Source of the DNA: Psychrobacillus sp. FSL K6-2836 | GTDB taxonomy: Bacteria > Bacillota > Bacilli > Bacillales_A > Planococcaceae | Length of the DNA stretch: 64,000 nt | Direction of reading: 5' to 3' | NCBI RefSeq assembly: GCF_038003085.1 | Contig: NZ_JBBOOM010000001.1 | Location: 3,844,001 to 3,908,000, forward strand | In this document: piece by piece, positions 1-64,000 of the stretch | Position numbering within the stretch: position 1 is the stretch's first letter | Layout: each line of letters begins with the position of its first letter | Notes under the pieces: model-generated | Databases searched by the model: none | What the model was told of the DNA's origin: nothing | What the model saw: the letters and a program-made list of their open reading frames with translations, nothing else | Translations under genes and position numbers: made by a program

Positions 1-1076
1 ATCCAAATACGAACAAGCCTAATGGGTTATTGCTGGAAACTGCATCAACGATCATTTCCAAGCATATTCCAGAAAAGAGTTACGGACAATTAAAGAGTGC
101 CTTACAAGCGGGCTTGCAACAAGCTATTCGTTTAGGCTTAACGAGTATTCATACTAATGACCCGAATTATCTAGGAGGTGCGCGACAAACATACAGATTA
201 TTTGATGAACTTATCAATCATGAGGGAATAGGGCCTCGTAGTAATCTATTAATAGATTATGATTATTTAGAGGAAATGGTGACTTCTGGAATGAGCACTG
301 GATATGGAAATGACAAGGTTAGAATAGGAGCCATTAAATTATTTGCTGATGGTGCATTAGGTGGTAGGACAGCTCATCTATCGGAGCCTTATCTAGATGA
401 TCCATGTAATGTTGGCAACGCGATGTACGATAATGAAGTCTTATTTCAACTAATACGTGACATTAGACTGCAAAATATGCCTGTAGCAATACATACGATT
501 GGGGATCAGGCACTTATTAATGTCCTTGATATTTTAGATCAATTTAAACCGTCCAAATATCGCGATAGGCTCATTCATGTTTCTATATTGAATGAACAAT
601 TAATCCAAAGATTAAGCAGTCCTCATCGAATGGTTGATCTGCAGCCTAAATTTGTTTCAAGTGATTATCCTTGGATTGAGGATAGACTCGGAAAACATAG
701 AGCTAGGTTTGCGTATCCTTTTAAAAGCCTCCTAGATAAAGGAGTAATAAGTGCTGGAGGCTCAGATGCTCCAATTGAACCTTTAAATCCGTTATTAGGT
801 ATTCATGCGGCTATAACTAGAAGGAAGGCTGGAGAAAGCCATAATGGCTATAATGAGTCAGAAAAATTGTCTATGTATGAAGCCATTCATTTATTCACAG
901 TGGGGGGCGCCTACGCAACCAATGAAGAAAATTTGAAAGGAACATTAGAACGGGGCAAGTTGGGTGATATGACCATTTTATCTAAAGACCCTTTTCAAAT
1001 GGAAAGTCCCGATGAATTATTGACTACCGAAACGGAAATGACCGTTATTGGAGGAGAAGTAAGGTACCAGAGATAA
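1..1076 (+). CDS. Amidohydrolase family protein (YtcJ-like), 5' end outside window
   Basis: The reading frame is open from the left edge (frame 3), so the N-terminal part, including the first metal-binding histidines, lies outside the window. The visible part has the order expected of amidohydrolase family 3 (YtcJ/NfdA-like metal-dependent hydrolases): a GLLLETA segment at the edge, KLFADGALGGRTA, the VAIHTIGDQA histidine motif, HVSI, QPKF and the late metal-ligand segment GGSDAPIEPLNP. It ends with the beta-sandwich return GTLERGKLGDMTIL typical of the superfamily. The enzymes are cytoplasmic and hydrolyse amide or imide bonds; the substrate cannot be read from sequence. A sodium/amino-acid symporter gene follows after 24 bp, suggesting co-transcription and a possible uptake-plus-hydrolysis pair, which is inference. 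The family assignment is secure, the substrate unknown. Confidence 0.85.
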   Translation, partial: PNTNKPNGLLLETASTIISKHIPEKSYGQLKSALQAGLQQAIRLGLTSIHTNDPNYLGGARQTYRLFDELINHEGIGPRSNLLIDYDYLEEMVTSGMSTGYGNDKVRIGAIKLFADGALGGRTAHLSEPYLDDPCNVGNAMYDNEVLFQLIRDIRLQNMPVAIHTIGDQALINVLDILDQFKPSKYRDRLIHVSILNEQLIQRLSSPHRMVDLQPKFVSSDYPWIEDRLGKHRARFAYPFKSLLDKGVISAGGSDAPIEPLNPLLGIHAAITRRKAGESHNGYNESEKLSMYEAIHLFTVGGAYATNEENLKGTLERGKLGDMTILSKDPFQMESPDELLTTETEMTVIGGEVRYQR

Positions 1077-1100
1077 GCACATAAAAATAAGAGAGGGGTT

Positions 1101-2573
1101 ATGCTTTTGGATGCAATACTGGAAACGATTGTTGGTTGGTTATGGGGATTACCACTAATATTTACAGTTCTTTTTGTAGGTTTATATTTTACAATTGGAA
1201 GTAAACTTTTTCAGTTTAGTTATTTGCCTCATATTTTTAAAGAAACATTTGGGAAGGTTTTTGGAAAAAAAGATAAAACGGAAGATACAAAAGGAATATT
1301 AACACCATTCCAAGCTGTGGCTACTGCTATTGGGGGAAGTGTGGGGGTAGGGAATATCGGTGGTGTTGCTACTGCAATTGCCATTGGTGGACCTGGAGCA
1401 GTTTTTTGGATGTGGATTACGGCACTCCTAGGTATGATTACAAAAACGGTTGAAGTAACATTATCTGTGTACTACCGAAATACGGATGAAAAAGGCAATC
1501 CATATGGAGGACCAACTTACTATATGGAAAAAGGTCTTGGTGAGGAAAAGAATTTTAAGTATTGGAAGGTTCCAGCAATCCTATTTGGCTTAGGTATTTT
1601 CACTACATTTTTTATCACACTTCAAAATTATACGATTTCAGAAGCAGTTAGCTCTACATTTGATATTGGAATGATACCCGCCTCGTTTATTTATTTAACG
1701 ATTATTTATATTATTATTTACGGTGGCATTAAACGGGTTGGTGAGATTGCTTCTTTGCTCGTTCCGTTTATGTGTTTGTTCTATGTGATCGCTGGACTTT
1801 TTATCATTTTTAAAAATTACTCCGAAATCATACCTGTTTTTTCCTTAATATTTGATAGTGCTTTTTCTGGAATGGCGGCAGTAGGTGGGTTCACCGGAGC
1901 GGCAATTGCTCAGGTAATTCGTATGGGTGTTGCTCGTGCGGTTTATAGTAATGAGGCTGGTTGGGGTACTTCACCAATGATCCACTCAACAGCTAAGACT
2001 GCCCATCCTGTGAAGCAAGGAATGTGGGGTGCGATGGAGGTATTCGCGGATACGATTATCGTATGTACTATCACTGCGTTTACAATTATTATAACAGGTG
2101 CATGGTCTTCAGGTTTAGATGGTGCGGCTCTAACATTATCTGCTTTTGAAATTGGAATTGGAGAGTTTGGTAGATATATAATAACAATCTCCATCTTCTT
2201 ATTCGGACTAACCACTTCTACAGGTTGGTATACGTATTATGAAATATTGTTAAGACATGTATTTAATAATGAAAAGAAGCTTGCATTGAAGTACAAAATA
2301 TTAACATTGTTCAAATGGTTATATCCTATTCCAGGTTCATTAATGGTAATTTATGCAGTAATGAACGATATGCCTGGAAAAGCGGTTTGGTATTTTGCGG
2401 ATATTACAACAGCTATCCCGACTTTCGTTAACTTAATCGTTATATTGTTTTTAAGTAAAAAATTCTTCGAGCTGCTAAGAGACTACAAAGCTAGATACTT
2501 AAATATAGGAATTGTAGACCCGAACTTTAGCGTGTTTTACGAGGATAAGGTAAAAAAAGGAAATAGAAAATAG
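1101..2573 (+). CDS. Sodium:alanine/glycine symporter family protein (AgcS family)
   Basis: A 490-residue integral membrane protein of the usual family length. It imports a small amino acid (alanine, glycine or glutamine in characterised members) with sodium. Family signatures are visible: GGSVGVGNIGGVATA near residues 78-92, followed by IGGPGAVFWMWITALLGM, and NEAGWGTSPMIHSTAKT near residue 284. About ten hydrophobic segments alternate with short loops, and the C-terminus is basic. The ATG at 1101 is preceded by the ribosome site GAGAGGGG. The gene lies 24 bp after the amidohydrolase and is followed at once by a rho-independent terminator, so the two probably form one transcript. Substrate specificity is not resolved; AlsT-like is one option. 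Confidence 0.92.
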   Translation: MLLDAILETIVGWLWGLPLIFTVLFVGLYFTIGSKLFQFSYLPHIFKETFGKVFGKKDKTEDTKGILTPFQAVATAIGGSVGVGNIGGVATAIAIGGPGAVFWMWITALLGMITKTVEVTLSVYYRNTDEKGNPYGGPTYYMEKGLGEEKNFKYWKVPAILFGLGIFTTFFITLQNYTISEAVSSTFDIGMIPASFIYLTIIYIIIYGGIKRVGEIASLLVPFMCLFYVIAGLFIIFKNYSEIIPVFSLIFDSAFSGMAAVGGFTGAAIAQVIRMGVARAVYSNEAGWGTSPMIHSTAKTAHPVKQGMWGAMEVFADTIIVCTITAFTIIITGAWSSGLDGAALTLSAFEIGIGEFGRYIITISIFLFGLTTSTGWYTYYEILLRHVFNNEKKLALKYKILTLFKWLYPIPGSLMVIYAVMNDMPGKAVWYFADITTAIPTFVNLIVILFLSKKFFELLRDYKARYLNIGIVDPNFSVFYEDKVKKGNRK

Positions 2574-2580
2574 TTAATAC

Positions 2581-2615
2581 AAAAGACAAGTCGTTGAAAA
2601 CACGGCTTGTCTTTT
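2581..2615 (+). terminator. Rho-independent terminator after the symporter
   Basis: The stem AAAAGACAAG with CTTGTCTTTT is closed by a short loop and followed by a T-rich tail. It separates the amidohydrolase-symporter unit from the sigma-B-type gene downstream. Confidence 0.85.
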
Positions 2616-2647
2616 ATGTGTTTTTTAATAAAAAATACTTTTTTTGT

Positions 2648-2672
2648 GTTTATTTCGTTTATAACCGGGAAA
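2648..2672 (+). promoter_or_regulatory. Sigma-B-type promoter for the GsiB-like gene
   Basis: GTTTAT at 2648-2653 and GGGAAA at 2667-2672 are separated by 13 bp. This matches the general-stress sigma-B consensus (GTTTWW, 12-15 bp, GGGWAW). It lies 51 bp upstream of the start codon of a GsiB-like stress protein, a gene class classically controlled by sigma-B. No sigma-A type -10 element is placed as well. Confidence 0.8.
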
Positions 2673-2723
2673 CTAGAAAGTGAGCCTATGAAGCTCAAAA
2701 AAATTAAAGGAGGAATTACAAGA

Positions 2724-2966
2724 ATGCCAAACAACCAGGACAAACGCAACAGAAACAACAATCCAAATGAGTCAGTTAATGAAGCGGGACGTAACGGCCG
2801 GGAAGCAACCTCCAATAATCATGAAAATGAGTTTTATGAAGAATTAGGTCGCAAGGGTGGAGAAGCCCGGAACAATCTAAATGACTTTGATAAGGAAAGT
2901 CATGAAAATCCTGATGAAAAAAACAAAAAAAGAAATGAAGACGATTATAACTCGATCAATAGTTAA
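2724..2966 (+). CDS. GsiB-like general stress protein with two KGG repeats
   Basis: An 80-residue, very hydrophilic protein rich in Asn, Glu, Lys and Asp and without Cys or Trp. Residues 22-41 (GRNGREATSNNHENEFYEEL) and 42-61 (starting GRKGGEA) are two copies of the roughly 20-residue repeat of B. subtilis GsiB and YciG-type KGG proteins; B. subtilis GsiB carries more copies. Such hydrophilin-like proteins accumulate under heat, salt and starvation stress. The ATG at 2724 follows AAAGGAGG with good spacing; the longer in-frame extension from 2607 would start inside the terminator and run through the promoter, so it is rejected. The gene is monocistronic between a sigma-B promoter and a strong terminator. 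Family is likely; the protective mechanism is not known. Confidence 0.8.
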   Translation: MPNNQDKRNRNNNPNESVNEAGRNGREATSNNHENEFYEELGRKGGEARNNLNDFDKESHENPDEKNKKRNEDDYNSINS

Positions 2967-3001
2967 AAACTAAAAGTCAATAAAACTAAATAATAATTTA
3001 G

Positions 3002-3040
3002 AGGATGCATGAAGCCAATATGGCTTCGTGCATCCTTTAT
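3002..3040 (+). terminator. Rho-independent terminator after the GsiB-like gene
   Basis: AGGATGCATGAAGCC pairs with GGCTTCGTGCATCCT around a 5-nt loop (15 bp with one G-U pair), followed by TTTATATTTT. The ATG at 3028 lies inside the descending arm, which argues against it being a start codon for the next gene. Confidence 0.9.
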
Positions 3041-3135
3041 ATTTTCCCAAAACCTTTCGATTGAAATCAAACTCCTATTATCCTATAGTGTATCTTGTTG
3101 AAATAGTAAAAATAAAGGGGAAGTCAAGAAACTAT

Positions 3136-3693
3136 ATGTTAAGTAGATACACTAATAAATATATTGAAAAGGTTATCAGATCTATTATGAAAACAGTTAG
3201 GATAGATTTGGAATTAAGACAAGACCATTCTGGTATTAATATGAGTTACAACTTCATTGGACACTATATAGGTGTGGATTTTGAGCGGTTAGTAAGTTCG
3301 TGGGAAGAAATTCAAGCACTTGTTTCGTTAGAATTATATATAAAAATATTAACTATTCATGAATTAGGTCACGCAATGGATCGGCAAGATTTACTTGAAT
3401 CGTTAGAGCGGACTATCGAAATTTTCCAGACCAAAAAGCGTTATTTAGTAAGTGAGATTCATAAGAATAGAGAGTTACTTGCAATGCTAATAGACGAACA
3501 TGAGATGAATATTGCATTTGAACAAACAGCTTGGATAAATGCGGAAATGCTTAACGAAAAATTTAGTCTGATTGATCATTCAAGTTTTGTGTTAGTGAAG
3601 AAACATAGTTTAGAATCCTATCAAAAATTATATTTAGAGGATTTAAAATTATACGAGACTCTCTTAGAAAGCCTAAACGAAAAAACCGCATAA
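3136..3693 (+). CDS. Putative small zinc metallopeptidase-like protein (HELGH)
   Basis: A 185-residue protein of unrecognised family. Residues 75-79 read HELGH, the HExxH zincin motif, followed by AMDRQDL. About 50 residues later comes EQTAWINAE (residues 129-137), an E-x-x-A-W arrangement seen as the third zinc ligand in several small zincins. There is no signal peptide or membrane segment, so a cytoplasmic location is expected. The ATG at 3136 is chosen because the earlier ATG at 3028 lies within the upstream terminator hairpin; the best ribosome site, AAGGGG, is about 15 nt upstream and so weak. A GTG at 3087 is possible. It sits between two sigma-B-type genes and runs directly into the second promoter. 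Protease activity is inferred from the motif only. Confidence 0.6.
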   Translation: MLSRYTNKYIEKVIRSIMKTVRIDLELRQDHSGINMSYNFIGHYIGVDFERLVSSWEEIQALVSLELYIKILTIHELGHAMDRQDLLESLERTIEIFQTKKRYLVSEIHKNRELLAMLIDEHEMNIAFEQTAWINAEMLNEKFSLIDHSSFVLVKKHSLESYQKLYLEDLKLYETLLESLNEKTA

Positions 3694-3696
3694 TTT

Positions 3697-3721
3697 GTTT
3701 ATAACTATAAAGATAGGGAAT
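3697..3721 (+). promoter_or_regulatory. Sigma-B-type promoter for the 58-aa hydrophilic protein
   Basis: GTTTAT at 3697-3702 and GGGAAT at 3716-3721 are again separated by exactly 13 bp, the same geometry as the promoter at 2648. It begins right after the stop codon of the HELGH gene and lies 51 bp upstream of the next start codon. Confidence 0.78.
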
Positions 3722-3772
3722 CCATTAACTATCACAAATTATAAAATTTTTAAAAAGAGGAGAGTATCCAAA

Positions 3773-3949
3773 ATGCCTAACCAAAATGAAGAAAAGCGAT
3801 ACAGTGAAGATCCTAACACAACACAGGAGCAACCAAGTAAAATCGAAGAAATAGAAAAAAGAAAAGAAAACGATAAAGATGGACAAGAAGATGGAAACTA
3901 CAAAGAAGATACGATCAGTACAGAAGAAGACGGTGGCTTGCGTCGATAA
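3773..3949 (+). CDS. Small acidic hydrophilic protein, probable general stress protein
   Basis: A 58-residue protein made almost entirely of Glu, Asp, Lys, Asn, Gln and Ser, with no hydrophobic stretch; it begins MPNQNEEKRYSED and ends GGLRR. The start resembles that of the GsiB-like protein (MPNNQDKR), but no KGG repeat is present. It is predicted to be disordered. The ATG at 3773 follows AGAGGAGAG with normal spacing; the longer frame from 3695 would include the sigma-B promoter and is rejected. Its own promoter and terminator make it a single-gene unit. I do not recognise a named family; a stress-induced hydrophilin is inferred from composition and promoter. Confidence 0.6.
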   Translation: MPNQNEEKRYSEDPNTTQEQPSKIEEIEKRKENDKDGQEDGNYKEDTISTEEDGGLRR

Positions 3950-3965
3950 TTATTAAGACAGTTTT

Positions 3966-4014
3966 AAAGAGATGCACCTGATCAATTGCCGATTAGGCGC
4001 ATCTCTTTTGTTGT
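3966..4014 (+). terminator. Rho-independent terminator
   Basis: AAAGAGATGC and GCATCTCTTT form a long stem with an additional inner helix (CCTgATC with GATtAGG), followed by TTTTGTTGT. It closes the small stress-gene unit before ysoA. Confidence 0.85.
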
Positions 4015-4114
4015 ATTCAAAATTTCTAACCAGATTGTATTAGTGCACAAAGAAAAAATGATATAGTATATATAATTAAGTACATAGATTAGCTAGTGAG
4101 GGTGGCGAATTACG

Positions 4115-5113
4115 TTGAAAAAAAAGAATCATCCAATTCTAAAGGATGAAAACGTCATTTTATTTCCTGGAATGATCGAAAATTATGTTGAAAATGGGCT
4201 TAAATTTGCTGAAGAGAACAATTTTGTGGAAGCGGTGTCTTGTTTTGATGAGGCTAACAAATATAAAGAATTAAGTGATATGGTACAAAGCGTTTATATA
4301 CTTTCATTACTAGAAACAGGTAGAGCATTAGATGCGAAGAAAATATGTGAAACTCTTTACGAAAAGAAATCCCCTTTTTTCGAGCAGGTAATAGAATTAT
4401 ATTTGACAATTTTGCTAGATCTAAAAGAATACAAACAATTAAACGAAGTGTTAAATGGGTTGATGAAAGATTCGACATACACTTTTCAACAAAAGAAAAA
4501 TTTTAAACAACTAAAAGAACTGAGCATCAAGATGTTAACAGATACTACATATTCGTCAGATGAAGACGTGCAGACCAAATTTGATAGTGAACAGTTTAAG
4601 CTTAGTCACTTTAAAAAACTACCTTATGGCATGCAGGAACAATTATTGCAAGAGGCATTTCAAACAGATATTATGGAGATAACTAAGGAAATCATCACTA
4701 TTATCGAAAGCTCAGACATAATCCCTACTATTAAATCACTTGCACTTTTACTACTTGGTGCTGCCGGAGTGCATAACGAAGTTACCGTTGAAAAATTTGG
4801 TTTTAAAGAAACTATTATTCCAACAGCACCACCGGAACATACTGCTGTAGATCGAGTAGAACCCATAAAGCGTTATATAGAGAACACGTTAGAAAAAGAT
4901 CCAACAAAGCTTCAAATGACGTTGGAAATGGTTCATCGACATGCTTATGCCTTGTTTCCATTTGATTGGGTAGGATATACTAATGAAATAGTAGCTAACA
5001 GATACATTGAATATGTGGATGTGTTATTTGGTAATCGAGAATTACGGTCAGATGAGTTCATAGAGTTGCTCATTGTATTGGAAGAATCACTAGAATTTTT
5101 GAGTTATGAATAA
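4115..5113 (+). CDS. ysoA: TPR-like helical repeat protein YsoA
   Basis: A 332-residue soluble protein starting with TTG at 4115 after GTGAGGGTGG. The first half is built of helix pairs resembling tetratricopeptide repeats (for example GLKFAEENNFVEAVSCFDEA near residues 29-48 and a further unit near ALDAKKICETLY), while the C-terminal half is mixed helical. There is no catalytic motif. Position directly upstream of tig-clpX-lonA matches B. subtilis ysoA, whose role is unknown, so the name rests on synteny plus the TPR-like fold. A scaffold or adaptor role would be expected from the repeats but is not demonstrated. It is separated from tig by a promoter, so the two are probably independently transcribed. 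Confidence 0.75.
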   Translation: MKKKNHPILKDENVILFPGMIENYVENGLKFAEENNFVEAVSCFDEANKYKELSDMVQSVYILSLLETGRALDAKKICETLYEKKSPFFEQVIELYLTILLDLKEYKQLNEVLNGLMKDSTYTFQQKKNFKQLKELSIKMLTDTTYSSDEDVQTKFDSEQFKLSHFKKLPYGMQEQLLQEAFQTDIMEITKEIITIIESSDIIPTIKSLALLLLGAAGVHNEVTVEKFGFKETIIPTAPPEHTAVDRVEPIKRYIENTLEKDPTKLQMTLEMVHRHAYALFPFDWVGYTNEIVANRYIEYVDVLFGNRELRSDEFIELLIVLEESLEFLSYE

Positions 5114-5115
5114 TG

Positions 5116-5143
5116 TTGAAACTCTAGTCAACTATGCTATAAT
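5116..5143 (+). promoter_or_regulatory. Sigma-A promoter upstream of tig
   Basis: TTGAAA at 5116-5121 and TATAAT at 5138-5143 with a 16-bp spacer, and a TGC extended -10 immediately before TATAAT. The leader to the tig start is about 90 nt. Confidence 0.7.
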
Positions 5144-5237
5144 ATACAAGTTGTCAATATAATTAGTGAAAAACTGTTCTGTATGAGTGTATACAGGCTG
5201 CTAAATTATTGTAAATTATTATTTGGAGGTAGAATAT

Positions 5238-6530
5238 ATGTCAATGGATTTGTCTGTAAAATGGGAAAAACAAGAAGGCAATAATGGTTTATTAACAGTA
5301 GAAGTTACTGCAGAAGAAGTAGCAAAAGGGTTAGATCAAGCATTTAAAAAAGTAGTTAAACAAATTAACGTACCAGGTTTCCGTAAAGGGAAAATGCCTC
5401 GTCCAATGTTCGAAAAAATGTATGGTGTAGAATCATTATTCCAAGATGCATTAGATATCATTCTTCCACATGCTTATGGGCATGCTGTTGAAGATGCTGG
5501 AATTGATCCAGTAGATCAACCAGAAATCGATATCGTAACGATGGAAAAGGGACAGCCTTTAGTTTTCACTGCTAAAGTTATTGTAAAACCAGAAGTAACT
5601 CTAGGAGACTATAAAGGTCTTGAAGTAACAAAATTAGAAGAAACTGTAACTGACGAAGAAATCGATGAGCAACTACAAAGCCAACAAAATCGTTTAGCTG
5701 AATTAGTTGTAAAAGAAGATGCAATCGTTGAAGGTGATACTGCAGTAATCGACTTCGAAGGATTCGTTGATGAAGTTGCATTTGAAGGTGGAGCTGGGAC
5801 AGATTATCCATTAGAAATCGGTTCTAACTCATTCATCCCTGGCTTCGAAGAGCAATTAGTTGGTTCAAAAACTGGAGATGCGAAAGATGTAGAAGTAACA
5901 TTCCCAGAAGAGTACCATGCTGCTGAGTTAGCTGGTAAAGCTGCTACATTTAAAGTAACTATTAAAGAAGTTAAAGGTAAAGAACTACCTGAACTTAATG
6001 ATGACTTTGCTAAAGAAGTTGACGCTGAAGTAGATGGTATTGACGCTTTACGTGCTAAACTGAAAGAAGTAACTGCTGAAGAGAAAAAACAATTAGCTGC
6101 TCAAACGCTTCGTGATACATTAGTTGAAGCTGCTGCTGCAAATGCAACAATTGATATTCCTCAAGCAATGATCGCATCTGAAACTGACCGCATGCTACAA
6201 GAATTTGGTCAACGTTTAGAGCAACAAGGTATGAACCTAGATCTTTACTATCAATTCTCAGGTCAAGATGAAGAAGCATTACGTGCACAAATGACAGAAG
6301 ATGCAAATAACCGAGTTAAGGTTTCATTAACTGTTGAAGCAATTGCTAAACAAGAAAATATTGAAGTTTCTGAAGAAGATATAAATGCAGAGTTAGAAAA
6401 AATGAGCGCACAATTCAACATGAAGATTGAAGATATTAAACGTGCACTTGGTGGTACTGACGTTCTTGCAAACGATCTACGTTTTGCAAAAACAATTGAA
6501 TTCTTAGTGGATAACGCTAAAATTTCTTAA
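5238..6530 (+). CDS. tig: Trigger factor (ribosome-associated chaperone, PPIase)
   Basis: 430 residues, close to the family norm (B. subtilis 424). The N-terminal ribosome-binding domain carries the signature GFRKGKMPR at residues 47-55, which docks to ribosomal protein L23 at the exit tunnel. A central FKBP-like peptidyl-prolyl isomerase domain follows (around residues 150-245, beginning near [14 protein letters not shown]), and then the all-helical chaperone arms. The ATG at 5238 follows TTGGAGGT at 5222-5229; the in-frame TTG at 5223 lies within that site and is rejected. Trigger factor shields nascent chains in the cytoplasm. Located upstream of clpX and lonA as in many Bacillales, with its own promoter and terminator. 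Confidence 0.97.
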
Positions 6531-6558
6531 TTTCAAATCCATACGTGATTAATACTAA

Positions 6559-6598
6559 TAGAGCAAGGTACAGCACTTAAAACTGTGCCTTGTTCTAT
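6559..6598 (+). terminator. Rho-independent terminator after tig
   Basis: AGAGCAAGGTACAG pairs with CTGTGCCTTGTTCT (14 bp with G-U pairs) around a loop of about 9 nt. The T-tract is weak, so partial read-through into clpX is possible. Confidence 0.7.
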
Positions 6599-6646
6599 CA
6601 TATACATAGCATTTTATATATTAAAATACATACTTAAACGTATTAT

Positions 6647-6675
6647 TTGATTACTTGATGAGAATCTTGTAACAT
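6647..6675 (+). promoter_or_regulatory. Candidate sigma-A promoter for clpX
   Basis: TTGATT at 6647-6652 and TAACAT at 6670-6675 are 17 bp apart, just upstream of the clpX ribosome site. The -10 is imperfect, so this is tentative. Confidence 0.4.
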
Positions 6676-6700
6676 AATTGCTTGAATAGGGGTGAATATT

Positions 6701-7969
6701 TTGTTCAAATTCAATGATGAAAAAGGGAACTTAAAATGTTCTTTTTGTGGTAAGCCACAAGAACAAGTTCGTAAGTTAGTAGCAGGACCTGGCGTATATA
6801 TTTGTGACGAATGTATCGATCTTTGTTCTGAGATTGTAGAAGAAGAGCTAGGAATTGAAGAAGAAGTAGAGTTTAAAGAAGTTCCAAAACCAAAAGAAAT
6901 TTTAGCTATTTTAGATGAATATGTAATTGGACAAGAACGAGCAAAAAAATCACTTGCAGTAGCTGTTTATAACCATTACAAGCGCATCAATTCAAATAGT
7001 GTAATCGATGAAGTAGAATTAGCTAAATCTAATATAGTATTAATAGGTCCTACTGGTAGTGGTAAAACATTACTAGCCCAAACACTTGCAAGAATTCTTA
7101 ACGTGCCATTTGCAATTGCAGATGCAACTTCGTTAACAGAAGCAGGATATGTAGGGGAAGATGTTGAGAATATCCTTTTAAAACTAATTCAATCAGCTGA
7201 CTATGATATCGAACGTGCTGAAAAAGGGATTATATATATTGATGAAATAGACAAAGTTGCTCGTAAATCTGAGAATCCATCTATTACACGTGATGTTTCT
7301 GGTGAAGGCGTACAACAAGCACTTCTAAAAATATTAGAAGGTACTGTTGCAAGCGTTCCTCCACAAGGTGGTCGTAAGCATCCTCATCAAGAATTTTTAC
7401 AAATCGATACAACGAATATTTTATTCGTCGTTGGTGGAGCTTTTGATGGTATCGAACAAATCATTAAACGTCGTTTAGGTGAAAAAGTAATTGGTTTCGG
7501 AGCAGATCCTAACAAAGTCGAAGTTGCAGAAGGTTCTGTACTTTCTCAACTAATACCAGAGGATTTATTGAAATTTGGTTTGATACCAGAATTCATTGGA
7601 CGTTTACCAGTACTAGCTAGCCTAGAGCAATTAGACGTGGATGCTTTAGTTCAAATTCTAACAGAGCCGAAAAATGCTCTTGCTAAGCAATATCAAAAAA
7701 TGATTGAATTGGATAATGTGAAGCTAACATTTGAAGAGGGTGCATTAGAAGCTATTGCTAAAGAAGCGATAGAACGAAAAACTGGTGCCCGTGGTCTTCG
7801 TTCTATTATCGAAAATATCATGCTTGATGTAATGTTTGAATTACCTTCAAGAGATGATATTGTAGAATGTGTAATAACGAAAGAATCTATTACAGAAAAA
7901 GCCAAACCTAAACTATTATTAGAGGATGGCACAGAATTAGAAAAAGATAATGAAAAAACATCGGCTTAA
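6701..7969 (+). CDS. clpX: ATP-dependent Clp protease ATP-binding subunit ClpX
   Basis: 422 residues, full length. The N-terminal zinc-binding domain has Cys13, Cys16, Cys35 and Cys38 (CSFC and CDEC) and binds substrates and adaptors. The AAA+ core has Walker A GPTGSGKT at residues 116-123, Walker [10 protein letters not shown] near 180 and the IGFG loop near 264 that docks ClpP. It unfolds tagged proteins and feeds them to ClpP. The start is TTG at 6701 (MFKFNDEKG as in other Bacilli); the GTG at 6692 overlaps the ribosome site AGGGGTG and is rejected. The next gene is lonA with no lonB between, unlike B. subtilis. A hairpin terminator separates clpX from lonA. Confidence 0.97.
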
Positions 7970-7981
7970 TTAGCCATTGAC

Positions 7982-8036
7982 AAAGCTGGCTTCCAATCTG
8001 CGCGTGCTTAGCGCATGCAAGGATGTCAGCTTTTTT
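7982..8036 (+). terminator. Long-hairpin terminator between clpX and lonA
   Basis: AAAGCTGgCtTCC pairs with GGaTGtCAGCTTT, with an additional inner stem TGCGC/GCGCA, followed by TTTTTT. The long arms may also read as an attenuator for lonA. It lies 79 bp upstream of the lonA start. Confidence 0.85.
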
Positions 8037-8114
8037 AACTTAATAGGAACTTTTTTTATCCGAAGCATTATTAATGAGTTATTCGGACAGAATAAGCTGG
8101 AGGTGACTACCCAA

Positions 8115-10433
8115 ATGACTAAAGAAAAAAATGTATTTTATCCAGTACTGCCTCTTAGAGGTTTACTCGTTTATCCTACAATGATTTTACATATAGACGT
8201 AGGGCGTGAGCGTTCTATCGCTGCACTCAATGAGGCAATGATTCGAGAGGAAAAGTTATTTCTTTCTGTTCAAAGAGATATGACCGTTGAAAAACCAAAT
8301 ATGTCAGATCTATATGATGTCGGCATAATTGCGAAAGTAAAGCAATTGGTGAAGTTGCCGAATGGTACGTTGAGGGTATTAGTAGAAGGATTACAACGTG
8401 CCATTTGGGATGATTTTAATCAGCTTGATACATTTGACGAAGTTTCAGTGACTGCATTTATTGAACCCGAAAAAGCGGATCAAGAAGAAGAGGCACTCAT
8501 GCGTACGCTAGTACATAATTTTGGAAAGTATTCAAAATCATCTAAGAGTGTCTCCGAAGAAACATTCAATTCCGTTACTGATATTGAAGAACCTGGTCGT
8601 TTAGCAGATATGGTTGCTTCCCACTTACCTTTAAAAATTTCCGGTAAACAGGAAATATTAGAAATAATGGATGTCAAAGAACGTTTAGAATGGTTAGTCG
8701 GTCGTTTATACAATGAACAAGAAATATTAGACCTAGAAAAGAAAATAAATACAAGGGTCAAACATGCGATGGAAAGAACACAAAAAGAGTTCTATCTACG
8801 TGAACAGATGAAAGCTATTCAAACAGAGCTTGGGGATAAAGAAGGTAAAACAGGTGAAGTAGCCGAATTAAAAAAACGTATTGAGGAAGCTGGCTTACCT
8901 GAAGAAACGAAAAAGAATGTGCTAAAGGAATTAGATCGCTATGAAAAACTTCCTACGCAGGCTCCAGAAAGTGGCGTAATACGAAATTACATCGACTGGA
9001 TCGTTTCTATCCCATGGACTAAAGCTACAGAAGACCTGTTAGATATAAAACGTTCTGAGCAAATATTGAATAGGGATCATGAAGGCTTAGAGTCTGTTAA
9101 AGAGCGTGTGTTAGAGTATTTAGCTGTCAGACAATTAACGAAATCCTTAAGAGGTCCAATTCTTTGTTTAGCTGGTCCTCCTGGAGTTGGTAAAACCTCT
9201 TTAGCTAAATCAATTGCTGAGTCTTTAGGGCGTAATTTTGTCCGTATCTCACTTGGAGGAGTCCGAGATGAGTCGGAGATTCGTGGTCATCGAAGAACCT
9301 ACGTAGGGTCTATGCCTGGACGTATCATTCAAGGGATGAAAAAAGCTGGAACGGTTAACCCATTGTTTTTACTAGATGAAATCGATAAAATGTCGAATGA
9401 CTTTAGAGGAGATCCTTCCGCTGCAATGCTAGAAGTATTAGATCCTGAGCAAAATAATTCATTTAGTGATCATTATATCGAAGAGACATATGATTTATCC
9501 AATGTCCTTTTCATCGCTACAGCAAATGATTTAAGTACTATCCCTGGGCCATTACGTGACCGTATGGAGATTATATCCATTGCTGGCTACACAGAGATAG
9601 AAAAGCTTTCTATTGCAAAAAATCATTTATTACCAAAACAACTAAAAGAGCATGGTTTAACGAAAAGTCAGCTACAGTTAAAAGATGATGCTTTACTGGA
9701 TGTAATCCGACATTATACTAGAGAAGCTGGAGTGCGTAGTTTGGAGCGGGTGCTAGCAAATATCTGTCGTAAAGCTGCGCTGCAAATTGTATCAGGTGAT
9801 AAAAAACGAGTTTCGATTACAACAAAAAGTCTTGAAAATATTATAGGTAAACGAAAATTTAGGTACGGACAAGCTGAAACAGAAAATCAAATAGGAGTGG
9901 CTACTGGTCTTGCTTATACATCAGTAGGTGGGGATACGCTGCAAATTGAAGTTTCGTTGTCTGCAGGAACCGGCAAACTCCAATTGACTGGTAAGCTTGG
10001 TGAAGTAATGAAGGAATCTGCACAAACTGCATTATCTTATGTACGATCAAAAGCAGAGGATTTTGGGATTGATCCAACATTTTATGAAAACAAGGATATC
10101 CATATTCACGTCCCAGAGGGTGCTGTTCCAAAAGATGGTCCTTCGGCAGGGGTTACTATAGTTACTGCGCTTGTCTCTGCACTATCTAAGCGTCCTATAA
10201 AACGTGAAGTCGGTATGACAGGGGAAGTTACATTAAGAGGTCGAGTACTACCTATCGGCGGTTTAAAAGAAAAAACACTAAGTGCACATCGTGCAGGTTT
10301 GACGACAATTATTTGTCCATCAGACAACGAGCGCGATATTGAAGATATACCAGAAAGTGTTCGCGAAGTATTAACATTCCATTTTGTTTCCGATGCTGAA
10401 GAGGTGCTTCAACTGGCTCTAGAGGAGGCATAA
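8115..10433 (+). CDS. lonA: ATP-dependent protease LonA
   Basis: 772 residues, as expected for LonA (B. subtilis 774). Order: N-terminal substrate-binding LON domain (starting [15 protein letters not shown]), coiled middle region, AAA+ module with Walker A GPPGVGKT at 354-361 and Walker [10 protein letters not shown], and C-terminal protease domain with catalytic Ser677 (in PKDGPSAGV) and Lys720 (in GGLKEK), 43 residues apart as in E. coli Lon (S679/K722). It degrades damaged and regulatory proteins in the cytoplasm. The ATG at 8115 follows CTGGAGGTGAC; the long upstream extension from 7977 would translate through the terminator hairpin. ysxC starts 2 bp after the stop, implying co-transcription. 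Confidence 0.97.
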
Positions 10434-10435
10434 TA

Positions 10436-11017
10436 ATGAAAATCCATAATGTAGAATTACTAATCAGTGCCGTAAGACCAGCGCAATATCCAGAGGGTGA
10501 TTTACCTGAAATAGCTTTAGCTGGACGTTCAAATGTAGGGAAATCATCCTTTATCAATAAAATGATTGGTCGTAAAAGCATGGCTAGGATTTCTTCTAAA
10601 CCAGGTAAGACACAAACATTGAACTTTTATCAATTAGAGGAAGCTCTGATATTTGTTGATGTACCTGGTTACGGTTACGCAAAAGTATCTAAATCAGAAC
10701 GTGCTGCATGGGGTAAAATGATTGAAACTTATTTTACCTCACGCAACATTTTAAAAGCTGTAGTGTTAATCGTAGATCTAAGACATCCACCAACAGGCGA
10801 TGATTGTATGATGTATGATTTCCTAAAGCACTATAATATCCCTTGTATTGTTATCGCAACAAAAGCAGATAAAATCCCTAAAGGGAAATGGGATAAGCAT
10901 AAAAAGATAGTGAAGGATGAACTTCAAATGGACAAAACGGATCCATTAATCGTTTTTTCATCAGACACAGGTCTAGGCTTCGATGCAGCATGGGCTGAAA
11001 TTGAAAGTAGAATTTAA
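10436..11017 (+). CDS. ysxC: Ribosome biogenesis GTP-binding protein YsxC/EngB
   Basis: A 193-residue single-domain GTPase of the TrmE-Era-EngA-YihA class. Visible GTP-binding motifs: G1 GRSNVGKSS (30-38), G3 DVPGYG (75-80) and G4 TKAD (142-145). It is essential in B. subtilis for assembly of the 50S subunit. The ATG is 2 bp after the lonA stop, with GAGGAG inside the end of lonA as the ribosome site, so lonA and ysxC form one operon, as in B. subtilis. A strong terminator follows about 95 bp downstream. Confidence 0.95.
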
Positions 11018-11111
11018 TTCTACTTAGATTGAAGCTATTTGTTGGGAATCTCTAAACTTATTTGATTCTCTGCAGTTGAATAGTAGAGACTAATTGTATA
11101 AAAGTATTTCC

Positions 11112-11155
11112 GAGTGAGTTCTTGAGCGATAAGTCGATCAAGAACTCGCTTTTTT
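11112..11155 (+). terminator. Rho-independent terminator after lonA-ysxC
   Basis: The stem GAGTTCTTGA / TCAAGAACTC with a 12-nt loop is extended by flanking pairs and followed by TTTTTT. Confidence 0.9.
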
Positions 11156-11281
11156 AAAGATTAAGAAAGTATAAAAAATCTCCCGTGAACACAAGGCTCA
11201 TGATACTTTAAGGAATGAATAATGCTAGTGATTTCGTTACAACGCACTTTCATGTTTCGAAGCTAGCGTAGCGATGCAGAA

Positions 11282-11445
11282 ACAGGTGGACGCGTTCTAG
11301 CTGAGCGAGGCCGAGCCTCCTCGGACCAGTACAATGCTGGTTACGAATCGTCGACACATGCTGTAGATTTCTTGACCTTCGTTCCTAATAAACACGCCTG
11401 CGGGGTCTCGACTTTCTCGCTTCTCATGCTGGAGTCGCCACCTGT
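11282..11445. repeat. Intergenic repeat-like element bounded by 8-bp inverted repeats
   Basis: ACAGGTGG at 11282-11289 and CCACCTGT at 11438-11445 bound about 164 bp that are markedly more GC-rich than the surroundings. The right part (around 11393-11442, including GCCTGCGGGGTCTCGAC and GGAGTCGCC) resembles, from memory, a class of palindromic intergenic repeats common in Bacillales. No coding frame crosses it. Identification as a multi-copy element needs a genome-wide comparison. Confidence 0.5.
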
Positions 11446-11889
11446 AACTAAAATCAATCAGTGAGTAGTACTCCACTAGGATATTTGGCCTAGCTTATCC
11501 TCTTGATGATAAGATTGGTCAAATTTTAGAGAGTAATTAAATTATTTGTAATCGCTTTTGAATTAGAAATGCGATTATCAAATGGTCGAGGAAGAAAGCA
11601 AATTTTCTTTTATCCTAGTGGAAATAAAGAGAAGAAGTAAGTGTTTGCTCCATAAAGAAGCGACATAGCGAACGAAATTGCATCTTCGGGCCCACACGAT
11701 GTGGGTCAGGCAGTCGTTGCGAAATGTTTTTTTATTTTGCGACGAGCTTTGCGCAGGAGCATCACGATGTCGCGTACTTAGACTGTCATCCCCTCTATGA
11801 ATAGGCGGGATCTTTTCTCTAGTTATCCAAAAACGCACTTACCTGTTTCTAAGAGTTGTAGGAGGGCAACGGATAGCAAACGCCATAAG

Positions 11890-11959
11890 ATTACCGAAAA
11901 AAGTGATATTGGTTGTGACGGAAGTCACAACCAATATCACTAAAAATTTACTCGGTAAT
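11890..11959. repeat. Nested perfect inverted repeat (18-bp stem, GGAA loop)
   Basis: AGTGATATTGGTTGTGAC at 11902-11919 and its exact complement at 11924-11941 enclose only GGAA. An outer pair, ATTACCGA (11890-11897) and TCGGTAAT (11952-11959), embraces the hairpin. On the minus strand the stem is followed by TTTTTT, so it could terminate leftward transcription, but no minus-strand gene lies upstream. It may be a remnant or a small mobile or structured element. Confidence 0.75.
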
Positions 11960-12183
11960 AATATAGCAAAACGTCTATCCAAAGCCCTTCGAAAACGATA
12001 GGAACGGTTTTGACCCTACTCATTTTATTGATTGAAGTGGAAAGCGTCCACATGAAAGGTAAAGCAACTGTATTTTATCAGAGTACATACAAAAGATTAA
12101 AAACTACTCAATTAGGGAATAACATCCTTATATTCGACATTATTTTTTGAATTATTATACTTTTATTAATGTGAACAGAATGT

Positions 12184-12212
12184 TTGAATTGGGTTAGCTT
12201 GTTTGGTATTAT
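12184..12212 (+). promoter_or_regulatory. Sigma-A promoter of hemAXCDBL
   Basis: TTGAAT at 12184-12189 and TATTAT at 12207-12212 with a 17-bp spacer, placing the start point near 12219 and a leader of about 110 nt. A second TATAAT at 12286 has no convincing -35. Confidence 0.6.
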
Positions 12213-12216
12213 TAAT

Positions 12217-12231
12217 TTATAATAATTCTAA
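12217..12231. promoter_or_regulatory. PerR-box-like operator upstream of hemA
   Basis: TTATAATAATTCTAA matches the 7-1-7 PerR/Fur-family box TTATAATnATTATAA at 13 of 14 specified positions. It starts 5 bp after the -10 hexamer and covers the expected start point, the position expected for repression. In B. subtilis the hemAXCDBL operon belongs to the PerR regulon, which supports PerR over Fur or Zur. Confidence 0.7.
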
Positions 12232-12328
12232 ATAAGATTTCATATGTTGTTCACAAATATGAGCGGAACTAACGCAAAGCTATGATATAATTGGACTTAT
12301 GAAATGACGTGAAGGGGAGACATATTCC

Positions 12329-13696
12329 ATGCATACAATCGTGGTTGGTGTCAATTACCGTACTGCTCCTGTCGAAATTCGTGAAAAGCTGTCGTTTGTT
12401 GAAACGGAACTTCCGAATGCGATGCAAGCATTACAAGACCAAAAAAGTATATTAGAAAATGTCATCGTATCTACATGTAACCGTACGGAGATCTACGCCA
12501 CTGTAGACCAACTACATACCGGTAAATACTATGTGAAGCAATTTTTAGCAAATTGGTTTGATATTCCATTAGAAAATTTATCTACCTATTTATTTGTTCA
12601 CGAGGATGACCAAGCGAATAATCATTTGTTCCGTGTTACTGCGGGTATCGATTCGATGGTACTTGGTGAAACGCAAATATTAGGGCAAGTAAAGAAAAGC
12701 TTTCTAAACGGACAAGAAAACGGTACAACAGGTACTGTATTCAATCAATTATTCAAACAAGCAGTAACATTTGCAAAGCGTGCCCATGCAGAGACTGCAA
12801 TTGGGGAGAATGCTGTTTCCGTTTCTTACGCAGCAGTAGAGCTAGGGAAGAAAATATTTGGCTCATTAAACCATAAGCATGTTGTTATTTTAGGTGCTGG
12901 TAAAATGGGTGAGCTTGCAATTCAAAACCTACATGGTAGTGGAGCTGAAAAGGTTACGGTGATCAATCGTACTTTTGAAAAAGCGAAGGAGCTTGCTTCT
13001 AAGTTTGACGGCGATGCTAAACCGATGGACGAGCTTCAATGTGCATTATTAGAGGCTGATATCCTCATTAGTTCAACAGGCTCAACTGAATTTGTCATTG
13101 ATTTTGAACTTATGCAGTTTGTAGAGCGTCTTCGTAAAGGGAAACCATTATTTATGGTAGATATTGCCGTACCACGTGATTTAGATCCGCGTATCGGTGA
13201 TCTTCCAAATGTGTTCTTATACGATATAGATGATTTACAAGGGATTGTGGAAGCGAACTTAGCTGAAAGAGAACGTGCAGCAAAACAAATTAATCAGATG
13301 ATCAGTACAGAAATTGAACAATTTAATGATTGGGTAACTACACTTGGAGTAGTACCAATAATTGCAGCACTTCGTCAAAAAGCGAATACGATACAAGCAG
13401 AAACAATGGCATCTATTGAAAACAAAATGCCTAATTTAACGGATCGTGAACGCAAAATTTTAAGCAAGCATACAAAATCGATTGTCAATCAGCTGTTAAA
13501 AGAACCAATTCTACAAGTAAAAGAATTATCTGCAGCAAAAGATCCTGCAAATCAGCTACAACTATTCCAGCAAATCTTTGGTATAGAAGAGGATGTTCAA
13601 AAGGAAGTAGCATTACAAGCAGAAAAAGCTAAAATTAATTTAAAGCAGACATTAATGGAATCACAAAATTTAAAAGAAAACTTGCAATTCAACTAA
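12329..13696 (+). CDS. hemA: Glutamyl-tRNA reductase
   Basis: 455 residues. Catalyses the NADPH-dependent reduction of glutamyl-tRNA(Glu) to glutamate-1-semialdehyde, the first committed step of the C5 route to tetrapyrroles. The catalytic Cys50 lies in [10 protein letters not shown], the signature [17 protein letters not shown] follows, and the NADPH-binding GAGKMGELA is near residue 190. The C-terminal dimerisation helix is present. The ATG at 12329 follows AAGGGGAGA. First gene of hemAXCDBL; a PerR-type box and promoter lie about 100 bp upstream, so peroxide or metal control is likely. Confidence 0.97.
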
Positions 13697-13703
13697 GTAA
13701 AGG

Positions 13704-13754
13704 AGGTGTTTTTATATCTGTATGGAGACAAATAGATATAATAAACGCCTTTTT
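13704..13754 (+). terminator. Hairpin with T-tract between hemA and hemX
   Basis: GGTGTTTTTATATCT (13704-13718) pairs with AGATATAATAAACGCC (13734-13749) around a 15-nt loop, followed by TTTTT. Because hemX-hemL have no obvious separate promoter, it may act as an attenuator that lowers downstream expression or protects the hemA 3' end. Confidence 0.65.
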
Positions 13755-13775
13755 ACTATGTAAAAGGAGAATGTT

Positions 13776-14606
13776 ATGACTGACCTGACGATGACAAGGC
13801 TTCATGAGATTATGGTCATTCTTCAAGCTATAAGCCTTGTTTTTTATTTTATTGATTACTTACATAAAGATTTGCGAGCACATCGATTTGCTGTGTGGTT
13901 ACTTTTCATCGTTGGTACTTTACAAACAATCTTTTTAATCATGTATATGATGGAAATGAAGCGTTTTCCAATACTTTCATTGTTTGAGGGTATATATTTT
14001 TATGCCTGGTTGATCATTATGCTTTCCCTTGTTTTACAGTTGGTATTTAGATTGGATCTTCCTGCATTCTTTTTGAATTTGATCGGTTTTATTTTTATGA
14101 CGATTCATACATTTGCCCCAAATCCAATGGCGCAGTCACTGGTAGGAGACAACCTTAAATCTGAGCTGTTATTCATTCATATTATGTTTGCGCTACTCGC
14201 TTATACTGCTTTTGCTTTAGCATTTGTTTTTTCGACATTATATTTAATCTTATATAAAGTGTTAAAGAAGAAAAAGTGGACGAAACAGTTCACTCGTTTA
14301 CCTTCACTGCAACAAGCTGAAAACGGGATGAGCCTGTCCATTCTAACGGGAATCCCATTATTGTTTGTAAGTTTAGTTCTTGGGTTAGAATGGGCATATA
14401 TATCATTAGATGCTTTTCCACTCTATGATATAAAGATAGTCAATTCTTTTATCGTATTAGTAATTTATATTCTTGTTTTATTGATAAGAAAATCGGCAAA
14501 GATTAAAGGGACAAATTATGCGTGGATACACATTTATGCGTTTCTATTTGTTTTGATAAATTTCTTATTAGGAAGTCAATTATCTCAATTCCATATTTGG
14601 TATTAA
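13776..14606 (+). CDS. hemX: HemX-like integral membrane protein (cytochrome c assembly-like)
   Basis: A 276-residue membrane protein with about eight hydrophobic helices and little soluble sequence, of the CcsA/HemX type. In B. subtilis HemX lies in the same operon position and lowers the steady-state level of HemA. The family resembles haem-handling cytochrome c assembly proteins; conserved features here are the aromatic-rich segment FEGIYFYAWLI and the late tryptophan-containing GLEWAYISLD. The ATG at 13776 follows AAAGGAGA. hemC starts 20 bp after the stop. Function as a HemA regulator is inferred from the operon position. Confidence 0.88.
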   Translation: MTDLTMTRLHEIMVILQAISLVFYFIDYLHKDLRAHRFAVWLLFIVGTLQTIFLIMYMMEMKRFPILSLFEGIYFYAWLIIMLSLVLQLVFRLDLPAFFLNLIGFIFMTIHTFAPNPMAQSLVGDNLKSELLFIHIMFALLAYTAFALAFVFSTLYLILYKVLKKKKWTKQFTRLPSLQQAENGMSLSILTGIPLLFVSLVLGLEWAYISLDAFPLYDIKIVNSFIVLVIYILVLLIRKSAKIKGTNYAWIHIYAFLFVLINFLLGSQLSQFHIWY

Positions 14607-14625
14607 AGAAAGGACGCGTTAAGTT

Positions 14626-15555
14626 ATGCGTAAAATTATTGTAGGATCTAGAAGAAGTAAGTTAGCTTTAACTCAAACTAATTGGTTTATTCAACAAATG
14701 AAAGATATGGGAGCACCTTTTGAGTTTGAAGTGAAAGAGATTGTGACTAAGGGAGACCAAATTTTGGATGTTACACTTTCAAAAGTTGGAGGAAAGGGAC
14801 TTTTTGTGAAAGAAATAGAACAGGCCCTTTACGACAAAGAAATCGACTTTGCTGTGCATAGTATGAAGGATATGCCTTCTGTATTACCTGAAGGTTTAGT
14901 CATGGGATGTACACCAAAACGTGTGGATGAACGTGATGCTTTTATATCAACAGGCCATGTGAAATTTGCTGATCTTCCAAAAGGAGCGGTAATTGGGACA
15001 AGTAGTTTAAGAAGAAGTGCCCAGCTATTATTATTACGTCCGGACATCGAGATTAAATGGATTCGTGGTAATGTAGATACTCGCCTGCAAAAATTACAAG
15101 ATGGCGAATATGATGCAATTATTTTAGCAGCAGCAGGTTTAAAACGTTTAGGCTGGAGCGATGAGGTCGTAACAGAATATTTATCTCCCGAGGATTGCAT
15201 ACCTGCAGTTGGACAAGGGGCTCTTGCTATTGAGTGCCGTGCAGATGATCAAGAATTAATCGATGAGCTATCCAAGCTTTCTGACCGTGATACATGGGTT
15301 GCAGTTGAAGCAGAGCGCGCATTTTTAGCGGCAATGGACGGTGGATGTCAGGTGCCGATTGCTGGACATGCAACAATTAGTGGGGATAAAATTACAATGA
15401 CAGCTCTAGTTGCTGCACCGGATGCATCGATCGTATATAAAGAAATTCTAACTGGTATAAATGCGGATGCCCTTGGAAAAGAACTGGCACGTATTGTTAC
15501 GGAACAAGGAGCATACGATTTAATCCAACAAGTGAAGGCAGATTTGAATGTTTAA
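14626..15555 (+). CDS. hemC: Porphobilinogen deaminase (hydroxymethylbilane synthase)
   Basis: 309 residues. Polymerises four porphobilinogens into the linear hydroxymethylbilane. It starts [19 protein letters not shown], has the KGDQILD and [11 protein letters not shown] segments, and AVHSMKDMP with the catalytic aspartate. Cys241 in MDGGCQVPI is the attachment point of the dipyrromethane cofactor. The 3' end overlaps hemD by 8 bp, indicating translational coupling. Cytoplasmic; third step of the pathway encoded by this operon. Confidence 0.97.
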
Positions 15556-16309
15556 TAATGCTCCTTTGTTAGGAGAGAATGTCATTTTTACGGGCATTCT
15601 AAGGTCATCGGAAGCATCAGACCTTGTAGAAGGTCTTGGTGGGAACGCGGTAATCGCTCCGATGATTGCGACAAAGGAGATAGTTAGTCCTCAAGATTTA
15701 GATCAACTAGAGAAATGTAACTTATATGACTGGCTTATTTTTACTAGTCAAAGTAGTGTGAAGGCATTTCAATCGAAGATGGTAAAGTATCGTCTGGATG
15801 CAAGTTTTTTTAAAGCTAAAATTGCGGTGGTTGGGATAAAAACAGCCAATGCCATTGAAACCTTGGGATTAACAGTCGATTTTACCCCAACTATATTTAG
15901 TGCGGATATATTTGTTCAGGAATTTCCAACAGTAGCATCCTTAACGGATCGTTGTTTATTTGTTAAAGGGAATCTTGCCAAAGATACAATCACAGCCGGA
16001 CTGAACCATGAAGTAGATGAATGGACTATATATGAAACAGTGGAGCTCGAGGAAAACAAGGAACTTGTGAAGAAGCTATTAATGAGCGAGGAAAAGTGTT
16101 CGATTATCTTTACGAGTCCTTCGACAGCCGAGGTTTTTCACCGAAGTATTGGGGTTAGTTTTGGATATGAACATATCACAGTTTGTGCAATCGGACATAT
16201 TACAAAGCATTTTTTAGAGTCTATGAAGGTTTCTGTGCAGGTTATGCCAGTTACGTATACTTTAAGAGATGTCATCGTTAAATTAGCGGAATGGAAAGGA
16301 AGAGTGTAA
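15548..16309 (+). CDS. hemD: Uroporphyrinogen-III synthase
   Basis: 253 residues. Cyclises hydroxymethylbilane with inversion of ring D. The family is poorly conserved, but the bilobal pattern is visible: [20 protein letters not shown] at the N-terminus, [30 protein letters not shown] and the late [13 protein letters not shown]. The start codon lies 8 bp inside hemC; the TAA stop shares one base with the hemB ATG. Assignment rests on these segments plus the invariant operon position. Confidence 0.93.
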
Positions 16310-17292
16310 TGACTGAATTATTTTTTCAACGTCATCGTCGTTTAAGACAATCAGCTGGTATTCGAGCAATGGTAAAGGAAACTTATTTACATAAGGAAGA
16401 TTTCATCTATCCTATATTCGTGATGGAAGGCGAGAATATTAAAAACGAAGTATCATCGATGCCTGGCGTTTTCCAATTCTCTCTTGACCGTTTAGCAGAG
16501 GAAGTAGACGAAGTAGTAAATTTAGGAATTCCTTCGGTTATATTATTCGGACTTCCTGCTGAAAAGGATGCAGTTGGTTCTGGGGCATATCATGATCATG
16601 GAATTGTTCAAAAAGCGATCCGCTTCATCAAAGAACGCCATCCACATTTGATCGTAATTGCGGATACTTGTCTATGTGAATTTACAGACCATGGGCATTG
16701 TGGCGTAGTGGATGAAAATGAACGTATTTTAAATGATCCTTCCCTTGATTTGTTAGCAAAAACGGCGATAAGTCAAGCAGAAGCCGGTGCAGATATTATT
16801 GCTCCTTCAAATATGATGGATGGTTTTGTAGCTGCAATTCGTCTTGGTCTAGATGAAGCTGGATATAAAGATGTGCCAATTATGTCCTATGCAGTAAAAT
16901 ATGCATCGGCATATTACGGACCTTTCCGTGAAGCAGCAGACGGTGCACCAAAATTCGGTGATCGCAAAACTTACCAAATGGATTATTCGAATCGTATGGA
17001 AGCAATCCGAGAAGCTTCATCCGATGTACAAGAGGGTGCAGATTTCCTAATTGTAAAACCTGCATTATCTTACTTAGATATTATTCGCGATGTAAAAAAT
17101 ACATTTGCTACTCCGATTGTTGCGTACAATGTAAGTGGAGAATATGCGATGGTCAAAGCGGCAGCGATTAATGGCTGGATCAACGAAAAAGAAACAGTGC
17201 TTGAAACACTAACAGGAATGAAGCGAGCAGGTGCAGATATGATCTTAACATATCATGCTAAAGATGCTGCCCGTTGGTTGGAGGAAAAATAA
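16309..17292 (+). CDS. hemB: Delta-aminolevulinic acid dehydratase (porphobilinogen synthase)
   Basis: 327 residues. Condenses two 5-aminolevulinate molecules to porphobilinogen. Active-site lysines are Lys197 (SYAVKYASA) and the Schiff-base Lys250 (LIVKPALSY). The cysteines of [13 protein letters not shown] (Cys121, Cys123, Cys131) form the catalytic zinc site, so this is a zinc-type enzyme. The ATG at 16309 overlaps the hemD stop by one base and has GGAAAGGAAG upstream; an in-frame start at 16291 inside hemD is less likely. It ends by overlapping the hemL start by one base. Confidence 0.96.
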
Positions 17293-18587
17293 TGACAAAA
17301 TCATATGAGCAGTCTAAACAAGCATTTACAGAAGCGAAAGAGTTAATGCCAGGTGGAGTAAATAGTCCTGTACGTGCATTTAAATCAGTCGATATGGATC
17401 CAATTTTCATGGAAAGTGGAAAAGGCGCAATTTTAACAGACATCGATGGTAATGAATATATTGATTATGTTTTATCATGGGGTCCGCTTATTTTAGGGCA
17501 TACGGAACCAAACGTTGTAAAAGCAATTCAGCAGGTTGCTGAAACAGGCACAAGCTTCGGAGCTTCTACATTGATCGAAAACAAATTAGCAAAGCTAGTA
17601 ATGGAGCGTGTTCCATCTATCGAGATGGTTCGTATGGTTTCTTCTGGTACGGAAGCAACGATGAGCGCACTTCGTTTAGCTCGAGGTTACACAGGACGTA
17701 ACAAAATTTTGAAATTTGAAGGTAGCTATCACGGACACGGAGACAGCTTATTGATAAAGGCTGGATCTGGAGTTGCGACACTTGGATTACCAGATAGTCC
17801 AGGTGTACCTGAGTCTATTGCAAAAAACACAATAGCAGTACCTTATAATGATTTAGAAAGCGTACGCCATGTATTTGAAAACTTTGGAGATGACTTAGCA
17901 GCGGTAATCGTTGAGCCTGTAGCGGGTAATATGGGTGTTGTTCCTCCAGTTGAAGGATTCTTAGAAGGTTTACGTGAGTTAACTGAAAAACACGGAACAG
18001 TATTAATCTTTGATGAGGTTATGACTGGCTTCCGAGTAGGATACAACTGTGCACAAGGATATTTCGGTATTACACCGGATTTAACTTGTTTAGGTAAGGT
18101 TATTGGCGGCGGACTTCCTGTAGGAGCATTTGGCGGGAAACGTGAAATCATGGAAATGATTGCACCTGCTGGACCTGTATACCAAGCAGGTACACTTTCA
18201 GGTAATCCTTTAGCGATGACAGCTGGGTATGAAACATTAACCCGTTTAAATGAAAAATCATATGATTACTTTATACAGCTTGGGGATATACTTGAAAAAG
18301 GTTTCCGAGAAGCAGCAACAAAATATAATATTCCACATACAGTGAATCGTGCTGGTTCTATGATAGGTTTCTTCTTAACCAATGAAGACGTGATTAACTT
18401 CGATACAGCGAAAACATCTGATCTAGAATTGTTCGCTAAGTATTTCCGTCTCATGGCAGAGGAAGGGATTTATCTGCCACCTTCGCAGTTTGAAGGATTA
18501 TTCCTATCAAGCGCACATACTGTAGAGCATATTGAGAAAACAATTCAAGCATTCCATACAGTTTTCGAAAAATTATCTAATAACTAA
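17292..18587 (+). CDS. hemL: Glutamate-1-semialdehyde 2,1-aminomutase
   Basis: 431 residues; a class III PLP-dependent aminomutase that converts glutamate-1-semialdehyde to 5-aminolevulinate. The N-terminal [12 protein letters not shown], the glycine-rich [15 protein letters not shown] phosphate-binding loop, FDEVMTGFR and the PLP lysine Lys269 ([13 protein letters not shown]) are all present. It is the last gene of hemAXCDBL; ATG 17292 overlaps the hemB stop. A terminator follows directly. B. subtilis continues from here to spoVID; this genome inserts three genes first. Confidence 0.97.
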
Positions 18588-18597
18588 ATAGAAATTG

Positions 18598-18626
18598 GAG
18601 CCTTGCAACTGTTGCAGGGCTCTTTT
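18598..18626 (+). terminator. Rho-independent terminator of the hem operon
   Basis: GAGCCTTGCAAC and GTTGCAGGGCTC pair (with one G-U) around a very short loop, followed by TTTT. Confidence 0.8.
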
Positions 18627-18638
18627 AGTCTAAGATAA

Positions 18639-18667
18639 TTGACATAAAAAGATTACTAAAATATAAT
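18639..18667 (+). promoter_or_regulatory. Consensus sigma-A promoter for the ribA-like/ribD genes
   Basis: TTGACA at 18639-18644 and TATAAT at 18662-18667 with a 17-bp spacer: a full match to the sigma-A consensus, unusual in this window. The expected start point is near 18674, inside the palindrome at 18666-18684. No FMN riboswitch motif is visible in the short leader. Confidence 0.85.
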
Positions 18668-18684
18668 TACTTACGAAAAGTAAT
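18666..18684. promoter_or_regulatory. Palindromic candidate operator
   Basis: ATTACTT and AAGTAAT form a perfect 7-bp inverted repeat with 5 bp between, overlapping the last bases of the -10 element and the expected start point. The position is ideal for a repressor. The sequence is not one I can assign to a known regulator. Confidence 0.5.
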
Positions 18685-18738
18685 CTAAATAGAATAATAT
18701 AGAGATACTATTATGCTTTAGAGAAATGAGGATTTGGA

Positions 18739-19497
18739 ATGCAAAATGTTAAGGAAATATCAAATGATGTAGTGAATGTATTAAAAGATAAAATTCAAGT
18801 TATTAAAACCGATGAAAGTTCGATTTATTTAGTCGGACCGATTCGTTTGCCAGTAAATTTAAATGGGAATACGGTTATATTCCAGTGGTATAGCTGGTTA
18901 AATAGTAATGAATATACTGAGGATATTGGTCAAATTATCAACAATTTATCCTCCTCTAACTTAGCGGAATACCAACAGTCCAGTGTGTTAGTTTATGGAG
19001 ATTTTAAAGAGACAGAGGAGTCACTAATTCGCATGCATTCCATTTGCCATACAGGTGATATTTTTGGCAGTAAGCGTTGTGACTGTGGTTTCCAATTAAA
19101 ACAGTCGATGCAAATGATTGTTGATAACGGGGCAGGAGCATTATTCTATTTAGCAAACCATGAAGGTAGAGGAATTGGCCTTTTCAGTAAAGCAATGGCC
19201 TATATACTACAGGAAAATGGTTCGGATACAGTGGATGCCAATGAAAAACTTGGTTTTGTGGATGATTCTAGAAATTACGGTGATGCAATCGAAGTTTTAA
19301 AAGTATTGCGCACGAAACCAGTTACATTAATAACGAATAATCCCAAAAAAGTAAAAGCATTAAAGGACGCAGGTTTATCTGTAGCGGGACGTACACCATT
19401 ATGGGGGGATGTGTCGGAATTCAATGAGAATTACTTACACACGAAAATAAATCGCTCAGGACATATGGAGGAAGAAGGTACTTTTCAAAATGACTAG
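18739..19497 (+). CDS. GTP cyclohydrolase II homologue (RibA-like, no DHBP synthase domain)
   Basis: 252 residues. The zinc site of GTP cyclohydrolase II is intact (Cys103, Cys114, Cys116 in HSICHTGDIFGSKRCDCGF), as are the catalytic HEGRGIGL loop and the closing ANEKLGFVDDSRNYGDA segment. The reaction opens GTP to 2,5-diamino-6-ribosylamino-pyrimidinone phosphate, the start of riboflavin synthesis. Unlike the usual bifunctional RibBA of Bacilli, there is no DHBP synthase domain; instead about 90 N-terminal residues of unclear role precede the catalytic part. It overlaps ribD by 8 bp. It may be a second or pathway-specific copy, since a complete rib operon is not seen here. Confidence 0.85.
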   Translation: MQNVKEISNDVVNVLKDKIQVIKTDESSIYLVGPIRLPVNLNGNTVIFQWYSWLNSNEYTEDIGQIINNLSSSNLAEYQQSSVLVYGDFKETEESLIRMHSICHTGDIFGSKRCDCGFQLKQSMQMIVDNGAGALFYLANHEGRGIGLFSKAMAYILQENGSDTVDANEKLGFVDDSRNYGDAIEVLKVLRTKPVTLITNNPKKVKALKDAGLSVAGRTPLWGDVSEFNENYLHTKINRSGHMEEEGTFQND

Positions 19498-20581
19498 TCA
19501 TGCATTTTACATGGATCTTGCACTGCAAAATGCTCGTGCTATGAAAGGGCAAACAGATCCGAATCCATTAGTAGGAGCAGTTATCGTAAATGATAATCGA
19601 ATTGTTGGCATAGGTGCACATATGAAACCCGGTGAGCCCCACGCGGAAATTCATGCTATTAGAATGGCGGGGGAACATGCCAAGGGTGCTACAATCTATG
19701 TGACACTTGAACCCTGTTCGCATCACGGAAGAACAGGTCCTTGTGCAGAAGCAATTGTAGAGGCTGGTATTGAAACGGTTGTTATTGCGACGCTCGATCC
19801 AAATCCAATCGTATCTGGACGAGGTGTTAAAATTCTAAAAGATGCAGGAATTCAAGTAATTTCAGGCATTCAAGAGCAAGCTTCTCAAAAGATGAACGAA
19901 GTATTCAATAAATTTATCGTAACGGAAAAACCTTTTGTCACATTGAAATCAGGTATAACGCTAGATGGTAAAATCGCTACACACACTGCTCATAGTAAAT
20001 GGATTACATCGGCAGATGCACGTGAGGATGTTCATCATCTTAGAAATGAGAATTTGGCCATTTTAGTTGGTGTTAATACAGTTATAGAGGATAATCCCGA
20101 GCTGACTACTCGTATTGAAAATGGACGTAATCCGATACGTATAGTCCTGGACTCCACATTAAAGATCCCATTAGATGCAAAGCTCGTTACGGATAATTTA
20201 GCAGAAACATGGATTTTCACAAGTGCTAATTATGATAACGATAAAAAAGAGAAGCTTGTAAATGAAGGAGTTCGTATTTTCCATACAACGGATTCTAATC
20301 ATGTTAATGTACAAGAAGTCGTTCAATTATTAGGTGAAAACTCTATCTCCTCGTTATTGATTGAAGGTGGGGGCACGATTAATGCAGCGTTTTTGGAGAA
20401 CCACTTAATCGATAAAGCCGTTATTTATATTGCACCTAAACTAATTGGTGGCAAAAATGCTCCTACATTTATGGAAGGTAGCGGTATCGACTTAATGAGT
20501 GATGCGGTTGAGCTAGTTGATACGGATATTCAAAAAATAGGAAAAGACTTTAAGTTTGTTGGCTATCCAACTTACAAATAA
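19490..20581 (+). CDS. ribD: Bifunctional riboflavin deaminase/reductase RibD
   Basis: 363 residues. The N-terminal deaminase domain has zinc ligands and the catalytic glutamate (His51, Glu53, Cys76, Cys85; PHAEIHA and EPCSHHGRTGPC). The C-terminal half is a DHFR-like NADPH reductase (from about residue 145: KPFVTLKSGITLDGKIAT, and LLIEGGGTINAAFL). It carries out the second and third steps of riboflavin synthesis. The start overlaps the upstream cyclohydrolase gene by 8 bp. ribE and ribH are not adjacent, and no FMN riboswitch is seen, so this pair is regulated differently from the classic rib operon. Confidence 0.94.
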   Translation: MTSHAFYMDLALQNARAMKGQTDPNPLVGAVIVNDNRIVGIGAHMKPGEPHAEIHAIRMAGEHAKGATIYVTLEPCSHHGRTGPCAEAIVEAGIETVVIATLDPNPIVSGRGVKILKDAGIQVISGIQEQASQKMNEVFNKFIVTEKPFVTLKSGITLDGKIATHTAHSKWITSADAREDVHHLRNENLAILVGVNTVIEDNPELTTRIENGRNPIRIVLDSTLKIPLDAKLVTDNLAETWIFTSANYDNDKKEKLVNEGVRIFHTTDSNHVNVQEVVQLLGENSISSLLIEGGGTINAAFLENHLIDKAVIYIAPKLIGGKNAPTFMEGSGIDLMSDAVELVDTDIQKIGKDFKFVGYPTYK

Positions 20582-20607
20582 GGTGTAATAGATGAGGGAT
20601 AAAAAAA

Positions 20608-21192
20608 ATGAAATTTGGTTTTGATATTGACGATACATTGATCAATCTAAGAGAGCATGCTTTTCATATTTATAACGAAAAGTTAGGACAACAAGTGGCA
20701 ATAGATAAGTTTCATGCATTAGATAAAGTAGAAATACATGAACTGTTCGGGATGTCCGATGAAGCAGGTTCAAAAATGTGGAATGAAACATTGGAACAAA
20801 TATATTACACGAATTGTCCTACTTATTCAGATGCTGTAGAAACGTTAGTTACGCTACAGGAACAGGGGCATGAGGTTTACTATATTACGGCTAGACCAGC
20901 AGAGCACAGAGAAAAAACGATGAAATGGCTAGTTGAACAGGGTTTCCCGGTCGATGAAGAGAGATTTTATTGTGGTATGAAAGATCAAGCTAAAGTGAAT
21001 ATTATTCGAGACTTACAGTTGGATTATTATTTCGACGACAAGCCCGATGTATTAAATACATTGACGGATGATACATTACAGGTATTTGTAAAAACGCAAT
21101 CGTATAACCAACATCTAACTATTCCAAGGCTTACGAATTGGTCGGAACTAAAACAGATTATAGAAGAAAACGAACATGAAAAGCAATTCTAA
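20608..21192 (+). CDS. HAD-type 5'-nucleotidase (YqfW-like)
   Basis: 194 residues of the HAD superfamily. Motif I FDIDDTL (Asp6 nucleophile, Asp8 acid/base), motif II ITARPAEHR near residue 95, a conserved lysine in DQAKVNI and motif III DYYFDDKPDVLN. The pattern matches the 5'(3')-deoxyribonucleotidase group that includes B. subtilis YqfW, which would dephosphorylate (deoxy)nucleoside monophosphates or a related small phosphate. It follows ribD by 26 bp and may share its transcript; a phosphatase removing a riboflavin-pathway phosphate is an attractive but unproven idea. Substrate not resolved. Confidence 0.8.
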   Translation: MKFGFDIDDTLINLREHAFHIYNEKLGQQVAIDKFHALDKVEIHELFGMSDEAGSKMWNETLEQIYYTNCPTYSDAVETLVTLQEQGHEVYYITARPAEHREKTMKWLVEQGFPVDEERFYCGMKDQAKVNIIRDLQLDYYFDDKPDVLNTLTDDTLQVFVKTQSYNQHLTIPRLTNWSELKQIIEENEHEKQF

Positions 21193-21255
21193 GGTGAAAT
21201 ATGTTCTATCCCTTTTGTTCGATTCATAAGTTGTCCTATAGAAGGAGGATGACTT

Positions 21256-21846
21256 ATGGCAACAAGAACATGGGATGTAAAAGAACAATTTCGATTTCCG
21301 CAAAGCTTCGGAGTTCCAATGGAAATTAAAAATGTAGCAGTAACTCCTCAATGCGAAGTCGCTGAGAAGGAGGATTTTATCCAAGTAGTTGGTATATACC
21401 ACATCACTTGCCACGTTAAGTTTGAGGAAGGTGAACAAGAACATCATGCTACTAGCGAATTCACGGAAATTGAAGATTTAGATTTGCAAGGTGAGGTCGG
21501 TTATTTCGAGTATGCTGTACCAATGAGTATTGAGATTGGTAGAGACAAATTAAAAGAAGGTTCCAAGCCTACAGTTCATGTGAACCATATTAACTCGAAA
21601 CCAACACCGGAAATGGCTATTGAAGTAGGATGGACAGTACACTGTGATTACGAGGAAGCTCCAGAACCTGAACCAGTTGAACCTCTTATAGAATTAGAAA
21701 GTCCAAATCCTGCTGAGCCAATGGAAGTGAAAAATCCTAAAGGCGATGAATTTGAACTCCAATTTATATTGGATTTAGATGATGGGTACTCGAAGCTTTC
21801 ATTCCCCTCAAATAATGTTTTTGTAAAACAAAAAGCAGATGAGTAG
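21256..21846 (+). CDS. SpoVID N-terminal-domain-like protein without LysM
   Basis: 196 residues with a strong ribosome site GAAGGAGGA before ATG 21256. Beta-rich acidic sequence; residues 1-135 resemble the N-terminal coat-encasement domain of SpoVID (order of short strands, a YFEYAVPMSIEIGRDKL segment, and EVGWTVHCDYE before the acidic-proline linker EAPEPEPVEPL). The position between hemL and valS is exactly that of spoVID in B. subtilis. However, the protein ends at 196 residues and lacks the long acidic middle and C-terminal LysM of SpoVID. No Cys-rich or signal sequence. I call it SpoVID-like from layout and weak similarity; it could be another coat morphogenetic protein. Its 3' end overlaps a convergent small gene. 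Confidence 0.55.
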   Translation: MATRTWDVKEQFRFPQSFGVPMEIKNVAVTPQCEVAEKEDFIQVVGIYHITCHVKFEEGEQEHHATSEFTEIEDLDLQGEVGYFEYAVPMSIEIGRDKLKEGSKPTVHVNHINSKPTPEMAIEVGWTVHCDYEEAPEPEPVEPLIELESPNPAEPMEVKNPKGDEFELQFILDLDDGYSKLSFPSNNVFVKQKADE

Positions 21847-21999
21847 TAATAGTACCAACAAGAGGAAATCCCAAGTGGTAGGCACAATTAGTACACGTAT
21901 TAATTGAAAACCACAAATAGGAATACTTATATGCTTACAGTAGAAACGTGTTTTACGTAACCATTCAGGCAACAGATATGGATTATATCCTTTTCTCAT
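21808..21999 (-). CDS. Small membrane protein, 63 aa
   Basis: A short minus-strand gene with an excellent ribosome site (AAAGGAGA 7 nt before ATG). The protein starts MRKGYNPYLLPEWLRKTRFYC, then an amphipathic stretch and one clear transmembrane segment near the C-terminus (FLLLVLLLLICFLF). Its last 39 bp overlap the 3' end of the convergent SpoVID-like gene. The N-terminal cluster of Tyr, Pro, Trp and basic residues and single TM resemble conserved small Bacillales proteins of unknown role, but I cannot name a family. The ribosome site and composition make it more credible than a chance frame. Confidence 0.6.
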   Translation of the reverse strand: MRKGYNPYLLPEWLRKTRFYCKHISIPICGFQLIRVLIVPTTWDFLLLVLLLLICFLFYKNII

Positions 22000-22026
22000 T
22001 GTATTTCTCCTTTCACCATACTAGAC

Positions 22027-22056
22027 TTGACGACATATAATAAAATCCTTTACAAT
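22027..22056 (+). promoter_or_regulatory. Sigma-A promoter of valS
   Basis: TTGACG at 22027-22032 and TACAAT at 22051-22056 with an 18-bp spacer, starting transcription just ahead of the T-box leader. Confidence 0.7.
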
Positions 22057-22062
22057 AGGAAC

Positions 22063-22320
22063 AATGTAAATAGTGATGCGATGAATGGGAAGAGTAAAAT
22101 GATTTGGTTTTCAAAAGAAAGGAAACAATTTGCTGAAATGTTTCTGTTAACCACCATTTGAAGGTAGCCCACGAGCAGTATTTGTGAACCTAGAGTAGCA
22201 AATGCCGGTTTGAAGCCGTTATCGAATTGAGAGCGTGATGCGTTTTATTAGCATTCGCGAATAAAGGTGGTACCGCGAACAAACTCCTTCGTCCTTTAAT
22301 GACGATAGGAGTTTTTTTAT
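22063..22320 (+). ncRNA. T-box leader (valine, specifier GUA) upstream of valS
   Basis: A complete T-box. Stem I: TGGG (22086-22089) pairs with CCCA (22168-22171) and AAATG (22097-22101) with CATTT (22155-22159), enclosing AGAGTA on one side and GAAGGTAG on the other. In that specifier loop, GTA at 22164-22166 is a valine codon. The T-box bulge AAAGGTGGTACCGCG is at 22263-22277; its UGGU can pair with the ACCA end of uncharged tRNA(Val). A terminator stem ACTCCT/AGGAGT with a T-run ends at about 22319. Uncharged tRNA(Val) should allow read-through into valS. Confidence 0.93.
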
Positions 22321-22344
22321 ATTCTTTTTTAGGAGGAACAGACA

Positions 22345-24987
22345 ATGACAAACGAAACAACGATGTCCACAAAGTATGATCCGCAGTCGATTGAAAAGGG
22401 TCGGTATGAATGGTGGCTAGAAGGAAAATACTTCGAAGCTCATCCAGAAAGCGATAAAGAACCTTATACAATCGTAATTCCACCTCCAAATGTAACGGGT
22501 AAACTACATTTAGGTCATGCGTGGGATACTACATTACAAGATATTATTATTCGCATGAAACGTATGCAAGGATATGATGCGTTATGGCTGCCAGGTATGG
22601 ACCATGCAGGTATCGCAACACAAGCAAAAGTAGAGGAAAAACTACGTTCTGAAAACATCACACGATATGATTTAGGTCGCGAAAAATTTGTCGAAGAAAC
22701 ATGGAAGTGGAAAGAAGAATATGCTGGTCATATTCGTGCACAATGGGCAAAACTTGGACTTGGCTTAGATTACTCACGCGAGCGCTTCACTTTAGATGAA
22801 GGATTATCAAATGCAGTTAAGGAAGTATTCGTAAAGCTATACAACAAAGGTTTGATCTACCGTGGCGAATACATTATCAACTGGGATCCAGCAACTAAAA
22901 CAGCTCTTTCAGATATTGAAGTAATTCACAAAGATGTACAGGGTGCATTCTATCATATGCATTACCCACTTGCAGATGGTACTGGTTCTATCGATGTTGC
23001 AACCACAAGACCAGAAACAATGCTGGGTGATACGGCAGTTGCAGTACATCCAGAGGATGATCGTTACAAGCATTTAATCGGAAAAACAGTAAAGCTTCCG
23101 ATTATTGGTCGAGAAATCCCGATTGTTGGTGATGATTACGTAGATATGGAATTTGGAAGTGGAGCAGTTAAAATTACACCGGCACATGACCCAAATGACT
23201 TTGAAATTGGAAACCGTCATAACCTGCAACGTATTCTAGTGATGAATGAAGACGGAACGATGAATAAAAACGCTGCATCCTATGATGGCATGGATCGTTT
23301 TGAATGCCGTAAACAAATCGTAAAAGATTTACAAGATGCAGGTATTCTATTTAAAATTGAAGAGCATATGCATTCTGTAGGGCATTCTGAACGTAGTGGA
23401 GCAGTGGTAGAGCCATATTTGTCTTTACAATGGTTCGTAAAAATGAAGCCACTTGCGGAAGAAACGATAAAACTTCAAGCTACAGAAGAAAAAGTAAACT
23501 TTGTTCCAGATCGTTTTGAAAAACAATATTTACACTGGATGGAAAACATTCATGACTGGTGTATTTCTCGCCAATTATGGTGGGGGCACCGTATTCCTGC
23601 ATGGTATCACAAAGAAACTGGTGAAGTATATGTTGGCCATGAAGCTCCTGCAGATGCGGAAAATTGGAATCAGGATAACGATGTTTTAGATACTTGGTTC
23701 TCCTCTGCACTATGGCCGTTTTCAACACTAGGCTGGCCAGATGCAGAAAACGAAGAGTTTAAAAAATATTATCCAACAAATACACTTGCAACTGGATATG
23801 ATATTTTAACTTTCTGGGTATCTCGCATGATTTTCCAAGGTATTGAGTTTACTGGTACACGTCCATTTAATGATGTATTAATTCACGGTCTTGTTCGTGC
23901 AGAAGATGGAAGTAAAATGTCTAAATCTCTTGGAAACGGGATTGACCCAATGGTTGTAATCGACCAATATGGTGCAGATTCCCTTCGTTACTTCTTGAGT
24001 ACTGGATCATCTCCTGGGCAGGATTTACGCTACTCTACAGAAAAAGTAGAAGCTGTATGGAACTTTGCCAACAAAATTTGGAATGCATCTCGTTTTGCAT
24101 TAATGAACATGGATGGCTTGAAATTTGAAGAGATCAATTTAGATGGTAAAAAATCTGTTGCGGATGCCTGGATTCTTACGCGTTTAAATGAAACGATTGA
24201 GCAAGTAACAAGACTTTCTGAACGCTATGAATTCGGTGAAGTTGGTCGTGCCCTTTATAACTTCATTTGGGATGATTTCTGTGACTGGTATATCGAAATG
24301 GCGAAACTTCCGCTTAACGGGGAAGATGAAGCAGCGAAAAATATGACACGTTCTGTGCTAGCTTATGTTTTAGACAATACTATGCGTCTATTACATCCAT
24401 TTATGCCATTTATCACTGAAGAAATTTGGCAAAACCTTCCGCATGAAGGAGAGTCAATTACAGTGGCTGCTTGGCCGACTGTTAACGAATCCCTTTCCAA
24501 TAAAGAAGAAGCGGACAATATGAAATTACTTTCTGAAATTATCCGTTCCGTACGTAATATTCGTTCGGAAGTACAAACGCCAATGAGCAAGAAAGTTCCA
24601 TTATACGTTTCGGCGAAGGATGCGAATACATTAGCAGTATTAGAAGCAAATGCTAAGTATCTAGAGCGTTTCTGTAATCCAGAACCACTTGTAATTGGTT
24701 TAGATTTAGATGCACCTAGTCAATCAATGTCGGCAGTAGTTACTGGAGCGGTTTTATATCTACCACTACAAGGACTAATTGATATAGAAGCCGAGAAAGC
24801 TCGTTTAACGAAAGAGCTAGAAAAATGGGCTAAGGAAGTAAAACTAGTTCAAGGAAAACTATCCAATGAGCGCTTCGTTTCTAAAGCACCAGAGGCAGTA
24901 GTTGCAGAAGAACGTGCAAAAGAGGCTGACTATCTAGAAAAACACGCATCTGTATTGAAGCGTATGGAAGAATTGAATAATCTATAA
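22345..24987 (+). CDS. valS: Valyl-tRNA synthetase
   Basis: 880 residues, class I aminoacyl-tRNA synthetase. HLGH of the HIGH signature is at 55-58 and KMSKS near residue 525. The editing domain between them contains [15 protein letters not shown], which clears mischarged threonine. The C-terminal coiled-coil tRNA-binding arm (around residues 810-880) ends the protein. ATG 22345 follows TAGGAGGA. Expression is governed by the T-box in front. A terminator lies right after the stop, so valS is not co-transcribed with folC here, unlike the tight arrangement in B. subtilis. Confidence 0.98.
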
Positions 24988-24992
24988 GAATG

Positions 24993-25028
24993 GAGCGTGC
25001 ACCTATTAACTTGGGTGCTCGTTTTTTT
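24993..25028 (+). terminator. Rho-independent terminator of valS
   Basis: CG-t-GCACC pairs with GGTGC-t-CG (one mismatch) around a loop of about 10 nt, followed by a run of seven T. Confidence 0.75.
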
Positions 25029-25049
25029 ATAGGAGAAGAAGTACTCCAG

Positions 25050-25169
25050 ATTCAAGCGATATTACGTGACATTCGTGTGATTTTTCATTTCATTCAGGTG
25101 ATACTCATTCATATTCTAGTGATTTTTCTCCACATTCAAGTGATTCTCGGAAACATTCGTGTGTTTCCG
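25050..25169. repeat. 21-bp direct-repeat array (array 1, about 6 units)
   Basis: Units start with ATTC at 25050, 25071, 25092, 25113, 25134 and 25155, an exact 21-bp period, the last one partial. A typical unit is ATTCaAGTGATT followed by TTTCTCCAC. The complement reads ATCACTnGAAT, the same core as array 2 at 55263. There is no spacer between units. The array lies between the valS terminator and a bidirectional terminator. The reading frame through it (24990-25199) is only a product of the 21-bp period. Confidence 0.85.
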
Positions 25170-25180
25170 ATTCAAATGCA

Positions 25181-25217
25181 AAAAAGAGAGGACGATTAAA
25201 TCTCGTCGCTCTCTTTT
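25181..25217. terminator. Bidirectional terminator
   Basis: AAAAAGAGAGGACGA pairs with TCGTCGCTCTCTTTTT (one bulged base) and has A/T runs on both sides, so it works on both strands. It overlaps the last codons of the minus-strand ATP-grasp gene and probably terminates that operon. Confidence 0.85.
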
Positions 25218-26008
25218 TTGGTGAGTTTATTATGAATGTATTCCATAATAGGCTTTGCGATATCCTTCTTAGTCGTTTCAAAATATGATCTTGCTCCAAC
25301 GGGATCTTCTATTTCATTGAAAAGCCAGCTCCCATCAGGTAAGAGGAGAAAATCGATGCCAATATAATCACTTTTAAGTGCTTTAGCTATTTTCTCTACA
25401 GCTGCAATTTGCTGTGAGTCTAGCGTGTATTTTTCAACTGTTCCACCTAAAGTGAAGTTGGACTTAAAGCTATCTTTTGGCCCAGTTCTTTTTACAGCTC
25501 CCAGTACTTCCTTACCGAGCATGAATACACGAACATCAGTAGCATTTGTTTCGATATACTGTTGAGCGATAATCGTATTTTCAGAACATGTATTCAAAAA
25601 TGAAGTTGCTTCTTTTTCCGTGTGAACTAATTCGACTTGTTTTCCGCCATGACCGTCAATTGTTTTTAATACGATAGGATATTCGTTTATATCAGAAACT
25701 GTTGTTATTTTTTTAGTTGGAACTGTTGCAATACCGAGAAGCTGTACAAGCTGTATTGCCTTTAATTTGTCATTGGCAACGACATTCACTTCTGCGCGAT
25801 TGAACATTGGTATATTTCTTTGTTCTAATTCCTTTGATAATTGCGGATTTCTTGTGCGGAACACTATAAAATCCGCTTCTGGAATCGGATCCTGATCATC
25901 TACTACAGTTAATGTATGTTCGTGAACACTTGCAGCATTTATTAATCGGTCAATAAAGCTTTGATTGCGCTCTATCTCCGCTTTTTCATATATGAGTAAC
26001 CCTTTCAT
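25196..26008 (-). CDS. RimK-like ATP-grasp protein, second gene of tandem pair
   Basis: 270 residues. ATP-grasp fold: a pre-grasp N-terminal part, the glycine-rich loop TIDGHGGKQVELV near residues 117-129, the QQYIE strand, DVRVFMLG, and the metal-binding C-terminal DFLLLPDGSWLFNEIEDPVGAR. The Asn-Glu-Ile-Glu-Asp form of the last motif fits the RimK/YheCD-type ATP-grasp ligases, which join a carboxylate to an amine through an acylphosphate. No signal peptide. Its ATG overlaps the stop of the upstream ATP-grasp gene by 4 bp, so the two are translationally coupled. Substrate unknown; a peptide or amino-acid ligase is the family expectation. Confidence 0.8.
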   Translation of the reverse strand: MKGLLIYEKAEIERNQSFIDRLINAASVHEHTLTVVDDQDPIPEADFIVFRTRNPQLSKELEQRNIPMFNRAEVNVVANDKLKAIQLVQLLGIATVPTKKITTVSDINEYPIVLKTIDGHGGKQVELVHTEKEATSFLNTCSENTIIAQQYIETNATDVRVFMLGKEVLGAVKRTGPKDSFKSNFTLGGTVEKYTLDSQQIAAVEKIAKALKSDYIGIDFLLLPDGSWLFNEIEDPVGARSYFETTKKDIAKPIMEYIHNKLTKKESDEI

Positions 26009-26883
26009 ACAACAGCTGCTCCAACTTTTGACAGAATATATTCTATCATTGCATCCCCAACATTAATCCCTGTTACATTATAGATGTTACGGATGTGGGC
26101 TACGCCATTTACTTCACAAACAAGCGGTTCTTCATCGTCCCCAAACAATAAGTCCACTCCTGCAAATTCTGCTTGTAAAGCTTCAGCAGCTTGAATTGCT
26201 ACATCTTTTTGTCTCTGTGTGAGAATAATAGGGGAAGCAGAACCCCCATTTGTAATATTGGCACGGAAATCTGTTTGGGATTCACGAAGCATACAAGCAA
26301 CTACTTGCCCACCAACAACATTTACACGGATATCTCTACCTCTACTATTTTCGATAAATTGCTGGAAGACATACTCTACACCTGCGAGTTCCTCCACTTT
26401 CGCAAAGAACTGCTCCCTTGTTTCTATTAAATACACTTTCATACCAAATGAGCCATGTGCTTCTTTAATAATCATAGGTAATGGAATGGTTTGGAGCACC
26501 TGCTCGAAATAGCCTGACTCTTCGATAGAAAAACCAGGATATACTTTTGGTGCGATAATCGTCATAGGCATAGGCACTCCAGCATTTGCCAGCTTCATAT
26601 ACTGCCTTGCTTTGTTATCACAAATTTCAATCACATTTGGATCATTAAATACTGGTATACCCTCATTTTTCAAATACTGGGCAAGCAAAATATCTTTATC
26701 AAGAAACACGACAAAATCGGGTTTGGCATGTAACTTTTGCTGGACATTCATCAGCACTTCATAATTTTTCACTAAAATAGCATGAATATCATGTCGGTCC
26801 GCAGCTTCCTTTACTAGAAGTGCTTGATCGATAAATTTATCATGTGTAAGACTACCGTTGTAAATGACCCAACATGTTTGCAT
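26005..26883 (-). CDS. RimK-like ATP-grasp protein, first gene of tandem pair
   Basis: 292 residues. N-terminal pre-grasp domain (CWVIYNGSLTHDKFIDQA), conserved FNDP and DNKARQYMKLANAGVPMPMT, lysine-bearing MIIKEAHGSFGMKVYL loop, RDIRVNVVGG, the basic MLRESQTDFRANITNGGSA loop typical of RimK, and C-terminal metal ligands in EVNGVAHIRNIYNVTGINV. The ExN motif is intact, so an active ligase is likely. Start ATG at 26883 follows GGAGGTC. It is divergent from folC, sharing an 86-bp intergenic region, and overlaps the next gene by 4 bp. Members ligate amino acids such as glutamate to proteins or small molecules; the substrate here is unknown. Confidence 0.83.
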   Translation of the reverse strand: MQTCWVIYNGSLTHDKFIDQALLVKEAADRHDIHAILVKNYEVLMNVQQKLHAKPDFVVFLDKDILLAQYLKNEGIPVFNDPNVIEICDNKARQYMKLANAGVPMPMTIIAPKVYPGFSIEESGYFEQVLQTIPLPMIIKEAHGSFGMKVYLIETREQFFAKVEELAGVEYVFQQFIENSRGRDIRVNVVGGQVVACMLRESQTDFRANITNGGSASPIILTQRQKDVAIQAAEALQAEFAGVDLLFGDDEEPLVCEVNGVAHIRNIYNVTGINVGDAMIEYILSKVGAAVV

Positions 26884-26969
26884 AATGAATGACCTCCACT
26901 AGTACGTGTTATAATGTGTTCACAAGAAGTTTAGCACGAAATTTAATCAGACGGAATAGGGTGAACTGC

Positions 26970-28193
26970 GTGGAAATAAAAAATTTTAATAAATACAAAA
27001 TAAAGTGGAATATAGAAAGTGAAACGGTTATAAAACCAGGTCTTGAAACAATTCAAGCCGCTCTAAAAAAACTCGGCAATCCCCAGGACAAGCATAAAAT
27101 AATCCATGTAGCTGGAACAAATGGGAAAGGCTCTACAATTGCTTTTTTAACAGCACTAGCAAAAGATCACGGTTTGTCATATGCTTCGTTTACTAGCCCA
27201 AGTATCGTCGACGTCCATGATCAAATTCAGATAAATAGTATACCCGTTACGGAAAAACAAATGGACGAAGCATTTTCGCATATGCAACAAAGAGGTATTA
27301 GCGGCATGTTGACAGATTTTGAACTACTAACTGTTGTAGCCTTTGTTGTCTTTGAAATGATGGAATTAGATATAGTTTTCATTGAGGCAGGTATGGGGGG
27401 GCGACTAGATAGTACAAACGTCACTAAAGACTCTGTGTCTATTATACCTAGTATATCTATAGATCATACGAAATTCTTAGGAGATACAGTTGAAAAAATT
27501 AGTTGGCATAAAGCAGGGATTTTAAAGCCTAATAGCCAATTAGTAATAGGACCATTAGTAGAACCCGCAAAAATAATTATGTATAAAGAAGCCGAAGATA
27601 AAAGTGCTAATGTCTTAGAATACAATAAAAATTTTAGTATTAAGAAGCATCAATATACATTTAAAGAGTATTCATTTTCTAATTTATATCCTCAAATGTT
27701 AGGGAGGCACCAACAATCTAACATGGCTTTGGCTATAACAGCATTGCTTATAAGTGGTTTTGAACTAATTGAATCCAGCGTGCAGCAAGCTGTAAATAAT
27801 GCAAGCTTGCCTGGCAGAATGGAGAGAATAGGGGACAACCTTTACATGGACGGGGCTCACAATCCAGCAAGTGTAGATGCATTAGTAGAAATGATTCGAG
27901 AGAAGTTTCCAAACAAACATATACATTTGGTCGTAGGTATTTTAAAAGATAAAAATTATGTCTATATATTAAGGAAGTTAGAGGAAATTGCTAGTTCTTT
28001 TGATTTTGTTAATTTCCAACATGAAAGAGCGTTAAATGCTACTGTTTTGTATAATATTTGTATGAATAGTGAGAAAAGTATAACTTTGGATGCATCTCGT
28101 GTTGATTTGAAACAGAATTTTGAAAATTGCATTACAATTGTCACTGGCTCTTTTTATTTCATAGCTGAGTTGAAAGAAAAAACAGGAATTTAG
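26970..28193 (+). CDS. folC: Folylpolyglutamate synthase/dihydrofolate synthase
   Basis: 407 residues of the Mur ligase superfamily. P-loop HVAGTNGKGST (GTNGKGS at 49-55), SFTSPSIVDVHDQI, the magnesium-binding EAGMGGRLDSTN and the late GRMERIGDNLYMDGAHNP. It adds glutamates to folates and, in bifunctional forms, makes dihydrofolate from dihydropteroate. The GTG at 26970 follows ATAGGGTGA with 6-nt spacing; the extension from 26889 has no ribosome site and overlaps the divergent promoter area. In B. subtilis the next gene is comC; here the diguanylate cyclase and pilus locus follow. Confidence 0.94.
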   Translation: MEIKNFNKYKIKWNIESETVIKPGLETIQAALKKLGNPQDKHKIIHVAGTNGKGSTIAFLTALAKDHGLSYASFTSPSIVDVHDQIQINSIPVTEKQMDEAFSHMQQRGISGMLTDFELLTVVAFVVFEMMELDIVFIEAGMGGRLDSTNVTKDSVSIIPSISIDHTKFLGDTVEKISWHKAGILKPNSQLVIGPLVEPAKIIMYKEAEDKSANVLEYNKNFSIKKHQYTFKEYSFSNLYPQMLGRHQQSNMALAITALLISGFELIESSVQQAVNNASLPGRMERIGDNLYMDGAHNPASVDALVEMIREKFPNKHIHLVVGILKDKNYVYILRKLEEIASSFDFVNFQHERALNATVLYNICMNSEKSITLDASRVDLKQNFENCITIVTGSFYFIAELKEKTGI

Positions 28194-28196
28194 TAA

Positions 28197-28227
28197 TTGA
28201 AACTTTCAGAGAACTTAGTGATATAAT
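28197..28227 (+). promoter_or_regulatory. Candidate promoter for the diguanylate cyclase gene
   Basis: TATAAT at 28222-28227 with the extended TGA just before it; TTGAAA at 28197-28202 is 19 bp upstream, longer than ideal. The extended -10 may compensate. Confidence 0.5.
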
Positions 28228-28286
28228 TTAGAAGGAAATGTGTATTTAGTAGTGGTTATTTAGACTGGAAGGAGATTAATAGTCAG

Positions 28287-29990
28287 ATGGATATTTCACA
28301 AAAAGCTAAGAAGATTATTTTCTTCATGTGGCTATTAGTTGTACCTATTGGTATTTGTCTAGTATATTTATCGTCACCAACTAAACCAAACGACTGGGAT
28401 CATTATATCTATTTTCTTATACTTGCTTTACTTACTACAATCTTCCCATTTTTTATATCAGGAGCATTGATTGTACTTGTTCAATGGGTGAATCTAGCTA
28501 TCTTTTTAAAGTTTGGGATCCTTGCAGAATTGATTGCCATGCAATTATGTATTATACCAATCGTATTCCATATGAAGATAAGTAAAGAAACTAGATACAA
28601 GTTATATTATAATTCATTCATGTTTTTCTTGATTTCTATTATTTGCGGTTCTATAGTCTTGTGGATGGGATATAAAATCGAAACTTTAGTCATCAATGAA
28701 ATTCTTTTATATAGCAGTATCTATATGCTGTTAAATATTATATTGAATCATCTCTTCTTGTATTTTAGAGAAGTGTATACGGGATTAAAGCCAAAATTCT
28801 TCACAAAAGATTTTGGCTGGGATTTTATTTGCTTAATTATTACACTTCCTTTTGGGATAAGTATATATATTTTAGAAGGTTATGTAGGACCGATAGCGTT
28901 TGTTTTATTAGGGGTACCATTTTTAGCAATCACACTATTAATACGTATGTATAGCGATTCAGAAAAGGTAAATGCCGATTTGAACAAGGCAAGTGAATTT
29001 GGACATCAACTTGCGGAGCGGATGACTACTACAGAAGTTTTAGATATGTTCTTGAAGAGAATGTCTGATATGTTCCAATTTGATGCGGGTTATATTGTAG
29101 ATAATGTAGATGGTGAATTCCTTATTTTGCGTGCTATAGAAAATGGGGAAAACAAAGAATTGGAATATGTTCATGAAGATATAAAATATAGCCTTGCGGG
29201 TAAAGGATATGAAAAAGGAGAGCCAATTCTTTACAGTAAACAGGCTGAATGGGAACATATGAAACCACCCTTTTTAGCGGATGATATGCAAAGCGTTATG
29301 TGTGTCCCTATCTATAGAAATCAAAGAATTGAAGGCGTTCTTGTTTTGGCTGCTAGAGCGAAGTTTGCATTTGAGTCTTATCAACTAAAAATCGTCCACT
29401 TGCTATGCTCCTATTTTGCTGTTTCATTAGAAAAAGCTAGATTTGTAAAAGAAGCAGTGGAGAAAAGTGAAGTTTGTGATCTAACGAAGATTTATAACTA
29501 TAGATTCTTAGATAAACAATTGAAATTGGATATGTTGAAGCTAAATAATGGAGTATATAGAACAGTTTCATTGATCATGATGGACATAGATAAATTTAAA
29601 GCAGTTAATGATACTTATGGACATCACAGTGGAAACCTCATCCTACAGGAATTCGCAAAAGTAATTCAACATGAAATTGGTTCAAGTGGTACAGTTGCAA
29701 GATACGGCGGGGAAGAATTCGTAATTCTCCTACCAAATTATTCAAAATTACAAGCGAAAAATATTGCCGAGCAACTTCGTCGAAAAGTGGAACAAACGCC
29801 ATTTATAGTACCTCTCGATTTAGGTGAAGTAACACGGGAAGAAATAATATTCATCACCGCAAGTATTGGTGTCTCTACGGCACCAGAAGACAGTGACGAA
29901 GGAATGTCCCTACTCCGAAATGCAGACCGTGCGTTGTATATTGGAGCGAAGCAGGCGGGTAGAAATCGGGTTGCAGAGTATGTGAAATAG
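28287..29990 (+). CDS. Membrane-bound GAF-GGDEF diguanylate cyclase
   Basis: 567 residues. The first 215 residues contain about six transmembrane helices (an integral sensory domain), followed by a GAF domain at roughly 235-385 and a GGDEF domain from about 400. The active-site signature is YGGEEF at 473-478, preceded by MMDIDKFKAVNDTYGHHSGN, so it should make cyclic di-GMP from two GTP. The inhibitory RxxD site normally five residues before GGDEF is absent (GSSG instead), so feedback inhibition is probably weak. It lies directly upstream of a type IV pilus locus and ends in its own terminator. No EAL domain. Activity is predicted from intact motifs. Confidence 0.9.
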   Translation: MDISQKAKKIIFFMWLLVVPIGICLVYLSSPTKPNDWDHYIYFLILALLTTIFPFFISGALIVLVQWVNLAIFLKFGILAELIAMQLCIIPIVFHMKISKETRYKLYYNSFMFFLISIICGSIVLWMGYKIETLVINEILLYSSIYMLLNIILNHLFLYFREVYTGLKPKFFTKDFGWDFICLIITLPFGISIYILEGYVGPIAFVLLGVPFLAITLLIRMYSDSEKVNADLNKASEFGHQLAERMTTTEVLDMFLKRMSDMFQFDAGYIVDNVDGEFLILRAIENGENKELEYVHEDIKYSLAGKGYEKGEPILYSKQAEWEHMKPPFLADDMQSVMCVPIYRNQRIEGVLVLAARAKFAFESYQLKIVHLLCSYFAVSLEKARFVKEAVEKSEVCDLTKIYNYRFLDKQLKLDMLKLNNGVYRTVSLIMMDIDKFKAVNDTYGHHSGNLILQEFAKVIQHEIGSSGTVARYGGEEFVILLPNYSKLQAKNIAEQLRRKVEQTPFIVPLDLGEVTREEIIFITASIGVSTAPEDSDEGMSLLRNADRALYIGAKQAGRNRVAEYVK

Positions 29991-30025
29991 AGCCAGTCAG
30001 ATACTATTCTGATTGGCTTTTTTAT
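29991..30025 (+). terminator. Rho-independent terminator of the diguanylate cyclase gene
   Basis: AGCCAGTCAG pairs with CTGATTGGCT around an 8-nt loop and is followed by TTTTTT. Confidence 0.9.
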
Positions 30026-30097
30026 TGTATATTTTAGATGTTTTCATATTTTATTTTGAATCGTCCATGTATAATGAAATATAAGAGAGGGGATGGA

Positions 30098-31021
30098 ATG
30101 ATGCTTTTTAGTATTTTATTAATAATAAGTGTATTAATCACGTTATTATTAGTTTACTTTGTTCGATTTCCTTTTGAAAAAATGCCAATTTTTATTGTGA
30201 TACTTATTTCTGGATTTACCGTTTTATTTTCATATATTACTTCACAAACTTTGTCTTCCTGGTTAGGGATATTATTTTTCTTTGGCATAATCCTTTCCGG
30301 TACAATTTTACTTGGGAAAAGAAAAACATGGTTAGTCAAGAAAGAGGAAATTGTACAGGCTAAAATTCCTAAAAGAAATTTACGTAGAGTAACGAAGCAT
30401 TTTGAAAATTCTCAGGGGAGATCGATTTTTGACGAAGAAAAAAGTCCTCTCTATATACCGCAGGAATTTAACGCAGAAGATTCTATGATAGAAGAAAGTA
30501 CTTTTGAAGACTTTTTATTGAATAAACAAGAAGTCGATATAGCGACTTTAAAATACAATCAAAATGAAGTAGATTCTGTGGTAGACCTGCCAGTTTCAGA
30601 AATTATTATTCCTATAAAGGACTTAGAAGAAATTATTATACCGGTTGTTCCAGACCCGTCCTATGAAGAAGCTTTACAAGAAGCGGCTATAACGGAGATA
30701 GATATGGAGCATAATTATAAATCAAAAGAAAAGTTTGTTCAAACCGTCGATAACGAGTCTGAACAGATAGAAGATGCGGAAGAATTATCAGATAAATGGC
30801 TGGCTAGAAGACTTGATGCTCTACTCGCTTCAGAAGAAAATCCCTCTCAAAAGTTTGTTCAAGAATCAGATCAAGAGGAACTGATCCGACCGAATCTAGA
30901 TGATCTTTCTGCTTCTTTAAAAGTACCAAAAGAAGAGTTTGATAAAAGTAATGATTTCGAAGATATATCTGCGCTATATTTCAATAAACAACGGAGTGAT
31001 TTAGATGGAACAAAAGAATAG
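30098..31021 (+). CDS. Membrane protein with long acidic cytoplasmic tail
   Basis: 307 residues from ATG 30098 (a second ATG follows at once), after GAGAGGGGA; the earlier frame start at 30038 has no ribosome site. Three hydrophobic helices fill the first 75 residues, then a short basic stretch (KRNLRRVTKHF) and about 220 acidic, probably disordered residues with runs such as EIIIPIKDLEEIIIPV. No family is recognised. It overlaps the VanW-like gene by 17 bp, so the two are coupled. Proximity to pilus genes may mean an envelope role, but nothing in the sequence proves it. Confidence 0.65.
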   Translation: MMLFSILLIISVLITLLLVYFVRFPFEKMPIFIVILISGFTVLFSYITSQTLSSWLGILFFFGIILSGTILLGKRKTWLVKKEEIVQAKIPKRNLRRVTKHFENSQGRSIFDEEKSPLYIPQEFNAEDSMIEESTFEDFLLNKQEVDIATLKYNQNEVDSVVDLPVSEIIIPIKDLEEIIIPVVPDPSYEEALQEAAITEIDMEHNYKSKEKFVQTVDNESEQIEDAEELSDKWLARRLDALLASEENPSQKFVQESDQEELIRPNLDDLSASLKVPKEEFDKSNDFEDISALYFNKQRSDLDGTKE

Positions 31022-32309
31022 TATACAATTTTTCCTTCTTGTTGCTGGTGTTAGCTTATTTTTATTTGTTGTAACCTTTGGACTTTATAGTGTGGCAAAT
31101 GCTTTCACCGATGAAGGAGGGAGTAAAGGTTATTTTGATGAAAATACATGGATCGGTCCCATCTTGGTTGATGGTTTATCAAAAAGTCAGGCTACTCAAC
31201 TTCTCACTCAAGAGACATCTGATTGGTCGATAAATTTACAATCATCTCTACAATTTATTTTTGAAGAAAGTAATTTGAATGTAGATATTGTAAATTTTCT
31301 TATTAAAGAGTCCATTGATCAAGCGGTATCGGGAGAACATAATTCATTATTTACACAAATTAATCAAGAGGCTTGGGAGACTTCAATTTCCAATCTCCAA
31401 TTAGACGGATATCGTGAATTGATCGACGAAAGTCGTATACAACAACATATTTTAGATTCCGCAGCTAATCTAACAATAATAGATAAGCCTATTCATATTA
31501 CTCGTTATTTTAAATCTCAAAGTGATGAAAAAATGTTGCTAGTAAAAGAGTCGATATCGTTAGATGGAAGCTCTTTCGGTATAGAAAGTTGGATTGAGAA
31601 GCATAGTGAAGTGGAAGTGAAAGCAGACCAAGTATTTTCTTTAAATGAATTAGTGCTCTCCGATACAGAAGGGTTATACAATGCACAGTTTCAAAATGAA
31701 GTCTCTTCGCTTCTATATAAAGCGGCTTTAAATAGTCCCTTCTCTATTTTAGAACGTCACATCACAACAAATAATACATTTAATCGTGAAATAGGATACG
31801 AAGCTTTTATCGATAATACACATGATTTACTTATTAAAAATGAATATGGTTACCCATTAACAATTGAATCCAGTCTTATAGGTAATAAACTGACTATTTC
31901 TATTTATAGCGTGAACACCCCAGTCAATATACATGCCGTTATTGATGAAAAGAAAGAGCTAAACCAACGAGTTATTGTCCGTCCGATAACACTCGATCAG
32001 CAAGAGCGTAAAGTTCCAGGGAAGAATGGGATGGAAGCAAATGTAAATAGAATCATATTTCTAGATGACTCTCCATGGAAAACATACGATGTTGCTGTAG
32101 ATACCTACTTACCACTTCACGAAGTTTGGTATAAATGGAATGAAGAATTATTAAATTTATCAGGAACTTCGAATGGAACTACTGGGGATTCTGGAAACGG
32201 AAAAGCCGATAGCGATAATTCAGCCACAACTCCACCAACAATGGTGATTGAAGATAAGGGTTATGAGGAAGTGGACCAGGCATTTGGGGATGGGTATGTG
32301 GGGAAATGA
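31005..32309 (+). CDS. VanW-family-like exported/membrane-anchored protein
   Basis: 434 residues. An N-terminal hydrophobic segment (FFLLVAGVSLFLFVVTFGLYSV) is a signal anchor; the rest is extracytoplasmic. The stretch around residues 220-310 (a YKAAL-type helix, SILERH, GYEAFID, DLLIKNEYGYPLTIES and ISIYS) follows the layout of the VanW domain, a widespread Gram-positive cell-envelope domain of unknown chemistry. A G5-like or peptidoglycan-binding N-terminal region is not evident. The C-terminal 60 residues are Gly/Ser/Asn/Thr-rich and low complexity. It starts within the preceding gene and is followed by a strong terminator. Similarity is moderate; role unknown. Confidence 0.65.
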   Translation: MEQKNSIQFFLLVAGVSLFLFVVTFGLYSVANAFTDEGGSKGYFDENTWIGPILVDGLSKSQATQLLTQETSDWSINLQSSLQFIFEESNLNVDIVNFLIKESIDQAVSGEHNSLFTQINQEAWETSISNLQLDGYRELIDESRIQQHILDSAANLTIIDKPIHITRYFKSQSDEKMLLVKESISLDGSSFGIESWIEKHSEVEVKADQVFSLNELVLSDTEGLYNAQFQNEVSSLLYKAALNSPFSILERHITTNNTFNREIGYEAFIDNTHDLLIKNEYGYPLTIESSLIGNKLTISIYSVNTPVNIHAVIDEKKELNQRVIVRPITLDQQERKVPGKNGMEANVNRIIFLDDSPWKTYDVAVDTYLPLHEVWYKWNEELLNLSGTSNGTTGDSGNGKADSDNSATTPPTMVIEDKGYEEVDQAFGDGYVGK

Positions 32310-32314
32310 AGAAA

Positions 32315-32357
32315 GAATTGAGTGACTAAGTCTAAACTTGGTCACTCACTTTTTTAA
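32315..32357 (+). terminator. Rho-independent terminator after the vanW-like gene
   Basis: TGAGTGAC and GTCACTCA pair, extended inward by AAG/CTT, then TTTTTT. Confidence 0.85.
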
Positions 32358-32404
32358 AGTTAGGCGTACAATGTCATAGTAGGTCATTTTGGACTTGCTA
32401 TTTT

Positions 32405-33715
32405 TTAATAAAATGGAGCACTTTCTTTATAGGGGAAGTATTCAGCAATATTTTTTAGTTTCACGTTAGTTCCTCCACTTGTAATAAAAACACCGTCTTT
32501 AGAAATTATTACTCCTTCAAAATTACTACCATTAAATGTTACTTTACCATTTGGAGCATATAAGACACCAGTCATCGTTTGATTCCATACATTGGTTAAA
32601 GAGATATCATTTTCACTAACTATCACAAGGTTTTGAAAAATATCACCAGAAGGTTGCCAACCATTCCATTGGTAATTAAAATCCTTCACATAAATTTTGT
32701 TGTTCACTCTATCTTCAAGTGAGGAAGTATATCCATTTTCAGAAAACCATTCCTTGGTTTTTAGACTTGGATTTATTGTATTTGAAAGTGTTTTTTTAGG
32801 GACTGTATCGGATTTAATAAATTTGTCAGTGATACTTTTAGACATATCTTTTGGAAATGTTATCGTTCCAGTATAATAAACGAGAGAATCTTTTGATATT
32901 TGTGGAGTCCACCCAATTTCAACATTTCCATCTACAAAAATATTTCCATTTATATGAGCATCTTTTATTCTAAAATCTCCATTTACATAAATATCACCAT
33001 AAATTTGTCTAGTTCCACTCCACGAAGTAAAGGAACCTTGTATAATAATTGTTCCTGGTGAGGTTTTAGAACCCATACCAGCGCTCCCTCCATCTAGTAT
33101 GACTGAACCCTGCACTTCTATGTTAGATACATTACTTAATGATCCACCGTTTAACTCTGAGCTATTAATGTCACCTAGGATAATCATTTTACCATTTGGA
33201 CCATCAGTACTATTACCAGAGAAAGCGTATTTTGATCCATAAATAAAGACATTTTCTTTTGTTAAAAAGTCGTAGAAACTATCGGAAGGTTCAGGTTCAG
33301 GTTCAGGATCAGGATTTTCAGGATTAATTACTTGTATTTTTTCTATTATTGTATCTATTGTATATTCATTATTTTCATAGTCTGCTAAAGTAAACTTAAT
33401 GAACAAGTCTTCTTCCGGATTCGAACATTCTTTGTTTTTGGCGAAGTTTTCAATATTAATCACAAAACTTTGTGTTTCATATTCTAGTATATCTTTCTCA
33501 CAAATAATTACCTTCCCTTGATGTTGGTTCCTTATATTTGTAATAATAAGATTAGCTTCTTGTCTCAAATTAATGTGAGAAAGTGTTTTATCATTTTGAT
33601 TGAAGGTAGTTGTCACAACAGAAAATATAATAGTGATAAAAATTCCCAAAATTGCTATTGTTGCAAGCAGTTCTAGTAATGTCACACCATATTGCTTTAA
33701 AATGTATCTTTTCAA
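32405..33715 (-). CDS. Prepilin-like protein with large beta-repeat ectodomain
   Basis: 436 residues, TTG start at 33715 (an in-frame stop lies just upstream; ribosome site weak). After a 10-residue leader ending in Gly comes VTLLELL with Glu at +5 and a hydrophobic helix: a type III/prepilin signal cleaved by the PilD peptidase. A Pro/Glu linker (PENPDPEPEPEPSD, residues about 130-143) joins it to a domain of about 290 residues rich in Gly, Asn, Ile and Val with repeated short strands (GDINSSELNGG, GSVILDGG, GDIYVNGDFRI, GNIFVDGNVEI), suggesting a right-handed beta-helix. Transcribed opposite to the other pilus genes from a 40-bp divergent region. Probably a tip or adhesive minor pilin. Confidence 0.75.
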   Translation of the reverse strand: MKRYILKQYGVTLLELLATIAILGIFITIIFSVVTTTFNQNDKTLSHINLRQEANLIITNIRNQHQGKVIICEKDILEYETQSFVINIENFAKNKECSNPEEDLFIKFTLADYENNEYTIDTIIEKIQVINPENPDPEPEPEPSDSFYDFLTKENVFIYGSKYAFSGNSTDGPNGKMIILGDINSSELNGGSLSNVSNIEVQGSVILDGGSAGMGSKTSPGTIIIQGSFTSWSGTRQIYGDIYVNGDFRIKDAHINGNIFVDGNVEIGWTPQISKDSLVYYTGTITFPKDMSKSITDKFIKSDTVPKKTLSNTINPSLKTKEWFSENGYTSSLEDRVNNKIYVKDFNYQWNGWQPSGDIFQNLVIVSENDISLTNVWNQTMTGVLYAPNGKVTFNGSNFEGVIISKDGVFITSGGTNVKLKNIAEYFPYKESAPFY

Positions 33716-33755
33716 AGTAGTAGCGCCACACTTTCATCGTAAATGAGGTTATTAA

Positions 33756-34142
33756 ATGAAAAATTTAAATCAAAGAGGTCTTAGTTTAATTGAAATTTTA
33801 GCAGCAGTAGTTTTATTAATGATCATTATTGTTGGATTTTTGAGTTTTTTTGCACAAGCTACCTCTCATTCTAGAATAACAGAAGATAAATTAACCGCAA
33901 TAAATTTAGCGGAAAAAGTGCTTGTTGAAATAAAAAGAGACCCTACCATGGTGATTGAGGATAAATACCCTGAGGGAATGAAACTAAACGGAAAAACGTA
34001 TTATCCAATCATTACTTATCTTAAAGAGCAGACTAATGGTGAATTTGCATTAGAACTTAAGAGAGTGAGAGTTGAAATTTATAAAGAAAATATAAATTTA
34101 TCTAATCAAATACCTTTAACTAAACTGTATAGTTATCAATAA
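33756..34142 (+). CDS. PilV-like minor pilin
   Basis: 128 residues. Leader MKNLNQRG then LSLIEILAAVVLLMIIIVGF, a classical prepilin cleavage/methylation motif with Glu at +5, followed by a small soluble domain of about 95 residues. ATG 33756 follows GAGGTTATT. First rightward gene of the pilus locus; only 12 bp separate it from the next. It is probably a minor pilin that helps prime assembly. The PilV/GspI-like call rests on size and position. Confidence 0.8.
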   Translation: MKNLNQRGLSLIEILAAVVLLMIIIVGFLSFFAQATSHSRITEDKLTAINLAEKVLVEIKRDPTMVIEDKYPEGMKLNGKTYYPIITYLKEQTNGEFALELKRVRVEIYKENINLSNQIPLTKLYSYQ

Positions 34143-34154
34143 GGAGAGCTATAA

Positions 34155-34826
34155 ATGCATAATGCTAAACAAACTGAGAATGGTTATGCTTTAATAATTG
34201 TGTTATTAGTGATTGTCATTATTGCAATCATGACTCCTCCTATTATCTCTAAAATTATGTCCAGTTCTACTCAATACCAAAAAGTAGAGGAAGCTTTACA
34301 ATTGAAAAAGCTTGGTGACATGGGTGTTTCATATACTGAAAGAGCCTTAGATGAAACTGAGGTAAAATCTGAAGAGAAAGCAAAATTGGAAGCCGATAAG
34401 AAAGCTAAGATTGCTGGAGAAATTGCTACAAATGGTCTGCCTAAAAAAGCTTCAATTAGTGAGAAGGAAGCAGCTTATAAAGCAGCATATAACATAGAAT
34501 ATAGAAAAGTATATATACAAGAATTTAAAAAAGAATTTAAAAGAGTAATAAAAGCACTTTATTTCCCTCAAACTAGACCAAGCCATATTGAAAATAAAAC
34601 TTTACATAAAGATGAGTTTATTGGTGAGAACTTAAATGAGATAATTGTTGAAAATAGTGAATTACAAAAATATGAAGCAGGTTTAACTATTATAGATTCA
34701 CAACCTGCTGATCCAAAACTAGTAATAAAATACAGGGTATTTATTACTGTAAATAACGATTATGAAATTAAAGAGGCATTAGATGTAATAGAGAAAACAA
34801 TACTGATTCCAATTAAATCGATTTAA
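34155..34826 (+). CDS. PilX-like minor pilin (no Glu5)
   Basis: 223 residues. N-terminus MHNAKQTENG then YALIIVLLVIVIIAIMTPP: a prepilin-like hydrophobic helix after Gly but with no glutamate at +5, as in the PilX/GspK class. The soluble part is highly charged, with an Ala/Lys/Glu-rich helix (residues about 70-125) and no disulfide. ATG 34155 after AAGGAGAG. Between the PilV-like gene and pilB, typical for a minor pilin. Named by organisation; sequence similarity to PilX is limited to the N-terminus. Confidence 0.7.
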   Translation: MHNAKQTENGYALIIVLLVIVIIAIMTPPIISKIMSSSTQYQKVEEALQLKKLGDMGVSYTERALDETEVKSEEKAKLEADKKAKIAGEIATNGLPKKASISEKEAAYKAAYNIEYRKVYIQEFKKEFKRVIKALYFPQTRPSHIENKTLHKDEFIGENLNEIIVENSELQKYEAGLTIIDSQPADPKLVIKYRVFITVNNDYEIKEALDVIEKTILIPIKSI

Positions 34827-34840
34827 GAGGAGAATCAAAA

Positions 34841-36478
34841 ATGGCTATTCGTAAAAGACTTGGAGATTTACTAGTTGAAGCAAGTATAATATCAGAAGAT
34901 CAGCTTCAAATGACGTTACAAAAAAAGGCGCCTGGACAGAGGTTAGGTGATGCACTTGTCGAACGTGGCTATTTGACTGATCGCCAACTTATTGAAGTGT
35001 TGGAATTTCAACTTGGTATTGCTCATGTCGCACTAAATTTATTTCCGATAGATACGAAACTTATCCAGTTGGTAGGATCAGATTATTCAAGACAAAATTA
35101 TGCCTTGCCTATTGAAAAAGACGAACAAACGATAAAGGTAGCAATGGCAGATCCACTTGACTATGTTGTAATTGACGATATTGAATTGATGACGGGTTTT
35201 ACGGTACAGCCTGTTATTTCTTCACGGAAAGATATTATAGAAACGATTGAAAAACTAACTAAAGCAGCAGCATCTATTGCTTTAACAGAAAATTTGTCGC
35301 AAGAAGGGGCAAATGAGGATGAAGCCCCTGCAATTCGTCTAGTAAATCAAATATTATCACGTGGGATTCAGATTCAAGCTAGTGATATACATATTGATGC
35401 ACATGAAGATAAAGTATTAGTAAGATATCGAGTGGATGGTTTGCTTGCGACGGATCGAGTACTACAGATGAGTCAATATCCATCTCTGGTTGCACGTATA
35501 AAAATCATGGCAAATCTAAATATTACCGAATCTCGTTTGCCGCAAGATGGGCGGGTTCGTTTAACGCAAGGACAACAAACAATTGATATGCGTATTTCCA
35601 TATTACCTACAGTTTATGGAGAAAAAATGGTTATACGATTATTAGATTTAGCTAATGCTGTGAAGCCAATTTATCAACTAGGTTTCAATAAAAGGTATGT
35701 ACAAACGTTTATAGAGTTGATAGAAAAACCAACTGGTCTTGTATTACTTACAGGTCCGACTGGATCGGGGAAAACGACGACGCTTTACTCCGCTCTTCAA
35801 CATATAAATCAAGAATCCGTTAATATTATTACAATTGAAGATCCGGTAGAGTACCAAATGGAGGGGGTAAATCAGGTTCAAGTAAATCCTCATATCCAAT
35901 TGACTTTCGCAAGTGGTTTACGTGCAATATTACGTCAAGATCCAAACATTGTTATGGTAGGGGAAATAAGAGATGAGGAAACTGCTGAAATTACTATTCG
36001 TGCAGCGCTAACAGGCCATCTCGTGTTAAGTACTTTACACACGAATGATGCAATCAGTACTATTCCAAGACTTCTAGACATGAATATTGAGCCTTATCTC
36101 GTTATTTCAGCATTAAATGGAGCTGTTTCACAAAGATTAGTACGTAAAATCTGTGATTCCTGTAAGGAAGAATATATACCTTCTAAGATTGAGCAACAGT
36201 TATTTGATAATCGTTTTATAAAAGTCGATAAACTGTATAGAGGAAGAGGTTGCAAAGTCTGCAATGAAACTGGGTTTAAAGGTCGATTATCGATTCATGA
36301 AATTTTCGTTGTAGACAATGAAATTCGTGAGTTGCTTTATAACAATCGTAGTATGACGGAAGTGAAACGAGCTGCTATGAAAAATGGGATGATTCCTTTA
36401 ATTGATGATGGACTATTGAAGGTGAAAGCGGGATACACAACGGTAGAAGAAGTGCTACGTGTCGCAAAAGCCGAATAG
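34841..36478 (+). CDS. pilB: Type IV pilus assembly ATPase PilB
   Basis: 545 residues, GspE/PilB secretion ATPase that powers pilus extension. N-terminal MshEN-type tandem (RLGDLLVEASIISEDQLQ near residues 6-23 and RLGDALVERGYLTDRQL near 33-50), Walker [11 protein letters not shown] at 305, Asp box and Walker B VMVGEIRDEET, and a C-terminal zinc site with CDSC near 437 and CKVC near 470. In characterised proteins the MshEN repeats bind cyclic di-GMP, so the nearby diguanylate cyclase could control extension. ATG follows AGAGGAGAA; pilT starts 18 bp after the stop. Confidence 0.96.
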   Translation: MAIRKRLGDLLVEASIISEDQLQMTLQKKAPGQRLGDALVERGYLTDRQLIEVLEFQLGIAHVALNLFPIDTKLIQLVGSDYSRQNYALPIEKDEQTIKVAMADPLDYVVIDDIELMTGFTVQPVISSRKDIIETIEKLTKAAASIALTENLSQEGANEDEAPAIRLVNQILSRGIQIQASDIHIDAHEDKVLVRYRVDGLLATDRVLQMSQYPSLVARIKIMANLNITESRLPQDGRVRLTQGQQTIDMRISILPTVYGEKMVIRLLDLANAVKPIYQLGFNKRYVQTFIELIEKPTGLVLLTGPTGSGKTTTLYSALQHINQESVNIITIEDPVEYQMEGVNQVQVNPHIQLTFASGLRAILRQDPNIVMVGEIRDEETAEITIRAALTGHLVLSTLHTNDAISTIPRLLDMNIEPYLVISALNGAVSQRLVRKICDSCKEEYIPSKIEQQLFDNRFIKVDKLYRGRGCKVCNETGFKGRLSIHEIFVVDNEIRELLYNNRSMTEVKRAAMKNGMIPLIDDGLLKVKAGYTTVEEVLRVAKAE

Positions 36479-36496
36479 GAAAGGAAGAGCGCAATT

Positions 36497-37537
36497 ATGA
36501 AAGAAAAGTTACATCAGTTGTTACAAGCATCTTTTGAACTTGGAACCTCTGATTTACATTTAACAGTTGGTATGCCCCCAATGATGCGATTACATGGGGA
36601 ATTAAAAAGGTTTGGACAAGATATATTAAAACCAATAGACACGGAAGAAATGGCCAAAGTAGCAATAGTTCCAAATCTATGGGACACATTTATAGAAAAG
36701 GGGGATCTCGATTTCTCTTATAGTTTGCCTGGAGTTTCTAGATTTCGTGTAAATGCGTACTATCAACGAAATTGTGTTAGTCTTGCCTTCCGTGTAATAC
36801 CAACAGAAATTCCGACTTTCGAGGAGTTAAATTTGCCAACTATCTTACATGATATTGCAAAGAAACCTCAAGGACTAGTATTAGTTACAGGTCCGACTGG
36901 TTCAGGGAAATCTACCACACTTGCATCGATGATTCAAGAAATGAATCAAACTGTCAAAAAACATATTATTACATTAGAAGATCCAATCGAATATTTACAT
37001 TCTCATGGCACCTGTATTATCAATCAACGAGAAGTGGGATTTGACACGAAAACTTTTGCATCTGGATTGAGAGCTTCGCTACGACAAGATCCTGACGTAA
37101 TACTAGTTGGTGAAATGAGAGATTTAGAAACTATTTCTACGGCAATTACTGCAGCAGAAACTGGCCATCTAGTACTTGCTACATTACATACAACGAGTGC
37201 ATCCATGACGATCGATCGTATCATCGATGTATTTCCGCCGAGTCAGCAACCGCAAGTAAGAATTCAATTGGCTTCCGTGCTTCAGGCGGTGATTTCACAG
37301 CGACTTTTCCAATCCATTAGCGGGAAAGGTAGAGTAGCTGCATTTGAAATATTATTAAATGTTCCAGCAGTAAAAAACTTAATTAGAAATGAAAAAATCC
37401 ATCAAATTCATTCTGTTATACAGTCAAGCAAATCAATGGGGATGCAAACAATGGAAAGTGAATTAGAACGACTAGCTAAAGGGAAGTTAGTTACTTCGGA
37501 ACAGCTAGAACCTTATTTTGCGGAGAAGATGATTTAA
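36497..37537 (+). CDS. pilT: Type IV pilus retraction ATPase PilT
   Basis: 346 residues. PAS-like N-terminal domain, Walker A GPTGSGKSTTL near 133-142, Asp box LEDPIEY, Walker B ILVGEMRDLETI, His box HLVLATLHTTSA and the C-terminal AFEIL segment. It retracts pili by disassembling PilA at the base. Presence of both PilB and PilT implies twitching or DNA-uptake capable dynamic pili. The TAA stop overlaps the pilC start by one base. Confidence 0.96.
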   Translation: MKEKLHQLLQASFELGTSDLHLTVGMPPMMRLHGELKRFGQDILKPIDTEEMAKVAIVPNLWDTFIEKGDLDFSYSLPGVSRFRVNAYYQRNCVSLAFRVIPTEIPTFEELNLPTILHDIAKKPQGLVLVTGPTGSGKSTTLASMIQEMNQTVKKHIITLEDPIEYLHSHGTCIINQREVGFDTKTFASGLRASLRQDPDVILVGEMRDLETISTAITAAETGHLVLATLHTTSASMTIDRIIDVFPPSQQPQVRIQLASVLQAVISQRLFQSISGKGRVAAFEILLNVPAVKNLIRNEKIHQIHSVIQSSKSMGMQTMESELERLAKGKLVTSEQLEPYFAEKMI

Positions 37538-38745
37538 TGGCTTACTTTCAATACAGTGGTAGAGATAAAAAAGGAGAAATAGTCAGAGGTATCATGCGTG
37601 CTCCAACAGCTGATGATGCAAAATTAAAACTTCGTAAAAAAGGTATAGCCGCTCGTGAGATTATGAAGAAAACAGGTTTTTTGTATCAAGAATTAAATTT
37701 AGGTAGTGGAAAAGTTCCTTTCAAGGATTTAGTTATTTTTATACGCCAGTTTTCGACTCTCATTAAAGCGGGTATATCCATATTAGATGCGACTGCGATT
37801 TTAAAGGATCAAACTTCTCATAAAAATTTGAAGCAAGTTTTAGCAGATATTGAGGAAGATCTCAAAGAAGGTCATCCTTTTTCGGTAGCGGCAGAGCAGC
37901 ATCCTAAAGTGTTCCCTGTGTTATTTACGAATATGTTGAAGGCTGGAGAGGCTGGAGGACAATTTGACGAGATTTTAGATCAGTTAGCAGTATATTATGA
38001 AAAACAAAATGAAACGAAACAAAAAGTACAGTCTGCAATGATGTATCCAGCAGTGCTTGGTATCGTTGCCATAGGTGTTGTTATTTTCATGATAGGTTTT
38101 ATCGTTCCAAGATTTGCGAGCATGTTTACTTCTTTTGGAGCAGAATTGCCATTCATAACGAAATTTCTATTGGATTTAAGTGCTATTTTTCAAACTTGGT
38201 GGTGGGTAGCTCTATTATTAATAGTTGGAATAAGTATCGCAGTAAGTGTTCTAATAAAGCGTGATCCATATCGATACTTAGCTCACAGTATAATACTTAG
38301 ATTACCAATTTTCGGTCCTGTTGTTCAAAAGTCAACTCTTGCTCGAATGACAAGAACTTTAAGTAGTTTATATGCCGCTAGCGTTCCGGTGACTCAATCG
38401 TTATTAGTCGTACGCAAAGTTGTGGGAAATGCGGTTATTGAAGAAATTATTGAAAACGCTAGTAAAAGTGTTCAAGAAGGTAACTCTTTAGCAACTCCTA
38501 TGGTGGGACATTGGGCAATTCCTTCATTTGTATCACAAATGATTGTTCTTGGCGAAAAATCTGGGACGCTCGATTTTATGCTTGCAAAGGTAGCGGATTT
38601 TTATGAGCAAGAAGTCGATACTTCTGCTGAAAGATTGAAGTCACTTATAGAACCGGCGATGATTTTGTTTTTGGCTGTAGTAATTGGAGGAATCGTGGCA
38701 GCTATAATGATTCCTATGTTTTCAATCTTTTCAGAAGTTCAATGA
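37537..38745 (+). CDS. pilC: Type IV pilus inner-membrane platform protein PilC
   Basis: 402 residues with two repeated GspF domains (each about 120 residues, helical) and three transmembrane helices (near 170, 220 and 375). Conserved KDLVIFIRQFSTLIKAGISI and AGEAGGQFDEILDQLA in the first half; ARMTRTLSSLYAASVPV and LGEKSGTLDFML in the second. It links the ATPases to the pilin-loading site. Last gene tightly coupled to pilB-pilT; pilA follows after 176 bp. Confidence 0.95.
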   Translation: MAYFQYSGRDKKGEIVRGIMRAPTADDAKLKLRKKGIAAREIMKKTGFLYQELNLGSGKVPFKDLVIFIRQFSTLIKAGISILDATAILKDQTSHKNLKQVLADIEEDLKEGHPFSVAAEQHPKVFPVLFTNMLKAGEAGGQFDEILDQLAVYYEKQNETKQKVQSAMMYPAVLGIVAIGVVIFMIGFIVPRFASMFTSFGAELPFITKFLLDLSAIFQTWWWVALLLIVGISIAVSVLIKRDPYRYLAHSIILRLPIFGPVVQKSTLARMTRTLSSLYAASVPVTQSLLVVRKVVGNAVIEEIIENASKSVQEGNSLATPMVGHWAIPSFVSQMIVLGEKSGTLDFMLAKVADFYEQEVDTSAERLKSLIEPAMILFLAVVIGGIVAAIMIPMFSIFSEVQ

Positions 38746-38921
38746 AATAGGGTTAAAAGAACTATGTGAAAACACTTGATATTTTAGTAGTTTTAACCGA
38801 TATTATTAATAATAGATGTATTGGAAGCGAAGAATAATTGTCGAATATTTGGGCACTTAGACGATTAGGAGCAAGTAGTGCACCCACCCATGCAAATAAT
38901 TTGTAGTAAGGGGAGAAAAAA

Positions 38922-39443
38922 ATGAAAAAATGGTTGAAAACGATTAAGAATGAAAAAGGTTTAACGCTAATTGAATTATTAGCAGTTGTAGTTATTTTAG
39001 GGATTATTGCAGCGATTGCGATTCCGTCAATCTCAGGAATTATTGAGAATTCGAAGAAAGATGCCCATGTTGCAAATGCATTATTAATAATTAACGCTGC
39101 TAAACTAGCTGAGGCTTCAAATGCTACTGTTGGAACTACTCCTGTAAAAGTTAGTGAAAGATTAAAAGGAACCACTCCTACAAATGTTACTGTTACCGAA
39201 TTAGTGAATGCAGGGTTTCTAGATTCTGTTCCAAAAGATCCCCAAAGTAATGTCGCTTATGATGGTACCACATCTGTGGTGACTTATGATAGTACAGCTA
39301 AAGTATATAAAATTACATTAAAAGGCTCAGGTACTGGTGCGAAAACTTATTTTACGACAATTTCTGAAGAAACTTTAAATAATGTAGGTAGAGAAGCTGT
39401 AGGCAAAACGGGAACAGCGGGTTCAGCATCTACTATTTCATAA
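38922..39443 (+). CDS. pilA: Type IV pilin (probable major pilin PilA)
   Basis: 173 residues. Leader of 13 residues ending in KNEKG, then LTLIELLAVVVILGIIAAIA with Glu at +5, the canonical N-terminal assembly helix. The remaining 120 residues form a Thr/Val/Ser-rich globular domain ending in a low-complexity Ser/Thr tail; no cysteine pair, so no disulfide-bound D-region. ATG 38922 follows AAGGGGAG. It is separated from pilC by 176 bp and followed by a terminator, consistent with separate, high expression of a major pilin. Confidence 0.9.
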   Translation: MKKWLKTIKNEKGLTLIELLAVVVILGIIAAIAIPSISGIIENSKKDAHVANALLIINAAKLAEASNATVGTTPVKVSERLKGTTPTNVTVTELVNAGFLDSVPKDPQSNVAYDGTTSVVTYDSTAKVYKITLKGSGTGAKTYFTTISEETLNNVGREAVGKTGTAGSASTIS

Positions 39444-39465
39444 CATTCTAACAATAAACTTTATA

Positions 39466-39500
39466 AATAGCCCTATGCATTCGTGCACGGGGCTATTATA
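39466..39500 (+). terminator. Terminator-like hairpin after pilA
   Basis: AATAGCCC (39466-39473) and GGGCTATT (39490-39497) pair, extended inward by TGCA segments. The T-tract is weak, so partial termination between pilA and pilMNO is possible. Confidence 0.7.
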
Positions 39501-39520
39501 CTTATATTTATAGTTTTTAT

Positions 39521-39658
39521 CCCGCATTAACGGGCAGTAATACTCCCACTTCAAGGCTTGGCCAAAGCAACAAAGCATAAGTGGGAGACAACTGCCCGTA
39601 AACGCCCAAATGGTTCAACTAACAATCAGTGGGGGATGAAGAAAACCCCCACTGATTG
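39521..39658. repeat. Multi-stem structured intergenic element
   Basis: Two stacked perfect helices, ACGGGCAGT (39530-39538)/ACTGCCCGT (39591-39599) and CTCCCACTT (39543-39551)/AAGTGGGAG (39579-39587), are followed by a separate perfect 13-bp hairpin CAATCAGTGGGGG (39623-39635)/CCCCCACTGATTG (39646-39658) with a 10-nt loop. A short CCCG-CGGG hairpin (39521-39534) would compete with the outer helix. No T-tract follows. It lies between pilA and pilM. It looks like a structured RNA or a small mobile repeat rather than a terminator. Confidence 0.75.
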
Positions 39659-39691
39659 AAGTTTCACTTTATAAGAAAGGCAGGGACATGA

Positions 39692-40663
39692 ATGTTTACA
39701 TATTGGAAATCACAACCTGCTGTTTTTATTACGTTTACCCAAAGATACATACGTATTTTAGTTGGTGGGAGGAAGAATGAATATATTAAGTTTATACAAC
39801 AAGTTATTGAAGAGGGGACTTTTCAGTCAGGTCAGATAGTACATGAAGAACGACTTATTCAGCAATTGACGTCTATTATCAAAAAGCATAAACTTCAAGG
39901 TTTACCTACTTTTTTCTCTTTTTCTCAACATGATTTGCTTTTGCGTTCCACTACAATTCCCCAATCCGTTCCTCCAAGTGAATGGAAAGGTCATTTATAT
40001 TTGGAACTAGGAGAATCTTTTCATCTACCTTTTTCCGATCCTATTATAGAAATTGTAGGCGATAATCGAGCAATGGGGAAAGATGAAGTGATTGCCCTTG
40101 CTGTTCCTGAAAAAGATGTCAATATGATTGAGAGGATTTTAACAAAAGCAAAGCTAAGACCGGTTATTATTGATGTTCCTTTTTTAAGTTTATATCGTTT
40201 ATTTGCAGAAATGAACAAGATAGAAGAATCCGCCCATGTTCTACTAATTCACTTAGAATTAGATGTTATGCAGTTAAGTATGTTTAATGATCATAAACCA
40301 GTTTATGTGCGAACAATGGGTATTCGACCATTTGAGTCCTTTTCAGGATACGAGACACGCACTGGATTTCAATATATTCAAGTAGATGGAAATGAAATGG
40401 TGCTAGAGGGTCATCTTGCTATCATAGAGAAAGAAGTAGCTCGACTGCAATCATTTTATTTATATAATTTACGAAATGGGAAACACGCTATTGATACGAT
40501 TTGTATTACAGGCGATCATCCACTGCTCCCTAAAATTGCTTCTAATCTACAGACGAATGAACTATTAGCTGTGTATCAAATGACGGGCGACAAATGGGCG
40601 ACAAAAGATGGTGTCCATATTCCTGCTTCTTTTGCAGAGCTTGTTGGACTTTCTTGGAAATAG
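39692..40663 (+). CDS. pilM: PilM-like pilus assembly protein
   Basis: 323 residues, actin-like ASKHA fold of the PilM/ComA type. Seen are the N-terminal YIRILVGG, the beta-hairpin SQHDLLLRSTTIPQ, the HLYLELGESFHLPFSD segment of the family, and late TICITGDHPLLP. Start ATG 39692 after AGAAAGGCAGG. In other systems PilM binds the short N-terminal peptide of PilN on the cytoplasmic face. It leads a pilM-pilN-pilO-pilD set in this locus. Sequence is divergent from Gram-negative PilM; position and size support the call. Confidence 0.8.
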   Translation: MFTYWKSQPAVFITFTQRYIRILVGGRKNEYIKFIQQVIEEGTFQSGQIVHEERLIQQLTSIIKKHKLQGLPTFFSFSQHDLLLRSTTIPQSVPPSEWKGHLYLELGESFHLPFSDPIIEIVGDNRAMGKDEVIALAVPEKDVNMIERILTKAKLRPVIIDVPFLSLYRLFAEMNKIEESAHVLLIHLELDVMQLSMFNDHKPVYVRTMGIRPFESFSGYETRTGFQYIQVDGNEMVLEGHLAIIEKEVARLQSFYLYNLRNGKHAIDTICITGDHPLLPKIASNLQTNELLAVYQMTGDKWATKDGVHIPASFAELVGLSWK

Positions 40664-40674
40664 GTGATTAGATA

Positions 40675-41271
40675 ATGTATATAGATATTAACTTACTTCA
40701 AAAGAAAACGAGAAAAATAGAGTGGTTTGTTGTTGCAATTATACTAACTGTAGTTGTTTTGTTCGTGGTCTTTTTTCTGTATTCCTTACATAATCAAGAG
40801 AAGTCTGTCGAACAACAATTAGAATCCAATTTAGAGAATGAGTTATTGTTGCAGCAAACAGAGCAACAAAATATAGCGAGTAGTATATCTGATAAAGAGC
40901 AGTTAAAAAGTCTTGTAGAGTGGGCAGAGACTAGACCAGTTCCTACTGTATTTTTGTTAATGCATTTATCACAAAGTTTCCCGGAACGTGGTTTTATCAA
41001 ATTATTTACTTATACTATTAATAATTCTTCTGTATCACTTACAGGACAGTTTGAATCTAATGCTGAAGCAGCGCATTATTTAACAACGCTGAAAGCTTCG
41101 CCCTATGTGCTGGATGCAACCATAATATCTCTAGCTACTAATACAGAGCTTGAAAATACTGCTGTTAGTGATACGCAACAGTTTCAGCTCCGAGTAGAAG
41201 CAATCTATGAAATTATAATAGACATAGAAAGTTTAAAACAAGCAGCAGATGAGGAGGTGCCTTCCTCATGA
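40675..41271 (+). CDS. pilN: PilN-like bitopic pilus assembly protein
   Basis: 198 residues. A short cytoplasmic N-terminus YIDINLLQKK (the conserved INLL PilM-binding motif of PilN), one transmembrane helix at about 18-40 (WFVVAIILTVVVLFVVFFLY), a coiled coil of about 45 residues, and a small ferredoxin-like domain. Start 40675. It overlaps the pilO gene by 4 bp, so they are coupled. PilN and PilO form a dimer that aligns the platform with the cell wall. Confidence 0.82.
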   Translation: MYIDINLLQKKTRKIEWFVVAIILTVVVLFVVFFLYSLHNQEKSVEQQLESNLENELLLQQTEQQNIASSISDKEQLKSLVEWAETRPVPTVFLLMHLSQSFPERGFIKLFTYTINNSSVSLTGQFESNAEAAHYLTTLKASPYVLDATIISLATNTELENTAVSDTQQFQLRVEAIYEIIIDIESLKQAADEEVPSS

Positions 41272-42269
41272 TTCATTTCCAGAAGCGACATTGGTTAACG
41301 ATTATGATAGGAATACTACTTATACTTATTTTTGGTGGGCTATATTATTTCACTTCATTTTCTACTATGAAAGAACATAATGTTACTTTAGAAAAGCAAC
41401 TGACAAATGTAAAATCTGAACAAACGACGGAAATCGATACGGAAGAATTACAACAAGATTTAGCAGAACTTGTTGTAAAGGTTCCTGTTGAACAGTTGGT
41501 AGATTCCATCGTGCTAGATTTGGAAGGTGCAGCAGTTGGCTCGGATAGTATTATATTGAATGCAGCTTTTTCTGACTTGCAGAAAGAGAAGCAACCAGTT
41601 TCACTAGAAGAAGATACTTCACTTGCTGAGCAATTAACAGAGGAAGCACCGTCTAGTTTAGATAACATAAATGGAGAGTTAATCACTGCAGAGGAAGTAG
41701 TTATACCGCCTGAAGGATTAGAAGCAATTTCTATATCCTTAACGGTATTATCAAAAGACTTCGAGGCTTTGACAAAGTTTTTAGAAAATATACGTAAAAA
41801 CCCACGCATTTATGTGGTTGAATCTTTTTCATTTCAAGGGTATGAAGAAGGGGAAGTGTTACCAGGACCTCAGGAAGATCATCTTGAATACAGTGTAGTA
41901 ATGTCTACATATTACGCACCATTAATCACAGAAGTAGCCAATAAGTTTGGATTAGTTATACCACCTGTCTCTAATAAAGACAATCCAATATATGATGTTA
42001 TAGAGGAACAACAAGCTCCATCAATCCAAGAAAATACATTGGTTGAGACTGAGACTGAAATTGAAGTTGAAGAATCTACTAGGGAGGATTCAGTAGCTCC
42101 AGAACCTGAAAATCCTTCCGACAAAACATATAAAGTGCAACCAGGAGATACACTCTATTCCATTTCTATGAAATTTTACAACTCACGCACGGGAGAATCC
42201 ATTATCAAAAATGCTAATAAGCTAAACTCTGATATGGTGATTATTGGTGAAAAGTTATTAATACCATAA
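41268..42269 (+). CDS. PilO-like protein with C-terminal LysM domain
   Basis: 333 residues. N-terminal transmembrane helix (WLTIMIGILLILIFGGLYYF), coiled coil (about 30-70), a PilO-like fold (residues about 75-220), a Glu-rich linker (about 240-285) and at the C-terminus a clear LysM domain (KTYKVQPGDTLYSISMKFY ... GEKLLIP, residues about 285-333). PilO itself normally has no LysM; here the domain would bind peptidoglycan and may anchor the pilus machine to the thick Gram-positive wall. It overlaps pilN by 4 bp. The PilO identity rests on position and topology. Confidence 0.8.
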   Translation: MIHFQKRHWLTIMIGILLILIFGGLYYFTSFSTMKEHNVTLEKQLTNVKSEQTTEIDTEELQQDLAELVVKVPVEQLVDSIVLDLEGAAVGSDSIILNAAFSDLQKEKQPVSLEEDTSLAEQLTEEAPSSLDNINGELITAEEVVIPPEGLEAISISLTVLSKDFEALTKFLENIRKNPRIYVVESFSFQGYEEGEVLPGPQEDHLEYSVVMSTYYAPLITEVANKFGLVIPPVSNKDNPIYDVIEEQQAPSIQENTLVETETEIEVEESTREDSVAPEPENPSDKTYKVQPGDTLYSISMKFYNSRTGESIIKNANKLNSDMVIIGEKLLIP

Positions 42270-42290
42270 TATGAAGGTAAAGAGGTAGAT

Positions 42291-43046
42291 ATGGAAATTA
42301 TATTCATGTTTTTATTTTTCTTATACGGTCTAGTTTTCGGTTCTTTCTTTAATGTAGTTGGTTTGCGTATTCCGAAAGGGGAGTCGATTGTTCGTCCACC
42401 TTCGCATTGCACGGGTTGCGATCGTCAATTAACGATTAAAGATTTAATACCTGTCTTTTCCTATGTATTTTTAAAAGGGAAATGTCGTGGGTGTGGCACG
42501 AAGATTCATTGGGTGTATCCGGTGATGGAGCTAGTGACTGGCCTTCTTTTTGCCTTTGCTTACTATCACTTAGGCTTCACGTTGGAGTTAGCGGTTGCGC
42601 TATTGTTTGTTTCACTTTTAGTCATTATTACGGTGTCGGATATTGCATATATGCTTATTCCTGATAAAATTCTGTTATTCTTTTTGATCCCTTTAATAGT
42701 GTTAAGAGTATTTGAACCACTTAACCCATGGTGGGATAGTATTATCGGTGCTGCTGTTGGGTTTGGTGTGTTATTCCTCATTGCAGTTGTGTCCAAAGGC
42801 GGCATGGGCGGGGGGGATATTAAATTATTCTTCGTAATAGGTTTAGTTTTAGGTTGGGTTCCGACTCTATTAACTCTATTTTTAGCCTCTATTATTGGTA
42901 CAGTTATTGGTATTATATCTTTAAGAAGATCTAAACAAGGTAGAAAAACGCCTATACCATTTGGTCCGTCCATCGCAATAGCGGCAATTATCGCTTATTT
43001 TTATGGTGAGTTGCTTGTCGATTGGTATATGAATTTGTTTTTTTAA
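42291..43046 (+). CDS. pilD: Type IV prepilin peptidase/N-methyltransferase PilD
   Basis: 251 residues, integral membrane aspartic protease. Cytoplasmic loop with two CxxC pairs (HCTGC, CRGCG), followed by WVYPVMELVTGLLF; catalytic aspartates lie in TVSDIAYMLIPD and GGDIKLF (GGMGGGDIKL is the GxGD signature). It removes the leader from the pilins in this window and methylates the new N-terminus. In B. subtilis the only homologue, ComC, lies exactly here between folC and spoIIB. Terminator follows. Confidence 0.95.
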   Translation: MEIIFMFLFFLYGLVFGSFFNVVGLRIPKGESIVRPPSHCTGCDRQLTIKDLIPVFSYVFLKGKCRGCGTKIHWVYPVMELVTGLLFAFAYYHLGFTLELAVALLFVSLLVIITVSDIAYMLIPDKILLFFLIPLIVLRVFEPLNPWWDSIIGAAVGFGVLFLIAVVSKGGMGGGDIKLFFVIGLVLGWVPTLLTLFLASIIGTVIGIISLRRSKQGRKTPIPFGPSIAIAAIIAYFYGELLVDWYMNLFF

Positions 43047-43061
43047 CTCGATAACTTTTTT

Positions 43062-43092
43062 GGACGAGCCGACATAGGTCTCGTCTTTTTTT
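43062..43092 (+). terminator. Rho-independent terminator of the pilus locus
   Basis: GACGAGcC / GgtCTCGTC stem with a 6-nt loop followed by TTTTTTT. Confidence 0.85.
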
Positions 43093-43131
43093 ATAATCTT
43101 CGTGATAAGGTTATGAAAAAGAGGTGATTTT

Positions 43132-43773
43132 ATGCCAATTGGAAGACGCAATAATACGAGAAAAAAAGTAATATTAGCTGGCATACAAGGATTGATCATT
43201 GGTGTTGTTGGGGTTCTATTGTTTGGATTAATATTAAATTTAGCGAATGATAAGAAAGCTGAAAGCGAAGAGGCCGAAATTACTACTCCTAAAGATGAAA
43301 GCGAAAAAGTTGAGGTTACAGGAGAAGTTGAAGAGAAACCCCTTCCTTTTCAAGCAAAACAATACGGCATGTTCACTTCTAAAGAAAGTGCGATGGCTTT
43401 TATAGGATCACAGCCGTCCCTTGCAAAATCAAGTATTTTCCAAGTGGACAACCAGTTTTTTGTTTGGAGTGATTTATACGTTACAACTATTCCTACACAA
43501 GAAGCAGAAGTACTACCTACCTTTATAAAAAGCTTATACGTTTCTACTAAAGGTTGTGAAGATCCTAAAGTTATTAAAGTAATGGAATTAATACAACAAG
43601 AGAACTTAACTAAAAATTTTTTCGATTCTCTTGATAAAAAAGAAGAGTATCCAGATGATTTAATGCAAATAGTTCAAGCTATATCAGCGTTTTCAGACGT
43701 TCCTTCTGTCATGAGATCACATATTTTTTCTCATTATGTTGCGACGAATAATTGTCTAAAATTGAGTTTTTGA
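43132..43773 (+). CDS. spoIIB: SpoIIB-like SPOR-domain protein
   Basis: 213 residues. Basic N-terminus (GRRNNTRKKV), a transmembrane helix (IQGLIIGVVGVLLFGLILNL), an acidic linker and a C-terminal region beginning QAKQYGMFTSKESAMAFIGS that resembles the SPOR peptidoglycan-binding domain. Topology and position upstream of maf-radC-mreBCD match B. subtilis spoIIB, which guides DNA translocase and engulfment proteins to the septum. It is shorter than B. subtilis SpoIIB and the SPOR similarity is weak, so the name rests largely on synteny. Confidence 0.65.
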   Translation: MPIGRRNNTRKKVILAGIQGLIIGVVGVLLFGLILNLANDKKAESEEAEITTPKDESEKVEVTGEVEEKPLPFQAKQYGMFTSKESAMAFIGSQPSLAKSSIFQVDNQFFVWSDLYVTTIPTQEAEVLPTFIKSLYVSTKGCEDPKVIKVMELIQQENLTKNFFDSLDKKEEYPDDLMQIVQAISAFSDVPSVMRSHIFSHYVATNNCLKLSF

Positions 43774-43868
43774 CGTTCATTTCGCAAGGGAAATTCAATT
43801 GTTGTTTTTTATACACAATTTCCATTTTTTCAATAGTTTTGTATGCTATTGAAAAGGAGGAATTAAAA

Positions 43869-44471
43869 TTGAAACTAACAACTAACAATCGATTTATTTT
43901 AGCTAGTGAGTCACCTAGAAGAAAGGAACTCTTTAGTAAACTCGGTATTCCATTTGAGGTGATAGCTTCAGGAGCTGCAGAAGTAGTGGAAGGAAATCTT
44001 TCTGTAGAAGAAGTGGCAGTGAACATCGCTATTGGCAAAACAACAGCTATCTTACATGAGAACCCTACCGCAATTGTTATAGCGGCGGATACAATTGTAA
44101 GCTATGGGGATGAATTATTGATGAAACCGAAAGATAAAGCTGAAGCAAAAACCTTTCTACAAAAACTTTCTGGAGATACACACCAAGTGACTACGGGTGT
44201 TGCTATCTATGGTGAGGGCTGTTCGATTAGTTTTGCAGAAACTACCTTGGTGAAGTTTTTTGATCTGACTGAAGAACAAATAGATGCTTATGTGGCAACG
44301 GGAGATTCCTTAGACAAAGCTGGTGCTTATGGAATTCAAACAATGGGTGGGTTATTCGTTGAAAGTATTCAGGGAGATTATAATAATGTGATGGGACTTC
44401 CAATCAGTCGTTTGTTTAAAGCATTATTATCACTACGTTTGTTAGAAATTGAGCGAGTGGTGAACTCATGA
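43869..44471 (+). CDS. maf: Maf family nucleoside triphosphate pyrophosphatase
   Basis: 200 residues. Start TTG 43869 after AAAGGAGGAA; the extension from 43752 lies over the end of spoIIB and is rejected. Maf signatures: ILASESPRRKELFSKLGIPFEV, IAADTIVSY with the catalytic aspartate, KPKDKAEAKTFL, and GDSLDKAGAYGIQTMGG. It hydrolyses dTTP, UTP or modified pyrimidine triphosphates and inhibits septation in B. subtilis when overproduced. A perfect 10-bp hairpin TTTTCAATAG/CTATTGAAAA (43827-43855) ends immediately before the ribosome site. It overlaps radC by 4 bp. Confidence 0.95.
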   Translation: MKLTTNNRFILASESPRRKELFSKLGIPFEVIASGAAEVVEGNLSVEEVAVNIAIGKTTAILHENPTAIVIAADTIVSYGDELLMKPKDKAEAKTFLQKLSGDTHQVTTGVAIYGEGCSISFAETTLVKFFDLTEEQIDAYVATGDSLDKAGAYGIQTMGGLFVESIQGDYNNVMGLPISRLFKALLSLRLLEIERVVNS

Positions 44472-45166
44472 ATACTAAGTTACCGACTTCCCTTATGATT
44501 CGTGATGTACATGTGTCTGATCGTCCAAGGGAACGATTAGTTAGACAAGGTGCCTCAAGCTTATCTAACCAAGAATTGATCGCAATCCTGCTTCGTACCG
44601 GTACGAAGCAGGAATCTGTTCTTCACCTCGCAAACCGCGTCCTCAATTATTTTGAACAAATTCAGGAACTAAAAAATGCTTCCATCGAAGAAATAACTGC
44701 CGTTAAAGGTATTGGACAAGCAAAAGCCGTCCAGCTACTAGCGGCAGTTGAACTGGGGAAAAGACTATCCCGACAAAAGACAGATGACAAATTTACGATT
44801 CGTTCTCCGAAAGATGCCGCTACTTACCTAATGCAAGATATGACCTCATTGAACCAAGAGCATTTCGTCACTCTTTTTTTGAATGTCAAAAATCAAATCC
44901 TTCATAAACAAACAATTTTTATTGGCTCTCTGAATGCCTCGATAGTTCACCCTAGGGAAATTTTCCGCGAAGCTGTAAAACGTTCAGCTGCCTCGATAAT
45001 TTGCGCTCATAATCATCCTTCAGGAAATCCGGCACCTTCAAAAGAAGATATAGATGTGACGAAAAGACTATATGAAGCAGGCTTACTAATGGGCATAGAA
45101 CTTATTGATCACGTGATTATCGGCGATCACCAGTTTATAAGCCTAAAAGAAAAAGGGTATATGTGA
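44468..45166 (+). CDS. radC: RadC-family JAB domain protein
   Basis: 232 residues. N-terminal helix-hairpin-helix (ELKNASIEEITAVKGIGQAKA) and C-terminal JAB/MPN-type metal-binding domain with HNHPSGNPAPSKED. Proposed role in DNA repair is unproven for the family; the JAB motif implies metalloprotease or deubiquitinase-like chemistry. Starts 4 bp inside maf, typical for Bacilli where maf-radC-mreB are linked. Confidence 0.93.
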   Translation: MNTKLPTSLMIRDVHVSDRPRERLVRQGASSLSNQELIAILLRTGTKQESVLHLANRVLNYFEQIQELKNASIEEITAVKGIGQAKAVQLLAAVELGKRLSRQKTDDKFTIRSPKDAATYLMQDMTSLNQEHFVTLFLNVKNQILHKQTIFIGSLNASIVHPREIFREAVKRSAASIICAHNHPSGNPAPSKEDIDVTKRLYEAGLLMGIELIDHVIIGDHQFISLKEKGYM

Positions 45167-45261
45167 CACTGTGCATTTTCCGTTCTATCAGTTATAATGA
45201 GAGTTATGACTTTATGACAACGAAGTGAAACTTGTTTGAGATAGAAAGGGAGTAAATAATT

Positions 45262-46281
45262 GTGTTTGGATTTGGATCAAGAGATTTAGGTATAGATTTA
45301 GGAACAGCGAATACGCTAGTTTTCATTAAAGGAAAAGGGATTGTACTTAGAGAGCCATCAGTTGTAGCGAAAAACGTACAAAACGGTGCTATTGTAGCGG
45401 TAGGGAACGATGCGAAAAATATGATCGGTCGTACGCCAGGCTCAATAGTTGCGATTCGTCCTATGAAGGATGGAGTTATCGCAGATTTTGATACAACTTC
45501 TGCAATGATTGAATATTATTTAAAAAATGCAATGAAAGCATCTGGAATGTCATGGAGCAAACCAAATGTCATGATTTGTGTGCCTTTTGGTATTACGTCT
45601 GTGGAGCAACGTGCGGTAATTGATGCTGCTAAGCAAGCAGGTGCACGTGATGCCCTAACGATAGAGGAGCCTTTTGCAGCTGCAATTGGTGCAAACTTAC
45701 CTGTGTGGGAACCTACTGGTAGTATGGTCGTTGATATAGGTGGAGGAACTACTGAAGTTGCGGTTATATCATTAGGAGGCATCGTTACAAGTGAATCAGT
45801 CCGGGTTGCTGGGGATTCGATGGACCATGCTATTACTGCATATATCCGGAAAACATATAATTTAACGATTGGTGAACGTACAGCAGAAGCGATTAAAATT
45901 GAAATTGGCTCAGCGAGAGTGTCCGATCAAGTTGAAAAAATGGATATTCGTGGACGAGATCTAGTTACTGGATTGCCAAAAACAATTGAAATTACTTCAA
46001 AAGAAATTTCCAATGCGTTGCGTGAGTCAATTTCCTCCATTATTGATGGAGTGAAAAAGACATTAGAACAAACTCCACCTGAATTATCAGCGGACGTAAT
46101 GGAGCGAGGCATCATGTTAACCGGCGGTGGTGCATTACTGAAAAACCTAGACAAAGTTATCAGTGATCAAACGAATATGCCTGTATTTATTGCAGAAGAT
46201 CCTCTAGATTGTGTTGCAATTGGTACTGGGAAAGCGTTAGATCATATGAATCTATTGAAGCGTCAACAAACAAAACACTAA
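45262..46281 (+). CDS. mreB: Rod shape-determining protein MreB
   Basis: 339 residues of the bacterial actin family. GTG start 45262 after AGAAAGGGAG, giving [18 protein letters not shown]. Phosphate-binding loops are visible: [30 protein letters not shown], and adenine-binding [15 protein letters not shown]. Polymers guide the elongasome that builds lateral cell wall, so the organism is probably rod-shaped. It leads mreBCD-minCD, spacing 13 bp to mreC. Confidence 0.97.
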
Positions 46282-46294
46282 GGAGAAGTGTGAT

Positions 46295-47197
46295 ATGCCA
46301 CAATTTTTTTCGAATAAGCGATTAATATTGCTGCTTGTAGGGATGATTTTTCTTGTGGCGCTCATCAGCTTTTCTTTGCGAGATCGAAATCATGCATCCC
46401 TGCCTGAACAGCTGATCAAAGATGTGGTCGGTTTTGGACAATCTATGTTTTCCAAACCGACCCAGTATATAACGGGTGTTTTTGATAATGTAGAATCTTT
46501 ACTTAATACATATGATGAAAATAAACGATTAAAAGAAAGATTAGAAGATTATGTAACACTTCAAGCTTCAGTAAATGATTTACGTCTTGAAAATGATGAG
46601 CTGCGCAAAATTGTCGATAAGGAAGAGGATCTTCGTGCGTATAATCCTATCCAATCGACTGTAATAGCTAGAAACCCCGACCAATGGGAAGAAAAAATTA
46701 TTATTGATAAGGGTGAGATCCACGGAGTAGAGGTAAATATGGCAGTGATGACTTCTCAGGGATTAATTGGGAAAGTAATATTAACCACACCTTATACGTC
46801 TACTGTGGAACTTTTATCTACACAAAATCCAAACTATCGAGTTTCAGCTGTAATTGCTGAAGGACAAGAAGTTTTTGGGCTTGTTGAAGGATATGACGAA
46901 AAGCGCAAAGAATTAATACTAAAAAGAATCGATTCGGAGTATGAAGTGAAAGTAGGTCAAAAAGTAACAACTTCTGGGCTAGGTGGAATTTTCCCGAAAG
47001 GTATTCTAATCGGAGAGGTAACAGAAGTTACAACCGATGACTATGGGTTAACTAAATTAGCTTATGTTAAACCTGCGGCTAGTTTCTCCATTTTAGATCA
47101 TGTAATTATTTCTAAACGTACGATTACTTCAGTGGATGGTACTGATGGAGGAAATACTGAGGCTGATTTAACAGAAGGTGCAGGGGACGGCTCATGA
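46295..47197 (+). CDS. mreC: Rod shape-determining protein MreC
   Basis: 300 residues. An N-terminal TM helix (LILLLVGMIFLVALISFSL), a coiled coil (VESLLNTYDENKRLKERLE...), and two beta-barrel extracellular domains (from RNPDQWEEKIIIDKGE, QGLIGKVI and KVTTSGLGGIFPKGI). It scaffolds the elongasome outside the membrane. Ends in a Gly/Asp tail and overlaps mreD by 4 bp. Confidence 0.95.
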   Translation: MPQFFSNKRLILLLVGMIFLVALISFSLRDRNHASLPEQLIKDVVGFGQSMFSKPTQYITGVFDNVESLLNTYDENKRLKERLEDYVTLQASVNDLRLENDELRKIVDKEEDLRAYNPIQSTVIARNPDQWEEKIIIDKGEIHGVEVNMAVMTSQGLIGKVILTTPYTSTVELLSTQNPNYRVSAVIAEGQEVFGLVEGYDEKRKELILKRIDSEYEVKVGQKVTTSGLGGIFPKGILIGEVTEVTTDDYGLTKLAYVKPAASFSILDHVIISKRTITSVDGTDGGNTEADLTEGAGDGS

Positions 47198-47721
47198 TTC
47201 GTTTTCTAGTTATTGCGATCTCGGTTCTATTATTCTACTTAGAACCGATTTTTGGTCTTTTTTCGCCAATTGAATTGAAGAGTGATTTTTATGTATTAGT
47301 ACCACGTTTTCTTATCATTTACCTGATTTTTGTAGCAATCTATTATGACCGAAAACGTGCAATGCTTTATGGTTTGTTTTTTGGGCTCTTGTATGATGTC
47401 TTTTTCATTGATATTATTGGATTATATTCTTTTATTTATCCTCTAATGTGTTTGGTTGCTAGTTATACCGTTAAATACATTCACCAACATCTTTTGGTTT
47501 CTACTATTCTCACCTTGCTTCTCGTAGCTGGGGTAGAGTTATTATTATTCTGGTTTTATACTTTCATCGGGATTAAAACGATGACTTTTACTTATTTTTA
47601 TCAACATAATCTCATTCCTACAATGATTGCAAATGCTGTATTTTTATTAATGTTCGGATGGGCTTTTAAATATATTCTTCTAAATCGGTTTAATCAAAAA
47701 GCCTTATTGCTTCAAAAATAG
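47194..47721 (+). CDS. mreD: Rod shape-determining protein MreD
   Basis: 175 residues, five to six transmembrane helices with almost no soluble sequence; the conserved FFGLLYDVFF and later aromatic-rich helix fit MreD. It works with MreBC in the elongasome. The ATG overlaps the mreC stop by 4 bp. Confidence 0.93.
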   Translation: MIRFLVIAISVLLFYLEPIFGLFSPIELKSDFYVLVPRFLIIYLIFVAIYYDRKRAMLYGLFFGLLYDVFFIDIIGLYSFIYPLMCLVASYTVKYIHQHLLVSTILTLLLVAGVELLLFWFYTFIGIKTMTFTYFYQHNLIPTMIANAVFLLMFGWAFKYILLNRFNQKALLLQK

Positions 47722-47756
47722 CTTGTTGATTTAACAGTAAATCTGAGGTGACTTGA

Positions 47757-48428
47757 TTGACAAAAAAGCAGTTAATATTTATTAAAGGAACGAAAGAGGG
47801 CCTTGTATTACGCCTAGACGATCAGTGTTCATATGCAGAGCTTTTAGATGAATTAACAAAAAAGGTTTCTGATGAAGGGTTTGAAGGTCAAGCAGAAGTA
47901 CTTTTACATCTAGGTTATCGTTATTGCAACGATGAACAGACAAAAGAGATTATATCTTGCGTTCAACAAACAGAACATCTACGCGTGACCAAAATTCAAA
48001 GTGAAGTTATGACAGTGGAAGATTGTAATAGAAGATTACTAGAAAACCAGTCAGAGACTTATGTAGGAATTGTTCGTTCAGGACAAATCATTACTGCTTT
48101 GGGGGATCTGGTAGTTGTAGGTGATGTGAATCCAAACGGAAGAGTCGTTGCTGGAGGGAACATTTTTGTCCTCGGTCGACTTAAAGGAATTGCTCATGCG
48201 GGGTCATCTGGAAACAAAGAAGCAGTTATAGCTGCTTCTTGGCTAGAGGCAACGCATTTGATCATCGATAATGTGGTAGAAACGATGACCGATGAGCTGA
48301 CTGTTCTATCTGAGCATCCCGAAATGGAATGTGCTTATTTACATACAAATGGTTCAATAGCAATTGATCGATTACAGGATCTTCGTCTGTTAAGACCTAA
48401 TTTATCAACATTTAAAGGAGGAAGCTAA
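47757..48428 (+). CDS. minC: Septum site-determining protein MinC
   Basis: 223 residues; TTG start 47757 after TGAGGTGA. N-terminal domain (about 1-100) inhibits FtsZ; C-terminal beta-helix domain (about 105-205) with GDLVVVGDVNPNGRVVAGG and NIFVLGRLKGIAHAG binds MinD and dimerises. With MinD it blocks division at the poles. It is 2 bp from minD, so the pair is co-translated. Confidence 0.96.
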   Translation: MTKKQLIFIKGTKEGLVLRLDDQCSYAELLDELTKKVSDEGFEGQAEVLLHLGYRYCNDEQTKEIISCVQQTEHLRVTKIQSEVMTVEDCNRRLLENQSETYVGIVRSGQIITALGDLVVVGDVNPNGRVVAGGNIFVLGRLKGIAHAGSSGNKEAVIAASWLEATHLIIDNVVETMTDELTVLSEHPEMECAYLHTNGSIAIDRLQDLRLLRPNLSTFKGGS

Positions 48429-48429
48429 T

Positions 48430-49230
48430 GTGGGAGAAGCAATCGTTATAACTTCAGGTAAAGGTGGGGTCGGTAAAACGACAACAACAGCTAACCTTGG
48501 AACTGCATTGGCCCTGCAAGGGAAAAAAGTTTGTTTAATGGATACGGATATTGGATTACGTAATTTGGATGTAGTTCTTGGTCTTGAGAACAGAATTATC
48601 TATGATTTAGTAGACGTTATAGAAGGTAGATGTAAAATTCATCAAGCGCTTGTGAAAGATAAACGCTTTGAGGATAGACTTTACCTACTCCCAGCGGCTC
48701 AAACTGTAGACAAAAATGCCGTAAATCCTGAACAAATGAAAGAACTTGTTTTAGAGTTAAAACGTGAATATGACTATGTCTTAATTGATTGCCCAGCTGG
48801 AATTGAGCAAGGCTATAAAAATGCGATTGCTGGTGCGGATAAAGCAATCGTAGTTACTACACCTGAAATTTCGGCTGTGCGTGATGCAGATCGTATTATT
48901 GGGTTACTGGAGCAAGAAGAAACAATTGATCCACCTAAGCTAATCATTAATCGAATTCGTCAGCATTTGATGAATAGCGGTGATGCACTGGATATAAATG
49001 AAATTACTACTCACTTATCCATTGATTTGTTAGGAATTATTGCGGATGATGAAAATGTTATTACTTCTTCTAATAAAGGTGAACCTATCGTTATGAATCC
49101 TGCTAACAGAGCTGCACTTGGATACCGTAACATCGCTCGCCGCATTTTAGGAGAATCAGTACCATTAATGTCCATGGACAATCCTAAAACAGGTGTTTTT
49201 TCTAAAATCAAATCTATTTTTTCTAAATAA
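48430..49230 (+). CDS. minD: Septum site-determining ATPase MinD
   Basis: 266 residues, ParA/MinD ATPase. Deviant Walker A KGGVGKTTT at 11-19; switch regions MDTDIGLRNLDVVLGLENR and VLIDCPAGIEQGY; C-terminal amphipathic helix (FSKIKSIF) docks to the membrane. GTG start 48430 with AAAGGAGGAAG; the overlapping ATG at 48428 leads to an early stop and is rejected. Terminator follows. Confidence 0.97.
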   Translation: MGEAIVITSGKGGVGKTTTTANLGTALALQGKKVCLMDTDIGLRNLDVVLGLENRIIYDLVDVIEGRCKIHQALVKDKRFEDRLYLLPAAQTVDKNAVNPEQMKELVLELKREYDYVLIDCPAGIEQGYKNAIAGADKAIVVTTPEISAVRDADRIIGLLEQEETIDPPKLIINRIRQHLMNSGDALDINEITTHLSIDLLGIIADDENVITSSNKGEPIVMNPANRAALGYRNIARRILGESVPLMSMDNPKTGVFSKIKSIFSK

Positions 49231-49237
49231 TATACAG

Positions 49238-49277
49238 AACCGACTGCCGAAATTTGATGCAGTCGGTTTATTTTTTT
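49238..49277 (+). terminator. Rho-independent terminator after minCD
   Basis: AACCGACTGC and GCAGTCGGTT pair around an 11-nt loop, followed by TATTTTTTT. Confidence 0.92.
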
Positions 49278-49307
49278 GCTCGGACTTAACAAGTGGAAAA
49301 GTGGGAA

Positions 49308-49391
49308 ATCGATTGATGACAGTGAATAATTGATCAATGACTGCATAGAATCGATCAACACCTATAAAAAGTTGCTCAATAAGTACTGACA
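49308..49391. repeat. 21-bp degenerate direct-repeat array (array 3, 3-4 units)
   Basis: Units of exactly 21 bp start at 49308 (ATCGATTGATGAC), 49329 (ATTGATCAATGAC), 49350 (ATCGATCAACACC) and 49371 (GTTGCTCAATAAG), the fourth degenerate. It lies 31 bp after the minCD terminator and upstream of spoIVFA. Period matches arrays 1 and 2, but the core sequence differs. Confidence 0.6.
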
Positions 49392-49480
49392 CATCAAGCA
49401 GTTTACTCAGAATCTCTTTAAAAAAGGATATATTCATTAAACAACTCCGACCTTCATATATTCTTTTTAGGGGGAATGTT

Positions 49481-50026
49481 ATGCTTTCGAAAAGAAAATG
49501 GGTACTTTCATTTATATTTGTATTATCATTTGTTTTATTAGCAAAGTTAGAAGGGAATAGTACTTTATCGACCAATTATGCCAGCCTATTATTAGAACCT
49601 CAAAAACCAACAGAAATATATAAACAAGTAGTTGCTTGGGTTACTCGTTCAGATGAATTAATCAGTGTTAGTGCACCTGTATCTAATCCTCCATTAATCG
49701 AATATAAATCGATTCAGCCTTTAGAAGACGGTGCTGTCCTATCAGTTGATAAATCCCAAGAACTGTATGCTTCTGATGATGGACTAATTATTTATACTGG
49801 GTATAGGAAGAAGACTGGTAAAACATTGTCTATTTTATATGATACGGGAGAAACGGCTACTTATGGTTTTGTAGATGAGTTTCGTCAATTGCCATATACG
49901 ACTGTAAACGCGGGAGACATATTTGGCACTATTGAAAATGAAATTCTGTACGTTCAGGTGGAAAAAGAAGGAGAGATGTTGGAAACGGATGAGCTTATTG
50001 AGTGGCTTGCCGTAACCTATGAATAA
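49481..50026 (+). CDS. spoIVFA: SpoIVFA-like sporulation regulator (short form)
   Basis: 181 residues, against about 264 in B. subtilis. An N-terminal TM helix (WVLSFIFVLSFVLLAKL) and a degenerate M23/LytM-like domain (residues about 80-175: ELYASDDGLIIYTGYRKKTGKT ...); the catalytic zinc residues are missing, as in SpoIVFA. It holds SpoIVFB inactive in the outer forespore membrane until signalled. The cytoplasmic N-terminal part of B. subtilis SpoIVFA is absent. Start ATG 49481 after GGGGG. It overlaps spoIVFB by 8 bp. Confidence 0.8.
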   Translation: MLSKRKWVLSFIFVLSFVLLAKLEGNSTLSTNYASLLLEPQKPTEIYKQVVAWVTRSDELISVSAPVSNPPLIEYKSIQPLEDGAVLSVDKSQELYASDDGLIIYTGYRKKTGKTLSILYDTGETATYGFVDEFRQLPYTTVNAGDIFGTIENEILYVQVEKEGEMLETDELIEWLAVTYE

Positions 50027-50615
50027 GTCACTATTTCGTGTACACCCTATAATGATTCCTTTTTTTCTTTTCTTTTATTTATCTGGTGAAATAGCTATGT
50101 ATGCACTCGTGTTTGGCTCGTTGTTGGCTCATGAGCTTGGCCATTTAATCGTTGCAGTATGCATGGGTGCAAAAATTCAATCTTGCACTATTTTACCCTA
50201 TGGCGGCGAAATTAAGGTGGAGCAATTTTCTAAGCACTCGAAAATGATGCAGGTGTGCGTAATTTTAGGAGGGCCAACTAGCACGCTTCTGTTGCTCTTA
50301 TTTGGTATGCTCGTAGATTTTCCTCAAGCTAATATATTTATCATGATTCAATATCTTATTTTAGGTTTAAATCTATTGCCGATCTTTCCTTTAGACGGAG
50401 GACGAATCATACATTCTATTTTTCCAGAGAGATATGAGGAGCTAATCGGTTTTTCGGTATTTATTTGTGTTATCGTTTTTACGATAAGTTGTTTTTATTT
50501 TCCGCAAGGCTTGGCTTTTACGCTTATATTTTTGTTTCTCGGTTTTCAAAACTTATCCTATTGGAGATTTCGTAAGTACAAGCTTGCATTTGATTGGATA
50601 ACAAAAAGCGCTTGA
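50019..50615 (+). CDS. spoIVFB: SpoIVFB-like intramembrane metalloprotease without CBS domain
   Basis: 198 residues. Six hydrophobic helices of the site-2 protease fold with the zinc motif HELGH near residue 40 and the third ligand in LNLLPIFPLDGGRII. B. subtilis SpoIVFB (288 residues) cleaves pro-sigma-K and has a C-terminal CBS domain that senses ATP and binds the substrate; that domain is missing here, the frame ending soon after the last helix (YWRFRKYKLAF). Overlaps spoIVFA by 8 bp. The next gene, rplU, has its own promoter that overlaps the stop codon. Confidence 0.85.
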   Translation: MNKSLFRVHPIMIPFFLFFYLSGEIAMYALVFGSLLAHELGHLIVAVCMGAKIQSCTILPYGGEIKVEQFSKHSKMMQVCVILGGPTSTLLLLLFGMLVDFPQANIFIMIQYLILGLNLLPIFPLDGGRIIHSIFPERYEELIGFSVFICVIVFTISCFYFPQGLAFTLIFLFLGFQNLSYWRFRKYKLAFDWITKSA

Positions 50616-50640
50616 CTATGAATATTATGTGTGATAATAT
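50612..50640 (+). promoter_or_regulatory. Promoter of rplU-prp-rpmA
   Basis: TTGACT at 50612-50617 overlaps the spoIVFB stop, and TAATAT at 50635-50640 is 17 bp away; an alternative GATAAT at 50633 gives 15 bp. Transcription would start just before the L21 leader. Confidence 0.6.
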
Positions 50641-50647
50641 TTTAATG

Positions 50648-50748
50648 TTATTGTTTGTAGCAGCACCCGTTGCTACAACCGCTCTGAAAAGGTTCAAGTA
50701 TTCGAGTTTCGAATCACCTTTTGGAAGGCGAGTCTTAGTCTAAGAGGA
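50648..50748 (+). ncRNA. Ribosomal protein L21 leader
   Basis: The leader between promoter and rplU has the typical form of the Bacillales L21 leader: a GTAGCAGC...GTTGCTAC hairpin, GGTTCAAGTATTCG with a following CGAATCACC segment, and GGCGAGTCTTAGTCTAAG near the start codon. It lets free L21 (or a related factor) limit expression of rplU-prp-rpmA. Recognised from the sequence pattern. Confidence 0.8.
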
Positions 50749-50757
50749 GGTGCAAGT

Positions 50758-51066
50758 ATGTACGCAATTATTGAAACTGGTGGTAAACAAATCAAAGTTG
50801 AACAAGGGCAAGAAATCTACATTGAAAAATTAGATGCTAATGCTGATGAAGTTGTAACTTTTGAAAAAGTTTTATTCGTAGGTGGAGAAGATGTTAAAGT
50901 TGGCGCTCCATTCGTGGAAGGTGCTACAGTTACAGCGAAAGTTGTAAAAAATGGCAAAGCTAAAAAAATTACAGTCTTCAAATACAAAGCGAAAAAGAAC
51001 TATCACAAAAAACAAGGTCACAGACAGCCATACACTAAATTAGTAGTAGAATCTATTAGTTTATAA
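50758..51066 (+). CDS. rplU: 50S ribosomal protein L21
   Basis: 102 residues, full length. Starts [18 protein letters not shown] and carries the basic [22 protein letters not shown] segment that binds 23S rRNA near the end. First gene of rplU-prp-rpmA, conserved in all Bacilli; ATG 50758 after AGGAGGTG. Prp starts 1 bp after the stop. Confidence 0.97.
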
Positions 51067-51067
51067 G

Positions 51068-51403
51068 ATGATTAAAGTGACTATAACAAAAGATCAATCG
51101 GGTCATATACATTCTTTCGAGATGAAAGGCCATGCTGATTTTGCGGAACATGGAAAAGATTTAGTATGTGCAGGAGCTTCAGCTGTATCCTTTGGTGCAG
51201 TTAATGCTGTGATCGCACTTACAGAAATCACACCCATAATTACGCAAAAAGGGGACGGAGGCTATTTATATGTCGAGGTTCCAAGCATATCAAATCTGGA
51301 AAAGGCTGCTCAAATACAGCTGATTTTAGAAGCGATGGTTGTTTCTTTACAAACGATTGAGCAAGATTATGCCAAGTATATAAAAATAACCTTCAAAAAG
51401 TAG
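51068..51403 (+). CDS. prp: Ribosomal-processing cysteine protease Prp
   Basis: 111 residues. His22 in MKGHADFAEHG and Cys34 in DLVCAGASAVSFGA form the catalytic dyad. It removes the short N-terminal extension of L27, which is encoded next door and shows the matching site. B. subtilis ysxB. Start 1 bp after rplU. Confidence 0.95.
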   Translation: MIKVTITKDQSGHIHSFEMKGHADFAEHGKDLVCAGASAVSFGAVNAVIALTEITPIITQKGDGGYLYVEVPSISNLEKAAQIQLILEAMVVSLQTIEQDYAKYIKITFKK

Positions 51404-51415
51404 GAGGTGGAACAT

Positions 51416-51706
51416 ATGTTAAAATTAAATCTTCAGTTTTTCGCATCCAAAAAGGGAGTAGGTTCGACTCGTAACGGTCGTGACTCTCAATCGAAACGTC
51501 TAGGCGCTAAACGTGCTGACGGACAATTCGTATCAGGTGGATCAATTTTATACCGTCAACGCGGGACTAAAATTCATCCAGGTGAAAACGTTGGACGTGG
51601 TGGAGATGACACACTTTTTGCGAAAGTTGACGGTGTAGTACGCTTTGAGCGTTACGGCCGCGACAAGAAAAAAGTAAGTGTATATCCTGTAGCTCAAGAA
51701 GCTTAA
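51416..51706 (+). CDS. rpmA: 50S ribosomal protein L27 with cleavable N-terminal extension
   Basis: 96 residues. ATG 51416 follows TAGGAGGTGG; the GTG at 51407 lies inside that site and is rejected. The N-terminus [17 protein letters not shown] contains the conserved Prp site (after LNLQFF), so mature L27 starts at ASKKG, reaching the peptidyl-transferase centre. The rest ([32 protein letters not shown]) is typical. A strong terminator follows. Confidence 0.96.
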
Positions 51707-51715
51707 TGAATAATA

Positions 51716-51745
51716 AAAGGACTGCATTTATGCAGTCCTTTTTTA
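51716..51745 (+). terminator. Rho-independent terminator after rpmA
   Basis: AAAGGACTGCAT pairs with ATGCAGTCCTTT around a tiny loop, followed by TTTT. Confidence 0.92.
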
Positions 51746-51844
51746 TTTCAAAAATTTCATGAAAGTAAGCTATACTCCGGGAGCATAAAAGAACTATTCC
51801 TGTTATACTAGAAAAGAAAGTAAATGTTGGGATGTGTAACTTAT

Positions 51845-52378
51845 ATGGATCGTAACGAGATTACTTTAAATGAAGTGCTTCGCCATACAATGCATGATTA
51901 TTTAAATAATATGCATCTATTACAAATGAATTTAGATATGGGCAAGCCTGAAGAAGCTAAGGCTTTAATACAAAAATATTCCCAAAAATGCACTCAATTT
52001 TTTGATATAAATAATATTGGCTTATATAAAACAAATGAATGGCTACAAACATTTAGTATGAAATATAATCAATTAACTTTAGATGTTCAAACATCTCTTC
52101 TAAATAGAAAAGCAGGTAAGTACGATGATGCTTTAAGAGATTATCTAAATAGATTTATACAAGCTATTTACCCGCATTTTAGAGGATATCAAGAGCAGTT
52201 ACTGAAACTTCATATCATTTCAGATGAATTTTTGGAAATACTAATAGATATTCGGGGAGATTGGTCTAATAATAAATGGCAGGATGAACAAGCAGAAGAG
52301 CTATTTCAGCTGGAAATATTAGAAGCAACCAACAATTCGATAAAAGTAAAACTAATTGCAAGTGGAAGATTGGAGTGA
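51845..52378 (+). CDS. spo0B: Spo0B-like sporulation phosphotransferase
   Basis: 177 residues from ATG 51845 (GGGATGTG upstream); an in-frame ATG at 51824 would add seven residues and cannot be excluded. The H-box RHTMHDYLNNMHLLQMNL near the N-terminus has the phospho-accepting histidine followed by Asp, as in Spo0B HDWMN, then a second helix and a C-terminal degenerate ATPase-like fold. Spo0B passes phosphate from Spo0F to Spo0A. The position between rpmA and obg matches B. subtilis exactly; overall identity is low, so function is inferred from position and H-box. Confidence 0.85.
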   Translation: MDRNEITLNEVLRHTMHDYLNNMHLLQMNLDMGKPEEAKALIQKYSQKCTQFFDINNIGLYKTNEWLQTFSMKYNQLTLDVQTSLLNRKAGKYDDALRDYLNRFIQAIYPHFRGYQEQLLKLHIISDEFLEILIDIRGDWSNNKWQDEQAEELFQLEILEATNNSIKVKLIASGRLE

Positions 52379-52383
52379 AGTAA

Positions 52384-53673
52384 ATGTTTGTTGATCACGT
52401 GAAAGTATATGTCAAGGGTGGCGACGGCGGAGATGGTATGGTTGGATTCCGTCGTGAGAAGTATGTTCCTCTAGGAGGTCCTGCAGGTGGGGACGGAGGA
52501 AATGGTGGCGACGTTATCTTCGAGGTAGAAGAAGGTCTTCGTACATTAATGGATTTCCGCTATAAGCGTATATTTAAAGCAGATAGAGGAGTTCATGGTG
52601 GTAGTAAGAATATGCATGGTGCCAATGCTGATGATTTATTCATTAAAGTTCCGCCTGGTACAGTAGTAAAAAATGCAGAAACCGGGGAAGTAATTGCTGA
52701 CTTAGTTGAGCATGGTCAAAAGGCTGTAATTGCAAGAGGTGGTCGTGGTGGTAGAGGGAACTCTCGTTTCGCAACGCCTGCAAATCCGGCTCCAGAGCTT
52801 TCTGAAAAAGGAGAGCCAGGTTTCGAGTTAAATGTTGAGTTAGAGTTAAAAGTATTAGCTGACGTCGGTTTAGTTGGATTCCCAAGTGTCGGAAAATCCA
52901 CTCTACTCTCAGTTGTATCGGCAGCTAAACCTAAAATTGCTCCATACCATTTTACTACAATTGTACCAAACTTAGGAATGGTGGAAACAGAGGATCATCG
53001 TAGCTTTGCGATGGCGGATCTACCAGGACTAATCGAAGGTGCACATGAAGGAGTAGGGCTTGGTCACCAATTTTTACGTCATATTGAACGTACGCGTGTA
53101 ATCGTGCATGTAATCGATATGTCTGGTATGGAAGGTCGCGATCCTTACGAGGATTATTTAACCATTAATGAAGAACTAAAACAATATAATCTTCGTTTAA
53201 CGGAAAGACCACAAATTATTGTAGCCAATAAAATGGATATGCCAGATTCCGAAGAAAATTTAAAAGCATTTAAAGAAAAAGTAGGATCAGATATAAAAGT
53301 GTTCCCAATTTCAGCAATTTCTCGTCAGGGCTTACAAGAGTTATTATTTGCTGTAGCAGACATGTTAGAAGTTGCACCAGAATTCCCATTAGAGGAATTA
53401 GTAGAAGAAGAAACAGAAACTTCTGTTATGTACAAGTATCAAGCTAAACAAGACGACTTCACTATTTCAAGAGATGATGATGGGGCCTTCGTACTTTCTG
53501 GTGGATCAGTAGAAAGATTATTTAAAATGACTGACTTCAGTAGAGAAGATTCTATCCGTAGATTCTCAAGACAGCTACGTGGAATGGGAATCGACGAAGC
53601 TCTTCGTCAGCGTGGAGCTAAAGATGGGGATACTGTACGATTATTGAAATTTGAATTTGAGTTTATCGAATAG
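52384..53673 (+). CDS. obg: GTPase Obg
   Basis: 429 residues. Glycine-rich Obg fold 1-158 ([37 protein letters not shown]); G-domain 159-330 with G1 GFPSVGKST near 166, G3 [12 protein letters not shown] and NKMD; C-terminal OCT domain from about 350. Essential GTPase in 50S maturation and stress response; in B. subtilis it is needed for sporulation and cotranscribed with spo0B (6 bp apart here). Confidence 0.97.
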
Positions 53674-53691
53674 AGGAAAGTAGGGAACCGC

Positions 53692-54147
53692 ATGAAAGAT
53701 GTGACAAGCCAGAGATTTTTTTTAGTACGGGAGGATGTGCTGACAGAGGCAATGCAAAAAACCTTGGAAGCAAAACACCTCCTTCAATCTGGGAAGGTAT
53801 CTTCGATATGGGATGCAGTAAAAGAGGTAGATTTATCTCGAAGTGCTTTTTATAAATATCGTGATGCGGTTTTTCCATTCCATTCGATCGTTCAAGAACG
53901 AATTTTAACTGTCTTTCTACAATTAGAAGATAGAGAAGGAACACTCGCTAGGCTATTGCAATTGGTGGCTGACTCTACATGTAATGTGTTGACAATCCAT
54001 CAAACGATACCTATTCAAGGAAGAGCAAGTGTAACATTATCACTAGATGTAACAGCGATGAACAAGGAATTAGAAGAATTTGTAAATGAAATGAAGCGAC
54101 TGGACTTTGTGGAATCAGCAGAAGTAATTAGCTCTGGCGCTTTATAA
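53692..54147 (+). CDS. ACT-domain regulatory protein (PheB/ThrR-like)
   Basis: 151 residues. N-terminal helix-turn-helix-like part (EAMQKTLEAKHLLQSGK, LSRSAFYKYRDAVFPF) and C-terminal ACT domain (ILTVFLQLEDREGTLARLLQLV, and later segment VTLSLDV). Called PheB because it precedes pheA; the B. subtilis homologue ThrR represses threonine biosynthesis genes. It lies 18 bp after obg and 69 bp before pheA. Amino-acid-responsive repression is a family-based inference. Confidence 0.82.
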   Translation: MKDVTSQRFFLVREDVLTEAMQKTLEAKHLLQSGKVSSIWDAVKEVDLSRSAFYKYRDAVFPFHSIVQERILTVFLQLEDREGTLARLLQLVADSTCNVLTIHQTIPIQGRASVTLSLDVTAMNKELEEFVNEMKRLDFVESAEVISSGAL

Positions 54148-54203
54148 GAAAAGCGCAAGTGTCTATAGCCTACCTCGAGGCGATGGCGCTGGAGCTAATC
54201 AGG
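54148..54203. repeat. Truncated copy of the long-hairpin intergenic element
   Basis: GAAAAGCGCAAGTG and, after a short middle, CCTCGAGGCGATGGCGCTGG reproduce the ends of the elements at 62187-62545 (AAGCGCAAGCGCC ... GGCGCTGGA). The middle hairpin is missing. It lies between thrR-like and pheA genes. Confidence 0.5.
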
Positions 54204-54216
54204 AAGGAGTCTTTTT

Positions 54217-55095
54217 ATGACAACCAAACAAGTTGCTTTTCTAGGGCCAGAAGCTTCTTTTACACATTTAGCAACGAAGTCATTATTTCAACAAGAGTTG
54301 TTAGTGCCAATTCGTACTATACCTGAATGTATTGAAGCTGTTGCAACGGGAGAAGTAGATGTAGCGGTAGTCCCTTTGGAAAATGCTTTAGAGGGCACAG
54401 TTCCGTTAACGATAGATTATTTATTCCATGAGGCAGAGCTTTACGTTATTGCAGAGCTATTATCTCCAATCGAGCAGCATTTAATGGTCCATCCAAGTAA
54501 TGCGGAGCGATGGGAAGAAATGATAACTGTATACTCCCATCCACATGCTTTGGCGCAATGCCACAAATATTTGTATTACCGATTTGGAAAAGTACCATTA
54601 GAACAATCATCTTCAACCGCAGCAGCAGCGAAATACGTTTCTGAAAACGAAGATTTATGTATCGCCGCGATTGGAAATACTTCAGCCGCATCGGAATATG
54701 GTTTGAAAATTGTTGAACAAAATATACATGATTTTCATTTTAATCATACGCGCTTTTTTGTGATTTCTAAAAAGAATCATTGTATCGAACGAGATGGTCA
54801 TACAGATCAAGTGAAAACAACGGTCATGATCACCTTACCTAAAGACGATCGTTCTGGTGCCTTACATCAGGTGCTTTCTGTATTTGCATGGAGACAGCTC
54901 AATTTAAGTAAAATTGAGTCACGACCATTAAAAACAGGTTTAGGGCAATATTTCTTTATCATGGATGTTCTAGAAGATGAAGAAAAGCCAATGATGATCG
55001 GTGCAATGGAAGAGTTAAAAGCTCTTGGCTGTGGCGTAAAATCATTAGGCTCGTATTATACATACGAAACAAAAAACGAAGCAATCCGATCTTAA
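54217..55095 (+). CDS. pheA: Prephenate dehydratase
   Basis: 292 residues, monofunctional PheA. Catalytic part: FLGPEASFTHLATKSLF at the N-terminus, VVPLENALEGTV, IAAIGNTSAASEYGL and NHTRFFVISKK (the TRF catalytic motif). ACT domain from about residue 200 with SKIESRPLKTGLGQYFFIMD for phenylalanine feedback. Converts prephenate to phenylpyruvate. Its last codons form part of a terminator hairpin. Confidence 0.96.
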   Translation: MTTKQVAFLGPEASFTHLATKSLFQQELLVPIRTIPECIEAVATGEVDVAVVPLENALEGTVPLTIDYLFHEAELYVIAELLSPIEQHLMVHPSNAERWEEMITVYSHPHALAQCHKYLYYRFGKVPLEQSSSTAAAAKYVSENEDLCIAAIGNTSAASEYGLKIVEQNIHDFHFNHTRFFVISKKNHCIERDGHTDQVKTTVMITLPKDDRSGALHQVLSVFAWRQLNLSKIESRPLKTGLGQYFFIMDVLEDEEKPMMIGAMEELKALGCGVKSLGSYYTYETKNEAIRS

Positions 55096-55117
55096 ATGGA
55101 TTCGCTTCGTTTTTTTG
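55074..55117 (+). terminator. Rho-independent terminator overlapping the end of pheA
   Basis: AACGAAGC-AATCC pairs with GGATT-CGCTTCGTT (one bulged base), with a 10-nt loop containing the pheA stop codon, followed by TTTTTTT. Confidence 0.9.
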
Positions 55118-55551
55118 TTAGAGGCAATAAAGTGCCTAAATTTTCAAGAGAGATAAGAATGTAAATGCTTCTTACGACTACCAAACCAGTGTTCCAGGTA
55201 CTTGGAACGATAACCTCTAGAAATAGTAAATATAAGTGGGTTTGGTAAAGCAAAAATGGAGGATCACTCGAATGTAGAGGGAAATCACTCGAATGAAGAA
55301 GAGTATCACCCGAATGTATAAAAGAATCACTCGAATGTAGAAGAAAATCACTTGAATGTAGAAGAAAAACACCAGAATAAACTCAAGAATCACCGGAAAG
55401 TGCTGGCAGGCTATTTATGAAAGGAAAGAATATTAATTAGCGAATTTTTCAATTGTCTATTTGTAGTTAACAATTATTTCACATTTTCCGAAAAGCTTTT
55501 CAAGCCACTTCCAAGAAGTTGTAGAAGATTGACAGAAAGATGCAGACTGAT
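55118..55551. other. Non-coding region between pheA and niaR
   Basis: No gene seen. It holds an 18-bp imperfect palindrome GTTCCAGGT/ACTTGGAAC at 55191-55208, the 21-bp repeat array at 55263-55409, and an AT-rich tail leading to the niaR terminator. It is framed by terminators on both sides and should not be transcribed from flanking genes. Confidence 0.65.
55263..55409. repeat. 21-bp direct-repeat array (array 2, 7 units)
   Basis: Seven contiguous units start at 55263, 55284, 55305, 55326, 55347, 55368 and 55389: exact 21-bp period. Best-conserved core is ATCACTCGAATG followed by nAGAAGAAA; the last two units are more degenerate. No spacers. The same core on the opposite strand makes up array 1 near 25.1 kb. 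Confidence 0.9.
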
Positions 55552-55595
55552 AAAAGAGAGCAGGTTATGATGTCAGTCACAATCTGCTCTTTTAA
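55552..55595 (-). terminator. Terminator for niaR
   Basis: GAGCAG...CTGCTC stem with A-rich and T-rich flanks lies just downstream of the minus-strand niaR. Outer pairing includes a G-U and T-tract is short, so moderately strong. Confidence 0.6.
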
Positions 55596-55617
55596 TGAAA
55601 ATAGGTTCTGATAATGC

Positions 55618-56148
55618 TTATCCTTCCATCAAATAACCTTTTTCTCTAATTGCACTAATACCTCTATTTAAAATTTCTTCGGTTGGCGCGGACAATAAAT
55701 GCAAATGAATTCCAGCAGTAAGCTCCAATAAAAATGGAGCATCCGTATCTCGTACCTTCTTTAAAAACATTTCTACGTCATGTCGATTAGAAACCATGAT
55801 AGAGGAAGTGATTTCTCCGTATACAGGGTGTTCAACGGTAACGTTTTCTACAGTTACCCCAGCATCAACTAAAGTAAAAAGCTCATCCTCTGAATGAATG
55901 GATTGGTGATTGCATGCTACCCGTCGTTGAACATATGGGGTGCTTTCTTTATCAGGCAATACAATATAGCCTTGACTAGTAGACATAATAGGCGCATTCG
56001 TTGCTTTTAATAATGTTATATCATTCACAATCACCTGTCTGCTGACATTGGTGAGCTTTGCTAACTCCGTGCCAGTCACAGGAGTATGCTCTTCCTTTAA
56101 ATAGGAAAAAATCCAATTCCTACGGTCCTCACCTTTTAACTTTTTCAC
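55618..56148 (-). CDS. niaR: Transcriptional repressor NiaR (niacin-responsive)
   Basis: 176 residues. N-terminal winged helix-turn-helix (GTELAKLTNVSRQVIVNDITLLK, residues about 25-47) and C-terminal 3H domain with conserved histidines in CNHQSIHSEDEL, VEHPVYGEI and GIHLHLLSA, which bind metal and nicotinic acid. B. subtilis NiaR (YrxA) represses nad synthesis genes and niacin transport. Unlike B. subtilis, the nadABC-nifS genes are not adjacent here. Single minus-strand gene in an otherwise rightward region. Confidence 0.92.
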   Translation of the reverse strand: MKKLKGEDRRNWIFSYLKEEHTPVTGTELAKLTNVSRQVIVNDITLLKATNAPIMSTSQGYIVLPDKESTPYVQRRVACNHQSIHSEDELFTLVDAGVTVENVTVEHPVYGEITSSIMVSNRHDVEMFLKKVRDTDAPFLLELTAGIHLHLLSAPTEEILNRGISAIREKGYLMEG

Positions 56149-56284
56149 GATTAACCCCTCCGAACTTGCATAATGACTTGGTTCCTATTCATAAGTTTAT
56201 CATGAAGGGATGGTTGTTTGTTTAAAATCTGTGACCAATTTAAGGTGTTACACATAATTTAAAGGAGAAGGAAGGAGGAAGGCA

Positions 56285-57073
56285 GTGCAAACTCATATTG
56301 TTGTAAAAGGGGACACTCTGTGGAAAATTTCCAGAAATTATGGTGTTTCTTTTGAGGAATTAAAGAAAGTTAATGCGCATCTCGCTAATCCGGAATATAT
56401 TGTGCCTGGTATGAAAATTTTTATTCCAAATTCTAAGAAAATGGAATCGACGACACATCCATACAGCGATAATCGACCAGTAAAGAAAGAAATGGTCAAA
56501 AAAGAAATGATAAAAAAGGAGGAAGTGAAAATCCCGCAACCTAATAAATCAAAGATGCATCCAGCACCACCAGTAGTGCCAGTAGTACCGTTGCCCAAAC
56601 CGATGCAACCCGTAGCTCCTACGTATCAACAGCCACAGCCGCCAAAGCAACAACAAAAGCCACAACCACCGCCGCAACAACCGCAACCCCAGCCATCCTA
56701 TACATTCCCAATTCATACGATGCCTGTACCTGACATTGATATGACCCCATCTCCCCAAGGTTGGAGATTGATGGAGTCTACGTCTATTCACATTCATAAC
56801 CATATTGAGAATTATGATATAGATGTTGATAAAACGCCAGTATCGCAACCAACACCGCAGCCTGTCCAACCAACGCCAATACAACCAACACCGCAGCTAA
56901 CAAGTCCGATAATGGAAGAAGCTTCACCTACTTTCCCGACAATGTATCCGTGCCCGCCATTTCAACCATTTCCATACATGCAGCCAGAAGTAAATTACGG
57001 AGGATTCCCATGTATACAAGTTTGTTATGTACCTGTATATCCATGTCCTCCCTATCCTTATCCCCATTATTAA
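56285..57073 (+). CDS. safA: SafA-like spore coat morphogenetic LysM protein
   Basis: 262 residues. GTG start 56285 after GAAGGAGGAAGG. LysM domain at 1-50 (HIVVKGDTLWKISRNYGVSF, YIVPGMKIFIPN), then a long Pro/Gln/Met-rich low-complexity region ending with PCPPFQPFPYMQPEVNYGG and aromatic/Cys-containing PYPYPHY. It matches SafA of B. subtilis in N-terminal sequence, layout and location (upstream of ruvAB), but is shorter (387 in B. subtilis). SafA organises inner coat on the spore cortex. Next gene starts 3 bp after the stop. Confidence 0.83.
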   Translation: MQTHIVVKGDTLWKISRNYGVSFEELKKVNAHLANPEYIVPGMKIFIPNSKKMESTTHPYSDNRPVKKEMVKKEMIKKEEVKIPQPNKSKMHPAPPVVPVVPLPKPMQPVAPTYQQPQPPKQQQKPQPPPQQPQPQPSYTFPIHTMPVPDIDMTPSPQGWRLMESTSIHIHNHIENYDIDVDKTPVSQPTPQPVQPTPIQPTPQLTSPIMEEASPTFPTMYPCPPFQPFPYMQPEVNYGGFPCIQVCYVPVYPCPPYPYPHY

Positions 57074-57076
57074 AAC

Positions 57077-57925
57077 GTGAGTACGTATATACGGCAGATT
57101 AAGAAAAATGTATGGAAATGGAAAAATGAAAACGGCATATTCTCTGTAAAAAAATATCCAACCGTTGAACAGGCAGAAAAAATTCGCCTAATTCATAAAG
57201 AGCTAGAATCCATCGATAAACCTTTTATACTTCCAATTATTGAATCGACACAAGAGGATTTTATTATTCAACCATGGTATAAAGGGACACATACAGTTTC
57301 CTATCGTTTTAAAGAAGACAGAAAAGAAGTCTATTCTCTCCTAAATCAAATTCATGAGACCAATCGTATAGTTGACTGGGAAGATAGCAATTTATTTTAT
57401 TCTTTTAATCTTATTTCTAAATGGCAGAATCGGAAATGGAAGATGAATGAAATCTCCTTTTTCATCGAGTCACATATAGGATGTAATCAGACAAAACTAC
57501 TATTGCTTTGTGGTGATGTTGCATTACGAAATATGAAACCATTTAATATGGAAAAACGAACCTTACTACACGGGGATGTTGTTCATCATAATTTTTTATC
57601 GGATAGCTCTGATTATAAAATAATTGATTTTGATCTGGCTGTGATAGGTCCAAGAGAAATGGAAAATATATTATGGATGCATCGGGTACTTCCGGAAATA
57701 GACTATGATATTTTGTTGCTTATCCAAGAATTTCCACATCTTGAAAAAGTAGTTCGACAGTATAAGGAAGCAATGATGTATCCTAATGAGCTATATCGAG
57801 AATGGTTGTACGCTTACTCATTGCCCAAAGAGCGTAAACAGAAATTTATCGAACAGTTAATACCATATACTAATAAAGCACTAACAGAATGGCCCAATTT
57901 ATGCTATACTTTAAGTAAACTATAA
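57077..57925 (+). CDS. Spore coat-associated APH-fold kinase-like protein (CotS/YsxE-like)
   Basis: 282 residues; GTG start 57077, 3 bp after safA. Fold of aminoglycoside phosphotransferases: catalytic loop LLHGDVVHHNFL with HGD...N, and IIDFDLAVIGP with the metal-binding aspartate. The usual glycine-rich loop is poorly formed. Similar to the coat proteins CotS/CotI/YsxE/YutH of Bacilli; in B. subtilis ysxE is beside spoVID. Linked to safA here, so a spore-coat role is likely. Substrate unknown. Confidence 0.78.
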   Translation: MSTYIRQIKKNVWKWKNENGIFSVKKYPTVEQAEKIRLIHKELESIDKPFILPIIESTQEDFIIQPWYKGTHTVSYRFKEDRKEVYSLLNQIHETNRIVDWEDSNLFYSFNLISKWQNRKWKMNEISFFIESHIGCNQTKLLLLCGDVALRNMKPFNMEKRTLLHGDVVHHNFLSDSSDYKIIDFDLAVIGPREMENILWMHRVLPEIDYDILLLIQEFPHLEKVVRQYKEAMMYPNELYREWLYAYSLPKERKQKFIEQLIPYTNKALTEWPNLCYTLSKL

Positions 57926-57937
57926 TCGTTCTATTTA

Positions 57938-57977
57938 GGAGTTGGTCGCTCGGGCTTTGAGCGGCCTTCTTTGTTTG
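57938..57977 (+). terminator. Terminator-like hairpin after the coat kinase gene
   Basis: AGttGGtCGCTC pairs with GAGCGgCCttCT around GGGCTTT; the downstream tract TTCTTTGTTTG is only moderately T-rich. Confidence 0.6.
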
Positions 57978-57980
57978 TTA

Positions 57981-57989
57981 TGCTATAAT
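57981..57989 (+). promoter_or_regulatory. Extended -10 element upstream of ruvA
   Basis: TGCTATAAT at 57981-57989, an extended -10; a recognisable -35 is missing. About 30 bp before the ruvA start. Confidence 0.4.
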
Positions 57990-58018
57990 AACAGTATGAA
58001 TTGTGAGGGATTTAGAGG

Positions 58019-58639
58019 ATGTATGATTACATAAAAGGACAAGTAACTCGGGTCACACCAGAATACGTGGTAGTGGAGCAGCAGGGAATAGGTTATCAAC
58101 TCTTTACGCCGAATCCATTTGCCTTCAGAAAAAGTGAGGAAATGGTCCAAGTATATACGCACTTTCATGTCCGTGAGGATGCGCAGCAGCTTATGGGATT
58201 TCCAAGCCTTGCGCAGAGGGAATTATTTCGTAAGCTCATTTTAGTTTCCGGGATTGGTCCGAAGGGCGCTTTGGCAATTTTAGCTAGTGGGGAGCCAACC
58301 CACGTCATTCAAGCGATCGAAAGAGAAGATGAAACATTCTTAGTGAAATTTCCTGGGGTAGGAAAGAAAACTGCTCGCCAAATGATATTAGATTTAAAAG
58401 GAAAACTAAATGATTTAATAGATTTTGAACTGCTAGAATACGAAGATGATGAACCTAACTTATTTGATAATGGGGAAGCTGATCATGAACTTGAAGAAGC
58501 AATGCTAGCACTAACAGCATTAGGATATTCGGAGAGAGAATTAGCTAAAATTCGACCACTGCTTAAAGCGGAGGCTGGACTTCAAACAACCGACCAATTT
58601 ATGAAAAAAGCTTTACAATTATTATTTGGAGGCAAATAA
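58019..58639 (+). CDS. ruvA: Holliday junction branch migration protein RuvA
   Basis: 206 residues. N-terminal OB-fold ([26 protein letters not shown]), two helix-hairpin-helix motifs ([14 protein letters not shown] and [13 protein letters not shown]) and C-terminal domain III that regulates RuvB. Recognises the junction and recruits RuvB. ruvB follows after 23 bp. Start ATG 58019 after TTTAGAGG. Confidence 0.96.
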
Positions 58640-58662
58640 ACAAAAGAAAGGAGGTTCTAGGT

Positions 58663-59676
58663 ATGGATGAACGTGTCATTTCAAGCGAAATTTCCAATTT
58701 TGACGAACCTTTCGAGCAATCACTTCGTCCTCAGTTTCTAAAGCAATATATTGGGCAAGATAAAATCAAACATAATTTACAAATTTTTATCGAAGCAGCT
58801 AAAATGAGAAGTGAGAGTTTAGATCACTGTCTTTTATACGGGCCTCCTGGACTTGGTAAAACAACACTTGCTGCTGTAATTGCAAATGAAATGGACGTAC
58901 AAATTAGAATGACAAGTGGTCCAGCTATCGAGCGTCCTGGCGACTTAGCCGCAATTGTAAGTTCACTGGAACCTGGAGATGTATTATTCATAGACGAAAT
59001 TCATCGGTTGAATCGATCCATCGAAGAAGTTCTTTATCCAGCAATGGAAGACTTTTGCCTGGATATCGTAGTAGGGAAAGGACCTGCCGCTAGAAGTGTG
59101 CGTCTTGACTTACCGCCATTTACCTTAATAGGTGCCACTACAAGAGCTGGTGCGTTATCTGCACCTTTACGTGATCGCTTTGGAGTCTTGCTGCGGCTGG
59201 ATTACTATGATGAAGATGCATTGACTTCTATTGTGGCACGTAGTTCAGAGTTGTTTAATGCATCCATTGATCATGAATCTGCCGGGGAAATCGCTAGAAG
59301 GTCTAGAGGTACTCCTCGTATCGCTAACCGTTTGTTAAAAAGAGTACGAGACTATGCACAGGTTCGTGGAAATGGGCATATCTCGATAGATATGGCTAAA
59401 GAGGCGTTAGAGCTACTTCAAGTAGATCCTCGTGGATTGGATCATATTGATCATAAACTAATTTTGGCTATGATTGAACGATTCAGAGGTGGCCCTGTTG
59501 GCTTAGATACTATTGCAGCAAGTATTGGAGAAGAGTCTGCTACGATTGAAGATGTATATGAACCATATCTTCTTCAAATTGGCTTTATCCAACGTTCGCC
59601 TAGAGGAAGAATTGTTACACCACTTGCTTATGAACATTTAGGAATTGCATTGCCAATGGAAAGAAAAGAATTATAA
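58663..59676 (+). CDS. ruvB: Holliday junction DNA helicase RuvB
   Basis: 337 residues, AAA+ motor. Walker [10 protein letters not shown] at 60-68, Walker [11 protein letters not shown], arginine-finger region and C-terminal winged helix. Drives branch migration with RuvA. queA follows at 14 bp, so ruvAB-queA-tgt-yajC appears to be one transcript. Confidence 0.97.
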
Positions 59677-59690
59677 AGGATGTCCTATAT

Positions 59691-60731
59691 ATGAGAGTAG
59701 AAGATTTTGATTTTGAATTACCAGAAGAACTAATTGCCCAAATACCACTTTTGGATAGAACGAGTAGTAAGCTATTAATAGCAGATTTTGAAAAACAGTC
59801 GTATATACATACTCATTTTAAGGGAATACTAGATGAATTAAATGAGGGAGATTGCCTTGTGTTGAACGATACGAAGGTGATGCCTGCTCGTTTGATGGGT
59901 ATGAAAGAAGAAACTGGAGCGAATGTAGAAGTACTTTTATTGACACAAATAGAAGGGGATCATTGGGAGACACTTGTGAAACCTGCAAAACGGGTCAAAA
60001 TAGGCACAGAAATTACATTTGGTGAAGGTTTGTTGAAGGCAGTCTGTACAGATATAAAAGACCATGGTGGGCGAATTTTCCGATTTGAATATTCGGGTGT
60101 ATTTTTTGAAGTATTAGACCAATTAGGAGAAATGCCACTTCCTCCATATATTCATGAAAAGTTGGAAAATAAAGATCGATATCAAACAGTCTATGCAAAA
60201 GAGCAAGGTTCAGCAGCAGCTCCAACAGCCGGCCTACATTTCACAGATGCATTATTAGAAGATATTCGACTAAAAGGTGTAAAAATAGCGTTTGTGACAT
60301 TACATGTGGGGCTTGGAACTTTCCGTCCCGTTAGTGTAGATTCTATTGATGACCATGAAATGCATTCTGAATTTTATCGGATTACTGAGGAAACAGCAGA
60401 TGTTATTAACCAGGTGAAAGCAACAGGTGGAAAAGTTGTTGCAGTTGGGACTACCTCTACGAGAACACTAGAAACCGTGGCAACAAAATTTAATGGAAAA
60501 CTTCAAGCAGACAGTGGTTGGACTTCGATATTTATATATCCAGGTTATGAATTTAAGTGTATAGATGGGATGATTACAAATTTCCATTTACCTAAATCTA
60601 CCTTAGTTATGCTTGTTAGTGCACTTACTTCTAGAGAGTTTATACTCTCTGCATATAAAGAAGCAGTGGACTTAAAGTATCGCTTTTTTAGTTTTGGAGA
60701 TGCAATGTTTATAAAAGGAAGGAATTATTAA
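59691..60731 (+). CDS. queA: S-adenosylmethionine:tRNA ribosyltransferase-isomerase
   Basis: 346 residues. QueA makes epoxyqueuosine from preQ1-modified tRNA, using SAM as ribosyl donor. Family segments: [48 protein letters not shown] and [21 protein letters not shown] 59691, ribosome site AAAGGATG. Stop is directly followed by the tgt start with no gap. Confidence 0.96.
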
Positions 60732-61871
<1,140 letters not shown>

Positions 61872-61915
61872 TTCTTGTATACTAGGTAAAGAGATAAAGG
61901 AGGGGAAATAAATAC

Positions 61916-62182
61916 ATGGATACATTAGTAGGATTGTTGCCAATTATTGCTATGTTCGCGGTAATGTGGTTCTTCATCATTAGACCAGCACAGAAGCGTC
62001 AAAAAAACACAGCACAAATGCAAAATAATATTAAACGTGGAGACGATATCATTACTGTTGGCGGGTTACACGCTAAGGTAGATGCAGTAGATGATCAAAC
62101 GATCTTCGTTACTGTTGCAGACGGAACTCGTTTACAATTCGAGCGCGTAGCAGTAGGACGAGTAGTAACAGAAACTAAGTAA
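61916..62182 (+). CDS. yajC: Preprotein translocase subunit YajC
   Basis: 88 residues. One N-terminal TM helix (LVGLLPIIAMFAVMWFFIIRP) followed by a cytoplasmic small beta domain with KRGDDIITVGGLHAKV, typical of YajC (B. subtilis yrbF). Associates with SecDF. ATG 61916 after AAAGGAGGGG. Followed by repeated intergenic elements. Confidence 0.95.
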   Translation: MDTLVGLLPIIAMFAVMWFFIIRPAQKRQKNTAQMQNNIKRGDDIITVGGLHAKVDAVDDQTIFVTVADGTRLQFERVAVGRVVTETK

Positions 62183-62186
62183 TAAT

Positions 62187-62545
62187 GAAATGTGCAAGCG
62201 CCTAAGAAAGCCCCGACAGGCACTGGAAGGGTTTCGCATAAAGGCGTTCCTTGCCTTTATCGAAAACCTGAAGTGACCCGAGGGGCTGGGCGCTGGAACT
62301 AGACAGGTAGAAAAGCGGAATGCGCCGATTAGTTGCGACTAGCGCTGGAAGGCTTGTGAGAAAGGCGCCTTTTGCCTTACTCACAAGCCTGAAGCGACTC
62401 GAGCGACTGGCGCATGAAGACTAGACAGTAGGAAATGTGCAAGCGCCTAAGAAAGCCCCGACAGGCACTGGAAGGGTTTCGCATAAAGGCGTTCCTTGCC
62501 TTTATCGAAAATCTGAAGTGACCCGAGGGGCTGGGCGCTGGAACA
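62187..62545. repeat. Cluster of three long-hairpin intergenic elements
   Basis: Copy A 62187-62299 and copy B 62432-62544 differ at one position in 113 and are 245 bp apart. Each folds into a long interrupted hairpin: GCGCC/GGCGC, GCCCC/GGGGC, CACTggAAGG/CCTgaAGTG and TAAAGGC/GCCTTTA. Between them (about 62312-62425) lies a diverged third member with the same plan (GCTTGTGAG/CTCACAAGC apical arms and GCGCC/GGCGC ends). No protein is encoded; the short frame at 62437 is a by-product. A truncated relative lies at 54148. Confidence 0.85.
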
Positions 62546-62747
62546 AGACTGGGGATGTGATAGCGTCTATGAAATGTTTGCAGTCATGTGAGAATCTAAT
62601 AGGCGCTATAACAAACTGCAAAAATTCGTAGTATGCTAGATAGCTACAAAATTAGTTGTCTTTATTAAAATACATAAGAAAAAGAACTTATTCATTTTAT
62701 ATGAGTAAGTTCTTTTTCTTTGGGCAAGGTAATTATGAGGTGATTAT
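62546..62747. other. Intergenic tail before yrbG with hairpins
   Basis: No gene. It contains TTTGCAGT/ACTGCAAA (62577-62626) enclosing segment GGCGCTATA, which may be a further decayed element, and the terminator at 62676-62722. Confidence 0.5.
62676..62722. terminator. Strong bidirectional hairpin terminator
   Basis: AAGAAAAAGAACTTA (62676-62690) and TAAGTTCTTTTTCTT (62706-62720) pair perfectly over 15 bp with T-runs on either strand. It isolates yajC from yrbG. Confidence 0.85.
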
Positions 62748-63386
62748 GTGCAGGACTTACTCATAATTATGATTCGAACATTTTTTTTATACTGGTTTAT
62801 TTTGTTAATACTTCGCCTGATGGGAAAAAGAGAAGTTGGCGAGCTAAGTATTTTCGACTTAGTTGTCTTTCTATTAATAGCGGAGGTAGCAGCATTTTCA
62901 TTGGACGATCCTCACAGTAATCTTTTTCATGCAATTGTTCCAATGATTATATTGTTTCTCATTCAGATTGGCGTATCCTACTTTTCTTTAAAAAGCAAAA
63001 AGTTTCGTGATGTAATGGAAGGCGAGCCTTCCATACTTATACGAGATGGAATTATCATTGAAAAAGAGATGAGAAAACAACGTTATAATTTAGATGACAT
63101 GCTTCAACAACTACGAGAACAACAGATTGGTTCGATTCAGTCTGTCTCATATGCTTTTTTAGAGCCATCAGGGAACTTATCTGTCTTTAAAAAAGATGAA
63201 GAACAATACGTTTTTCCACTTATAATAGATGGTGATATACAACATAGACATTTAGAGCATATTGGTAAAAATGAAAAATGGTTGATGCAAGAACTAGAGC
63301 AAAAGCAAATCATGAACTATAAAAAAATATTTTACTGTAGTTATGAAAACAAAGTGCTATATATTCAGCTAAAGACTTCTTTTTAG
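62748..63386 (+). CDS. yrbG: DUF421/YetF-family membrane protein (YrbG-like)
   Basis: 212 residues. GTG start 62748 after ATGAGGTGA. Three N-terminal TM helices (with LRLMGKREVGELSIFDLVVFLLI, the family signature) and a cytoplasmic domain with MEGEPSILIRDGIIIEKEMRKQRYNLDDMLQQLREQQI. Function unknown; related YetF proteins occur in spore and germination contexts. Position between yajC and spoVB matches B. subtilis yrbG. Convergent with spoVB, 10 bp between stops. Confidence 0.88.
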   Translation: MQDLLIIMIRTFFLYWFILLILRLMGKREVGELSIFDLVVFLLIAEVAAFSLDDPHSNLFHAIVPMIILFLIQIGVSYFSLKSKKFRDVMEGEPSILIRDGIIIEKEMRKQRYNLDDMLQQLREQQIGSIQSVSYAFLEPSGNLSVFKKDEEQYVFPLIIDGDIQHRHLEHIGKNEKWLMQELEQKQIMNYKKIFYCSYENKVLYIQLKTSF

Positions 63387-63396
63387 TAGAAATTGC

Positions 63397-64000
63397 TTAA
63401 AATCTGTTTTTAGACGTTTTTGCAATCTTGAAAATGACGCTTATCTCTTTTCGTTTAATCTGTCTAAAAAGCACTAAAGCGACTGTTAAATAGGCCATAG
63501 TGAATAGACAATCGATTAGCAAAGAGTGACTTCCAATAGAAATGATCATTGGTCTTGAGATGATTGTCAACAAAAATACTGCGTAAGGTATTACAAAAAA
63601 AGAGAAGCCAATTTGTGCTTCTTTTTTTTCTTTCAAAGAAGCGATATGTAAAAAAGAAGTAATCAATACTCCAAATCCAATCGCAACGATCGCACCTTTT
63701 TCTTGAATAGTTACTTGAGAAGCAAGGAAAAATAGTAGCAATAGTTTTCCTACACCACCATATAGGGAATTGAGAAAGGCAGCTTTTGAATTATTTAAGG
63801 CCTGCAAAATAGAAAACAAAGGACTTTGAATATAGTAAAAGAAAAAAATAGGCGACAGAATTTTCATATAAACCGTTGCATTTTCTACATGAAATAGCGT
63901 CTCTACTAGATCACCACCATGTAGGTAAAACAGTGTGGCTGCATAACAACCCGTTAATGTAGAGAATTTTAGGGAAAGGTGAATTCTTTCTTTTAATAGC
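63397..64000 (-). CDS. spoVB: Stage V sporulation protein B, C-terminal part (5' end outside window)
   Basis: The minus-strand frame continues without stop to the right edge, giving at least 200 residues of a multi-spanning membrane protein (MurJ/flippase superfamily). The segment YMKILSPIFFFYYIQSPLF followed by SILQALN and GKLLLLFFLAS matches the SpoVB pattern FIKVMAPFFLLYYFQGPL...LQALN of B. subtilis. SpoVB is needed for spore cortex synthesis. The true start lies beyond the window; the ATG at 63867 is internal. Synteny with yrbG supports it. Confidence 0.88.
   Translation of the reverse strand, partial: LLKERIHLSLKFSTLTGCYAATLFYLHGGDLVETLFHVENATVYMKILSPIFFFYYIQSPLFSILQALNNSKAAFLNSLYGGVGKLLLLFFLASQVTIQEKGAIVAIGFGVLITSFLHIASLKEKKEAQIGFSFFVIPYAVFLLTIISRPMIISIGSHSLLIDCLFTMAYLTVALVLFRQIKRKEISVIFKIAKTSKNRF

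What the first reader, a model, noticed from the sequence alone, without database searches (positions are those of the whole stretch)
55263..55409. Array 2: seven 21-bp repeats between pheA and niaR terminators
The longest and best conserved array, with core ATCACTCGAATG. Like array 1 it is in a convergent pocket between terminators, but in the opposite orientation. Matching period, core and setting over 30 kb argues for a functional or actively spreading sequence family. I know of no described element with this form.
Basis: partly seen in the sequence, partly recalled or inferred. Interest (0 to 1): 0.7.

Follow-up and report, generated by a model that had tools for sequence, protein, structure and literature searches.

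The report
Lineage-specific 21-bp repeat arrays between genes
Between two genes of a soil bacterium lies a row of seven 21-letter repeats that belongs to a large, apparently undescribed class of arrays: relatives keep the 21-letter rhythm, often at the same place, but use different core words, as if a fast-changing DNA-binding protein reads them.

Summary
The array is real: seven exact 21-bp steps at 55263-55409, lag-21 score 53/63 versus at most 36 in 2000 shuffles, in the convergent pheA/niaR pocket. The genome has six arrays of this core type and 118 overlapping three-unit windows of another core. In 1.76 Mb from six genomes, intergenic periodicity peaks at 21 bp (27 peaks in 22 pockets; 16 at 42 bp, 8 at 40, 0-3 at other lags). 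At the array 1 pocket 14 of 19 Psychrobacillus genomes have 21-bp arrays, with five different cores. No reading frame is stop-free, array 2 forms no hairpin, and none of 20 flanking proteins is a rep or cas protein. Spacers drift; the core is kept, but columns 4, 6 and 7 change beside kept spacers, and column 6 follows the genome at unlinked loci. Core type switches in place. I infer arrays of sites for a trans-acting DNA-binding factor stacked every two helical turns. The factor is unknown; a role as insulator or roadblock is a guess. Convergent preference holds for some cores only.

The parts
55263..55409 (+). Array 2: seven 21-bp units, core ATCACYNGAATG plus 9-bp variable spacer (type A)
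25040..25165 (-). Array 1: six 21-bp units of the same core type
49289..49397 (.). Third period-21 array of the window, about four degenerate units with another core (about AATYGATCAATG), lag-21 score 39/63
   Evidence: G000 3893289-3893397
54217..55095 (+). pheA (prephenate dehydratase), left convergent gene
55618..56148 (-). niaR-like regulator (HTH_11 + 3H), right convergent gene
55075..55116 (+). pheA terminator-like hairpin and T-run
   Evidence: read by eye from the sequence; not listed by the scan
55550..55593 (-). Hairpin with T-runs on both sides, niaR terminator-like
   Evidence: read by eye from the sequence; not listed
22345..24987 (+). valS, one side of the array 1 pocket
25196..26008 (-). 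ATP-grasp (RimK-like) gene, other side of the array 1 pocket

Best explanation
Array 2 is one of many non-coding arrays of protein-binding sites. Each 21-bp unit offers one recognition core of about 11-12 bp; most of the other 9-10 bp is free filler. Steps of 19-21 bp, two helical turns, put the cores on about one face of the DNA, so that copies of a sequence-specific, trans-acting, unlinked factor can stack side by side. Arrays lie mostly where at least one gene ends, where a stacked protein might act as a roadblock, insulator or anchor. The factor's specificity changes between lineages, and the cores of its arrays follow. Shown: period, core/spacer contrast, lack of an open frame in three core families, positional conservation, lineage-specific cores, in-place switches, parallel core changes. 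Inferred: the existence of a protein, stacking, coevolution. Guessed: the role.
For: In six stretches (1.764 Mb) intergenic lag peaks are 27 at 21 bp (22 pockets), 16 at 42, 8 at 40 and 0-3 at every other lag from 10 to 59, whereas coding peaks lie mostly at multiples of 3. In long arrays steps are 21 with recurring 19 or 20: CACATAA 21x21 and 7x19; CTTGCRGA 19x21 and 4x19; a GGGGC-type array 13x21, 2x20, 2x19; none lies between 22 and 39; GGTTGCT 74x21, 6x20, the rest 41, 42, 63. In type A, columns 1-5 and 8-11 carry 1.1-2.0 bits, columns 6 and 7 0.65 and 0.14, and seven of nine spacer columns under 0.6 (19 and 21 about 1.0-1.2) (core columns are high partly by selection). In 16 orthologous unit pairs (not independent) with at least 8 of 9 spacer bases identical, core columns 4, 6 and 7 are identical in 0.62, 0.56 and 0.62, the other core columns in 0.81-1.0. 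The commonest base at column 6 is T in 11 of 11 type A arrays of G000, G008, G006 and C in 10 of 11 (one tie) of G004, G014, G007; two stray units of G010 set aside. Core type differs at the same locus with colinear flanks: locus 258/227 A in G008, mixed in G000, B in G004 and G006; locus 640 A in G000 and G008, B in G004 and G007. At the array 1 pocket 14 of 19 genomes have a 21-bp array, with five cores. Other cores reach hundreds of overlapping three-unit windows: GGTTGCT 233 in G009, 220 in G013, 0 in G000; GCAAGTA 118 in G000, 278 in G008; backward control 0, bar one hit in G006.
Against: No binding protein is known, and no candidate lies beside the arrays in the 20 own-genome flanking proteins scanned. 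One genome uses several different cores, which would need several factors or a very plastic one. The match of core to clade is loose: GCAAGTA gives 118 and 278 windows in G000 and G008 but 4 and 2 in their relatives G014 and G004, and 21 in the more distant G009. A convergent excess over all cores is not clear. 15 of the 27 intergenic peaks have an ORF of 50-119 aa over them, to be expected from a period divisible by 3 but not excluded as genes one by one. Choosing pairs by spacer biases the column comparison in favour of the spacer. A mutational bias at the core (methylation, for example) could also give parallel changes.
Confidence: 0.5

Rival explanations
1. Ordinary minisatellites: tandem duplication by slippage in unconstrained pockets, nothing binds.
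For: Unit number varies between species (7, 6, 6 at pheA; 3-6 at the array 1 pocket; 8 versus 19 at locus 640), and some arrays show whole-unit likeness or higher-order duplication (L186, G010, G009).
Against: Slippage does not choose 21 bp at unlinked loci with different cores, should keep whole units rather than a core alike, and does not explain parallel core changes beside kept spacers.
Confidence: 0.17
2. Iteron-like arrays: sites for replication initiators of plasmids or phages, kept on the chromosome as relics or as decoys that titrate an invader's initiator.
For: Direct repeats of about 21 bp with a conserved core and fast-changing specificity are what iterons look like (recalled).
Against: No match for array 2 in 72,556 plasmids or 50,697 phages nor for the 870-bp array in plasmids. 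Viral contigs gave 0 hits for core B; the hits for four other cores and core A look, from their letters, like coding repeats or lone pairs, which I did not test gene by gene. No rep gene among 20 flanking proteins. These collections may hold few elements of this genus.
Confidence: 0.1
3. Topological buffers like BIMEs: bound by gyrase or another general protein to relieve supercoils where genes converge.
For: Arrays of cores A, B and GGTTGCT are frequent at convergent sites; REPs lie there too and bind gyrase (PMC1525189, passages seen).
Against: The core is not palindromic and array 2 folds worse than shuffles (z +1.65); a general enzyme does not explain lineage-specific cores; all cores pooled show no clear convergent excess.
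Confidence: 0.1
4. RNA-level element: repeated site for an RNA-binding protein or small RNA in 3' transcripts.
For: Most placed arrays lie downstream of a gene. For cores A and B the array strand leans to that of co-directional neighbours: 11 co+ against 4 co- rows in Psychrobacillus, about 7 against 2 by locus. I raised the odds from 0.07 to 0.09 on adding this.
Against: Array 2 sits between terminator-like hairpins (by eye). For GGTTGCT the strand is about balanced (6 co+, 4 co- placements; 4 and 4 by locus). No Rfam match reaches its gathering score. A 19-21 bp pitch has no obvious use in RNA.
Confidence: 0.09
5. Repeats of a short protein (heptapeptides).
For: 21 is seven codons; the antisense of type A can be read as CAT TCN RGT GAT; 15 of 27 intergenic peaks have an ORF of 50-119 aa over them, and the five G127 peaks lie under ORFs of 122-315 aa.
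Against: No frame is free of stops: the best frame has 10 stops in 132 type A units, 11 in 110 type B units and 20 in 136 GGTTGCT units; steps of 19 and 20 break the frame. Other cores were not tested for stops.
Confidence: 0.02

Closest known systems
Iterons of plasmid and phage origins (recalled)
   Same: Direct repeats of about 17-22 bp at about two helical turns, conserved core, lineage-specific sequence.
   Different: Not beside a rep gene in the flanks scanned, many per chromosome, in pockets between mostly housekeeping genes, no plasmid or phage match for array 2.
REP/BIME elements (PMC1525189, passages; rest recalled)
   Same: Extragenic, many copies, often between convergent genes.
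   Different: Core not palindromic, array 2 forms no hairpin, strict tandem period of about 21 bp, spacers vary inside the array.
VNTRs and minisatellites (recalled)
   Same: Tandem, unit number varies between species.
   Different: One period shared by different cores; core kept and spacer free; core changes in parallel at unlinked loci.
CRISPR arrays (recalled)
   Same: Alternation of a constant and a variable part.
   Different: Constant part 12 bp, variable part 9 bp that drifts by point mutation; no cas gene in the flanks scanned.

Membership tests
Iterons | Tandem direct repeats of about 17-22 bp with conserved core (definition recalled) | tested here: met
Iterons | Next to a rep gene or inside an origin | tested here: not met
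   20 proteins flanking 10 own-genome pockets: enzymes, valS, HflX, transporters, a NERD-domain protein, the niaR-like regulator; no rep
Iterons | Same repeat found on plasmids or phages | tested here: not met
   no match; viral contigs gave nothing that looks comparable; sampling of this genus may be thin
REP/BIME | Palindromic unit able to form a hairpin | tested here: not met
   core not palindromic by reading; array 2 single-strand DNA fold z +1.65; other arrays not folded
REP/BIME | Extragenic, preference for convergent gene ends | tested here: inconclusive
   seen for type A in the own genome (4 of 6) and GGTTGCT (13 of 22 loci); not clear pooled: 3 of 20, 7 of 36, 6 of 21
REP/BIME | Associated RAYT transposase | not tested
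   no search made
CRISPR | Repeats over 20 bp with unique spacers over 20 bp (recalled) | tested here: not met
   12 + 9 bp, spacers alignable between species
CRISPR | Adjacent cas genes | tested here: not met
   (one flanking gene on each side of 10 pockets only)
VNTR/minisatellite | Whole unit alike, copy number variable | tested here: inconclusive
   copy number varies; units are mostly alike in the core only, with exceptions such as L186
Protein-coding repeat | One stop-free reading frame | tested here: not met
   cores A, B, GGTTGCT; 19/20 steps; other cores not tested
Protein-binding site array | A protein that binds the core | not testable with these tools
   needs pull-down or bandshift

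The most novel reading that the evidence does not exclude
Members of this bacterial family carry a chromosome-wide system of 21-bp-phased binding arrays read by fast-evolving sequence-specific factors, with genome-wide coevolution of sites and factor: a bacterial counterpart of satellite or insulator arrays that track a changing binding protein.
Probability: 0.35. Interest if true: 0.9.

Novelty: categorically new. Interest (0 to 1): 0.75.

Why it matters
If right, many phased binding sites per chromosome have gone unnoticed because lineages spell them differently, so searches by sequence fail while a search for the period succeeds. It would point to an unidentified DNA-binding factor with unusually fast specificity change, and give a natural experiment on how a genome retunes all sites of a factor at once. 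A pull-down with one synthetic array in a harmless soil bacterium could find it.

Tried and rejected
Coding heptapeptide: rejected for three core families by stops and by 19/20-bp steps; the G127 arrays lie under called ORFs of 122-315 aa and stay open. Hairpin element: rejected for array 2. Known RNA family: none above gathering; two sub-threshold matches overlap the pheA terminator region. Plasmid or phage origin: no match. Viral contigs: 2 stretches for core A, 32 for TTGGTTGCT, 4 for AGCAAGTAAA, 5 for CCACATAAA, 3 for TTTAGTTGKAA, 0 for core B; from their letters they look like coding repeats or lone pairs, without a gene-by-gene test.

Spread by phylum: 28 stretches match the three-unit pattern in genome contigs, 6 of them Psychrobacillus. 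Of the 22 others I placed 13: 8 lie in ORFs of 80 aa or more, 3 are homogeneous and outside such ORFs, 2 (L073, L084) are outside with variable spacers. A perfect 21-bp repeat needs to match the pattern only once, so most can be chance. Class sample: 2 of 398 genomes match this core, both in the genus. Family: 16 of 261 match, backward control 1 (G187). I count 7 Psychrobacillus genomes plus G126 and G243 as real and set aside 7 (G016, G034, G071, G082, G268, G269, G273) that look coding or homogeneous from the matched letters. A convergent rule for all arrays: not supported.

Rows dropped: the N-run of G016 (in, excluded by the script); L187 and L199 gave no array under my three-unit rule (L199 has a 20-bp step by eye); two G010 units; 3 loci in short ORFs and 1 undetermined left out of the 22 GGTTGCT loci. 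Terminator hairpins, the higher-order repeats of G009 and the G016/G009/G147 arrays at the pheA pocket were read by eye.

Full report
Observation. Seven 21-bp units fill 55263-55409. Their lag-21 score of 53/63 is reached by 0 of 2000 dinucleotide shuffles of the pocket, and no lag from 12 to 45 other than 21 and 42 exceeds 30. The pocket lies between pheA (+) and a niaR-like gene (-), with terminator-like hairpins on both sides read by eye. Array 1 (25040-25165) is on the other strand between valS and an ATP-grasp gene.

Own genome and genus. The window lies in a 4.5-Mb genome. The records that share the core in genome contigs include Psychrobacillus psychrodurans DSM 11713 and Psychrobacillus sp. 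OK028, so I call the genus Psychrobacillus; this is inferred. Six arrays of this core type occur in the genome, one of them mixed A/B; 4 of 6 are convergent. In the genus, 7 of 19 genomes have clear arrays of core A (ATCACNNGAATG) or B (ATCGGTYGAATA); with two units and 2 mismatches 17 of 19 match, but many at the level of the backward control.

Wider class. Where the core A array was missing at the pheA pocket, some relatives showed other 21-bp arrays (G016 and G009 with TTGGTTGCTYT, by eye; G013 also by score). At the array 1 pocket 13 of 19 genomes score at least 34/63 at lag 21, and G006 adds a three-unit array, so 14 of 19. The cores there are A (6 genomes), TTNCAACTAAA (4), AACCTTGCGGAGA (2), TATGYGGTATTC (1), AAGTGTTGCA (1). 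Scanning 464 kb of this genome and 400 kb each of three relatives without an assumed core showed intergenic periodicity at 21 and 42. With 60 kb of G127 and 40 kb of G071, from two further genera, the pooled counts are 27 peaks at lag 21, 16 at 42, 8 at 40 and 0-3 elsewhere. The 27 lie in 22 pockets: 6 convergent, 13 co-directional, 2 divergent, 1 undetermined; 25 peaks are from the four Psychrobacillus stretches and 2 from G071. G127 adds none: its five lag-21 peaks, the one in the pheA pocket included, lie under called ORFs of 122-315 aa, so whether they code is open there. 'Intergenic' means outside longest ORFs of 120 aa or more; 15 of the 27 have an ORF of 50-119 aa over them. Several lag-40 peaks fall in arrays with 19/21 or 20-bp steps; the one at G000 3548515 I did not explain. 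At the pheA pocket of other genera 21-bp arrays are clear in 3 (G127, G071, G080) and short in 1 (G147, by eye) of 30 genomes from 18 genera; the gene after pheA is not niaR in all of them. Other cores have up to hundreds of overlapping three-unit windows per genome: GGTTGCT in 8 of 19 genomes, 0 in G000; GCAAGTA in 8 of 19 with 118 in G000 (backward controls 0 except one hit in G006). The fit to clades is loose: GCAAGTA has 4 and 2 windows in G014 and G004 and 21 in G009.

Anatomy. In type A, columns 1-5 and 8-11 carry most information, plus A-rich columns 19 and 21. Steps are 21, sometimes 19 or 20. No reading frame of cores A, B or GGTTGCT is free of stops. Array 2 does not fold.

Evolution. 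At orthologous places the arrays stay while cores change. Flanks at two loci are colinear at 78-90% identity on both sides although one species has core A and another core B. Among 109 aligned orthologous unit pairs column 7 is the least conserved of all (0.39). With strictly matched spacers (at least 8 of 9, 16 pairs, not independent) columns 4, 6, 7 are identical in 0.56-0.62 and the other core columns in 0.81-1.0; the spacer itself cannot be compared because it was used for the choice. The base at column 6 follows the genome, not the locus: T commonest in 11 of 11 arrays of three genomes, C in 10 of 11 (one tie) of three others (counted from its listing). This is what sites of a factor whose specificity changed would show. 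A mutational bias at the core is the alternative.

Setting. Cores A and B in Psychrobacillus, 45 rows: 28 convergent, 11 co-directional sense, 4 antisense, 2 divergent; collapsed by me to 22 loci (checked by alignment for some, by gene length for the rest): 12, 7, 2, 1. GGTTGCT, 34 placements: 16 convergent, 6 sense, 4 antisense, 1 divergent, 6 inside short ORFs, 1 undetermined; 13 of 22 classed loci convergent, against 14% of intergenic pockets or 19% of intergenic bases in four stretches. All cores pooled: 3 of 20 peaks, 7 of 36, 6 of 21 pockets, no clear excess. So a convergent preference belongs to some cores. Gene calling in my scripts was by longest ORFs, not by a trained gene finder.

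Mechanism and limits. Two-turn steps, a kept core, a free spacer and parallel core changes point to a DNA-binding factor in trans. No factor was found; the 20 own-genome flanking proteins scanned are mostly housekeeping enzymes and transporters, with one NERD-domain protein and the niaR-like regulator. The role at gene ends is a guess. Chryseobacterium (L084) and a Paenibacillus record (L073) have arrays of the same build outside ORFs, found with a core A pattern, so the class may reach other phyla; not followed.

Literature. Ten searches of open-access full text listed no description of such arrays; five returned nothing, so they are weak evidence of absence. From PMC1525189 I saw passages only, from the rest listings only. 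Statements on iterons, CRISPR and minisatellites are recalled.

Noticed in passing
window 49289-49397: A third, degenerate period-21 array with a different core between co-directional genes.
   Followed up: partly
window 62187-62549: Tandem repeat of period 121, 3 copies, 68% matches, score 413.
   Followed up: no
L271:9900-10800 (G000 C1 3493915-3494785): About 870-bp array with core CCACATAAA, spacing 21 with recurring 19, higher-order repeat.
   Followed up: partly
L210 (G010) and G009 C36, C1: Arrays plus flank appear to be tandemly duplicated themselves, with periods of about 160-200 bp, by eye.
   Followed up: no
L202 and L203 (G007, 6 kb apart): Two neighbouring pockets hold type B arrays 85% alike over 103 bp, suggesting array copying between loci.
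   Followed up: no
L084 (Chryseobacterium) and L073 (Paenibacillus): Arrays of 20-21 bp outside ORFs with variable spacers and cores ATTCTTGYGAT and TTCTCGCGATT.
   Followed up: partly
L457 (G071 C3 around 1728116 and 1735826): Arrays of period 20 with cores TTCGGAGTATGG and TTACAATATGGA, one directly beside a 21-bp array.
   Followed up: no
G000 C1 3639575-3640415 (L278): Lag-21 and lag-40 repeats under a called ORF of 279 aa; coding or array not resolved.
   Followed up: no
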